A stretch of DNA of 37,816 bases from a virus. The stretch's first letter is position 1; every line of letters begins with the position of its first letter. Made by a program: the position numbers and the translations under genes. The DNA is taken from the IMG/VR virus record IMGVR_UViG_3300025887_000059, positions 1-37,816 of that record, one strand, 5' to 3'. Positions 1 to 37,816 of this stretch are shown here, in pieces. The notes under the pieces were generated by a model. That model had not been told where the DNA came from and ran no database searches. It was given only the letters and a program-made list of their open reading frames with translations.

Positions 1-68
1 GCATGGCATCTGTTCAAAGCAGCCGACAGGCTAAAGTAGCTTCACACTTCACCAAGATGGCGGCATAA
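1..68 (+). CDS. 3' end of an upstream gene (partial)
   Basis: An open frame enters from the left edge and ends in TAA at 66-68. That stop shares its last A with the ATG of the next gene (TAATG), the coupling used between most genes here. Only about 22 residues are visible (ending FTKMAA), too few to identify the product. The call rests on frame continuity and the stop-start overlap. Confidence 0.45.
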   Translation, partial: MASVQSSRQAKVASHFTKMAA

Positions 69-328
69 TGAATAAAGATTTAACAGGTCAGGAAAAAGAA
101 ATACTTGTCATACTCATGGAAGAGTGTGCCGAGCTGACACAAAGCTGCTCTAAGATATTGAGGGCAGGCAAGAAGCCAGACTTCATGGCTGACTTTCACC
201 AAGAGATAGCAGACGTTCAAGTGATGATAGAGTTAGCAGATTCAAGCGGCTTAATTACTAGAGAGATTAAAACATTATATCAAAATAAAATAAACAAACT
301 TAGACAGTGGAGTAGCTTACGACTATGA
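68..328 (+). CDS. MazG-like nucleotide pyrophosphohydrolase, first copy
   Basis: This 86-residue all-helical protein has the metal-binding pattern of the all-alpha NTP pyrophosphohydrolases. An EExxE-like motif (MEECAEL, residues 17-23) is followed about 30 residues later by an acidic EIADVQVMIE helix (residues 46-55). Family members hydrolyse (d)NTPs or nucleotide-like alarmones to monophosphates. It is shorter than a full MazG and has one domain, as usual for phage versions. It is linked to the upstream frame by TAATG and to the next gene by ATGA. A second, divergent member lies 325 bases downstream. The fold is fairly sure, the substrate unknown. Confidence 0.72.
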   Translation: MNKDLTGQEKEILVILMEECAELTQSCSKILRAGKKPDFMADFHQEIADVQVMIELADSSGLITREIKTLYQNKINKLRQWSSLRL

Positions 329-474
329 GGATAAACAAAAAGCATATAGAATTAAAAGAATTGAACTGGTTTGGTAGGGCATTTGTACTATCGGTACTGT
401 TTGCCGGAGGAGTTATTGCCGGAAGTCTGGTTACTGCAATGTTCATATTACTTTACAGAGGACTGATAGCATGA
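325..474 (+). CDS. small single-helix membrane protein
   Basis: This 49-residue frame has an ATG overlapping the preceding TGA (ATGA at 325-328), and its own TGA overlaps the next ATG in the same way. A charged N-terminus (MRINKKHIELKEL) is followed by one hydrophobic segment, about residues 19-44 (starting AFVLSVLFAGGVIAG), and a short RGLIA tail. It probably sits in the inner membrane with the tail outside. I do not recognise a family. Reality is supported by the exact overlaps on both sides and the coherent membrane profile. Confidence 0.6.
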   Translation: MRINKKHIELKELNWFGRAFVLSVLFAGGVIAGSLVTAMFILLYRGLIA

Positions 475-656
475 AGGCAAGAACTAGAAATATATTACAA
501 GCGGCAATTGAAAGCGGCATCGAGAGTGGATACGCTAAAGCTTTTAAACACACCGATGACCCGACAACTATTGCCATAACAACAAGCATTGATAATGCTA
601 TATGGAATAACATCTACGAAGTATTTATTTTTGACGAACAGGACTACGAAGAATGA
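471..656 (+). CDS. hypothetical small protein
   Basis: This protein has 61 residues and ATGA overlaps with both neighbours. It starts with a basic helix (MKARTRNILQAAIESG), has a central polar part and an acidic C-terminus (FDEQDYEE). The spacing DNAIWNNIYEVF looks like one amphipathic helix. No domain is recognised. Its place between two MazG-like genes in a coupled operon suggests an early accessory role, which is inference. Confidence 0.62.
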   Translation: MKARTRNILQAAIESGIESGYAKAFKHTDDPTTIAITTSIDNAIWNNIYEVFIFDEQDYEE

Positions 657-973
657 GTACAGCATTTACATTAGAGAATAGAATTATTCAGTGGCATGAG
701 AATCGTAATCTGATTAAAGGTTCTACAGACCACCAACAGTTTGAGAAACTTCTTGAAGAAGTAGAAGAGTTAAGACTTAACATTATGAAGAGTCAGCCCA
801 TCGTTGATGACATTGGGGACATCATTGTAGTGCTAATCAACTTAGCTCACCGCAATAACTTAACACTGCATGAGTGTATGGAACACGCTTTCAAAGACAT
901 TCGACACCGCAAAGGCAAGATGGTTGACGGTATCTTTGTTAAAGAAAGAGTAGACGAGAGCAAAGACTTATGA
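653..973 (+). CDS. MazG-like nucleotide pyrophosphohydrolase, second copy
   Basis: This 106-residue protein carries a clearer MazG signature than the first copy. It has LLEEVEELR (about residues 33-41) as the EExxE metal-binding helix, then DDIGDIIVVLINLA (about residues 52-65) as the second acidic helix. The IRHRKGKMVDG end is typical of phage and cyanophage MazG. Such enzymes cleave nucleoside triphosphates and have been proposed to adjust nucleotide or (p)ppGpp pools during infection. The start overlaps the previous stop (ATGA) and the end overlaps the next start. The sequence differs widely from the first copy, so this is not a recent tandem duplication. Confidence 0.82.
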   Translation: MSTAFTLENRIIQWHENRNLIKGSTDHQQFEKLLEEVEELRLNIMKSQPIVDDIGDIIVVLINLAHRNNLTLHECMEHAFKDIRHRKGKMVDGIFVKERVDESKDL

Positions 974-1083
974 CGACAGCTTGCATAGTGGTTGGACTGT
1001 TGCTTTGTAATGCAACACTGCCTGTCTTTGCGGTTGTCACAACACTATCACTCATTGCAGAAACATCAAAAGATTATTCATAA
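970..1083 (+). CDS. very small hydrophobic protein
   Basis: This 37-residue frame starts at an ATGA overlap with the MazG-like gene and ends in TAA at 1081-1083, just before the ssb promoter. It is almost wholly hydrophobic (residues 4-30 include IVVGLLLCN and VFAVVTTLSLIA) with a short polar tail. It could be a single-pass membrane peptide or an uncleaved signal-like peptide. It is supported only by coupling and composition. Confidence 0.45.
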   Translation: MTTACIVVGLLLCNATLPVFAVVTTLSLIAETSKDYS

Positions 1084-1088
1084 AAAAC

Positions 1089-1117
1089 TTTACAATCGTT
1101 ACAACTTGTGGTATAAT
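1089..1117 (+). promoter_or_regulatory. sigma-70-type promoter before ssb
   Basis: TTTACA (1089-1094) and TATAAT (1112-1117) are separated by exactly 17 bases, with TGG (1109-1111) directly before the -10 as an extended -10 element. This matches the bacterial housekeeping consensus at 11 of 12 hexamer positions. Predicted transcription starts near 1124, about 30 bases before the ssb ATG. It lies in one of the few non-coding gaps of the left arm. Confidence 0.82.
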
Positions 1118-1152
1118 GCCGCATCATTTAAACAACAACAGGAAATATTATT

Positions 1153-1578
1153 ATGGCAATTCTAACAGGAACAGCATACTGGGCAAGCGTAACTACCCCG
1201 AACACAACTTACGAACCAGTGTACACAGTAAATCTAGTAGTCGATGACGAGACTGCTGAGTCATTCAAAGCCCAAGGTCACACAGTAAAAGACATGGACG
1301 AAGGCCCAGCTCTAGTCATCAAGCGTAAGGTCAATGGCCCTAACGGTATGGTAAGACAGCCACCTAAGCTAGTAGATGGCAGCAAGAATCCAATTGACGA
1401 ACGAGTCGGCAACGGTTCAAAGGTCAAGGTGCAGTATAAAGAATGGGAATCAGTGTGGAAGGGTAAGACTTTCAAGGGTCTCGACTTCCAAGCTATGCAG
1501 GTTCTCGACTTAGTGTCCGTCGGTACAGTAGATGGCGGAGAATTTGATGTAGAAGATGACATGGGAGATGAAATCTAA
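1153..1578 (+). CDS. single-stranded DNA-binding protein, T7 gp2.5-like
   Basis: This 141-residue protein has an OB-fold-like beta pattern and a strongly acidic C-terminal tail (FDVEDDMGDEI). It sits directly before the primase-helicase and DNA polymerase, the T7-supergroup arrangement. It would coat unwound template strands, with the acidic tail contacting polymerase and helicase. It is much shorter than T7 gp2.5 (232 residues), and its tail ends in isoleucine rather than the terminal aromatic residue important in T7 gp2.5 and in bacterial SSB. The start follows AGGAAA with good spacing. It has its own strong promoter, as expected for a protein needed in bulk. Confidence 0.8.
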   Translation: MAILTGTAYWASVTTPNTTYEPVYTVNLVVDDETAESFKAQGHTVKDMDEGPALVIKRKVNGPNGMVRQPPKLVDGSKNPIDERVGNGSKVKVQYKEWESVWKGKTFKGLDFQAMQVLDLVSVGTVDGGEFDVEDDMGDEI

Positions 1579-1579
1579 A

Positions 1580-1816
1580 ATGGCTATGAATGTATATAAG
1601 AAAGACGACGTTAGTTATGATGTTGATTTGCTTGACGAAGAAGCGCAGGGTTTGTTTTCCCTGCTACAGCAAGCAATGATTAATGTACGTCAGTACAATG
1701 ACAGGGTGCAGCTGTTCCAAGCCGGAGCAACACACATCCAACAACTGTTTGAAGCGAAGCTCACGGATGAAGCTATCACTGAAGAAGATGACACGGAAGT
1801 TACAATCGAAGGCTAA
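1580..1816 (+). CDS. small hypothetical protein, possibly DUF6447-like
   Basis: The frame is open from 1556, but I chose the ATG at 1580 because it follows the ssb stop by one base. Earlier ATGs would force overlap with the acidic ssb tail. From there the product is 78 residues: a short beta-like start (NVYKKDDVSYDVDLLD), a long helix rich in Q and N, and an acidic end. The opening followed by LLDEEAQGLFSLLQQA resembles small phage proteins grouped as DUF6447, but I cannot confirm this. It lies between ssb and the helicase, so it probably belongs to the replication operon. Confidence 0.6.
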   Translation: MAMNVYKKDDVSYDVDLLDEEAQGLFSLLQQAMINVRQYNDRVQLFQAGATHIQQLFEAKLTDEAITEEDDTEVTIEG

Positions 1817-1830
1817 CCCAGAGGTGACTC

Positions 1831-3492
1831 ATGCCGTTTGTAAAATTCCATCTGCCGTGCAATGATTGTGGCGGCAGTGACCCAGTAAGTCAGAACGACG
1901 ATGGGTCAGCGTATTGCTTCAGTTGCAATACGTATTTTAAAGACTACGGCACAACGGAAGTGCAAACCCCAAGACAGGATACAGTAATGGAATTTACACA
2001 GTATCAAGGAACAGGTAATGGCTCAAGCTACAATGCTCTATCGGACAGAGGCATCAGTTTAGAAACAGCCAAGAAGTATGGCGTTAAATCTACGATGCTC
2101 AACAGTGATGTGACAAGCCACCATTACCCATACTACCACAAGGGAGAGCAGGTAGCTACAAAGATAAGGAAGCTTAACAAGCAGTTTGCTTGGACTGGCG
2201 AATCAAAGGAGACAGGGCTGTTCGGAGAGCAGTTGTTTAAGACAGGCGGTAAGTTCATTACAGTTGTAGAAGGAGAGTGTGACGCTATGGCGGCATACGA
2301 ACTACTCGGAAGTAAGTGGCCTGTTGTAAGTATAAAGTCTGGAGCACAAGGAGGTGCTCGTGATGTTAAGAATAGCTTAGAGTTTCTTGAATCTTTCGAC
2401 ACAGTAGTGTTATGTTTCGACAGTGACGAGCCGGGTAAGGACGGAGCCAAAGCAATTGCTAAGCTCCTGACCCCCAACAAAGCTAAGCTGATGACGCTGC
2501 CTGAAGGTTACAAAGACCCCAACGATATGTTGAAGTCTTATAAGCATCAAGCATTTGTCAGTGCATTCTGGGATGCTAAGGTTTATACACCGTCAGGTAT
2601 TATGAACCTATCCAATCAGCTAGACGAATACAAACGTCTGCGTTCAGAGAAGCTGCCTTCCATACCATATCCTTGGTCTGGTCTGAACGGTAAGCTAGAA
2701 GGCATGAGAGCAGGTGAGCTAGTTACACTGACTGGCGGCACTGGTCTCGGTAAGTCTTCTGTAACCAGAGAGCTAGAACATTGGCTCATCAATAACACAG
2801 AAGACAACGTAGGTATTGTAGCTCTGGAAGAAAACTGGATGCGAACAGCAGAAGGTATCATGGCTGTCGAAGCCAACGCTAAGTTACACCTAGACAAAGT
2901 TAAGAACGAGTTAGGCGATGACAAACTAGAAGAGTATTACCGCAAGGTATTTATGGGCAGCAACGAAGGGCGAGTTTGGATTCATGCTCACCTCGGTGTT
3001 ACCTGCCTCGAAGACATCTTCAGTAAGCTTCGCTACTTGATTGTAGGTTTAGATTGTAAGTGGGTTGTAGTTGACCACCTTCACATGTTAGTTCTTCAAG
3101 CCTTAGAAGGCGACGAACGTAAAGCGATTGACGGTATCATGCACCGACTTCGCTCCCTTGTAGAAGAGACTGGAGCAGGTATGATACTTGTATCCCACCT
3201 CCGTAGAGTTGATGGCAACAAGGGACATGAGAACGGTATCGAGACTGGACTCTCACACCTCAGAGGTTCACAGTCTATTGCACAGTTGAGTGATTGTGTT
3301 ATCGGCTTGGAACGTAACCAACAATCAGATGACGAGATTGAGGCTTCGACCACTAAGGTCAGGGTGCTCAAGTCCAGATACACTGGTGAGGTAGGGTTAG
3401 CTTGTAGCTTACACTATGACGCTGTGACTGGTAGACTTAACCAAGTAGATGACGGTGATAACTATGAAGCCTTTGACGGAGACGAGCTATGA
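1831..3492 (+). CDS. bifunctional DNA primase-helicase, T7 gp4-like
   Basis: The 553 residues hold the full gp4/Twinkle layout. An N-terminal zinc ribbon has C10, C13, C29 and C32. A TOPRIM primase domain has VVEGECDA around E147 and FDSDE around D197-D199. A RecA-type DnaB-like helicase has Walker A GGTGLGKS at about 302-309 and Walker B VVVDHLH at about 412-418. SHLR (455-458) and LRGSQSIAQLSD (about 477-488) match later helicase motifs. It unwinds the fork and lays RNA primers on the lagging strand. A good ribosome site (AGAGGTGA) precedes the ATG, and its end overlaps polA by ATGA. All key residues look intact. Confidence 0.93.
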   Translation: MPFVKFHLPCNDCGGSDPVSQNDDGSAYCFSCNTYFKDYGTTEVQTPRQDTVMEFTQYQGTGNGSSYNALSDRGISLETAKKYGVKSTMLNSDVTSHHYPYYHKGEQVATKIRKLNKQFAWTGESKETGLFGEQLFKTGGKFITVVEGECDAMAAYELLGSKWPVVSIKSGAQGGARDVKNSLEFLESFDTVVLCFDSDEPGKDGAKAIAKLLTPNKAKLMTLPEGYKDPNDMLKSYKHQAFVSAFWDAKVYTPSGIMNLSNQLDEYKRLRSEKLPSIPYPWSGLNGKLEGMRAGELVTLTGGTGLGKSSVTRELEHWLINNTEDNVGIVALEENWMRTAEGIMAVEANAKLHLDKVKNELGDDKLEEYYRKVFMGSNEGRVWIHAHLGVTCLEDIFSKLRYLIVGLDCKWVVVDHLHMLVLQALEGDERKAIDGIMHRLRSLVEETGAGMILVSHLRRVDGNKGHENGIETGLSHLRGSQSIAQLSDCVIGLERNQQSDDEIEASTTKVRVLKSRYTGEVGLACSLHYDAVTGRLNQVDDGDNYEAFDGDEL

Positions 3493-5249
3493 ATATAGTA
3501 TTTGATATTGAGGCTGATGGCCTTGACCCCACGAAGATACATTGTATTGTTGCTCAAGACGTAGACACTCTGGATGTGTTTACGTTTGACAACACTCAGC
3601 TCGAAGCAGGTTACTTGTTCCTCAAGAATGCAGACAAGCTCATAGGCCACAACATCATCGGCTATGACATCCCTGCACTCAAGAAGGTAACAAACGTTGA
3701 CCTCAGCCACAAGAAGATTGTAGACACACTGGTTTTATCCCGACTGTTCAAGCCATCCAGAGAAGGAGGCCACGGCTTAGAGTCATGGGGCTACCGCCTC
3801 AAGTTCAACAAGGGTGACTTCGGTGAGCAAGAAGAAGCGTGGGATACATACACCCCAGAGATGTTAGAGTATTGTAAGCGAGACGTTGAGCTTAACACTA
3901 AGGTGTACATGGAACTACGCAAAGAAAGCAGAGGCTTCACACCTACATCAGTAAAGCTAGAGCACAGTGTTGCTAAGATTATTGATGAACAAAGACGCAA
4001 CGGCTTTGAGTTAGACATGCAGAAAGCTATGCTGCTTGTTGCAATGTTTCAAGAGAAGCTTGCAGCTACAGAGTCAGAAGTACATGAGACCTTCAAGCCT
4101 GCTATCGAGGTACAGATACTCAAGCCTCAGTACACAAAGACAGGTAAGCTTGCCAAGGTTGCTAAAGACCAGCATGACAAAGGTGTCAGGATGGTTGACG
4201 AAGAGTACGAAGAAATGCTACTCAACGACAAGCCAGTACGACGAGAGACACACACTGAGTTTAACTTAGGCTCTCGTAAACAAATCGGTGAGCGCTTGGT
4301 TGCAGCCGGTTGGGTTCCTAAGAACTTTACACCTACTGGTCAACCTATTGTTGATGAAGGTGCGCTCAATAAAGTTAAGGATATTCCTGAAGCTACACTG
4401 ATTGCTAAGTATCTAATGCTTCAGAAGCGTTTGGCTCAGGTAAACAGTTGGCTCAAAGCGGTAGAGCCTGACGGCAGGGTGCGAGGTTATGTCAATCCCA
4501 ACGGTGCAGTCACAGGACGTATGACTCACAGCCACCCTAACATGGCTCAGATACCTAGCAGTAACTCACCTTACGGTAAAGACTGTAGGTCTTGTTGGAC
4601 TGTAAAGCCCGGCAACAAACTGGTAGGCATTGATGCTTCAGGCTTAGAACTTAGAATGCTTGCACACTATATGAACGACAAGGAGTACACAAATGAAATC
4701 CTCAACGGCGACATTCACACAGCTAACCAAAAACTTGCAGGACTTGAATCAAGAAATCAGGCAAAGACTTTCATCTATGCATTGCTTTACGGAGCAGGAG
4801 ATGCAAAGCTTGGGTCAGTATCTAAGCAAGGTAAGGCAAGAGGTAGACAACTGCGAAACACATTTCTTGATAGTCTCCCATCATTTGCGGCTCTTATCAA
4901 ACGAGTACAGAGAGAAGCTAAAAGAGGATTCCTAAAGGGTCTCGACGGTCGTAAGCTTTCAGTACGGTCAGAACATGCTGCACTCAACACACTGTTACAG
5001 TCAGCCGGTGCAATCGTTATGAAGGAGGCGTTAGTTATTCTTCAAGGTTACTTTGATAAGTTTCAAGTAGACGCTAAGTTTGTAGCTAACGTCCACGATG
5101 AATGGCAGATTGAAGTACATGAGTCAGCCGCTGACGATGTAGGTAGACTAGGTGTTGCAGCAATTGCGCAAGCAGGTATAAACTTAAACTTAAACTGTCC
5201 TCTTGATGGGGACTTCAACGTCGGAGACGGTTGGCATGAAACCCACTAA
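3489..5249 (+). CDS. polA: DNA polymerase, family A (T7 gp5-like) with 3'-5' exonuclease
   Basis: The 586 residues include an N-terminal proofreading exonuclease with Exo I FDIEADG (D6, E8), Exo II GHNIIGYD (D60) and Exo III YCKRDVE (D132). The polymerase domain has motif A DASGLELR (D382), motif B R422 to Y434 (AKTFIYALLYGAG) and motif C VHDEWQ (H536, D537, E538). The residue equivalent to E. coli Phe762 is a tyrosine (Y430), as in T7. It is shorter than T7 gp5 (704 residues). The region holding the T7 thioredoxin-binding loop, about residues 200-258 here, is reduced. It replicates the genome with the upstream helicase and Ssb. The 5' end overlaps the helicase stop. Confidence 0.94.
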   Translation: MNIVFDIEADGLDPTKIHCIVAQDVDTLDVFTFDNTQLEAGYLFLKNADKLIGHNIIGYDIPALKKVTNVDLSHKKIVDTLVLSRLFKPSREGGHGLESWGYRLKFNKGDFGEQEEAWDTYTPEMLEYCKRDVELNTKVYMELRKESRGFTPTSVKLEHSVAKIIDEQRRNGFELDMQKAMLLVAMFQEKLAATESEVHETFKPAIEVQILKPQYTKTGKLAKVAKDQHDKGVRMVDEEYEEMLLNDKPVRRETHTEFNLGSRKQIGERLVAAGWVPKNFTPTGQPIVDEGALNKVKDIPEATLIAKYLMLQKRLAQVNSWLKAVEPDGRVRGYVNPNGAVTGRMTHSHPNMAQIPSSNSPYGKDCRSCWTVKPGNKLVGIDASGLELRMLAHYMNDKEYTNEILNGDIHTANQKLAGLESRNQAKTFIYALLYGAGDAKLGSVSKQGKARGRQLRNTFLDSLPSFAALIKRVQREAKRGFLKGLDGRKLSVRSEHAALNTLLQSAGAIVMKEALVILQGYFDKFQVDAKFVANVHDEWQIEVHESAADDVGRLGVAAIAQAGINLNLNCPLDGDFNVGDGWHETH

Positions 5250-5661
5250 AGCAGATAGAAAGAAGTTTGACCTTGACTTAGCATACGGCGAAGTTCGTGA
5301 AGATAAAATTGCAGCGATGCTTACAGGTAAAAAGATAGAAGTTAAATCAGAACGTGGTATGTGGATGAAGACAGGCAACATCGCCATTGAGTACAAGTCT
5401 TATGGTAAGCCTTCAGGCATCGACGCTACTGAGTCGGACTACTGGTTCCATAACTTATGTATTGATGATGATGAATACTGCACACTGGTGTTCAACACTA
5501 AGACACTCAAGAAGATTGTTAAGCGCCTAGATAGTTTCAAGACTGTATCAGGTGGTGACAACAGAGCAAGCCAGATGTACTTGTTAAATCTTCAGAAGCT
5601 ATTCTCTTCTGATGTAATCAAAGCATTCAAGGAGTTAGAAGATGAACCAGAAGCCGCTTAA
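5236..5661 (+). CDS. putative PD-(D/E)XK-fold nuclease, small
   Basis: I start this gene at the ATG at 5236, which overlaps the end of polA by 14 bases. The open frame runs further upstream, but that part is antisense-like sequence within polA. The product has 141 residues. A conserved-looking core reads DLAYGEVREDKIA, then KKIEVKSERGMWMKTGN (an ExK element), then AIEYKSYGKPSGID and a DYW. This E...ExK...G arrangement suits the PD-(D/E)XK nuclease fold, and proteins with this spacing are common next to polA in marine phages. The exact reaction is unknown. Its position suggests recombination, resolution or host-DNA breakdown. The end overlaps the next gene. Confidence 0.6.
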   Translation: MKPTKADRKKFDLDLAYGEVREDKIAAMLTGKKIEVKSERGMWMKTGNIAIEYKSYGKPSGIDATESDYWFHNLCIDDDEYCTLVFNTKTLKKIVKRLDSFKTVSGGDNRASQMYLLNLQKLFSSDVIKAFKELEDEPEAA

Positions 5662-6505
5662 TACTATAGTACCTGACATCTACAAGATACTCGGAGACCT
5701 TTCAAAGGGTGAGCCTCTTCCAATAACGGAGGAGGCACTTGACCTGACGATGGCTTCAATGAAAGAAGCAATCCTACATTGGGCAACACCAAGGAAGCGG
5801 GACACCGACTTCACTGTACGAATGTCTAACGTAGGTAAGCCGTCCCGACAGATGTGGTTTGAGAAGCGTGACCCTAATGGTCGTGGAGATGTTGATGGTG
5901 CAACGCAGATTAAGTTTCTCTACGGTCATGTGTTAGAAGAGATTGTACTTATGCTTGTACGAATGGCAGGACACAGCGTCACCGATGAACAGAAGGAAGT
6001 AACAGTCAACGGCATTGTCGGACACATGGACTGTAAGATTAACGGTCAGGTAGTAGACGTTAAGTCTGCATCCAAGTTTGCCTTCAACAAGTTTATGAAA
6101 GGCACACTGGCTGACGATGACCCTTTCGGTTACTTAGGACAGCTTGCCGGTTACGAGAAAGCAGAAGGCACAGACGAGGGCGGTTTCCTTGTTATCAACA
6201 AAGAAAGCGGTGAGCTGTGTATGTATTGTCCCGATGACTTGGACAAGCCGAACATTGACACAAAAATAAATACACTGCTAGACGAATTAAAACTTGACAC
6301 GCCGCCTGAAATGTGCTATAATCCGACCCCTGATGGCAAGAAAGGAAACATGCAATTGCCTAAAGGATGTACGTGGTGTAAGTATAAACACGAATGCCAC
6401 AAGGATGCCAACGATGGCGAAGGACTTAGAACTTTCAAATACTCTACAGGCTATAAATACTTAACCCATGTAGAGGCAGAACCAAAGGTAGATGAGATAC
6501 TATGA
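5642..6505 (+). CDS. Cas4/RecB-like PD-(D/E)XK exonuclease
   Basis: The 287-residue protein shows a RecB-family nuclease core: GHVLEEI (E99/E100), GHMDCKI (D130), VVDVKSAS (D139, K141) and YLGQLAGYEKA (Q167, Y171). Four cysteines in the C-terminal half (C225, C243, C246, C252) match the kind of cluster that binds iron-sulfur in Cas4/AddB-type nucleases. The likely role is the 5' exonuclease of the replication module (T7 gp6 equivalent), degrading host DNA and processing ends. It overlaps the upstream nuclease gene by 20 bases and the downstream gene by ATGA. A perfect promoter sequence lies within its 3' third. Confidence 0.78.
   Translation: MNQKPLNTIVPDIYKILGDLSKGEPLPITEEALDLTMASMKEAILHWATPRKRDTDFTVRMSNVGKPSRQMWFEKRDPNGRGDVDGATQIKFLYGHVLEEIVLMLVRMAGHSVTDEQKEVTVNGIVGHMDCKINGQVVDVKSASKFAFNKFMKGTLADDDPFGYLGQLAGYEKAEGTDEGGFLVINKESGELCMYCPDDLDKPNIDTKINTLLDELKLDTPPEMCYNPTPDGKKGNMQLPKGCTWCKYKHECHKDANDGEGLRTFKYSTGYKYLTHVEAEPKVDEIL
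6294..6322 (+). promoter_or_regulatory. perfect-consensus sigma-70 promoter inside the exonuclease gene
   Basis: TTGACA (6294-6299), a 17-base spacer and TATAAT (6317-6322), with TGC (6314-6316) as an extended -10. All twelve hexamer bases match the consensus. It lies within codons for LDTPPEMCYN of the exonuclease. A start near 6329 would serve the genes from 6502 onward (hypothetical, endonuclease I, DUF3310, small proteins, ribonucleotide reductase) with a leader of about 170 bases. Confidence 0.78.
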
Positions 6506-6789
6506 ACAGAAAGGTAAGTAAGCGCATACGAAACAAAGCTATCGGTATTCAGCTTGAGTGGGTTAGGAGCCTGCTCAACACTGAAGAAGCAGATAAGGTT
6601 ACACATAGTAACTTGCAGGAGATGCTGCCCAAACAGACACATCTCTGGGCGCAAGGACAGTTTTACAACAGTGCCTTTAGTCTTAGGCATCTGATGAACA
6701 ACATCAAGAAGATACACCGACGAGACCCTAAGCGTAGCATCTGGGACATTCACTTAAAAGATATTCAGGATGTGATAAAGATACGATAA
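6502..6789 (+). CDS. hypothetical basic protein between two nucleases
   Basis: This 95-residue protein starts at an ATGA overlap with the exonuclease. It is basic at the N-terminus (MNRKVSKRIRNKA), helical through the middle, and contains HLWAQGQFYNSAFSLRHLMNNIKKI, a pattern seen in small marine-phage proteins in this position. No catalytic motif is visible. The positive charge would allow nucleic-acid contact or partnership with a nuclease. It is the first complete gene after the internal promoter. Confidence 0.65.
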   Translation: MNRKVSKRIRNKAIGIQLEWVRSLLNTEEADKVTHSNLQEMLPKQTHLWAQGQFYNSAFSLRHLMNNIKKIHRRDPKRSIWDIHLKDIQDVIKIR

Positions 6790-6810
6790 CCACATCCGCA
6801 AGGAGGCGAT

Positions 6811-7287
6811 TTGGCAAAGGTACGGAAAGGATATAGGAAAGCGAGAGTGAAGCGCCCAGTTGAGAAAGACCTGATAAAAGGTTACGACTCTAACTGGGAA
6901 TATGAACTTCACTCTGGCATCCTAGATGCTTGGGAACATCACGTTGACAAGGTTGAGTATGTTATCGAACATAAATACGAACCGGACTTCGTGAGAGAAA
7001 TAGATGGCAAAAAGATATTGCTCGAAGCAAAGGGCAGGTTCTGGGACAGCGCAGAGTACAGCAAGTATATCTGGGTATCAAAAGTTCTACCACCTGAGAT
7101 TGAGTTAGTGTTTTTGTTTGCTAACCCCAACGCCCCGATGCCCCAAGCCAAAGTTAGAAAGGATGGCACACGACGCTCTCATGCTGAGTGGGCTGATAAA
7201 AATAACTTCCGGTGGTTTAGTGAAGACAGTATACCGGACACATGGATTAACGCTAAGAAGCGAGAGGACTTTAAGAATGAGCATTAA
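6811..7287 (+). CDS. endonuclease I (T7 gp3-like Holliday junction resolvase)
   Basis: The product is 158 residues with the T7 endonuclease I active-site layout: E30 in SNWEYEL, D59 in EPDFV, and E72/K74 in LLEAKGRFWDS. T7 uses E20, D55, E65 and K67. The C-terminal half (HAEWADKNNFRWF, then IPDTWI) also matches the family. It resolves branched DNA and helps break down host DNA. The start is TTG at 6811, chosen because AAGGAGG lies four bases upstream and no ATG fits. The length is close to T7 gp3 (149). The 3' end overlaps the next gene by 11 bases. Confidence 0.86.
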   Translation: MAKVRKGYRKARVKRPVEKDLIKGYDSNWEYELHSGILDAWEHHVDKVEYVIEHKYEPDFVREIDGKKILLEAKGRFWDSAEYSKYIWVSKVLPPEIELVFLFANPNAPMPQAKVRKDGTRRSHAEWADKNNFRWFSEDSIPDTWINAKKREDFKNEH

Positions 7288-7711
7288 CGACGCAACGCCA
7301 CAAGACTGGGACAAGGTAGCCGCTACCGGAGAACCTACGTTTGAATCTTACATGAAGAGGCTGAACTCTCAGGTAGTATTCGATGGCACTAAGCCTGAAC
7401 CACAATCAGCTTTCCCAGATGACATAGAAGAGTTTGCAGGTTGTTGGAGTGAGTTAGAGAACGACGAGTGGTTAGAGTATCCCTCAGTCGATAAACCTGA
7501 CCCTGTAAATGCTCCGATACATTACAACGCCGGAAGCATTGAGTGCATCGAAGCTATCGAAGAGTCTATGAGTGCTGACGCATTCCGAGGATACCTCAAG
7601 GGCAATTGTATGAAATACTTGTGGCGTTATAGCTACAAGGGCAAGAGCTTAGAGGACGTTCAGAAAGCTCAGTGGTACTTGGATAAGCTAGTAGTGGCGC
7701 TTGGCGGATGA
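7277..7711 (+). CDS. DUF3310-containing protein (T7 gp1.7-like)
   Basis: From the ATG at 7277 (GAGG ten bases upstream) the product is 144 residues; the open frame upstream is only shadow. The C-terminal half carries the DUF3310 signature: VNAPIHYNAG, IECIEAIEESM, LKGNCMKYLWRYSYKGK and a final KAQWYLDKLV. The domain occurs in T7 gp1.7, reported as a nucleotide kinase acting on dTMP/dGMP. The N-terminal 75 residues are acidic and unrecognised. It fits the nucleotide theme of the arm. The kinase role here is carried over from T7 and not proven by the sequence. The stop overlaps the next ATG. Confidence 0.78.
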   Translation: MSINDATPQDWDKVAATGEPTFESYMKRLNSQVVFDGTKPEPQSAFPDDIEEFAGCWSELENDEWLEYPSVDKPDPVNAPIHYNAGSIECIEAIEESMSADAFRGYLKGNCMKYLWRYSYKGKSLEDVQKAQWYLDKLVVALGG

Positions 7712-7872
7712 AGTGGTGGAGGATATGGGCTAAGTCATTAGGTGAGAAGGTTGGAGAAACAGACCACCAAGCGGACATGGTTGCAGGTATCCGCACCTTC
7801 TGGTGGGTTGTCCATATCTTCACATGCTTTATGATTATTGTAAGCAACGCAAAGAATTTAGGTTGGCTATGA
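7708..7872 (+). CDS. small membrane protein
   Basis: This 54-residue frame starts at ATGA with the DUF3310 gene. It has an aromatic, basic N-terminus (MKWWRIWAKSLG), a polar middle and one hydrophobic segment at about residues 27-46 (containing RTFWWVVHIFTCFMIIV). It probably crosses the inner membrane once. The beginning resembles a small protein seen in other marine phages, but I cannot name a function. Its stop overlaps the next start. Confidence 0.58.
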   Translation: MKWWRIWAKSLGEKVGETDHQADMVAGIRTFWWVVHIFTCFMIIVSNAKNLGWL

Positions 7873-8024
7873 TGGAAGACAGGAAAGAAGAAAGGCGTGA
7901 TAGATTTGACCGCAAGAAAAAATTTAAAAAAGAAACGAGGTCTTCGAAAGCGAAGGCGCAACGAAAACAAACAAGAAGGAAAGAAGATGACAGGATATTT
8001 ATGGGGACTGCTCTGGAGTATTGA
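7869..8024 (+). CDS. very small, highly charged protein
   Basis: The frame encodes 51 residues from the ATG at 7869, which overlaps the previous TGA (ATGA). Residues 3-38 are almost all K, R, E and D with a strong positive excess (for example DRFDRKKKFKKETR), so it is likely disordered or nucleic-acid binding. Its last 38 bases overlap the next gene in another frame. The coupling argues for translation. The low complexity means it could also be a chance frame. Confidence 0.45.
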   Translation: MMEDRKEERRDRFDRKKKFKKETRSSKAKAQRKQTRRKEDDRIFMGTALEY

Positions 8025-8187
8025 GCTAAGATTTGGTATTGGGTTGGACGTTGAGTCTGTTGAAAGCCGACCAGTATGGACAGTTAAAGACGGAAAGCTT
8101 GACACGATGCCTTTCTCTGGTCTGGTTATACAGATTCCATTCTTTACTATCTCTATCGGCAATGTATACGAAGAGGCAGATGCGTAA
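7987..8187 (+). CDS. small hypothetical protein with beta/hydrophobic pattern
   Basis: I chose the ATG at 7987 because GAAGGAAAG lies just upstream and the sequence before it looks like shadow of the charged gene. The 66 residues read as alternating hydrophobic strands (MTGYLWGLLW, then RFGIGLDVESVESRPVW, then PFSGLVIQIPFFTISIG) with an acidic end. It may be a compact beta protein at the membrane. No known domain. It ends TAATG into the next gene. Confidence 0.6.
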   Translation: MTGYLWGLLWSIELRFGIGLDVESVESRPVWTVKDGKLDTMPFSGLVIQIPFFTISIGNVYEEADA

Positions 8188-8285
8188 TGGCAGAGTTCCT
8201 TCTTTTTACATTCTTAGTCGTTTGCTTAGGCTACGGCATTAACGAAACAATAAATCACTGGAGTAACAACGATGACACCAAATAA
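8187..8285 (+). CDS. tiny membrane peptide
   Basis: A 32-residue frame coupled by TAATG to the gene before it. Residues 3-18 are hydrophobic (EFLLFTFLVVCLGYG) and the remainder is polar. It is probably a single-pass inner-membrane peptide. Its last 14 bases overlap the next gene in a different frame. It is supported by coupling and profile only. Confidence 0.42.
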   Translation: MAEFLLFTFLVVCLGYGINETINHWSNNDDTK

Positions 8286-8436
8286 TATTTTACGACTAAA
8301 GACAATTGGATTTTTTATTATCTCCCCAATCTATGTACCGCTTGTGGTATGTTGGGAAAACCGGCAAGACATTAAAGACTTTTACAAAGAATGCTGGCAA
8401 GTGGCTACCAACACACATGAAGAATTGGAGAAGTAA
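8272..8436 (+). CDS. small membrane-anchored protein before the reductase
   Basis: The frame has 54 residues; its ATG at 8272 follows GGAG by eight bases. A short basic N-terminus (MTPNNILRLK) is followed by a hydrophobic helix at about residues 11-27 (IGFFIISPIYVPLVV) and a polar helical tail with ECWQ. It overlaps the tiny gene before it and ends two bases before the reductase start. The family is unknown. Confidence 0.55.
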   Translation: MTPNNILRLKTIGFFIISPIYVPLVVCWENRQDIKDFYKECWQVATNTHEELEK

Positions 8437-8438
8437 AG

Positions 8439-10319
8439 ATGGACAAGTACCAACAGTTTATACACAAGTCAAGATATGCACGATGGATTAAAGAAGAAGG
8501 TCGGCGTGAGACTTGGGAAGAAACCGTACAGCGTTATGTAGATTTCTGGACAAACCGTGGTCAGATTGACCGGAAAGTGGCCGATAAATTATACAACGCT
8601 ATACATAGCCTAGAGGTTATGCCGAGCATGAGATGCTTGATGACTGCCGGTGTAGCACTAGACAAGGACAACGTAGCGGGTTTCAACTGTAGTTACCTAG
8701 CCATTGATTCGCCACGTAGCTTTGACGAGCTGATGTATGTGTTGATGTGTGGTACTGGTGTAGGGTTCAGCGTTGAACGTAACTTCATTACCAAGTTGCC
8801 TGTAGTCGCAGAGTCTTTCCACAAGACTGACAGTGTGATTGTAGTGGGCGACAGCAAGGTAGGTTGGGCATCAGCGTTCCGTGAATTGATTGCGATGCTG
8901 TATGCCGGTAAGATTCCTAAGTGGGATATGTCAGGTGTCCGAGGTGCAGGTGAAAGACTAGAAACGTTTGGCGGTAGAGCTTCAGGGCCACAACCACTCG
9001 ATGACTTGTTTCACTTCTGTGTCGATGTGTTCCGCAAAGCAGAGGGTCGTAAGCTAACATCTATTGAGTGTCACGATGTAGTGTGTAAGGTTGCAGACAT
9101 TGTAGTTGTAGGTGGTGTTAGACGTTCAGCACTAATCAGCTTGTCCAACTTGAGTGATGGTCGTATGGCTAAAGCTAAGTCTGGTGCATGGTGGGAGAAC
9201 GATGGACACAGACGTTTGGCTAACAACAGCGTAGCTTACACAGAGAAGCCAGACTTCCAAGCCTTCTTGAATGAGATGCAGACGTTGTATGAATCAAAGT
9301 CTGGTGAGCGTGGTTTGTTCAGTCGAGTTGCAGCACAGAAGATTGCAGCACGTAATGGTCGTAGAGACCCAACGTATGACTTCGGCACTAACCCATGCAG
9401 TGAAATCATTCTACGAAGCAATCAGTTCTGTAACCTTTCAGAGATTGTAGTTCGAGAGAACGACACAGAAGAAACCTTGAAAGCTAAGGCAGAAGTAGCC
9501 GCCATCATTGGCACGTTACAAGCTACGCTTACTGACTTCAGATACCTTCGTAACATCTGGAAGAAGAACACAGAGGAAGAAGCTTTGTTGGGTGTAAGCA
9601 TGACTGGCATCATGGACAACAAGCTGTTGAGCACTCCTAACAACCCTGAAACTGAAGCATTACTAGAAGGTGTACGAGATGTCGCTATTGCAACCAATAA
9701 GAAGTGGGCTAAGAAACTTGGCATTAATCAGTCTACTGCTGTTACGGCTGTCAAGCCTAGCGGTACTGTATCTCAGCTTGTCGATAGTGCTAGTGGCATC
9801 CATCCTCGGTTCTCTAAGCATTACATTCGCCGAGTACGTTCAGACAAGAAAGACCCGCTTGCAGTCTTTATGGCGGCAGCCGGATTTCCTGTAGAAGATG
9901 ACGTTATGTCTGAGTCTTCGTCAGTGTTTAGCTTCCCGGTTAAAGCACCAGAGACAAGCGTAACGGTAAGTGACGTAGGAGCAATGCACCAGTTAGAACT
10001 TTGGAAGATGTACCAGAACAGTTGGTGTGAGCATAAGCCAAGTATCACAGTATACTACACTGACAGCGAGTTCCTTCAAGTAGCTCAGTGGATTTGGGAT
10101 AACTTTGACTTGTGTAGTGGTATTAGTTTGTTGCCTGTAAGTGAACATACGTATCAGCAAGCTCCTTATGAGGACATTAGTCCTGAAGAGTACAAAGCAT
10201 TGCTAGAGTCTATGCCCAAAGATATTAACTGGACTGACCTACAATACTTTGAACAAGAAGATAACACAACCGGCTCACAGGAATTAGCGTGTACCGGCGG
10301 TGCGTGTGAGATTGTATAG
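8439..10319 (+). CDS. nrdJ: adenosylcobalamin-dependent ribonucleotide reductase (class II, monomeric type)
   Basis: The 626 residues match the class II ribonucleoside-triphosphate reductases such as that of Lactobacillus leichmannii (739 residues). Visible active-site elements are C84 in FNCSYLA (first redox cysteine), N318, C320 and E322 in TNPCSEI (thiyl cysteine and partners), and C331 in FCNLSE (second redox cysteine). The C-terminal shuttle pair is C618 and C623 in ACTGGACEIV. VGGVRRSALISLS and KPSGTVSQL are further family blocks. It makes deoxynucleotides from ribonucleotides using vitamin B12 coenzyme, with no separate small subunit and no oxygen need, so it depends on host cobalamin. 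It is the largest gene of the downstream half of the arm. Confidence 0.93.
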   Translation: MDKYQQFIHKSRYARWIKEEGRRETWEETVQRYVDFWTNRGQIDRKVADKLYNAIHSLEVMPSMRCLMTAGVALDKDNVAGFNCSYLAIDSPRSFDELMYVLMCGTGVGFSVERNFITKLPVVAESFHKTDSVIVVGDSKVGWASAFRELIAMLYAGKIPKWDMSGVRGAGERLETFGGRASGPQPLDDLFHFCVDVFRKAEGRKLTSIECHDVVCKVADIVVVGGVRRSALISLSNLSDGRMAKAKSGAWWENDGHRRLANNSVAYTEKPDFQAFLNEMQTLYESKSGERGLFSRVAAQKIAARNGRRDPTYDFGTNPCSEIILRSNQFCNLSEIVVRENDTEETLKAKAEVAAIIGTLQATLTDFRYLRNIWKKNTEEEALLGVSMTGIMDNKLLSTPNNPETEALLEGVRDVAIATNKKWAKKLGINQSTAVTAVKPSGTVSQLVDSASGIHPRFSKHYIRRVRSDKKDPLAVFMAAAGFPVEDDVMSESSSVFSFPVKAPETSVTVSDVGAMHQLELWKMYQNSWCEHKPSITVYYTDSEFLQVAQWIWDNFDLCSGISLLPVSEHTYQQAPYEDISPEEYKALLESMPKDINWTDLQYFEQEDNTTGSQELACTGGACEIV

Positions 10320-10328
10320 GAGATACAC

Positions 10329-10556
10329 ATGAAAGCAAAGGAAGCTAATCTAATATCTTTTAAAGTCATTGTAACTTCTTCGGGGGCCATCCTAACGGAA
10401 CTGGGTGGTCTCCCCGAAGATAAACTACATGAGCTGTTCAGCGGTAGAGAGTTGTCGGTTGTGCGTACAATCATTAGAGAATCTAAAGCTAAGCTTGAGC
10501 CGCTACACAATCAGATTGAAAATGAACTAAATGTAATTAGCAACACAGTGCTGTAA
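10329..10556 (+). CDS. hypothetical protein, last gene of the left arm
   Basis: This protein has 75 residues and its ATG follows AGGAGA closely. It begins with a beta-like stretch (NLISFKVIVTSSGAILTEL) and ends in a helical segment (ESKAKLEPLHNQIENELNVI). No domain is recognised. It ends 55 bases before the stop of the first gene of the opposing arm. Its coding sequence contains a strong 9-bp inverted repeat at 10378-10419. Confidence 0.62.
   Translation: MKAKEANLISFKVIVTSSGAILTELGGLPEDKLHELFSGRELSVVRTIIRESKAKLEPLHNQIENELNVISNTVL
10378..10419. repeat. strong inverted repeat near the point where the two arms meet
   Basis: CTTCGGGGG (10378-10386) can pair with TCCCCGAAG (10411-10419): eight Watson-Crick pairs plus one G-T pair. 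An inner CCA/TGG pairing shortens the loop. No T-run follows on either strand, so it is not a classical terminator. It lies within the last + strand gene, about 190 bases from the convergence. Confidence 0.5.
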
Positions 10557-10611
10557 AACATAAGGCAATGGCTGAAGTCTTAGAGGATTGGGAGTACCTA
10601 GTCGCAGAAGC

Positions 10612-10902
10612 CTACCACTTAGATTTATCAGCCCAATATGCCGCAGACATTTTGCCTTTAGAAATGTTTCGACCATGGCGGGCTTTAAAGCTTTTACGCT
10701 TTGCCTTCATCTTAGCCGACTCACCCGCCTTCGGTTTGCCTGCTGTCTTTGCACCCTGTTCCCCATAGCGAATTGTTTTGACTTTGTCACCCTCTTTTGC
10801 CACAACCACATGGCTCTTCTTCGGGTGGTTAGGTGTTCGCTTTGGTTTATTATAGCCTGATACTCCTGCTCTTGCTAGTCGAGGGTCTTTTTTAGCAGCC
10901 AT
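10612..10902 (-). CDS. lysine-rich small protein, last gene of the late arm
   Basis: The 96 residues are dominated by K, R, A and G. The pattern includes GVSGYNKPKRTPNHPKKSH, then an internal strand-rich piece (VVVAKEGDKVKTIRYG), then AKRKSFKARHGRNISKGK and a conserved-looking end (MSAAYWADKSKW). I recall similar proteins in many marine phages, always without assigned function. The order of blocks suggests a small folded domain, not pure low complexity. Nucleic-acid binding is likely from charge. Its start overlaps the stop of the gene before it (TAATG), tying it to the other four basic proteins. Confidence 0.75.
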   Translation of the reverse strand: MAAKKDPRLARAGVSGYNKPKRTPNHPKKSHVVVAKEGDKVKTIRYGEQGAKTAGKPKAGESAKMKAKRKSFKARHGRNISKGKMSAAYWADKSKW

Positions 10903-11177
10903 TATTTACATACCTTTCCGCCACGGTTAAATTTTTTATTAAGGTCTTGTACGCTTTTATAACTTTTGTGCATGGCTCCTTTAAACATAGGCTTTTCTTT
11001 CACAGCATATGCAGTTACTGCTCCACCTACTGTTGCACCTTTAGGCATAACAGCCTTGGGCTTTCGTTTAACGGCTTCACCTGTAATTATAGTGGTCACT
11101 GTTCTCATTGGCCCTTGTGTACTTCCAGCTTTAACGCCCTTTCTTCGAACGCCTGTTGTTTTTGTAAACATTGTCAT
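10902..11177 (-). CDS. lysine-rich small protein
   Basis: This strongly basic protein has 91 residues. It has a Thr/Lys N-terminus (MTMFTKTTGVRRKGVKAG), then VTTIITGEAVKRKPKAVMP, a short Gly/Ala hydrophobic patch (GATVGGAVTAYAV) and a KFNRGGKVCK end. No named domain. It overlaps both neighbours by one to four bases, so it is made from the same message as the other basic proteins. It may bind DNA or a virion partner. Confidence 0.68.
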   Translation of the reverse strand: MTMFTKTTGVRRKGVKAGSTQGPMRTVTTIITGEAVKRKPKAVMPKGATVGGAVTAYAVKEKPMFKGAMHKSYKSVQDLNKKFNRGGKVCK

Positions 11178-11416
11178 CTTTTCTTCCCCTTATGTAGTCC
11201 GTGTTTTGCGTGTTGCTTACCTTTCTTAGTAGCTTCACGCTTCTTTTTATTAGCTGCGGCTAATTTCTTTTTACCTGCCGCTGTAGACTTGAGCTTTGCA
11301 ATGGTCTTCTTGGGTGCATATACTTCACCAGTCTTTGAAGACTTCTTACCACTAGCCGTTGTCCATTTCTGTGCAGTCCATTTCTTTAAAGACCTTTGTG
11401 GTTTTTTAAGTGCCAT
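11174..11416 (-). CDS. lysine-rich small protein, possibly DUF5872-like
   Basis: The 80 residues contain KKWTAQKWTTASGKKSSKTG, then EVYAPKKTIAKLKS, then AANKKKREATKKGKQHAKHG. This order (W-rich basic start, YxPxKxI, then a K/R/A helix ending in GKQ) resembles a short domain I associate with DUF5872, present in phages and some algal viruses; the family name is from memory. Over a third of residues are lysine or arginine. Coupled on both sides in the basic-protein cluster. Confidence 0.7.
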   Translation of the reverse strand: MALKKPQRSLKKWTAQKWTTASGKKSSKTGEVYAPKKTIAKLKSTAAGKKKLAAANKKKREATKKGKQHAKHGLHKGKKR

Positions 11417-11601
11417 TACTTGTACCCTCCTCCTTTAGCTTTATATTGTTTAGCTAACATCTGAGCCTTACGTGCAGACCATTGACCGGCTCTTCCTCCT
11501 TTAGAGCCGGCCTTGATTCTGTTAAATAAATTCTTACGCATAGTAGGCTTAGTATAGTTACCAGCTTTATTTACCGTAGACTTCTTTTTAGCTGCTGGCA
11601 T
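11416..11601 (-). CDS. small basic protein with KPTMRKNLF motif
   Basis: This protein has 61 residues. The block NYTKPTMRKNLFNRIKAGSK is followed by GGRAGQWSARKAQMLAKQYK and a GGGYK end. I have seen this compact pattern repeatedly in short proteins of unrelated phages, with no assigned function. It looks like a tiny helical domain with positive charge. The stop overlaps the next start and the start overlaps the previous stop, so it belongs to the five-gene basic cluster. Confidence 0.72.
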   Translation of the reverse strand: MPAAKKKSTVNKAGNYTKPTMRKNLFNRIKAGSKGGRAGQWSARKAQMLAKQYKAKGGGYK

Positions 11602-12656
11602 TAGCGTCTACGTCCCATCCCCGGACGACGAGGGCCGCCAGTCATTCGAGGCTTTTTAGCTGCCGCACGTTTTTTAGCTGCTACTTTTTGAAATGCTATA
11701 GCTTTTTTCTGTTGCCCTTCTAAAAAAGATTTAGCTTTTAAGTCTTTACCTTTAGAAGATTCATAAGCCTTTAAAGCTTTTTGATATGCGGGTGTATACA
11801 TAAAAGAATCTGGTGAAGATTTGCTAGGACGCTTAGGAGGACGTACTGGCATAGTAGTATATCTAGGAGCATTTTTTGCTGGGCTTCCTTTTCTAAAAGC
11901 ACTTTTAGGCTTAGCGCTTGGACGAGTACCTGAAGCTTTCTTACCTGCGGCTTCTTTACGAGCACGTACTTGAGCAGCGGTAGTAGCTAGACTTTCTCCA
12001 GTTCTTTTAACTCTTGCTGCTTTTTTAGCTTCTGCTACTTTTCTAGCTGCCATAGCCTTTCTTGCTGCTTCTGACATAGCGATGCCGCCGGTCTTAGGCT
12101 TACCCAATTTTGGAAGACCTTTTAAAACTGGTTGCTTCTTAGATGATACTGGTCTTCCTGCTTTTGCTTTTTCAGCTATTCTTTTATAATATTCAGCTTT
12201 ACCTTTCATCCTTTTATCAGCTTGAGAACCGGGCTTAGGCTTGGATACTTTTGGAAAACCTTTTAAAACTGGTTGCTTCTTAGATGATACTGGTCTTCCT
12301 GCTTTTGCTTTTGCTGCTTGTGCTCGTAAAGCTGACTTAGCAGTTTGCTGCTGTGCATATTTTTTCTGAGCTGCTGTAGGTGGCTTAGCACCCGGTCGAG
12401 TGCCGGGGCGTGGCTTAGCTTTTGTTGGAGACTTAGCATAGCCTGCTGGCTTAGCTTTATTTTTAGCGTAGCCGCCTGCTGGCTTAGAACGGCGTGTAGG
12501 CGCTGAAGGGCCACCTGCAACTCCGCCTGTTGGATTTGGAGCTGGTCTATTAAGCGGGTTGCCTCCGCCAGTAGACTTACGAGGGGTGCGTGTGTTTTGT
12601 TTAGGGCCTGCGGGTGCCGGACGTTTTTTCTTTGCGGGCTGAGGGTACATTGCCAT
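11601..12656 (-). CDS. long lysine/alanine/proline-rich, histone H1-like protein
   Basis: The 351 residues are nearly all K, A, P, R, G, S and T, with no hydrophobic core until short helices near the end. The composition is like eukaryotic H1 or bacterial AlgP/Hc-type tails and predicts a disordered DNA-condensing protein. It holds an internal duplication: AKAGRPVSSKKQPVLKG occurs twice, 47 residues apart. A good ribosome site (AAGGAAA) precedes its ATG. It starts the run of five basic genes after the holin. Role unproven: DNA compaction in the capsid, host nucleoid takeover or a structural filler are all possible. Confidence 0.72.
   Translation of the reverse strand: MAMYPQPAKKKRPAPAGPKQNTRTPRKSTGGGNPLNRPAPNPTGGVAGGPSAPTRRSKPAGGYAKNKAKPAGYAKSPTKAKPRPGTRPGAKPPTAAQKKYAQQQTAKSALRAQAAKAKAGRPVSSKKQPVLKGFPKVSKPKPGSQADKRMKGKAEYYKRIAEKAKAGRPVSSKKQPVLKGLPKLGKPKTGGIAMSEAARKAMAARKVAEAKKAARVKRTGESLATTAAQVRARKEAAGKKASGTRPSAKPKSAFRKGSPAKNAPRYTTMPVRPPKRPSKSSPDSFMYTPAYQKALKAYESSKGKDLKAKSFLEGQQKKAIAFQKVAAKKRAAAKKPRMTGGPRRPGMGRRR
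12108..12312. repeat. 141-bp-offset direct repeat in the histone-like gene
   Basis: Bases 12108-12171 and 12249-12312 are identical at 63 of 64 positions by eye; the difference is TGGAAG versus TGGAAA. The offset of 141 bases is 47 codons, so the frame is kept. Synonymous sites are conserved too, which points to a recent duplication or gene conversion and not to protein-level selection alone. Confidence 0.82.
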
Positions 12657-12661
12657 AATAT

Positions 12662-13033
12662 TTATTTCCTTAGATTCATTAGTGATTTAGCTCCACGTAT
12701 ACCAAAGGAGCTTGAGATTGCGATAAACAGTAGATACTGATACCATTCGGGTAGTCCTGATAGTGCTTCAAAGCCTAGCTTTGTTCTTACAATTACATCC
12801 GTGTCATTCATCGCAATAGCATACCCAATCATAAACACAGGTATGGCTAACACAATAGTCCAAAATTCATCTTTCCAGCTCGACGCAGACGCATCAGCCA
12901 TCTTAGATTCCCAATCAGCATCATTCTGTATTACAGACATTTTTGCTTCATGCTTCGCTTGTTTCTCCTCAGCCTTGTTTTTAAAGTAACCTCCAACAAG
13001 ATTGGTTACTGGCCCTATTAATTGTCCAAGCAT
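12662..13033 (-). CDS. holin, GTA_holin_3TM-like
   Basis: The 123 residues begin with MLGQLIGPVTNLVGGYF, then a long charged helix (about residues 20-50), then KDEFWTIVLAIPVFMIGYAIA (first clear membrane segment, about 54-74). Next come GFEALSGLPEWYQYLLF and a final helix ending FGIRGAKSL. The W-rich KDEFW start of the helix and the LPxWY segment fit the three-helix holin family of gene transfer agents (PF11351). It would permeabilise the inner membrane for the endolysin encoded nearby. AAAGGAG sits just before the ATG. Confidence 0.7.
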   Translation of the reverse strand: MLGQLIGPVTNLVGGYFKNKAEEKQAKHEAKMSVIQNDADWESKMADASASSWKDEFWTIVLAIPVFMIGYAIAMNDTDVIVRTKLGFEALSGLPEWYQYLLFIAISSSFGIRGAKSLMNLRK

Positions 13034-13044
13034 AATATACTCCT

Positions 13045-13521
13045 TTACTTTAGCGGGTTAGATAGATAGTCCATTCCATTCCATAGGTCTTCTATCTCTC
13101 TGTCAATTGTTTTAAGCTTAGTGTCTAAGCCTTCTAAGTCTTTTGTCATTAGCTCCGCAGTCTTAACAGTGGTTCGCATTGTTTCTACTTCTTTCTCAAG
13201 GTCATATACTTGTTTTTGAATTTCAAGCATATCGTCCTGCTGCTCTAACACAACCTCAATGTTTGTGCCGAGTGTAGCCAACTTTGCCGCAAGTGTTGAG
13301 ACATCGTTAGACTCTAGTTGTTGTTGCATTAAGCCTACAGTTTCTTCGAGTGGTTTAATGTCTGGTATTTGCACGGCTTCTACCGCCGTAAGACGGCTAT
13401 ATAATGAACTAGCTGTCCATACACCACCACCAAGAGTAGTAGCCAAGCTTAGCAGTATAGCAATGTATACACCTTTAAAGCTTGTTCCACCGATATTAAG
13501 TTCTGTTTCTGCTAGGCTCAT
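13045..13521 (-). CDS. membrane-anchored coiled-coil protein, lysis region
   Basis: The 158 residues have a short soluble start (MSLAETELNIGGTSFKG), one membrane helix at about 18-38 (YIAILLSLATTLGGGVWTA) and then a long heptad-like region to the end (for example DDMLEIQKQVYDLEKEVETM). This is the shape of an inner-membrane spanin (Rz-type) or an envelope anchor. The location between the holin and the secreted proteins fits lysis. I see no proof of spanin partnership. It starts four bases inside the neighbouring gene's stop. Confidence 0.62.
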   Translation of the reverse strand: MSLAETELNIGGTSFKGVYIAILLSLATTLGGGVWTASSLYSRLTAVEAVQIPDIKPLEETVGLMQQQLESNDVSTLAAKLATLGTNIEVVLEQQDDMLEIQKQVYDLEKEVETMRTTVKTAELMTKDLEGLDTKLKTIDREIEDLWNGMDYLSNPLK

Positions 13522-14333
13522 TGTTGTCCCTCGTAATAGTTTGCTGGGCTACTGAAATAAAATTCAGAGTTTTCACCGGCAAAGAATACATCTTCTTCAG
13601 AAACATAAAGGTCTAAGTTAAAAGCACCAGTGCCATTTATAAATACTGCTGAAGCGTTCCCTGACAACCACCCAACCTTAACCCACTGTTGGCCTCTGTC
13701 GTAACTAAGACTTGCATCAAAGAACGTAGAGTTGTTTGAAGCTGCTCCGTCTTGTAGAAACTGTGTAGCTTCTTTGTTCTGCGACACACCAATGTAAGCA
13801 CCGGCATTGTTTGCGTGAGTCTCGATGCTGTCTAAGCTTTGGTTATACGTATCAACATCTGTTTGGTCTAGCTGTAAAGCTTCGTAGTTTTGTTCTACGT
13901 AGACCTGTACGTTTTCTTGCTCGTTAGGAGTCTGTGCATTTTCAGCCATGTCAGCAACTTCAATGACTGTAGAGATAGCTACTACAGCTTCTGTAAAGGT
14001 GTCTACGGCTTGGTTCATCAGCACTATCTCTTGGTCTGCCTTGTCTTCTAAGAACGTCTGAGCGTCTCCGTAGGGACTAAATGCAGCCATTCCTGCAAGA
14101 GCTTGGTTGTATGAAGTAACTTCAACAGCATCTATCATAGCCTGTTGAGATATTCCTTCTTCAGAAACGTAGCCCATGTGCGAATGTGTAATCCCTGCGC
14201 CTACTAACTGTGTTCCTAAGTCTACCTTGTCTCTAATTCGTGCAGAAGTCTGTACTAAATCGTCTAACTCATTTGCTTGAGCTACGGAATTTATCGCTAA
14301 CAGACTCATCATCAGTGTCAATGCTATCTTCAT
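13518..14333 (-). CDS. secreted protein of unknown function
   Basis: The 271 residues start with a clear signal peptide: K2, a hydrophobic core (ALTLMMSLLAINSV) and AQA before NELDD, a likely cleavage after residue 20. The mature part is acidic and rich in Q, N, A and D. It has a helical first half and a beta-like end (SAVFINGTGAFNLDLYVSEE). No lipobox cysteine, so it is probably periplasmic. Function unknown. Its first 65 bases overlap the end of the previous gene in another frame, so the start is well fixed only by the signal peptide. An extended -10 lies just upstream. Confidence 0.68.
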   Translation of the reverse strand: MKIALTLMMSLLAINSVAQANELDDLVQTSARIRDKVDLGTQLVGAGITHSHMGYVSEEGISQQAMIDAVEVTSYNQALAGMAAFSPYGDAQTFLEDKADQEIVLMNQAVDTFTEAVVAISTVIEVADMAENAQTPNEQENVQVYVEQNYEALQLDQTDVDTYNQSLDSIETHANNAGAYIGVSQNKEATQFLQDGAASNNSTFFDASLSYDRGQQWVKVGWLSGNASAVFINGTGAFNLDLYVSEEDVFFAGENSEFYFSSPANYYEGQQ

Positions 14334-14913
14334 TGATTGTTTTTCCTATGTTTAAGAGGTTATTATACCATATTTGATTGCTTGTAAGCTTCTTTTCAAC
14401 TGTGCCATAGTCCGGTATGTAAGTCTCAGGTTCCATCTTCATCACTAAAAAGGCTCGTTTACCTACAATCAACTGTCCGTTGTTGAGTATAGGGCAGGGT
14501 GTACCGGAGACAAACATAGACCTCCAGACTTTTACGTCTTCACACATCCTTGCAATTGCAGCAACCTTCATCCCAAGGTCGCTTAGTACCTTTGCATCCC
14601 TGCGTCTATTACAGTTCAAATCTTCTACGTGAGAGCCTTTAGAGAATCCTAGCATAGTAGTCTGGATAGAACCTGAAGTACCTTGTAGGCATGTTTCAGA
14701 CCCGTTAGCCATATAAGAGGGCGCTATTGCAGACCCTACAGGTATAGGACTACCCGCACCTGCACCATTGTACGTATTGGATGTAGAATCATCTGTAGTA
14801 GTATTGTTACTGGACACAGTAGAATCAACATTAGAAGTGTTTAAACTTCCGTCCTGTTGATTATCTGCTGTTGCAGACAACGCAACAAACAACAATGCAA
14901 GCAACACTCTCAC
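14269..14913 (-). CDS. secreted protein with Ser/Thr/Asn-rich linker
   Basis: The 214 residues open with a signal peptide (MRVLLALLFVALSATA), then a low-complexity S/T/N/D linker to about residue 50. A compact domain follows with four or more cysteines (around ETCLQG, VEDLNCN, ARMCED and GTPCPIL), as expected for a disulfide-bonded periplasmic domain. The C-terminal 20 residues are S/D rich and lie in the overlap with the next gene. I do not recognise the domain. Position next to the endolysin and holin suggests envelope or lysis work. Confidence 0.65.
   Translation of the reverse strand: MRVLLALLFVALSATADNQQDGSLNTSNVDSTVSSNNTTTDDSTSNTYNGAGAGSPIPVGSAIAPSYMANGSETCLQGTSGSIQTTMLGFSKGSHVEDLNCNRRRDAKVLSDLGMKVAAIARMCEDVKVWRSMFVSGTPCPILNNGQLIVGKRAFLVMKMEPETYIPDYGTVEKKLTSNQIWYNNLLNIGKTINEDSIDTDDESVSDKFRSSSK
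14362..14370 (-). promoter_or_regulatory. possible extended -10 promoter before a secreted-protein gene
   Basis: Read on the - strand, TGG precedes TATAAT (TATAAT at 14367-14362), the same extended -10 as in the ssb promoter. The best -35 is CTTACA (14388-14383) at a short 15-base spacing, which is weak. Transcription would start about 22 bases before the ATG at 14333. The site is in the coding sequence of the preceding gene (codons for WYN), so chance is possible. Confidence 0.35.
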
Positions 14914-15273
14914 TTAGTAGCACCAAGCTACAGGAGTCTTACCATCGTGAATAGCCCGGTCGTCCACATGGATAAATGTACGAGCCACTCCAACGCCGCT
15001 AAAGCCAAGGGCGAACGCCTGTTTAATAATCTCGTATCGTTGATTGCCACCAACCGCTTTGATGTCTGCTGCATAACCTTGGGCATGTGTTCCGGGTTTC
15101 TCCTTACGTGCTTCTATTGAATGTGATGGGCTACGATAGCCGCTAGTAATGATGAAGGGAAACCCGCAGGCTTCCCGAAGTTCATCTAGTCTGTGGATAA
15201 AGTCCACGTTCATTTTGTTTTCGCCAGTTTCTTGGCAGTTAAAGTCTTCTAGTTTAAAGTATTTAAATTCCAT
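14914..15273 (-). CDS. endolysin, M15-family peptidase
   Basis: The 119-residue protein carries the M15_3 zinc peptidase pattern: ITSGYRSP (R47), GTHAQGYAADI (H63 and D70 as zinc ligands, spaced HxxxxxxD) and TFIHVDD (H102, with D104 beside it). These enzymes cut peptide cross-links of peptidoglycan. There is no signal peptide, so it needs a holin; candidates lie at 12662-13033 and 29882-30052. The size is normal for a single-domain phage M15 endolysin. Its start overlaps the stop of the giant virion gene (TAATG). Confidence 0.86.
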   Translation of the reverse strand: MEFKYFKLEDFNCQETGENKMNVDFIHRLDELREACGFPFIITSGYRSPSHSIEARKEKPGTHAQGYAADIKAVGGNQRYEIIKQAFALGFSGVGVARTFIHVDDRAIHDGKTPVAWCY

Positions 15274-18200
15274 TATGCTACGTCTCCTTTTAAGTTAGCT
15301 CTAAGGGCTGCTATTGTTCTACCGCTAGTAGGCTTAACTTTTCTTGGTTGAGTCAATAAACTAACTGGCTCGTCCTTAGCTACTTGTTGGGCTTGAGCTG
15401 AGATAACTTCTCCGCCTTCAGCAAACATAGGCAGTCCTTTTTGTATATCTTTTCTCATTGCGTCTGTAATTTCTAACGTAGGCAGTGTGACTGTACTATC
15501 ATTTTGTTTATACTCTACCATTTTAATTTCAACACCATACTTTTTAGCAAAGTTATTTTTCCAAAGCTTCATTAAAGTTTTGTCATAAAAGTCTAAGAAC
15601 TTTTTACCTTCACCAGCCTCTATGTTTTTGTTGTTGCGTTCAGCTTGCATTCGACCTGTAGTTAAAGCAACTTGGTCATATCCTTCATCTGTTGCGGTAA
15701 TCATAGCTTTACGAAGACCTTGTAAAGCCCAACGTTTCTCAGATTTAAACGGTAGGTCTGGTACTTTCTCAATTAATTCTTCTGCGGATTCCATTGTTGC
15801 AGAATCATAATCTTCTCTGGTTGCGTAACCTTTTGCTTTACCCGCCTGCTGTGCATCAGACTGAATCTCGTCTATTAACAAAGTTTTGTTAAACGCATCG
15901 TCTACTTGTTCAGCATCTGCAAGTCTTACGTGAGCTACAGGGTTTGCAATGTCAGGAAAGTGAGAATGCTTATAATCTTTGTTTACTTTCTTAAACTTAG
16001 AGGGTAGTGAAAATACTAACTCACGATAGTTTAAAGTATCGGCTCCTTCAAAAGCATAGTCCAAGTGCGTTGGAATAGTAACAAAGTCTCCTCCTGTTGC
16101 GCTTCCTGCGTTAAACTCATCCATAAGCTCGTCATACATTCTATCCCAAGCCATTGGGTCATCGCTATCAAGCAAGTCATCCATCATTTCTTTTTCGAAA
16201 GGTTTGTTTTCAGTCAGCCAGTCGTCAAATAAATCAAACTCAGCATCGTCTGATAAGTCATCTAAAGGCATATCCTCGTCTACCGTTTCTTTTCTTTTTA
16301 CGTGCCGTCCCACATTAACATCAAAATCAAAATCGCTTTGCCCGAAAAACTCTTGAACTTCTTCTTTTGTTACCGGCTTGTTGTTACCAAACTTTTCGGT
16401 AGCTCCTGTCCAGTCTAGTTCTTCTTCAGTTACTTTAGGGTCTTTCTTCATAGCGTTTAAATGTGCTTGACCCGGCTTAGGCTTAGAGCCTGTCAGTTTT
16501 TGTGAAGCTTTCTCTGCTGCGCTGTAGAATCCAGAAGTTTTCTTAGGTGCAAAAGCTTTTGTAATTCCGCTTACAAGGCTGCCAATTGCATAGTTCTGTC
16601 TAGGGTCAGCCGCATCAAACTTAGCTGAAGTAGTAAGTTTAAACTGTTCTGGTTCAAAAAGAATGTAAGAATATTCCGACTCTCCGTTAAAACCAAACTC
16701 AATTTCATTTTTATACTTAACAGAATCAAAACCAAATCGTTGCAGTTCTGTGCGTAAATCAATGTTCAACTCATTTTTCATTAAGTCCGTTTCTAATACA
16801 TCTACTAAAGTTTCTTTAGGTCTAGTTTGAATATCCATAGCACGAGAGCGCAAAGCTTTCATTCGTTCAATAGATGCTTTAGTTACTTTACCGCCAGAAT
16901 CTTCAACGTTAGTAAGCAGCTCGTTGATTCCATCCTTAGAAGCTAGAATTTTATCTCCAGCCCAAGTGTCTACAATAGTTTCTCCGTTGTACACTAAAGG
17001 TTTACGAGCACTAATATATCCTGCTTGCATTTCATTTGCAGGAAGAACATAATCTGAGCCGTGCTTATCTTTAGCTACTTGATTAAGCTGTTCAAATTTC
17101 TTTTCGTACTGAGTTTTTGTAGGCTTAGAGTTTTTAAAAGTTTTATATATATTTGCAGCTCTGTCAGCAGGATATAAATCAAACAACATATCTCTTAACT
17201 TAATAGTGTTTGCAACGCCTTCTGACCCGCCGTGCATTCCCATTTCTCTAGCAAACGGAAATGCTACATTAAACTCGCTAGTCTTAAAAGTTTTAATAGA
17301 GCGATAAATTATTTCTTGAGTATCTGACTTTGCAACGTGCTTCTGCAAAGCTTTAGTTCGTTGAGCATCAGTAAGACTATCAGCTATGGTTTCTTGAGCG
17401 TCTAATCTAGGAGCTTTAAACTTACTAAAGTCTACGTTGCCATTAGCTGCAATCTTAACAATAGCATCTCTAGCAATAATAGGAGCACCTTCTTCAGAGA
17501 TAAGCGGCTCTTTAGTTTTAATAACAGCAGTCAAAAAGTCGTGAGTTGCGTCTAAACTTTCTTCATCAAAGTTAGCTTTAGATGCAGCAGCTCGGTCAGC
17601 TTCTGTAATGTTTATATTTACTTTTTCGTAAACACGCTTAACGCTTTCAAGCTCAGAAGACACAGCAAGCTTTAGAACATCTTTACTATTACCAACATCT
17701 TTAGTTTCTGCAAGCGTTTGCAGTGCAAAAATTTGGTCGTCAGTATAGCCTAAATCTCTCTGGTACTCAGCCATATTTTCACTAGCTTTAGCAGGGTCTG
17801 ATTCATTTAAACCTTTTTGAAAGTTGCTATTATTTTTTGCATCGTCTAAATAGCCTAGCTTAGCGTTAAGCATTGTAGAAATATTAGCTTCTGCTAACTC
17901 GCTTGCTACTGCTTCGTTAAGTTGTATTTTACCGCTTTGTAACTCTAGACCTACAGCGCCTTCAATTTTATTAGCGGTCTGCTGCAAAGCTTTGTCGTTA
18001 ATAAGACCTTTAGTAGAACTCTTTAAAGTTCCTAGCATGTCTCCACTTAAAGCAACCGGCAAAGATTCTTCTATTGGAGCTACGTTTGGCTTTTTAAACA
18101 ATCCTAAAAGTGCAGAGCTTGCTTCAGCAGCTACCTTGCCACCAGCATTAAATTGTAACGTTTTTGGTTTTTTATCAAACTCTTCAATGAATCCACCAAA

Positions 18201-21200
18201 TACATCTTTCTGTGCGTCTCTTAAACTACCCTTGTATCGACGAACATTATCTTCACCAATTAAAGTGTCTCCAAAATAACTTCCAGAAAGAATAGGTACT
18301 TTACCGCCTACTGTTGGAATAATGCCTTGTTGGATTAACTTTAACGTATCTGAGGCTGCGGGGCCAAAAGGCATTGTAGCATAAGCCAAGTTGCTTTTAG
18401 CGTACTTAGAAGCAGTTTGAGCACGTTGGAAACTATCTAGCAGTAAACCATTACCACCCCAACGAGCAACTGCGGTGCCTAAAATCTCATCTAAATCTTT
18501 ACCACGTTCACTTTCACCACCAGTACGTAAGTAGTTAGTCCATCGAGCCATACCAGTCATAATAGCTCCGGCAGCTACAATCTTACCACCGTTACGTGTA
18601 GGAGCTTTAATAAGAGACTTAGCAGCGCCTTTCAGTACGGTGTTACTAAACGCCGCAGGATAACTAAGAAGCTGAAAGAACACAGCAGTTTTAGGGTTAG
18701 AGAACAGCAGAGGCTTTAAGCCTGACATTGCAGTAGGCTGAAGAACTACAGAGTTTGTGTAACGTGCAACGCCTCCCAAGAAATCATTCTTGTAAAAATC
18801 ATCGGTTCGTTTGGCTCCGCCGTCATACCACTTAGTAGCCTGTTTAAAATCAATACCCAGCTCAGCTAGTTCGCCTGCAAGTATTTCTCCATCTCTGTCT
18901 AAAGGCTTTCCCTTATATCGTGTAGCAAGTTTTTCAATGTTTTCGTTTACAAGAGACTTGCCGCTTGAGTGAGAAACATTCTGTACAAACTTAGTCCACT
19001 GGTCTAGCATGTTTAAACGGAAGAACTTATTACTTGCTTTCTGCAAGCCTTCAGTCATCAACTCGTCGCCTGCAAGTCTATCACCAACTTGAGCAAGTGC
19101 TTGGTCTACGTGAATACTAAAGTCACGCATTTCTTTAAGAGCTTCGTTAGCTGTTAAGCCGTTTTTGTTCCTTAGCTCTGACTCAAGGTCTTTAGTAATA
19201 CGCTTGTGAGACTGCTGCATAGCGTCTGCAAAACCTTTAACAGAGTTACGTACACCTGCTTTTTGAATGTTCAAAAATACTTCTGTTAAACTCGATACAG
19301 TTGCTAGGCCCAAAAGAGCCACACGGTTTGTAAAGCTATAAGCATCTACAGCAAGCTGTGTTTTGTTACCGTAACGCTCCATGCCTTCACCAGTTGCAGA
19401 ACGATAAAGCTTTTCAAGCTGTCGTTCAATTTTAGGTGAAAACTCTTGGCCTGCTTCTTCCATTTCTTGTCTAATACGATTTACATAAAAACCTTTAAAG
19501 TCATCAAAATTATTAACGCCTAGTACACGATGCTTAGCAATAGACTTACCTGCTTGGAAAGTGTAAGCATGTAAAGAACCAAGAACGTCGCTGTTTAAAA
19601 ACTCCTCAAAGTCTGCGTCATTACCGATAGTATTAATCTTACGCTTAGCACTAAAGAAGTGTCCACCACCGCTACCTGCGTCTACTTGATTTTTTACATC
19701 AAGCATGTTTTCTACAGTAGCTTTAGCTTTAGTTCGAGTCATTCCTGCTTTTGTTACAAACTTTTCAATTAGTCCTTTTTTATTTTTTTCAATAGCGCTT
19801 CGGCTCCACATACGAGGAACATAGTTTTCTTGTAGTTTATCAATAATGCCAATGCTCTGAAGTTTAACACCCATTTCATTATACAGCTCTCTAGTTTCTA
19901 AAGCAGCTCTGTTAATTGCTGCATTAGTAGTATCATCGAACCCGGAATGTTTAAGAGGTTTATTGCTTCTCATGCTTTTACTTAAAGCATCATTAATGTC
20001 TGTTGCAAGTTTAGTGTCTAGCTCACTCAAAGAAAGAGAATCCACAATAGAACGGAAACGTTCGTTAAACTTACCAGTAACTTCACGCTGTACTTCAGAC
20101 AAATCTTTTGCAACTACTTCGTCTTGAATTTTATATTTAATGCCAAACTCGTGGCTTAGTTTTTTCTGTAGTTGTGCGGCAGTCCCAGAAAACTTAGTTA
20201 TTGGAGACAACACGCCTGCTGCTTTGCCATAAAAGTTTCCGGTTAAATCTGAAGCTACTGTATATAGACCTTGTTTAATAGCGCTAGTACGGCCTTCAAC
20301 AGTAGTTTCGTTATCTGCTGCTGCTCTAATGCGAGCTAAAATTTCTTTCTTAGTTGCTTCACCGCCACCTAAATCTTCAGCAAACTTTGTAGCTGCTGCG
20401 TCTAAAGCCTCATCATCCATATCAAAAGTACGTGCAGTCGCATCGTCAGTACCGTTTACAGTTTTAGCTGTTGCACCTTCAGGGCCGCTAATACGTAAAG
20501 CTTCATCTACTACAGAACCGCCTGATGCAGGAATCCACTCACCTTCTACACCTTCGTCAAAAGCTTTTGAGGCTTCAGGAGCAGGAAGTTCCTTACGTGG
20601 CTCAGTTGATTCTCTAAATGCTTTATTACCATGCTTAGAGTTTGAATATAAACCAGCGCCCTTACTAAGTGCAAAACCAAACGTACCACCTATTGCGCCA
20701 CCTACAACTGTTTCTAACGCACTATAGTCTTCTCTCCCTTTAATGTCAGCAGAAATATCTAACTCTTGCATTATGTGAGAAGCAGTTAAACCATGACCTG
20801 TACCAACAAGCGTAGAAGCTTTAATAGGATTTTTAGTTGCAGCGGCTACCGAAGCTTTAACAGCTTTAGTTAATGCGTTTTGACCTGCTTGCTGTGCTGC
20901 TCGCCTAGCTGCTACAGTTGCTGCGGTTCCTGCACCAAACGTAGTTACTCCTGATAGTAGTCCACCAACAGTTGCTAAACCTTCAGGGCTAAACACTACG
21001 TCAGAAGCATAGTCTTTAATTGCATCAAAAGTTTCGCCTGAGCCTGTTATAGAAGCTTTGTCCCAACGAGTTTTCATAACTCTGTAAGCTCTTTTAACTT
21101 CTTCTGGAGCATTTTTTAAAGAAGCAGCCAAGGAAATAGGAGCGCCTATTCGAGCTGTTAAGTCTCTCATATACTCAGCAACATCATCAGTCTGCCCGGT

Positions 21201-21431
21201 AGATGCTTGGTCAATTGCATAACGACCTACACCTTGGGTTTTAGCCAAGTAGTCTGTAAGGACTTCATAGTTTGCTAAAACAGTTTCATCGTTTTCATAA
21301 TCTGTTACTGAATACTGTGATGGAATATAAGCTCCTTCTCGAACTGCTTCTTCTTGTTGAGCAGTCATGGAAGAGTCTGTTATTCCTTCAGCAGTAGAAT
21401 CAAGTGCAAGTTGATATATATTATCTGACAT
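15273..21431 (-). CDS. giant polyvalent internal virion protein (2052 residues)
   Basis: The N-terminal ~270 residues contain two Gly/Ala-rich hydrophobic stretches (about 150-190 and 240-260, for example VVGGAIGGTFGFALS) suited to membrane insertion during DNA ejection. Near residue 535 is ENYVPRMW, a motif I associate with large marine-phage internal proteins. The C-terminal third looks like a polyvalent protein. About residues 1470-1590 resemble the ART-PolyVal fold (GFDSVKYKNE, then SYILFEPEQFK). About 1790-2020 resemble polyvalent-associated domains (LVFSLPSKF, HVRLADAEQ, LLIDEIQSDAQQ, VALTTGRMQAERN, ITDAMRKDIQKGLPMFAEGG). Position and size match the T7 gp16 slot, but I see no lytic transglycosylase motif. 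It is probably packaged and injected. Enzyme activity is inference. Confidence 0.75.
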   Translation of the reverse strand: MSDNIYQLALDSTAEGITDSSMTAQQEEAVREGAYIPSQYSVTDYENDETVLANYEVLTDYLAKTQGVGRYAIDQASTGQTDDVAEYMRDLTARIGAPISLAASLKNAPEEVKRAYRVMKTRWDKASITGSGETFDAIKDYASDVVFSPEGLATVGGLLSGVTTFGAGTAATVAARRAAQQAGQNALTKAVKASVAAATKNPIKASTLVGTGHGLTASHIMQELDISADIKGREDYSALETVVGGAIGGTFGFALSKGAGLYSNSKHGNKAFRESTEPRKELPAPEASKAFDEGVEGEWIPASGGSVVDEALRISGPEGATAKTVNGTDDATARTFDMDDEALDAAATKFAEDLGGGEATKKEILARIRAAADNETTVEGRTSAIKQGLYTVASDLTGNFYGKAAGVLSPITKFSGTAAQLQKKLSHEFGIKYKIQDEVVAKDLSEVQREVTGKFNERFRSIVDSLSLSELDTKLATDINDALSKSMRSNKPLKHSGFDDTTNAAINRAALETRELYNEMGVKLQSIGIIDKLQENYVPRMWSRSAIEKNKKGLIEKFVTKAGMTRTKAKATVENMLDVKNQVDAGSGGGHFFSAKRKINTIGNDADFEEFLNSDVLGSLHAYTFQAGKSIAKHRVLGVNNFDDFKGFYVNRIRQEMEEAGQEFSPKIERQLEKLYRSATGEGMERYGNKTQLAVDAYSFTNRVALLGLATVSSLTEVFLNIQKAGVRNSVKGFADAMQQSHKRITKDLESELRNKNGLTANEALKEMRDFSIHVDQALAQVGDRLAGDELMTEGLQKASNKFFRLNMLDQWTKFVQNVSHSSGKSLVNENIEKLATRYKGKPLDRDGEILAGELAELGIDFKQATKWYDGGAKRTDDFYKNDFLGGVARYTNSVVLQPTAMSGLKPLLFSNPKTAVFFQLLSYPAAFSNTVLKGAAKSLIKAPTRNGGKIVAAGAIMTGMARWTNYLRTGGESERGKDLDEILGTAVARWGGNGLLLDSFQRAQTASKYAKSNLAYATMPFGPAASDTLKLIQQGIIPTVGGKVPILSGSYFGDTLIGEDNVRRYKGSLRDAQKDVFGGFIEEFDKKPKTLQFNAGGKVAAEASSALLGLFKKPNVAPIEESLPVALSGDMLGTLKSSTKGLINDKALQQTANKIEGAVGLELQSGKIQLNEAVASELAEANISTMLNAKLGYLDDAKNNSNFQKGLNESDPAKASENMAEYQRDLGYTDDQIFALQTLAETKDVGNSKDVLKLAVSSELESVKRVYEKVNINITEADRAAASKANFDEESLDATHDFLTAVIKTKEPLISEEGAPIIARDAIVKIAANGNVDFSKFKAPRLDAQETIADSLTDAQRTKALQKHVAKSDTQEIIYRSIKTFKTSEFNVAFPFAREMGMHGGSEGVANTIKLRDMLFDLYPADRAANIYKTFKNSKPTKTQYEKKFEQLNQVAKDKHGSDYVLPANEMQAGYISARKPLVYNGETIVDTWAGDKILASKDGINELLTNVEDSGGKVTKASIERMKALRSRAMDIQTRPKETLVDVLETDLMKNELNIDLRTELQRFGFDSVKYKNEIEFGFNGESEYSYILFEPEQFKLTTSAKFDAADPRQNYAIGSLVSGITKAFAPKKTSGFYSAAEKASQKLTGSKPKPGQAHLNAMKKDPKVTEEELDWTGATEKFGNNKPVTKEEVQEFFGQSDFDFDVNVGRHVKRKETVDEDMPLDDLSDDAEFDLFDDWLTENKPFEKEMMDDLLDSDDPMAWDRMYDELMDEFNAGSATGGDFVTIPTHLDYAFEGADTLNYRELVFSLPSKFKKVNKDYKHSHFPDIANPVAHVRLADAEQVDDAFNKTLLIDEIQSDAQQAGKAKGYATREDYDSATMESAEELIEKVPDLPFKSEKRWALQGLRKAMITATDEGYDQVALTTGRMQAERNNKNIEAGEGKKFLDFYDKTLMKLWKNNFAKKYGVEIKMVEYKQNDSTVTLPTLEITDAMRKDIQKGLPMFAEGGEVISAQAQQVAKDEPVSLLTQPRKVKPTSGRTIAALRANLKGDVA

Positions 21432-21449
21432 TAAATTTTGTCCTTTAAA

Positions 21450-23516
21450 TTATGTAGCTGGAGTATGGCGGTCTGGACGCTTGCCTGTTGAAAAGTATGC
21501 TTCTTTTTCTTCGTCCGTTAAATCTGCAAGTTCGGCTTCGCCTAAAGTATAACCATATTTTTTAGTGTAAGTATTATACAAGTCGTCGTATGTTTTTTGC
21601 CTTGTGTTAATTCTTTTTTCTAGCGCATCTATCATACCAAAAGTTACCTGACTTGTTCTATCCTTTGAAAACTTGTCAAATCTCTCTATGTCGCCGGTTA
21701 GGTTTTTATAAGCTTTTATTATTGTTCTATATTCCTTTCGCTGTGCCCTTCTTGTCCCATCTGTATCTATTTTGTTTTCTTTATTAGCGTGTCCTGCGAA
21801 TTCAGGAGGAAGGCTTAAAGGTGCTATACTTTTAACTCCGCTTACAGTTGTTGTTGTTGTATCGGTATCAGAGTCCTCATTATTATTATTATTATTACCG
21901 CTATTGCCAGAATTATTGCTTAAATATGTAAGGGCTGCTTTAACTTTATCTGAAGGAGAAAAACTTTCAAAGTCTTTAGGGTTTTTAAATATTAACTCTA
22001 AAGCATCCATTTTAGCTTTAACTACGTCTTCGTTAAGTGAACCTGAAAAATAATTGTATCCGGGCTTACCCTTAACTCCACGCTCACCTGCTACTGTGCT
22101 GAATAAATTAATTCTTTGAGCATCATCCATGTCTACTAAAGAGTTATAAAGTTTTGTATTGTCGTCAAAAAGTCTTGCCATTGAAGTTTTACCATTTGTT
22201 AGCTTGCTGCTACTAACTAGCGTATCTATAGCAAATAAAGTCCCAAACGTATTATTATGTCCAAAAGCATTTACACCTCCTTTATTCGCTGCTTGTTCTA
22301 CAGCTTGTTGAAGATATATTTTACGGCCCATCTCTGCTGAAGCCCATCCTTCGTTACGTGCAGTAATGCCAGCCATAACCATACCACGAGAAAAAGCTTC
22401 TTGCTTTTGTACTAACAAGTCTGCAAATCCGTCATCGCTATTTGATTCTAGCTTACCGTCAGTTTCTATTGAAATTCTTTCTCCAAAAACTTTATTCAAA
22501 GCTGCAATAGAATCTCCCGGTGCTTGATGAAACTCCTGTACTCCTAATGTAACTTGGTTTTTAGTCAACATACTTGCGCCAGTATTAAAATCTATACTTC
22601 TATTTTGACTTGCTGCACTGTAAGGAACATAACTACCGTTAGGGCCGATAACGTGTACTGTTATATCAGTTACCGTTTTACCGTTTACTCGACTTTGTGT
22701 TGTAATAGGATAACCTTTAACTGTTTCTTGCTCACCAGTAACAGGATGCGTAGTAGAAATGTCTACAGCATCACCTATAACAGGAGCTGGAACACCGGGG
22801 TCAGTAGGTAGGTTAGTAGCAACATACTTAGAAAGAACAGCGTTGCGTGTTTTCTTCCAAGCAGAACCATAGTCTTTTTGAAACTGTTTAGATTCTGTAA
22901 CCATGTTGTCGTTGATTAAATTGTGTAAATCAGCGTCGGGGTCTTTACCAAACAGTCTACTTACTCCTTCACCTATAAAACCACCCACAGTTTTATCAGG
23001 CGCAGCGTCTTTTTGTTTTTGTACATACGCATCAGTGTTACCTGAGTTTAGATACTCTTGCGTAGCTGCAAACCTATCTTCAAGAGCTTTTACTCTTTTA
23101 GGCTTTAAAGCTTTAACAGATGTAGTTAGCCAGTCGTTAAAAGTAGTTTGGCTGTAACTTCCACTTGAATAAGTTTCGTGCCATTTGGCAGTTAAGCTTT
23201 CTCTTAGTTGTTTATCAGCCAAGCCTTCTATTCCACCACTTTCATTTTCAGCTTCTTGAAACATTTTAATATCTTTATTTGCTAGGTCGTAACCAGTCTT
23301 AACTGTCATTCTTGACCGCAGCAACTGTTCGTCATTTAAGAATTTTTGTTGTCTAGATTCTAAAGCACTATTAGCCACACCAATAGCTACTTGCATACCT
23401 AACTTTTTCCAAGCGTTTCTTTTAGCGTCTTTTTTATTGTCTCTTGCTATCTTGTCGTTTCTTTCACGAATACCAGCAAGTAAACTTTGTCCATATGCAA
23501 CTGAGTCTTGTTCCAT
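21450..23516 (-). CDS. putative internal virion (ejection) protein
   Basis: The 688 residues are mostly helical and soluble. The N-terminus is charged (RERNDKIARDNKKDAKRNAW) before an Ala-rich amphipathic helix (QVAIGVANSALESRQQ). A region near residues 540-560 is a run of N, S, D and T, a flexible linker, and the last 120 residues form a charged helical domain. No enzymatic motif. Its place between the giant protein and smaller virion genes matches the T7 gp14-gp15-gp16 ejection block. The role is inferred from order. Confidence 0.6.
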   Translation of the reverse strand: MEQDSVAYGQSLLAGIRERNDKIARDNKKDAKRNAWKKLGMQVAIGVANSALESRQQKFLNDEQLLRSRMTVKTGYDLANKDIKMFQEAENESGGIEGLADKQLRESLTAKWHETYSSGSYSQTTFNDWLTTSVKALKPKRVKALEDRFAATQEYLNSGNTDAYVQKQKDAAPDKTVGGFIGEGVSRLFGKDPDADLHNLINDNMVTESKQFQKDYGSAWKKTRNAVLSKYVATNLPTDPGVPAPVIGDAVDISTTHPVTGEQETVKGYPITTQSRVNGKTVTDITVHVIGPNGSYVPYSAASQNRSIDFNTGASMLTKNQVTLGVQEFHQAPGDSIAALNKVFGERISIETDGKLESNSDDGFADLLVQKQEAFSRGMVMAGITARNEGWASAEMGRKIYLQQAVEQAANKGGVNAFGHNNTFGTLFAIDTLVSSSKLTNGKTSMARLFDDNTKLYNSLVDMDDAQRINLFSTVAGERGVKGKPGYNYFSGSLNEDVVKAKMDALELIFKNPKDFESFSPSDKVKAALTYLSNNSGNSGNNNNNNEDSDTDTTTTTVSGVKSIAPLSLPPEFAGHANKENKIDTDGTRRAQRKEYRTIIKAYKNLTGDIERFDKFSKDRTSQVTFGMIDALEKRINTRQKTYDDLYNTYTKKYGYTLGEAELADLTDEEKEAYFSTGKRPDRHTPAT

Positions 23517-23518
23517 GT

Positions 23519-24133
23519 TTATTGTCCTTCAGGTGGAGCCATTAGGCTAGGTTGTTGTGGAGCTTCGGTTTCTTCAGGTACTGGTTCTGTAGGAGGCGAC
23601 AACAAGCTATCTAGCTGTGGAAGAGCTTCCATTTCAGACTCCATCTCAGAAGTTACAAAACCTTGCGGTATGAAGTTAGCGTTCTTGGCTGATTTCCTAA
23701 GAGTTTCTAAACGGTCTTCTTCCATCTTAGCTCCAAAAACTTCATCCTCTGCGCCTTCTGAATCAATCTCAACATCTATATCTAAACGTTCAGCAAGTGC
23801 AATTAACATATAAGCTAAGGGTTCAGCAGTCATAAGCATCAAGTCAGGATTCATTGTGCCTTCTGAAAACTCTTTAAACAGAATAGTTTGTACCATGTTC
23901 ATTACCGGCACACCTTCTGACAGTCCCATCATAAGACTTGGATATACTTCTTCATCAGTTACAAAGTCCCACAAGTATTCATTAATCTCGTGAATATTTG
24001 TAAACTTTGGGGCTTGCTCATAAGGTGCAGGAGCATCAGGGTCGTTTGTTAAAGACTGTCCGGGAATAGGTCGTCCCATTTTACTTCTTTCAGTTTGATA
24101 GTCTTCAAAATTAAAAGCTTCTTTTGTAGCCAT
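23519..24133 (-). CDS. virion-region hypothetical protein, acidic
   Basis: The 204 residues have a Pro-rich start, a helical centre (INEYLWDFVTDEEVYPSLMM, then PLAYMLIALAERLDIDVEID) and a P/E/Q-rich disordered tail. It overlaps the preceding gene's stop by one base and ends two bases before the next start. I think related short acidic proteins occur beside internal virion proteins in other marine podoviruses, but I cannot assign a function. A chaperone or assembly-partner role for the basic neighbour at 24133-25395 is a reasonable guess. Confidence 0.58.
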   Translation of the reverse strand: MATKEAFNFEDYQTERSKMGRPIPGQSLTNDPDAPAPYEQAPKFTNIHEINEYLWDFVTDEEVYPSLMMGLSEGVPVMNMVQTILFKEFSEGTMNPDLMLMTAEPLAYMLIALAERLDIDVEIDSEGAEDEVFGAKMEEDRLETLRKSAKNANFIPQGFVTSEMESEMEALPQLDSLLSPPTEPVPEETEAPQQPSLMAPPEGQ

Positions 24134-25395
24134 TACGCCATTCCTCCTCGTCTAATATTCATTTGTTCTTGATAGATACTTGCACCATAGCCATAAGGAT
24201 TTTGTTGCGTGTAAGATGTTGGGTTAATAGACATCTGCATTGCTCGGTCATTTATTTCAGGAGAACCGTAGTCTCGAATACCAGCAGACTGATAAGCTTC
24301 GACATAAGTGCCGTAGCTTACAGGAGCTTCTGGAACTTTTACGATTCCGGCTTCTTGAGACAAGCGTGTCGTAACATCTTGTTTTAGCTGCGCTCCTACA
24401 TCTGTAATTGCTTCAACACCATAATCTAAAGCTTCGTCTGTAAGTGCTCGACCTAAAGACCTTCCGTCTTTAAACTCTGTGTACTTTTCTTTTACAGCGT
24501 CCACAGCTTCGCCGGGAAGTGCAGCTATTTTCTCGCCAAAAGTTTTTTCTACAGCTTTTGTTTGGAACTCAATAGGGCTTTTAACAGTCCCTGAGTAAGA
24601 GTCTATAGTGCTTTGTATATTATTTATACCGCCTTTAGCATCGCCCAGATTTGAAAAGTCAACTTCGCCGGTAGGCTTAAAGTTTTCAAAAGATTTGCTT
24701 ATATTATCTATACCGCCTTCCATGCTTTGAGGGTCTAAAAGACTTCCTCCAGTCCTACCAATTTGTCCCGGAATAGTTCCGTCGCCAGTTAAGCCTGTAG
24801 CCTTGTCAATAACGTTTTGTTGCTTAGCTGTAAATATTTTCTTAGCGTTTCCAAACTCTTCAAGACCGCCATTAAAAGCTTCAGTAATAGCGTTAATGTT
24901 TTTATCAATACCTGATTGCACTGTGCTCCAAGCAGACTTACCTGTACTTGAGTCTACAAAAAAACTATCCGAAGCATTAGCAAGCTTAGGAAACATCTTT
25001 TCCATACCGGGGATTTTCTTTAGTGCAGTTTTAGTAAACTCACCTAAAAAACTAGATACTCCGTCAGTTACTGTTTTAAAAGCCGATGTTCCTGCTTTTG
25101 CAAACTTAGCGCCTGACTGAAGAATTTTACCCGCTGTTTGTGCAAGCTTACCGCCTTTAGCTAGAAACCCTGTTACACCTTTAAAGGCTGTGCCGATAGA
25201 AGCAGAAAAGCCGTTGGCTAACATCCCTCCTATTCCCGGAAGAATAAAAGCCAAGCCAAGTTGACCTACAATGCCAATCTTGTTCATAAATTTACCAAAA
25301 CTTTTAAAGGCTGACTTAATACCTTTACCAATTTTCTTGAAAGCGCTTTTAACTCCGCCTTTAATTTTTTTCCAAGCTTTGCTGAGAAATCCCAT
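24133..25395 (-). CDS. putative internal virion protein with membrane-active N-terminus
   Basis: The 420 residues start with repeated basic amphipathic units (WKKIKGGVKSAFKKIGKG, then IKSAFKSFGKFMNKIG), then a Gly/Ala hydrophobic segment (about residues 42-75: GLAFILPGIGGMLANG). Further Lys/Ala/Phe helices follow. Such a start looks like an antimicrobial-peptide-type membrane helix and fits a protein that helps form the ejection channel. The rest is helical with a Tyr/Gln-rich end. It sits in the ejection-protein block. No enzymatic domain. Confidence 0.6.
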   Translation of the reverse strand: MGFLSKAWKKIKGGVKSAFKKIGKGIKSAFKSFGKFMNKIGIVGQLGLAFILPGIGGMLANGFSASIGTAFKGVTGFLAKGGKLAQTAGKILQSGAKFAKAGTSAFKTVTDGVSSFLGEFTKTALKKIPGMEKMFPKLANASDSFFVDSSTGKSAWSTVQSGIDKNINAITEAFNGGLEEFGNAKKIFTAKQQNVIDKATGLTGDGTIPGQIGRTGGSLLDPQSMEGGIDNISKSFENFKPTGEVDFSNLGDAKGGINNIQSTIDSYSGTVKSPIEFQTKAVEKTFGEKIAALPGEAVDAVKEKYTEFKDGRSLGRALTDEALDYGVEAITDVGAQLKQDVTTRLSQEAGIVKVPEAPVSYGTYVEAYQSAGIRDYGSPEINDRAMQMSINPTSYTQQNPYGYGASIYQEQMNIRRGGMA

Positions 25396-25431
25396 TTTAA
25401 TACCTTTAGTTTTAATTAGTTATTTAGATGT

Positions 25432-28400
25432 TTATTTAGATACTTCATCGACCCACTTATAAGCGTCTGCACTATTCTTTTCTGCAATCTTTTCATTACC
25501 AATTGCTGTTGCAGTTAATTGAGCTTTACGTTGCTTTTCATTTTCAAAAGCTTGACGAATATATGCTGCTTCGTCTCTAAGCTGCTGCCATACCTGCGTC
25601 AACTCTTGTGACGTTAAGTTAAAAGTCATTTGAGCGTTTTGCATGTTAGCAGCATTTTGCGCTGCGGTATCAGACAAGTTGGCTTGTCGTCGCCACTGCT
25701 TATTAGATTGCTCAACTGCCTGTGCGTTTGAAGCGTTCCACTGGTCTCGTGCTAAGTCTTGAGTCTCGTTAAACTTTGCAATGTCTGTTTCGAGTTGTGC
25801 GCTAAACTGTTCAGCTTGTAGTTTATTGCCTGCGTTTAAAGCTGCAATACGGTTCTTTTCAGTAGTATTGAATTGGTTTCTAGCTGAGTTAGCTGTCGAA
25901 TTATACTGGCTAATCTGCGTATTAAGATTCTGCATAAACTGGTCAGCTTGCTGTTGATTGGCTGCGTTAAACTGTCTAGCTGCGTTTGTCGCAGACTGGT
26001 CGCTTAACATAGCTTGTTGTTTCTGCTGAGCTGATAATATAGTTGCTTGCTGCTCGTTATTTAAATTAGCCATATCCATCTGCAAGAAAGCCTGTGCGTT
26101 TTGAACTGCAAGCTTAGCATTCTTATCTAGATTAGCTAAGTCCAGTGAAGCCATTGAACTAGCGTTTAGCATAGCGGCTTGTTGGTCAGCATTAAACTCA
26201 TTAGCTACCATAGTTTGCATAAACTTACTGTTAGTCAACTCAACTTGCTGAGCTGCGTTAAACTTAGCTAAATCAATTCCAGCATTAGTTTGTGCGTTTA
26301 CAACTGCTCGTTGTTGGTCAGCATTTAACTGAGCTTGGTTCATCTCAGAAGCAATCTTACCTTGAAGTAAGTTAGTTTGCAAGCGCTTGTTAAGATTAGC
26401 TAGTTCTGTTTGCTGTGCGGCATTTAAGTTGTCTGAAGATGCTTGGTTTAGAGCAGACAGATTAGCTAAACGCATCTGTTGGTCATTGCTCAAGTTAGCT
26501 AAGTTCATCTGTTGCTCAAACTCTGCATTCTTAGACAAGAAGTCTGCTGCAATTTGTTTGTCCTGAGACGTAGCGTTTTGAATAGCGGCAGCATTATTTT
26601 GAGCAATAGGCAGAGCACTTTGAATAATAGCATTAAACAAAGCATCACGACCAATGCTAGAGGCACTCATACCACGCTTAGCTAAATTACCTTCAACCTT
26701 AGCAAGAATTGGTCTAGCCCATGCAGGTATTTCGCCATCTTCCATACCTGCCATCAAAGATTCCATCTGAGCACTCATCAAAGCTTCTTGAGGCAAGCCA
26801 GACAAAGTAGTCTTAATATCTTCTGGAAGGCTATCCATTTCATCAGCAATTAACTGAGGATTATCTGCAAGACGCTTAGCAATTTCTTCGTCTTTTAAGC
26901 CTTGGTTTCTTAGATTCTTAACTACGTTGTCTTTACTAATCTTACGTTTTTCAAGCTGGTTGTACTCATACATACTCATAATTTCAGCAGCTTCGCCGTC
27001 TGGAGCAGGCTCGCCTGTGATAGCTTCACGAGTTTTTGCTTCAGCGTCTGCTGTTTCAGCTACAGTAGCTTCTTCACCAGTTACTTTTTTAACATAAGAA
27101 GCTTTATTAACATCATAAACTACTTCGTTAGCCAGAGCTTCTGCTTCTGCTTCTTCGTCTCTTTTAGCAGCTTCAGCTCTTTCTGTAAGTTCAGCATCAT
27201 CTAACTCTGCTTGAGCTTCATCGCTTACTGTGCCTTCAGCTCCTACAACAGCGTCTGGTGTGCCTACTGTTTTGGCGTTTACTTTAGCGGCTGTGTTATC
27301 TGTAATAGCGTCAACTTCGTCTACTTCTTTTTGCTGTTCTGCTATGACTTCGTCAGCTACAACACTTTCTGCTGTAAGCACTGAAGCATCGTCAAGAGTT
27401 TGAGTCTCTTCTTCTGAAGTTGTAGTAAGCGCTTGTCTTTCTGCTGCATCACCAAACTCTTCATCCCACTCATACTTATCTTTAAGATAGTCTGTACTTG
27501 TTTGACCGCCTCTATATGTATTAGGGTCTGGAGCATCTGGAATAATATCACTAGCTCCACTTGTTTCTACTTCAACTTCTGGAGTATTGTAGCCCGGCCC
27601 AGTTACTTTTACAAGAGGTTCGCCAGATTTGCCCTTGCCTACAACATCAACCGACCCTTCGCCCACGTTTCTGTCGCCATCTACAGAACCAGTTTGAGTT
27701 GAACGACCGTAACCTGTACTTTCTTCTTGATTATTTGCCACACTATTTACCTTTGTTATTGCGCTTCCGGCAGGAGATTGACCTGCCGTAGAATTAGGCG
27801 TTCCACCGGGGCCGCCTCTACCTTGTGTTCCGCCCATATTACTATAGCCACCGCCACTTAAAATTTCAGAGCCATCTGGCAGATTAACTGTCCACTCCGG
27901 TGGGTCTCCGCTTTCCCAGTTTGCAGGGTTCCAAGGGTTTTCATCCCACGAGCCAATAAACTCACCTATGTCATTAAAGAGAGTGCCGTCAACAATAGAA
28001 GCCCCCACTCTAATAGTAGGAGACATCATTGCTATGTCTTTAATGCCTGACCAAAGCTTTGCAAACGTGCCTTCGCCTTCAACAGACATGTCCATGTTTT
28101 CGTCATATTCAGCCTGCGTAGAACCGTCTTGACCTACAGCACCGGGGCCAGAAGGTCTCCAGTCAGGGTCTCCTGAAGGCCCGGCATCTACGTCACTGTC
28201 TTTACGTGCGCCTTTTTGTGGAAGAGGCTTCTGCTCATACACTGACTTGTTGTTGTCGCCAAAACGAGCGTCAGCGTTTCCTGTGCTTTTGCCAGTTTCT
28301 TTTCCTGCGTCAGCGCCTTCAGCTTCAGGTTGAGTTTCTTGCTCTGAGGGAGCTAAAGGTTCTAAAGGCTGCGACTCATATACAGGAGCTGAACCATCTT

Positions 28401-28848
28401 TACCTTCGCTTACAAGCACAGCATCTTTAGGAGTGTTTTCTTCTTCCCATGCAGCTAAATCGTCTTTATAGGCTTTACTTGTTTTGCCACCCGGGTAGTC
28501 ATTAGCGTTAGGCTTACCTAGCTTTTCGTCTAACTCTTCTTGTTCTTCTTTTTCTTTTTTCTTTTTCTTCTCTGTCTTTTTTGACTTAGTTTTCTTCCCG
28601 CCAGAATTACCTGCGCCTGAAGGAGCTTTAGGGCCGGGGCCACCCGAAGTGCCTCTCGAAGGGCCTCTAGGCTCGTAGCCACTCATATCTACACCACCAC
28701 CGGAGCCACCTCTGCTTCCTGTTACAATGACTTCATTTACAGGAGCGCCGCCACCACCACCGACACCACTGTATCCGCCAGAATTAAGTTTAAGACGTTT
28801 AGCTTGTAATTTTTTTAAAGCTTTAGAGGCTCTAGTTGATTTAGACAT
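25432..28848 (-). CDS. large repeat-rich virion protein (1138 residues)
   Basis: Three parts are visible. Residues 1-110 are Gly/Ser/Lys rich (including a run of alternating K and E). Residues 110-640 are acidic and largely disordered, with a duplicated motif (PNANDYPGGKTSKAYKDDL near 112 and PDPNTYRGGQTSTDYLKDKY near 438). Residues 690-1120 hold GEIPAWARPILAKVEGNLAKRG, then SSIGRDALFNAIIQ, followed by many NAxQQxxLANLN-like helical repeats. The repeats predict a long coiled or trimeric rod. I believe the WARP and SSIGRD blocks recur in marine-phage structural proteins. It could be a tail fibre, a head fibre or an ejection protein. It overlaps the glycosyltransferase gene by eight bases. Confidence 0.65.
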   Translation of the reverse strand: MSKSTRASKALKKLQAKRLKLNSGGYSGVGGGGGAPVNEVIVTGSRGGSGGGVDMSGYEPRGPSRGTSGGPGPKAPSGAGNSGGKKTKSKKTEKKKKKEKEEQEELDEKLGKPNANDYPGGKTSKAYKDDLAAWEEENTPKDAVLVSEGKDGSAPVYESQPLEPLAPSEQETQPEAEGADAGKETGKSTGNADARFGDNNKSVYEQKPLPQKGARKDSDVDAGPSGDPDWRPSGPGAVGQDGSTQAEYDENMDMSVEGEGTFAKLWSGIKDIAMMSPTIRVGASIVDGTLFNDIGEFIGSWDENPWNPANWESGDPPEWTVNLPDGSEILSGGGYSNMGGTQGRGGPGGTPNSTAGQSPAGSAITKVNSVANNQEESTGYGRSTQTGSVDGDRNVGEGSVDVVGKGKSGEPLVKVTGPGYNTPEVEVETSGASDIIPDAPDPNTYRGGQTSTDYLKDKYEWDEEFGDAAERQALTTTSEEETQTLDDASVLTAESVVADEVIAEQQKEVDEVDAITDNTAAKVNAKTVGTPDAVVGAEGTVSDEAQAELDDAELTERAEAAKRDEEAEAEALANEVVYDVNKASYVKKVTGEEATVAETADAEAKTREAITGEPAPDGEAAEIMSMYEYNQLEKRKISKDNVVKNLRNQGLKDEEIAKRLADNPQLIADEMDSLPEDIKTTLSGLPQEALMSAQMESLMAGMEDGEIPAWARPILAKVEGNLAKRGMSASSIGRDALFNAIIQSALPIAQNNAAAIQNATSQDKQIAADFLSKNAEFEQQMNLANLSNDQQMRLANLSALNQASSDNLNAAQQTELANLNKRLQTNLLQGKIASEMNQAQLNADQQRAVVNAQTNAGIDLAKFNAAQQVELTNSKFMQTMVANEFNADQQAAMLNASSMASLDLANLDKNAKLAVQNAQAFLQMDMANLNNEQQATILSAQQKQQAMLSDQSATNAARQFNAANQQQADQFMQNLNTQISQYNSTANSARNQFNTTEKNRIAALNAGNKLQAEQFSAQLETDIAKFNETQDLARDQWNASNAQAVEQSNKQWRRQANLSDTAAQNAANMQNAQMTFNLTSQELTQVWQQLRDEAAYIRQAFENEKQRKAQLTATAIGNEKIAEKNSADAYKWVDEVSK

Positions 28849-29881
28849 TTATGTGTTCCTTTGCTGTGGAGCTTTGTATTGTTTTTAAAAATTTATAGTT
28901 TCTTTGTACAGCACTTTTCTTAGCGTTTCTAGGAAGCTTAACAGCTACCGTTTTTACTTTATGTACATAAGGAGTAGTTAAGTTGTAGTCTTCTCCTACG
29001 TAATTAATTGGATAATCTATCCTGAGCTGCGGGAGCTTAACGTTTTCGTGCAGCTCTCCAGCTTCTTCCATTTTTTCTAACTCAACTAAGTAAGCGTCCA
29101 TCCACTCATAATCAGTACCAAACTGAGATTCTACCATTACAGTCCCTGCGGTTCTTTCGTCGTACAAGTAAGTTGCAGGTTTTTCGTCTGTAGAATAAAA
29201 AGTTAAGTTACCAAGCACTGCTTCGTTTTTTAACTTAAACATTTGTAAAGTATCTTCACCGATAATTAACTCTTCGTTGAATCTGAACTTAGCTGCTTTC
29301 CTGCTGAGCCATGTTACACGACAGTGCATTTCACGACCCTGCGAATACTTTTGATGTTGGGTATAAAACTTATAGTGTAAGTCTTGGAAGTACATAGACT
29401 TCTCTTGGCTTAATCCTACTTCTTCTCTAAACATTGTATAGTAATCAGACCTTAACAACGTAGAGTAACTTACAGTAAAAGGATTTATAGCTTCAACTTT
29501 GTCATCTATAACTCTTAAAGAGTTTTGATTTATCAAGCATACTGCGTCTGGAGGAGTTTTTGATTTAGCCAGTTGCTTATACATCCACACGCCGTGGGGA
29601 GTTAAAACATCGTCGCCGTCTATCATTACGCAGTAATCGTTTTTAGACTCTTCAAAAATATCTAGTACAGAGTTTTTTCCTTTTGACGGCGTTCCGTTGC
29701 TTTCTGTAATATAATATTCAATTTTATTTTCTATGCAAAACTTTTTAGCTGCTTCGATATAGTTTTCATCTAAACTGTTTATAACTACCACAGCATCTTC
29801 TGGTTGAATATTACTGTGGTCAGCGTCAAAATGTCTTACAAGTGCACCATAATCCGTCGATGTCAAAATATAAAATTGCAA
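28841..29881 (-). CDS. family 2-like glycosyltransferase (GT-A fold)
   Basis: The 346 residues show a GT-A core: an alternating beta start (MQFYILTSTD, then AVVVINSLDEN), CVMIDGDDVLTPHG with the metal-binding DGDD at 88-91, and FNEELIIGEDTLQ with GED at 208-210, where family 2 enzymes keep the catalytic base. No membrane helix, so it is a soluble sugar transferase. The start is TTG at 29881, chosen because AAGGAG lies six bases upstream and the codon abuts the previous TAA. It sits among virion genes, so it may modify a phage structural protein; it could also alter host surface sugars. Donor and acceptor are unknown. Confidence 0.78.
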   Translation of the reverse strand: MQFYILTSTDYGALVRHFDADHSNIQPEDAVVVINSLDENYIEAAKKFCIENKIEYYITESNGTPSKGKNSVLDIFEESKNDYCVMIDGDDVLTPHGVWMYKQLAKSKTPPDAVCLINQNSLRVIDDKVEAINPFTVSYSTLLRSDYYTMFREEVGLSQEKSMYFQDLHYKFYTQHQKYSQGREMHCRVTWLSRKAAKFRFNEELIIGEDTLQMFKLKNEAVLGNLTFYSTDEKPATYLYDERTAGTVMVESQFGTDYEWMDAYLVELEKMEEAGELHENVKLPQLRIDYPINYVGEDYNLTTPYVHKVKTVAVKLPRNAKKSAVQRNYKFLKTIQSSTAKEHINV

Positions 29882-30052
29882 TTATTTCTCCTTATTTAAT
29901 AATCCCTGTACTGTCTCTGACTCAAAAATCCTAATACCTAACCATACAATAGTGAAGACAGAAGCAATAGGCGGCAGCCAAGTTGCTAAGGCCATAACAC
30001 CTGTGGATGCTGCTGCAATGTCTACTACTTCTTTGCCTTCTTCAACGGTCAT
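29882..30052 (-). CDS. small one-helix membrane protein, possible holin
   Basis: The 56 residues are a polar start (MTVEEGKEVVDIAAAS), a hydrophobic segment with PP (ALATWLPPIASVFTIVWLGI, about residues 21-40) and an amphipathic end (RIFESETVQGLLNKEK). Small phage proteins of this shape are often annotated as class II or III holins. This is a second candidate besides 12662-13033. It precedes the glycosyltransferase and carries that gene's ribosome site within its last codons. Confidence 0.55.
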   Translation of the reverse strand: MTVEEGKEVVDIAAASTGVMALATWLPPIASVFTIVWLGIRIFESETVQGLLNKEK

Positions 30053-30062
30053 GGATTACTCC

Positions 30063-30320
30063 TTAGTCTTCTGATTCTTGGGCTAGTTGGTAAGCTGCGT
30101 AAGCTGCAACTACTTCGCTTGTATGTACTGTTGCACAGATGCCCTGTACTTCAGTTGACTCGCTGCTGTAGTCGTCACCCGCTGAAATTACTTTGCGACT
30201 AAAAGAACGGTTAAGTTCTACACCGTCTTCTTTAATTACAGTTGCAGTACGTACCTGTACAGCTTTGTAAGGGCCTACTACTTCAATTTTATCTTCGATT
30301 GTTTCTTTTATTAAACTCAT
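30063..30320 (-). CDS. small conserved phage protein after the tail fibre
   Basis: From the ATG at 30320, with GGAGA four bases upstream, the product is 85 residues; a GTG at 30350 would add ten residues but has no such site. It has a beta-rich start (IEVVGPYKAVQVRTATVIKE), a polar middle and a helical end (SEVVAAYAAYQLAQESED). I recall similar short proteins behind tail-fibre genes in marine phages. Function unknown. It may be a fibre-associated or assembly protein. Confidence 0.65.
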   Translation of the reverse strand: MSLIKETIEDKIEVVGPYKAVQVRTATVIKEDGVELNRSFSRKVISAGDDYSSESTEVQGICATVHTSEVVAAYAAYQLAQESED

Positions 30321-30359
30321 TTTTATCTCCTGTCTGTACTTAGAATCCACTAAGTATAA

Positions 30360-33077
30360 TTAAGCGTCTGTGTAGTATACTGCTGAAAAGACTATTTCGT
30401 TTGAAGCACTTGCGGTAATTAGTGTAAAGTTTGAGCCGCCTGCATTATAAGCATCTAGGTTTACCATGTTACCTGATGAGCTTCCTCGTCGTGTAAGTGC
30501 AAATTCTGAGCTACCTCGAACTGCATAGCCACCCGCCGGGAATCTTCCTGACGTAAAAGTTTTAATTTGCCCACAATGTAAAGTGCCGTTTTGTAACTCA
30601 TCAACATCACTAGAAACTACAAACGGAAGCCCTGTAATCCTAAGGCCACCGGCTGCGTCTGTACCGCCGGGCGAGTTATCTACAGAAGCTGTTCTAATAC
30701 GACCAGTAAGCGTTACTAAACGACCTACTTTTGTATAGTATCCACCAGTATTTTGGTACGAAACGTCAGGTGCAGCAGTAACTGCCGTATATGCCGGTGT
30801 CCAAGTTCCTTCTTCGTAGTCATCAAGGGTATTGCTGCTTGCGTTACCTGCAACAGCGTCAAAGATTATTCCATTTGCATAAACGTTTCTAAACTTAGAA
30901 CTAGACAGACCTAAATCTATAGTGTTATTTAAAGCGCCGTTAGTAGAAGTCCTAGGATGTATAGACGAAGGGGTAAACTTAATACCATTATTAGTACTGT
31001 CACAAAGGATTGCCCTGTTACCGCCTGTAGAAAAGAAGTTTGCGTTAGTAACACCACCAGCCTTTAAACTCAGGATAGCGCCATCAGCAGTTCCGGTTCG
31101 GTCTACAATAAGAGTTGGGTCTGTACTGGCAGAGCCTGCACCTGCAATAGTAGTTATGCCAGCAGAAAGAGTTCCAGTAACGGCAGCGCCGCCGTCAACA
31201 GTTTCTAAAGTTTTAATGTTGTTGTAGTAAAGCTCTACGCCTAAGTCTTGTGTAAAGAATGCAAGAGTTTTAGTTCCACCAAAGTTTTTAATAGTTACTT
31301 CGTTTCCTCGTAAACTTAAAGCTCCGGGGCCTTGCTCTCTGATAACACTGTTTGTACCGTTATGGAAAATCTCCATAGCGCCGGTATCGCCAAGCTTGAT
31401 AATCTTATCAGTTGGTAACGCAAGTCCGCTATCAATAGTTACAATACCTGTAGAGTCTGCAATAGAACCTGCGGCTGAGCCGTCACGAGCTTTAAGTGTT
31501 GTAACTTCGATACTAGGGGTATCAATAGCAGTAGTAGCATTTATCGTACCAGTAACATCTAAACCTGTTGGGAGGACTTCAGCTGCTAAAGAACCGTCTA
31601 CATGGAGTTCAATATGAGAGCCTGCTGCTGCATTAGCACTATCTGAGCTTAGTTTAAGAACACCATTGTCTGCTCGGATTACGGCTGTAGTAGTATTATC
31701 AATAAGCTCTAAGCCTGCTCCTATATCTCCTGATTCAAGGCGAGCAGTTACATCTGTAGTGGCGCTATAAACGTGAAAAGGTTTTAGAGGTAATAAAGGA
31801 ACATTACCATTACCGTCGCCATAGTCTTTTAAACCTATGCCAACTTTGGCTGACGCGACATGAACGCCTGTTGTCAGAGTGCCTGTATCAGTCGTCTCTA
31901 TTTTCTTTTGTCCGTCGTGATATAGCTCTGCTGTATCGCCTTCTACAGCCCTAATTAAAGTCTTGTTGTCAGCAGCGTTTCGAACAGCAAATGAACGAGT
32001 AGGAAGACGTAAAGTTCCTGCGGAATGTACATGTTTAATGTAGCTGTTGTTACCATCATGGGTTAGCTGCAAGCTTGAAGTAGCGTCACCAACAGTCAAA
32101 CCTGTTGAGGCTGTTGCCGTACCAGTAATAGATGCGCCTGCGCTAGTAGTCTCAAACATTTTGCTGTTGTTGTAATACAAGTCTACAGGGCCGGTAGAAT
32201 CAAAGTTAGCCATTGTGCTGTTATCGGTTCCCACAAACACATCGGTGCTTGCAGTAATGTTTAGATTGCCTGTACCTGTATCTTTAATGTAAGAGTTGTT
32301 ACCGTCGTGATAGATTTTTAAGTCGTCAGCATCACCAACCGAAATAATCTTACCATCTTCAAACTTCATGCCCGTAGTCGTTAGCGTAGCAACAAGTGAA
32401 TTAGTTCCTCTAAATTCTGTTCCAGTAGAACTTACCTGTAAAGACGCTGAGGCGTTATTGCTGCCAATATTAACGTTAGCGTCGCCCTGAATAAATAGAT
32501 TACCAGAACCCAGTTCTTTAATGTAGCTATTACTTCCATCGTGATAAATACGCAGGTCTCCGGGTGATGCGCTCAATTGACCAAACGCAAGAGCCATGCT
32601 ATCAGCAAAATGAAGTGCGTTTAAACTTTTGTCAAAAGTAATTTTATTAGCTGCTGTAGTACCCACAAATGTTGTGTCGTCTGAAATATTTAAAGTTTCA
32701 AAGTCTCCGTTTACGGAGTAAACATTTGACATCTTAACGGATGGCGCACCTATACTAAGAGTGTTGTTAGCCGACCCTGAAAGGGTTGATGGAGTTAATC
32801 TCATAGTCAACGTAGAAACTCCAGATGAGTTCTCCACGTAAAAGTCCCAACGATTAATAGAAGCGTTTACTTCAATTTTATTTTTAAAGTCTTGGTCGCC
32901 AATCTTAGAAATTGCTGCGCCTTGACCAGCACTGCCGTCATGCGAGTGACCTGTAGTGCCGCTGCTTGCGTATACAAAAGCATTTAGCAGTTGATTAAAC
33001 TCATTGTTAAAAAGAGCCGCAGTAATGATGTTACCATCTGAAAGTGTACTTTGTCGTGTATAGCTTGTGCCTGCCAT
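30360..33077 (-). CDS. tail fibre / tail spike protein
   Basis: The 905 residues start with MAGTSYTRQSTLSDGNIITA and AALFNNEFNQLLNAF, then GHSHDGSAGQG, a beginning common in marine-phage fibre proteins. The body is beta-rich with repeated blades: DLRIYHDGSNSYIKELGSGN, DLKIYHDGNNSYIKDTGTGN, LQLTHDGNNSYIK and MEIFHNGTNSVIREQG. Related YYNNSKMFETT and YYNNIKTLETV units also occur. This predicts a trimeric beta-helical fibre that contacts the receptor. The last ~170 residues (from YEEGTWTPAYT) look like a receptor-binding tip domain. The ribosome site AGGAG lies before the ATG. Confidence 0.82.
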   Translation of the reverse strand: MAGTSYTRQSTLSDGNIITAALFNNEFNQLLNAFVYASSGTTGHSHDGSAGQGAAISKIGDQDFKNKIEVNASINRWDFYVENSSGVSTLTMRLTPSTLSGSANNTLSIGAPSVKMSNVYSVNGDFETLNISDDTTFVGTTAANKITFDKSLNALHFADSMALAFGQLSASPGDLRIYHDGSNSYIKELGSGNLFIQGDANVNIGSNNASASLQVSSTGTEFRGTNSLVATLTTTGMKFEDGKIISVGDADDLKIYHDGNNSYIKDTGTGNLNITASTDVFVGTDNSTMANFDSTGPVDLYYNNSKMFETTSAGASITGTATASTGLTVGDATSSLQLTHDGNNSYIKHVHSAGTLRLPTRSFAVRNAADNKTLIRAVEGDTAELYHDGQKKIETTDTGTLTTGVHVASAKVGIGLKDYGDGNGNVPLLPLKPFHVYSATTDVTARLESGDIGAGLELIDNTTTAVIRADNGVLKLSSDSANAAAGSHIELHVDGSLAAEVLPTGLDVTGTINATTAIDTPSIEVTTLKARDGSAAGSIADSTGIVTIDSGLALPTDKIIKLGDTGAMEIFHNGTNSVIREQGPGALSLRGNEVTIKNFGGTKTLAFFTQDLGVELYYNNIKTLETVDGGAAVTGTLSAGITTIAGAGSASTDPTLIVDRTGTADGAILSLKAGGVTNANFFSTGGNRAILCDSTNNGIKFTPSSIHPRTSTNGALNNTIDLGLSSSKFRNVYANGIIFDAVAGNASSNTLDDYEEGTWTPAYTAVTAAPDVSYQNTGGYYTKVGRLVTLTGRIRTASVDNSPGGTDAAGGLRITGLPFVVSSDVDELQNGTLHCGQIKTFTSGRFPAGGYAVRGSSEFALTRRGSSSGNMVNLDAYNAGGSNFTLITASASNEIVFSAVYYTDA

Positions 33078-33081
33078 CTAG

Positions 33082-34734
33082 TTATCTCCTGCCTGCGGGA
33101 ACGTAATTAATATATAAACCGTTAATGGTATATGGTGAAAGTTGGTCTTCGCTACTTATTTTATAAGCACTAGAGTAACAGCTCCCCTGAACCGGCTGGC
33201 GTATAAGGGGGTTGTCTGATGCTCCAAAATAAGATGTAAAAGTGTCGTTGCTAAATCTACTTACTCCAAACTCTGCAACTGGATAAATAGAGGGTAGTGT
33301 ATAAGTTGGAGGCTGCTGAATATTAGTGTCTTCAAAATCAAAAGCAACACTAAGCTTAGGCTCTGCTGCAACTGTAATATTGTTGTCGTCGGGAGTCGCT
33401 GAGATTTTAACGTACTGAATAGTTTTACGTGTACCCATATCACCAAAGTCTAAAGAAGGTGACTGATACTCTGCTTTAATATTAGTGTCTGTTCCAGAAT
33501 GAACAAACTTATTTCCTGAATCGTGGATATAGACTTGTCCGAGCCTATCACCGTGATAAGCAGCTTCTCCTCCTCCAGTGCTTAAAAGTTCTGAAGTTGA
33601 TGCAACAGATTCAATACCGCAGGTTTCAGACCACTCGTAACCTTGCCCTGTAAATGTTCCAATAATTCCTCTAGTTATTGCTGGCGCTTGGCCTGCTTTA
33701 TTATAGAATAAACGATACTGAGATTTGTTACGTAAAACTAAACTTGAAATAGTATATGGAACAGTAGAGCGTGTAATTCTTGAGATAATATTTTGGATAT
33801 TTCTACTTACTGACGTAAGCTCAACGTCATCAATTCGAGACGTACCTGCTAATGTTCGGATTCCGTCGGGAGCTAAAAATACTAAGTCGCCGCCAATTTC
33901 TTGAATACTGAACTGGTCTACGCAACCTATATTTTTTGTAATAGGAACCACGGCTGTAGTAGCGTCAGCAGATTCTAAATTAACTACTTTGTAAATACTA
34001 TTCTTGCAGAATACAATTAAGTCACCACGAAAACTTTTTAGTCCTACAACTCTATCAGCCAGTCTTATTGCGTTTGAGCCTGTGCCTGAAAAATTAGGTA
34101 CGTCATTTAGGGTGCTAGTGTATATTTCATTCGGGTCTAAAGCTGTTCCCCCTACTACTAACTGTTGTCCGTGGATTGTAGATGTTGAGGATGCGACAAG
34201 AGTTTGATGAGAATGGTCTACTAAAGGGCCTGAAACATATCTACGAGTAGCGTCATTGATTGCGTCTGTGCCTGTAGTATAGAAGTAAAAAGGAGCATTA
34301 ACACCGTCACAAATAACTACTTCGCCGTAAGGAGATAAGTTTCCTTCATATATTGAAATAGAGCATTGACCTTGGGCTGTACGTGCATCTACTGATTGGG
34401 CAGTAAATTCAGCATAAGTTTTTGCTCCTCCGCTAATAACTCCTCTGTTAATCTGTAGCCAAGCAACAAAATCAGGAGTCCAAAAAATCCCTGTTCCACT
34501 ACAGACTAATAGCCCTCCTGCATAAGCTACCATGCCTAAGATAGTGTTATTACCATTAGGCTTAGAGACACCTGCGACAAGAAACCCATTGATACGTCGA
34601 TAGCCGCCGTCGGGGTCTACTTCAAAGTTAATTAACTCTGTAGCAGCTCCGGGCTGTTGGAGCAGTTCAAGCTGACTAAGGTTGGTATTAAGACCACCTT
34701 TGCACGAAAAACCATACGGTTGGGAAGCTGCCAT
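33082..34734 (-). CDS. tail hub / stabilisation protein (T7 gp12 or P22 gp10-like)
   Basis: The 550 residues begin CKGGLNTNLSQLELLQQPGA then ELINFEVDPDGGYRRINGF. The GGYRRI-G block is typical of podovirus hub proteins that cap the portal channel. The remainder is a succession of beta strands with repeated VxxGxxLxxF-type elements (for example VVGLKSFRGDLIVFCKN and LVFLAPDGIRTL), consistent with a beta-propeller. The start overlaps the region just after the adaptor gene. It would join connector and tail fibres. The precise equivalence (gp12 or gp10) is uncertain. Confidence 0.6.
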   Translation of the reverse strand: MAASQPYGFSCKGGLNTNLSQLELLQQPGAATELINFEVDPDGGYRRINGFLVAGVSKPNGNNTILGMVAYAGGLLVCSGTGIFWTPDFVAWLQINRGVISGGAKTYAEFTAQSVDARTAQGQCSISIYEGNLSPYGEVVICDGVNAPFYFYTTGTDAINDATRRYVSGPLVDHSHQTLVASSTSTIHGQQLVVGGTALDPNEIYTSTLNDVPNFSGTGSNAIRLADRVVGLKSFRGDLIVFCKNSIYKVVNLESADATTAVVPITKNIGCVDQFSIQEIGGDLVFLAPDGIRTLAGTSRIDDVELTSVSRNIQNIISRITRSTVPYTISSLVLRNKSQYRLFYNKAGQAPAITRGIIGTFTGQGYEWSETCGIESVASTSELLSTGGGEAAYHGDRLGQVYIHDSGNKFVHSGTDTNIKAEYQSPSLDFGDMGTRKTIQYVKISATPDDNNITVAAEPKLSVAFDFEDTNIQQPPTYTLPSIYPVAEFGVSRFSNDTFTSYFGASDNPLIRQPVQGSCYSSAYKISSEDQLSPYTINGLYINYVPAGRR

Positions 34735-34735
34735 A

Positions 34736-35506
34736 TTATACGAATCTCATTCTGTCGTCAGTCATATAGAAGGGAGTAGGCTCAATAAGATTAGAGCGCA
34801 TACTGTCGAGTCCTTTCTTGTAATCATCTAGTGCGAATGCTGCTGCTTGTGGATTGTCTTTAAACTGCCAGATGTAGTATCGAGCACGAGCTAGTAATAC
34901 AACAGAGTACATCTCTGGGAATACAATCTCGTCACCGAAGCTTACAAGCTTTGTAGGGAGGTTGTAAGCATAGAACCATACACGGTATACTTTATCTGGG
35001 ATTGGGCTTAGGCCGAACTTACGTGCGTCTGGGCTACGTATAACTCGGTCTGGTTCGCCGTATGATTGTGTGTCTGCATCGTCTAAGTTTTCTCCGATGC
35101 GACGAAAGCTTTTCCACTCTTGGGTGGTTGTAAATCGTAAGTTGTTACCTACATAGGGTGCAGTTTCGCCTGCTACGTCTACTGTAGTGATATAGAAGTT
35201 ATCCCAGTCAACTGAACCGTAATCATCTTTGATGGAATCACTAGAAGCTTTTAGCTCATAATAACGCTGTCCTGCAACGGTCTCTACATATACATTACCA
35301 TACATGGGGTCAACTTCACCACTTTCGCCAGCAGTTAGAAAAGGCCATTGAGGTTCTTGGTTGATAATATCAAAGTACGCTTTATTTAGAGAATCTTTAA
35401 CGTGCGCCTGTACACCGATAGCTGTAGAAAAGTTACCTGATTCAAGAGGTACTTCGTTTAGCTCTCGGAGAAGCTCATTGGTTAAGTCTAGGTAGGTTGT
35501 TGCCAT
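34736..35506 (-). CDS. head-tail adaptor / tail tubular protein A-like
   Basis: The 256 residues open with a helical, acidic segment (TTYLDLTNELLRELNEVPLE), then VQAHVKDSLNKAYFDIINQE and a conserved-looking QWPFL. A beta-rich middle and a helical end follow (FALDDYKKGLDSMRSNL). The start helix and the NxAYxDI-QWPFL block are found in podovirus adaptor proteins of the T7 gp11 / P22 gp4 kind. It directly follows the coat gene and precedes the hub protein. It would sit under the portal. Confidence 0.62.
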   Translation of the reverse strand: MATTYLDLTNELLRELNEVPLESGNFSTAIGVQAHVKDSLNKAYFDIINQEPQWPFLTAGESGEVDPMYGNVYVETVAGQRYYELKASSDSIKDDYGSVDWDNFYITTVDVAGETAPYVGNNLRFTTTQEWKSFRRIGENLDDADTQSYGEPDRVIRSPDARKFGLSPIPDKVYRVWFYAYNLPTKLVSFGDEIVFPEMYSVVLLARARYYIWQFKDNPQAAAFALDDYKKGLDSMRSNLIEPTPFYMTDDRMRFV

Positions 35507-35530
35507 AGGTTATTTAGCCTTTAAATTTGT

Positions 35531-35559
35531 TAAAAGATTGGGGGCCTTTTACAGCCCCC
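35531..35559 (-). terminator. hairpin terminator after the capsid gene
   Basis: GGGGGC (35540-35545) pairs with GCCCCC (35554-35559) across an 8-base loop. On the - strand the stem is followed by AATCTTTTA. The short T-run is modest, so read-through into the tail genes is likely. It would allow a higher transcript level for scaffold and coat than for the genes after it. Confidence 0.7.
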
Positions 35560-35577
35560 GCACTTAATTGTTACAGC

Positions 35578-36552
35578 TTATGCAATCTTAATGAAAGCAC
35601 CTACAACAGCTTCAGGTCGAAGAACCTTAACGCCGAATACGTGCAAACCACGACAGATGTCACCGAAGCTATCTGGGTCACGGATGACCTCAGTGCTGGT
35701 AATAGTCTGTGCAGTACATACCGCAGACATGTGACCGCCAAGAACAACACCGGAAGCAGTGGTGCTAGGCATGTTGTTAGACTTGTACATGCTAAAGCCA
35801 CGCAGCTTACCAGAAGTAACGAGACCGTTACGGATGGAGCCTGTGCCAGCATTGAAGTCTACAGACAACAGCTTAGAACCAGACTGGCTGAGCTGCTCGT
35901 AAAAAGCAGGGCCAGCTACTATCCAACGACCTTCTTCAGGAACGTTTTGCTCGTCCAGAAGCTTAGCCATACGAGCCAGCAGGTCGAGAGGGTCAGTAGA
36001 ACCAGAACCATTAAGCAGGACAGAGCCAGTAGCTGCGTCCAAACTTGCAGCAGTAGCGGTAGCGTCAGAACCGATTTGCATGTCTGGGCCAGAAGCTGAT
36101 ACACCAGCTTTAATAGCAGCCAGTACAGCAACGTCAAATGCGTCACGCAGAGCGTAAGCAGCAGATGAAGCAGCAGCTTCCTTAAAGTTTACGTGAGACA
36201 TAGAAGTTTCGATGTCATCTACTTTGAACTTAAAGGCGTTGGCAGTATCAACTACAAGAGTAACTTCTGAGTCAGTCAGCAAAGTAGCAGCGGTGTCAGT
36301 CTTACCACGAGTGTAAGGGCTAACAGCGATTACTGGTTCTTTGATAATTTTTACAGAATCGCCAAATGCTGAAATTTCACCGGCATAATCGGTGTTAGTG
36401 ATTGCTTCGGCTACCGACGCTTTACGGAAGAAGTTAAGAACCTTCTTGGAATAAATTGCGGGTAGGAAGAAGCTATTGGTTTGTCCAGCAGTACCTGCGT
36501 CAAAGTTACTTGTTGCAGAACCGTTAGAACCTGTTTGAAAAAATTGAGCCAT
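35578..36552 (-). CDS. major capsid protein
   Basis: The 324 residues show the order expected of an HK97-fold coat protein. A flexible N-arm (MAQFFQTGSNG) leads to FFLPAIYSKKVLNFFRKASV, a beta-rich E-loop region (DSVKIIKEPVIAVSPYTRG, then LVVDTANAFKFKVDDIET) and a long helix (SSAAYALRDAFDVAVLAAI). The P domain has RWIVAGPAFYEQL and VTSGKLRGFSMYKSNNMPS, and the gene ends with the A domain (VFGVKVLRPEAVVGAFIKIA). It is preceded by scaffold and followed by a terminator. Codons look more GC-rich and uniform than in neighbouring late genes, as expected for high expression. Confidence 0.9.
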   Translation of the reverse strand: MAQFFQTGSNGSATSNFDAGTAGQTNSFFLPAIYSKKVLNFFRKASVAEAITNTDYAGEISAFGDSVKIIKEPVIAVSPYTRGKTDTAATLLTDSEVTLVVDTANAFKFKVDDIETSMSHVNFKEAAASSAAYALRDAFDVAVLAAIKAGVSASGPDMQIGSDATATAASLDAATGSVLLNGSGSTDPLDLLARMAKLLDEQNVPEEGRWIVAGPAFYEQLSQSGSKLLSVDFNAGTGSIRNGLVTSGKLRGFSMYKSNNMPSTTASGVVLGGHMSAVCTAQTITSTEVIRDPDSFGDICRGLHVFGVKVLRPEAVVGAFIKIA

Positions 36553-36585
36553 GATTATGTTTCCTTAAATTAAAGACAATTGTTG

Positions 36586-37374
36586 TTAAGCTACTACTCT
36601 GCCTTCCATAATGGCTTCGTCGATTTCTTTTTCATATTTATCGTACTGGGCCATAGACAGGGCAGCAATCTCCCTTTGTGACCACACTTTTGCTTCTTTA
36701 GCATCAATGGATGTTGTTTTGGTTGAAACCATATCCGCTGCTGAGGCTGTGGTCGAAGTTTGTGACTTCGCTACAGTACCTTGAGAAGTTTGTAAACCAT
36801 TCTCTAACTTATATAAGTCGATAGCTTTGACCGCTAAACCTACATTATCTGGATTATTATACACCCAGTCTTGAATTGCTTCTGGCTGTGCTTTGGCCCA
36901 ACCGTGGAACTCTTCACTTTGGCGAATGTCTGCAAAGTCTGGATGCGCTGAAGCAAGCGTTTGCTCTGCTTCTCTTCGCTCAATCCTTGCTTCACGTTCG
37001 TCTAGTGTATATGTTCGTGCCGGTTCTAGTGCCTCAGCTTCTTGTTCAACATACTCGTTTTCAAGTTCTGCTTCAGTGTTATCCTCGTGACGTACGGCCT
37101 GTTCAACTTGCTGTGTCATTCGAGCTTCTGCTTGTAGTTCTTGTTCTTTCTGCTTGAACTCATTAATCTTAGAGTCGTAGTGTTTCTTTAGGTCATCGTA
37201 TCGCTTTTTGTAGTTAGCACTTTCTTCATCAGGGGCCTTTCGGGTGGCCTGACTAGGTTCGTGGTAAAGACCATCAGCATTTTGAAAAGGGGCATCTGGT
37301 TCGTTGCCATAGTCTTTTCTCATGTTGTATAGGTTTGCTACTTCTTCTTCTTGTATTTCTTGTACTTCGCTCAT
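36586..37374 (-). CDS. capsid scaffolding protein
   Basis: The 262 residues are highly charged and mostly helical. The middle (KKRYDDLKKHYDSKINEFKQ to REARIERREAEQTL) forms a coiled coil, and the C-terminal part is conserved-looking (WSQREIAALSMAQYDKYEKE, then IDEAIMEGRVVA). This is the shape and place of podovirus scaffolds (T7 gp9-like), directly before the coat gene. It guides coat assembly and leaves before or during packaging. A strong ribosome site (AAAAGGAG) lies nine bases before the ATG. Confidence 0.85.
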   Translation of the reverse strand: MSEVQEIQEEEVANLYNMRKDYGNEPDAPFQNADGLYHEPSQATRKAPDEESANYKKRYDDLKKHYDSKINEFKQKEQELQAEARMTQQVEQAVRHEDNTEAELENEYVEQEAEALEPARTYTLDEREARIERREAEQTLASAHPDFADIRQSEEFHGWAKAQPEAIQDWVYNNPDNVGLAVKAIDLYKLENGLQTSQGTVAKSQTSTTASAADMVSTKTTSIDAKEAKVWSQREIAALSMAQYDKYEKEIDEAIMEGRVVA

Positions 37375-37388
37375 GTCACACTCCTTTT

Positions 37389-37506
37389 GGGGCTTGTCGT
37401 CTTTTCAAGGTAGCCGAGATGTTAGCTAGACATTCGGGGCTTGATACTACAAGGTGGCCTCTAGGTTAAAATTAAAAGTGATAAGGGGCTGCGCTAACAG
37501 GTGGCC
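37389..37506. repeat. three spaced imperfect repeats in the scaffold leader
   Basis: Three copies on the + strand start at 37389, 37436 and 37485. Each begins GGGGCT and ends with CA(A)GGT(A/G)GCC, with a variable centre of 4 to 11 bases. Offsets are 47 and 49 bases. Copies two and three share AGGTGGCC exactly, and copies one and two share GGGGCTTG. They fill the gap between the partial structural gene and the scaffold gene, whose leader they form on the - strand. Confidence 0.72.
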
Positions 37507-37511
37507 TTATC
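37480..37511 (-). terminator. possible weak terminator overlapping a stop codon
   Basis: GATAAGG (37480-37486) can pair with CCTTATC (37505-37511), which contains the stop of the partial gene. On the - strand, ACTTTTAATTTTAACC follows. The loop is long (18 bases) and the stem is seven pairs, so efficiency would be low. It overlaps the last of the three leader repeats. Confidence 0.35.
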
Positions 37512-37816
37512 GTTTGCGTACGCTTGGCATTGCGTTAGAACTAAGCATCTGGTTATGGACTCCTAAATCGGGGTCTTCCATATCCATCAAGTTAGGCATT
37601 ACGCTTCCGCCTCCGTACTTTTTCATTAAACCGCCATCGTAAGCACGTTCTGCATCATCCATCATAGTCTGAAGCTTTTCTGTGCCTAGCTGGTCGGTTG
37701 CTTTTCTGGTGAAAACAAATTCACCATCCGACAACCTTGCGGGTATCGAATCTGATGTGCCTGTGCCGGGGCCTTTAACGGCTCCTTCACCTGCAAATTC
37801 TCCGGCTGTATCCATG
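37507..37816 (-). CDS. structural-region protein, 5' part outside the window
   Basis: At least 102 residues are visible, and the frame is open to the window edge; the ATG at 37815 may be internal. The core GEGAVKGPGTGTSDSIPARL then SDGEFVFTRKATDQLG is a motif I recognise from many phage proteins encoded between portal and scaffold (pattern GPGTGxSDSIPAxLSxGEFV). Function is unknown; a virion or assembly role is likely. A Gly-rich stretch (KKYGGGSV) and a basic end (SVRKR) follow. Portal and terminase genes should lie further right. Confidence 0.7.
   Translation of the reverse strand, partial: MDTAGEFAGEGAVKGPGTGTSDSIPARLSDGEFVFTRKATDQLGTEKLQTMMDDAERAYDGGLMKKYGGGSVMPNLMDMEDPDLGVHNQMLSSNAMPSVRKR

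Follow-up and report, generated by a model that had tools for sequence, protein, structure and literature searches.

Among described viral systems, ascovirus P64 offers a working analogy to the locus reported here, being a DNA-condensing basic protein thought to organise the packaged genome, for which binding and virion abundance have been demonstrated (PMC6163548). DUF5872 (PF19197), a family with members in algal giant viruses and elsewhere, is a single two-part protein. Tlr6f/DUF5754 is a small uncharacterised viral protein found across phages, polinton-like viruses and giant viruses (PMC4642659, PMC12220804). Fusions of portal, MuF and InPase parts are thought to be packaged and injected (PMC5512222), and LC-MS/MS of purified virions has detected the portal protein ORF012 of cyanophage CL131 (PMC6293099). 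Furthermore, the genomes of cobaviruses and Zobellviridae consist of two arms, with lysis genes followed by virion genes (PMC6775973).

The present study describes a cassette of five basic genes in a viral DNA of 37,816 nucleotides (IMG/VR record IMGVR_UViG_3300025887_000059; the whole stretch is hereafter the window). The protein families concerned have each been catalogued, and PHROGs 17747, 14910 and 7595 are listed as of unknown function. In the open-licence papers searched, we found no statement that treats these three PHROGs as a unit, and no description of a DUF5872 split into two genes (P61 and P80, below), of its reversed host fusion or of a late phage cassette that links it with Tlr6f-like proteins.

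Five basic genes close the late arm

The window is arranged similarly to the cobaviruses and Zobellviridae. The early arm (primase/helicase, DNA polymerase, Cas4-type exonuclease, MazG, kinase, ribonucleotide reductase) lies on the plus strand and the late arm on the minus strand, and the two converge near 10.6 kb, where no strong terminator or RNA structure was seen between them. The major capsid protein is nearest to those of Pelagibacter phage HTVC115P (56%) and other HMO-2011-like phages. Since the record is classed as linear and no terminase gene was found in it, it is probably incomplete. The cassette forms the 3' end of the late arm, past the M15 endolysin and a holin-like gene and facing the early arm, and comprises five translationally coupled ORFs that occupy 10612-12656:

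14914-15273, minus strand: M15 peptidase endolysin (context of the cassette)
12662-13033, minus strand: holin-like gene immediately before the cassette; PHROG 2524, GTA_holin_3TM below threshold
12656-11601, minus strand: P351, 351 aa; rich in K, R, A, P and G, H1-like low complexity; orphan
11601-11416, minus strand: P61, 61 aa; core; PHROG 17747; read as the N-terminal half of DUF5872
11416-11174, minus strand: P80, 80 aa; core; PHROG 14910; read as the C-terminal half of DUF5872
11177-10902, minus strand: P91, 91 aa; basic orphan between P80 and P96
10902-10612, minus strand: P96, 96 aa; core; PHROG 7595; last gene of the late arm

Three of the junctions are TAATG (1-nt overlap) and one is ATGA (4-nt overlap), and AGGAGGAGGG lies upstream of the P80 start. 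The five proteins have pI values of 10.8-11.7 and net charges of +17 to +83; among the 36 listed genes of the window, these five, which are contiguous, are the only ones whose net charge exceeds 11 per 100 residues. The sequence-only reading, which had proposed five consecutive basic proteins at the end of the late arm, is thus borne out by coordinates, coupling, charge and contiguity.

Lysine richness alone is weak evidence, since A-rich DNA alone gives about 23% K+R when the cassette strand is shuffled and then translated. The case rests instead on open frames, the lack of acidic residues, coupling, homologues and pN/pS. The open stretch runs to 355 codons, where 500 dinucleotide shuffles averaged 77 and did not exceed 143. 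Against near relatives, pN is 0.03-0.17 and pS 0.64-0.85 for P96, P61 and P80. These three proteins are under strong purifying selection, and the shuffles together with pN/pS rule out an A-rich-DNA artefact as the source of the cassette ORFs.

P351 and P91 are orphans. Their only relatives found were in L157, the single other copy, which is 100% identical over 6 kb and is therefore a fragment of the same phage. P351 contains an 84-bp direct duplication (about 12088-12171 and 12229-12312, 92% identical) encoding KAKAGRPVSSKKQPVLKG(F/L)PK. P351 had been called H1-like, which holds for its composition; it does not hold at the level of families, since none of the five proteins matched Histone H1, HU or other known nucleoid proteins in Pfam or NCBIfam. 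With its repeats and low complexity, P351 recalls ascovirus P64 by analogy, not by any shown sequence relation.

P61 and P80 as putative halves of DUF5872

P61 carries the motif KAGxKGGxxGQWSARKAQxxAxxYKxxGGGY and P80 the motif QxSLxxWxxxxWxTxSGxxS...YxP, and both match their PHROGs over nearly the full length (P61, PHROG 17747, E 1.4e-37; P80, PHROG 14910, E 8.3e-17). The P61 and P80 sequences of the window themselves gave no match to the DUF5872 profile at E up to 10. However, the profile was matched by 8 of the 19 members of the P61 set (best E 7.1e-7), by 2 of 32 P80 relatives (best E 3.2e-5) and by 22 of 27 relatives in which P61 and P80 are fused (best E 1.5e-6). Because P61, P80 and fused relatives match DUF5872, P61 and P80 appear to be the two halves of this family, with the window sequences lying below detection. 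Whereas DUF5872 is a single two-part protein, the window would hold the halves as separate coupled genes. Eleven loci of the first viral set carry the two as a fusion, and the pattern of split, fused and reversed forms (see below) is a strong sign of two proteins working as one. The expectation of five different proteins needs correction accordingly for P61 and P80, which are better seen as halves of one protein. In another locus (L138:8847-10091), P80 carries about 330 extra C-terminal residues with repeated GG-(M/L) motifs; by eye this part resembles marine-phage structural proteins, and it has no family match.

AlphaFold predicts a compact fold for the P61-P80 fusion (pLDDT 89.6, pTM 0.61) and a folded P96 (pLDDT 79.3, pTM 0.66). 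The core proteins, in which W, Y, Q, S and P positions are invariant, are predicted to be compactly folded rather than floppy polycations. Searches of the PDB by sequence and by fold gave no usable relative and no recognised nucleic-acid-binding fold, which for the P61-P80 fusion or P96 shows nothing by itself. An avidin match of P61 (2c4i, E 6e-4) was set aside as chance, as no stretch passed on its own. In BFVD, several viral proteins matched the fused model, among them a DUF5872 protein of CeV-01B that aligned with both halves (E 3.2e-3, probability 1.00; TM 0.51/0.55 over 127 columns), a modest similarity. BFVD also holds a 1022-aa ParB/sulfiredoxin phage protein (A0A6J5PCY7) with a P61-type domain inside.

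P96 and its relatives

P96 has the motif (R/K)xSFxARHxxxIxKGKxSAAYWAxKxKW and matches PHROG 7595 over nearly its full length (E 2.1e-42). Among its relatives, 10 of 18 match DUF5754 (PF19058; best E 1.5e-4) and 5 of 18 match DUF6321 (PF19846). The window P96 gave no DUF5754 match at E up to 10, nor did a direct search of the window. From these profile matches, the P96 family seems to resemble Tlr6f/DUF5754 and DUF6321, the window P96 differing by a phage-specific N-terminal part. A P96-like segment is also present in CL131 ORF012 (residues 535-604, 44.7 bits), placed between Phage_portal_3 and the InPase and Mu-F domains. It is internal to a large protein, whereas the window P96 is free-standing at 96 aa, and it need not mean that a standalone P96 is packaged.

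Linkage, gene order and position

In annotated phages, P96 occurs in 48 records, P61 in 17 and P80 in 12. P61 and P80 stand together in 30 of 32 flanked viral loci, always on the same strand, and P61 precedes P80 in 79 of 80 loci; they are adjacent in 44 of the 80 and separated by basic genes only in another 20 (64/80 in sum). In a second set of 78 loci, picked by the P61 motif alone, the P80 motif was found on the same strand within 3.5 kb in 71 and on the opposite strand in none. P96 lies within reach in about half of the loci (14/28 and 20/32), and the trio occurs as P96-P61-P80 (37) or P61-P80-P96 (26).

In close relatives with an equivalent late-arm end (L012, L013 and L083), the endolysin and the holin-like gene are followed by the core; L012 has P61, a 47-aa basic gene, P80 and P96, and lacks P351 and P91. 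Other basic genes, or none, occupy the P351 and P91 slots in the closest relatives. The cassette is therefore a fixed core of P61, P80 and P96 with changeable basic inserts, P351 and P91 being lineage-specific genes inserted around it. That all five travel together as one set is contradicted by these orphans and by the differing slots; a linked set does exist in a narrower form, with P61 and P80 near-inseparable, P96 joining in about half of the loci, and P91 and P351 outside it. Other basic genes are enriched beside the core (121 of 359 neighbours versus 82 of 1084), a count in which related loci enter more than once, so that its P value overstates the effect. Small basic families recur in the core-side slots (L082, L096, L024, L122 and others), for example a 63-aa HYLRDGTHFKGKTHK type, an 89-aa KRDYKKELNWEKKKKPKR type and GGMAKKK repeats.

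The position of the cassette differs among lineages. It lies between the portal and scaffold/MCP genes in L087, L096, L014, L016 and L028, between TerS and TerL in L115 and L147, before TerL in MEP401, upstream of TerS/TerL/portal in HMO-2011 and ctYwJ313, and at the end of the late arm in the window and in P12053L (P96 only). These places are for the most part late or on the head side; in the window the cassette comes after lysis genes, not head genes.

Bacterial and SAR11 chromosomal copies

Fused P61-P80 genes are also present in the chromosomes of Myxococcus, Corallococcus, Fibrella, Spirosoma and Occallatibacter. The common domain order is a lysine/alanine-rich or arginine-rich H1-like tail, then P61, then P80; the order P351-P61-P80 in the window matches it, in one phage and not as a trend. 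The fused gene was found in 18 of 27 genomes from the genus of Myxococcus eversor, where some matches cover part of the model, in 7 of 36 from the genus of Spirosoma oryzae and in 12 of 99 sampled from the SAR11 family. In L209, one of the soil-bacterial cases, the domain (22.5 bits against DUF5872, below the 27.5 cut-off) is fused to Rho_N (25.6 bits, cut-off 24.9) and to a sub-threshold SAP. Rho_N and SAP are nucleic-acid-binding types. In five genomes checked, the bacterial copies are single and lie on long contigs with conserved synteny; given this synteny and the metabolic neighbours, we judged prophage remnants unlikely. A search of five host genomes for P96, run without a positive control, found none.

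In SAR11 chromosomes the fusion is reversed (P80-P61). The gene (L218:5740-6156, also L263:10155-10571) is flanked by SDR and TspO genes. Nearby are CFA synthase and probable DUF1365, DUF3833 and amine-oxidase genes, the last three labels coming from reading the sequence. This neighbourhood is similar to the singlet-oxygen (RpoE) genes of Rhodobacter, in which cfaS and RSP_1087-1091 respond to photo-oxidative stress (PMC7074977). On the strength of this likeness, the SAR11 group around the fused gene looks like a photo-oxidative-stress gene group.

Candidate functions of the cassette

The sequence-only reading had suggested a DNA-condensing or virion-packaged nucleoprotein system. Part of this can be kept: the set is late and basic, and the fusions, the neighbourhoods and the CL131 segment indirectly favour a nucleic-acid role. 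The five do not form one set, and with predicted folds and invariant residues the core is not made of simple condensing polycations. The fusions to H1-like tails, Rho_N and SAP, the head and packaging neighbourhoods and the P96-like virion segment make a nucleic-acid role the best reading, and we give about even chances to a late nucleic-acid-binding module that acts at head filling or travels with the DNA. In such a module, P61 and P80 would be a split two-domain basic protein of the DUF5872 type, probably in one complex, and P96 would be grouped with the Tlr6f/DUF5754-like small viral proteins. The core, translated late as a coupled series, would bind the new genome, or nucleic acid generally, through folded domains and lysine-rich tails; it may act as DNA enters the head or accompany the DNA, organising or protecting it locally. 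The bacterial fusions have their H1-like tail on the same chain; in the window, P351 would provide it. Two points speak against the module: no nucleic-acid-binding fold was recognised, and the cassette changes place between lineages, coming after lysis genes in the window. In the open-licence literature, we found no virion proteomics of a phage with standalone P61, P80 or P96, and papers on HMO-2011-type or cobavirus virion proteomics and on lysine-rich phage proteins held no description of the cassette.

The main rival is a late host-directed role (RNA, ribosome or nucleoid binding, takeover or stress protection) of unpackaged proteins, the phage mimicking a host stress protein. SAR11 and soil bacteria carry fused P61-P80 as a syntenic chromosomal gene, and the resemblance of the SAR11 neighbourhood to the singlet-oxygen genes of Rhodobacter (PMC7074977) points the same way; since the SAR11 copy lies beside TspO and near CFA synthase, a cellular stress role without DNA contact is possible. 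However, the cassettes are late and often within head or packaging modules, a P96-like segment is part of the CL131 virion protein, and the host gene occurs in only 12 of the 99 SAR11 genomes, so that we consider this role rather unlikely. The same head-side positions could instead mean that the core proteins are helpers of assembly or packaging whose partner is capsid, portal or terminase and not DNA, their charge serving contact with acidic proteins. Cassettes frequently adjoin TerL, portal, scaffold and MCP genes, the W, Y, Q, S and P residues are invariant, and a P96-like domain sits within a portal-MuF protein. Yet bacterial homologues, which have no capsids, carry H1-like tails and Rho_N/SAP fusions, and gene order relative to the head genes varies; such helpers seem decidedly improbable.

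Net charges of +17 to +83, pI values of 10.8-11.7 and the many non-homologous basic genes exchanged in the core-side slots are what one would expect from an unstructured, protamine-like set whose charge alone would neutralise the packaged DNA. For the core this is very hard to reconcile with the compact folds predicted for P61, P80 and P96, their strictly conserved non-basic motifs and their strong purifying selection, and we regard it as highly improbable; for P351 alone, a charge-only role could still hold. Returning to the nucleic-acid-binding module, its P61/P80/P96 core appears to be an old, widely travelling set, fainter in giant viruses. A bolder and unlikely extension is that DUF5872 and Tlr6f/DUF5754 are partners in one ancient viral nucleoprotein system common to marine phages, polinton-like viruses and giant viruses; bacteria, including the SAR11 hosts, would keep its DUF5872 part as a fused chromosomal gene. 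If true, the phage cassette would be the missing functional link between the two families. As both are neighbours in phages of culturable marine bacteria, their role can be tested in simple systems. Since SAR11 chromosomes and their phages share these domains, one may also ask whether a host DNA-handling protein was copied by phages or the copying went the other way.

Other late genes of the window

Upstream in the late arm, five consecutive proteins (21450-29881; 688, 204, 420, 1138 and 346 aa) have no PHROG match at E 0.001. Between them and the endolysin, a 2052-aa protein (15273-21431) matches PHROG 7348 ('endolysin') across nearly its whole length and is probably a giant internal virion protein; the relatives L012 and L002 have proteins of 2400-2560 aa in the same late region.
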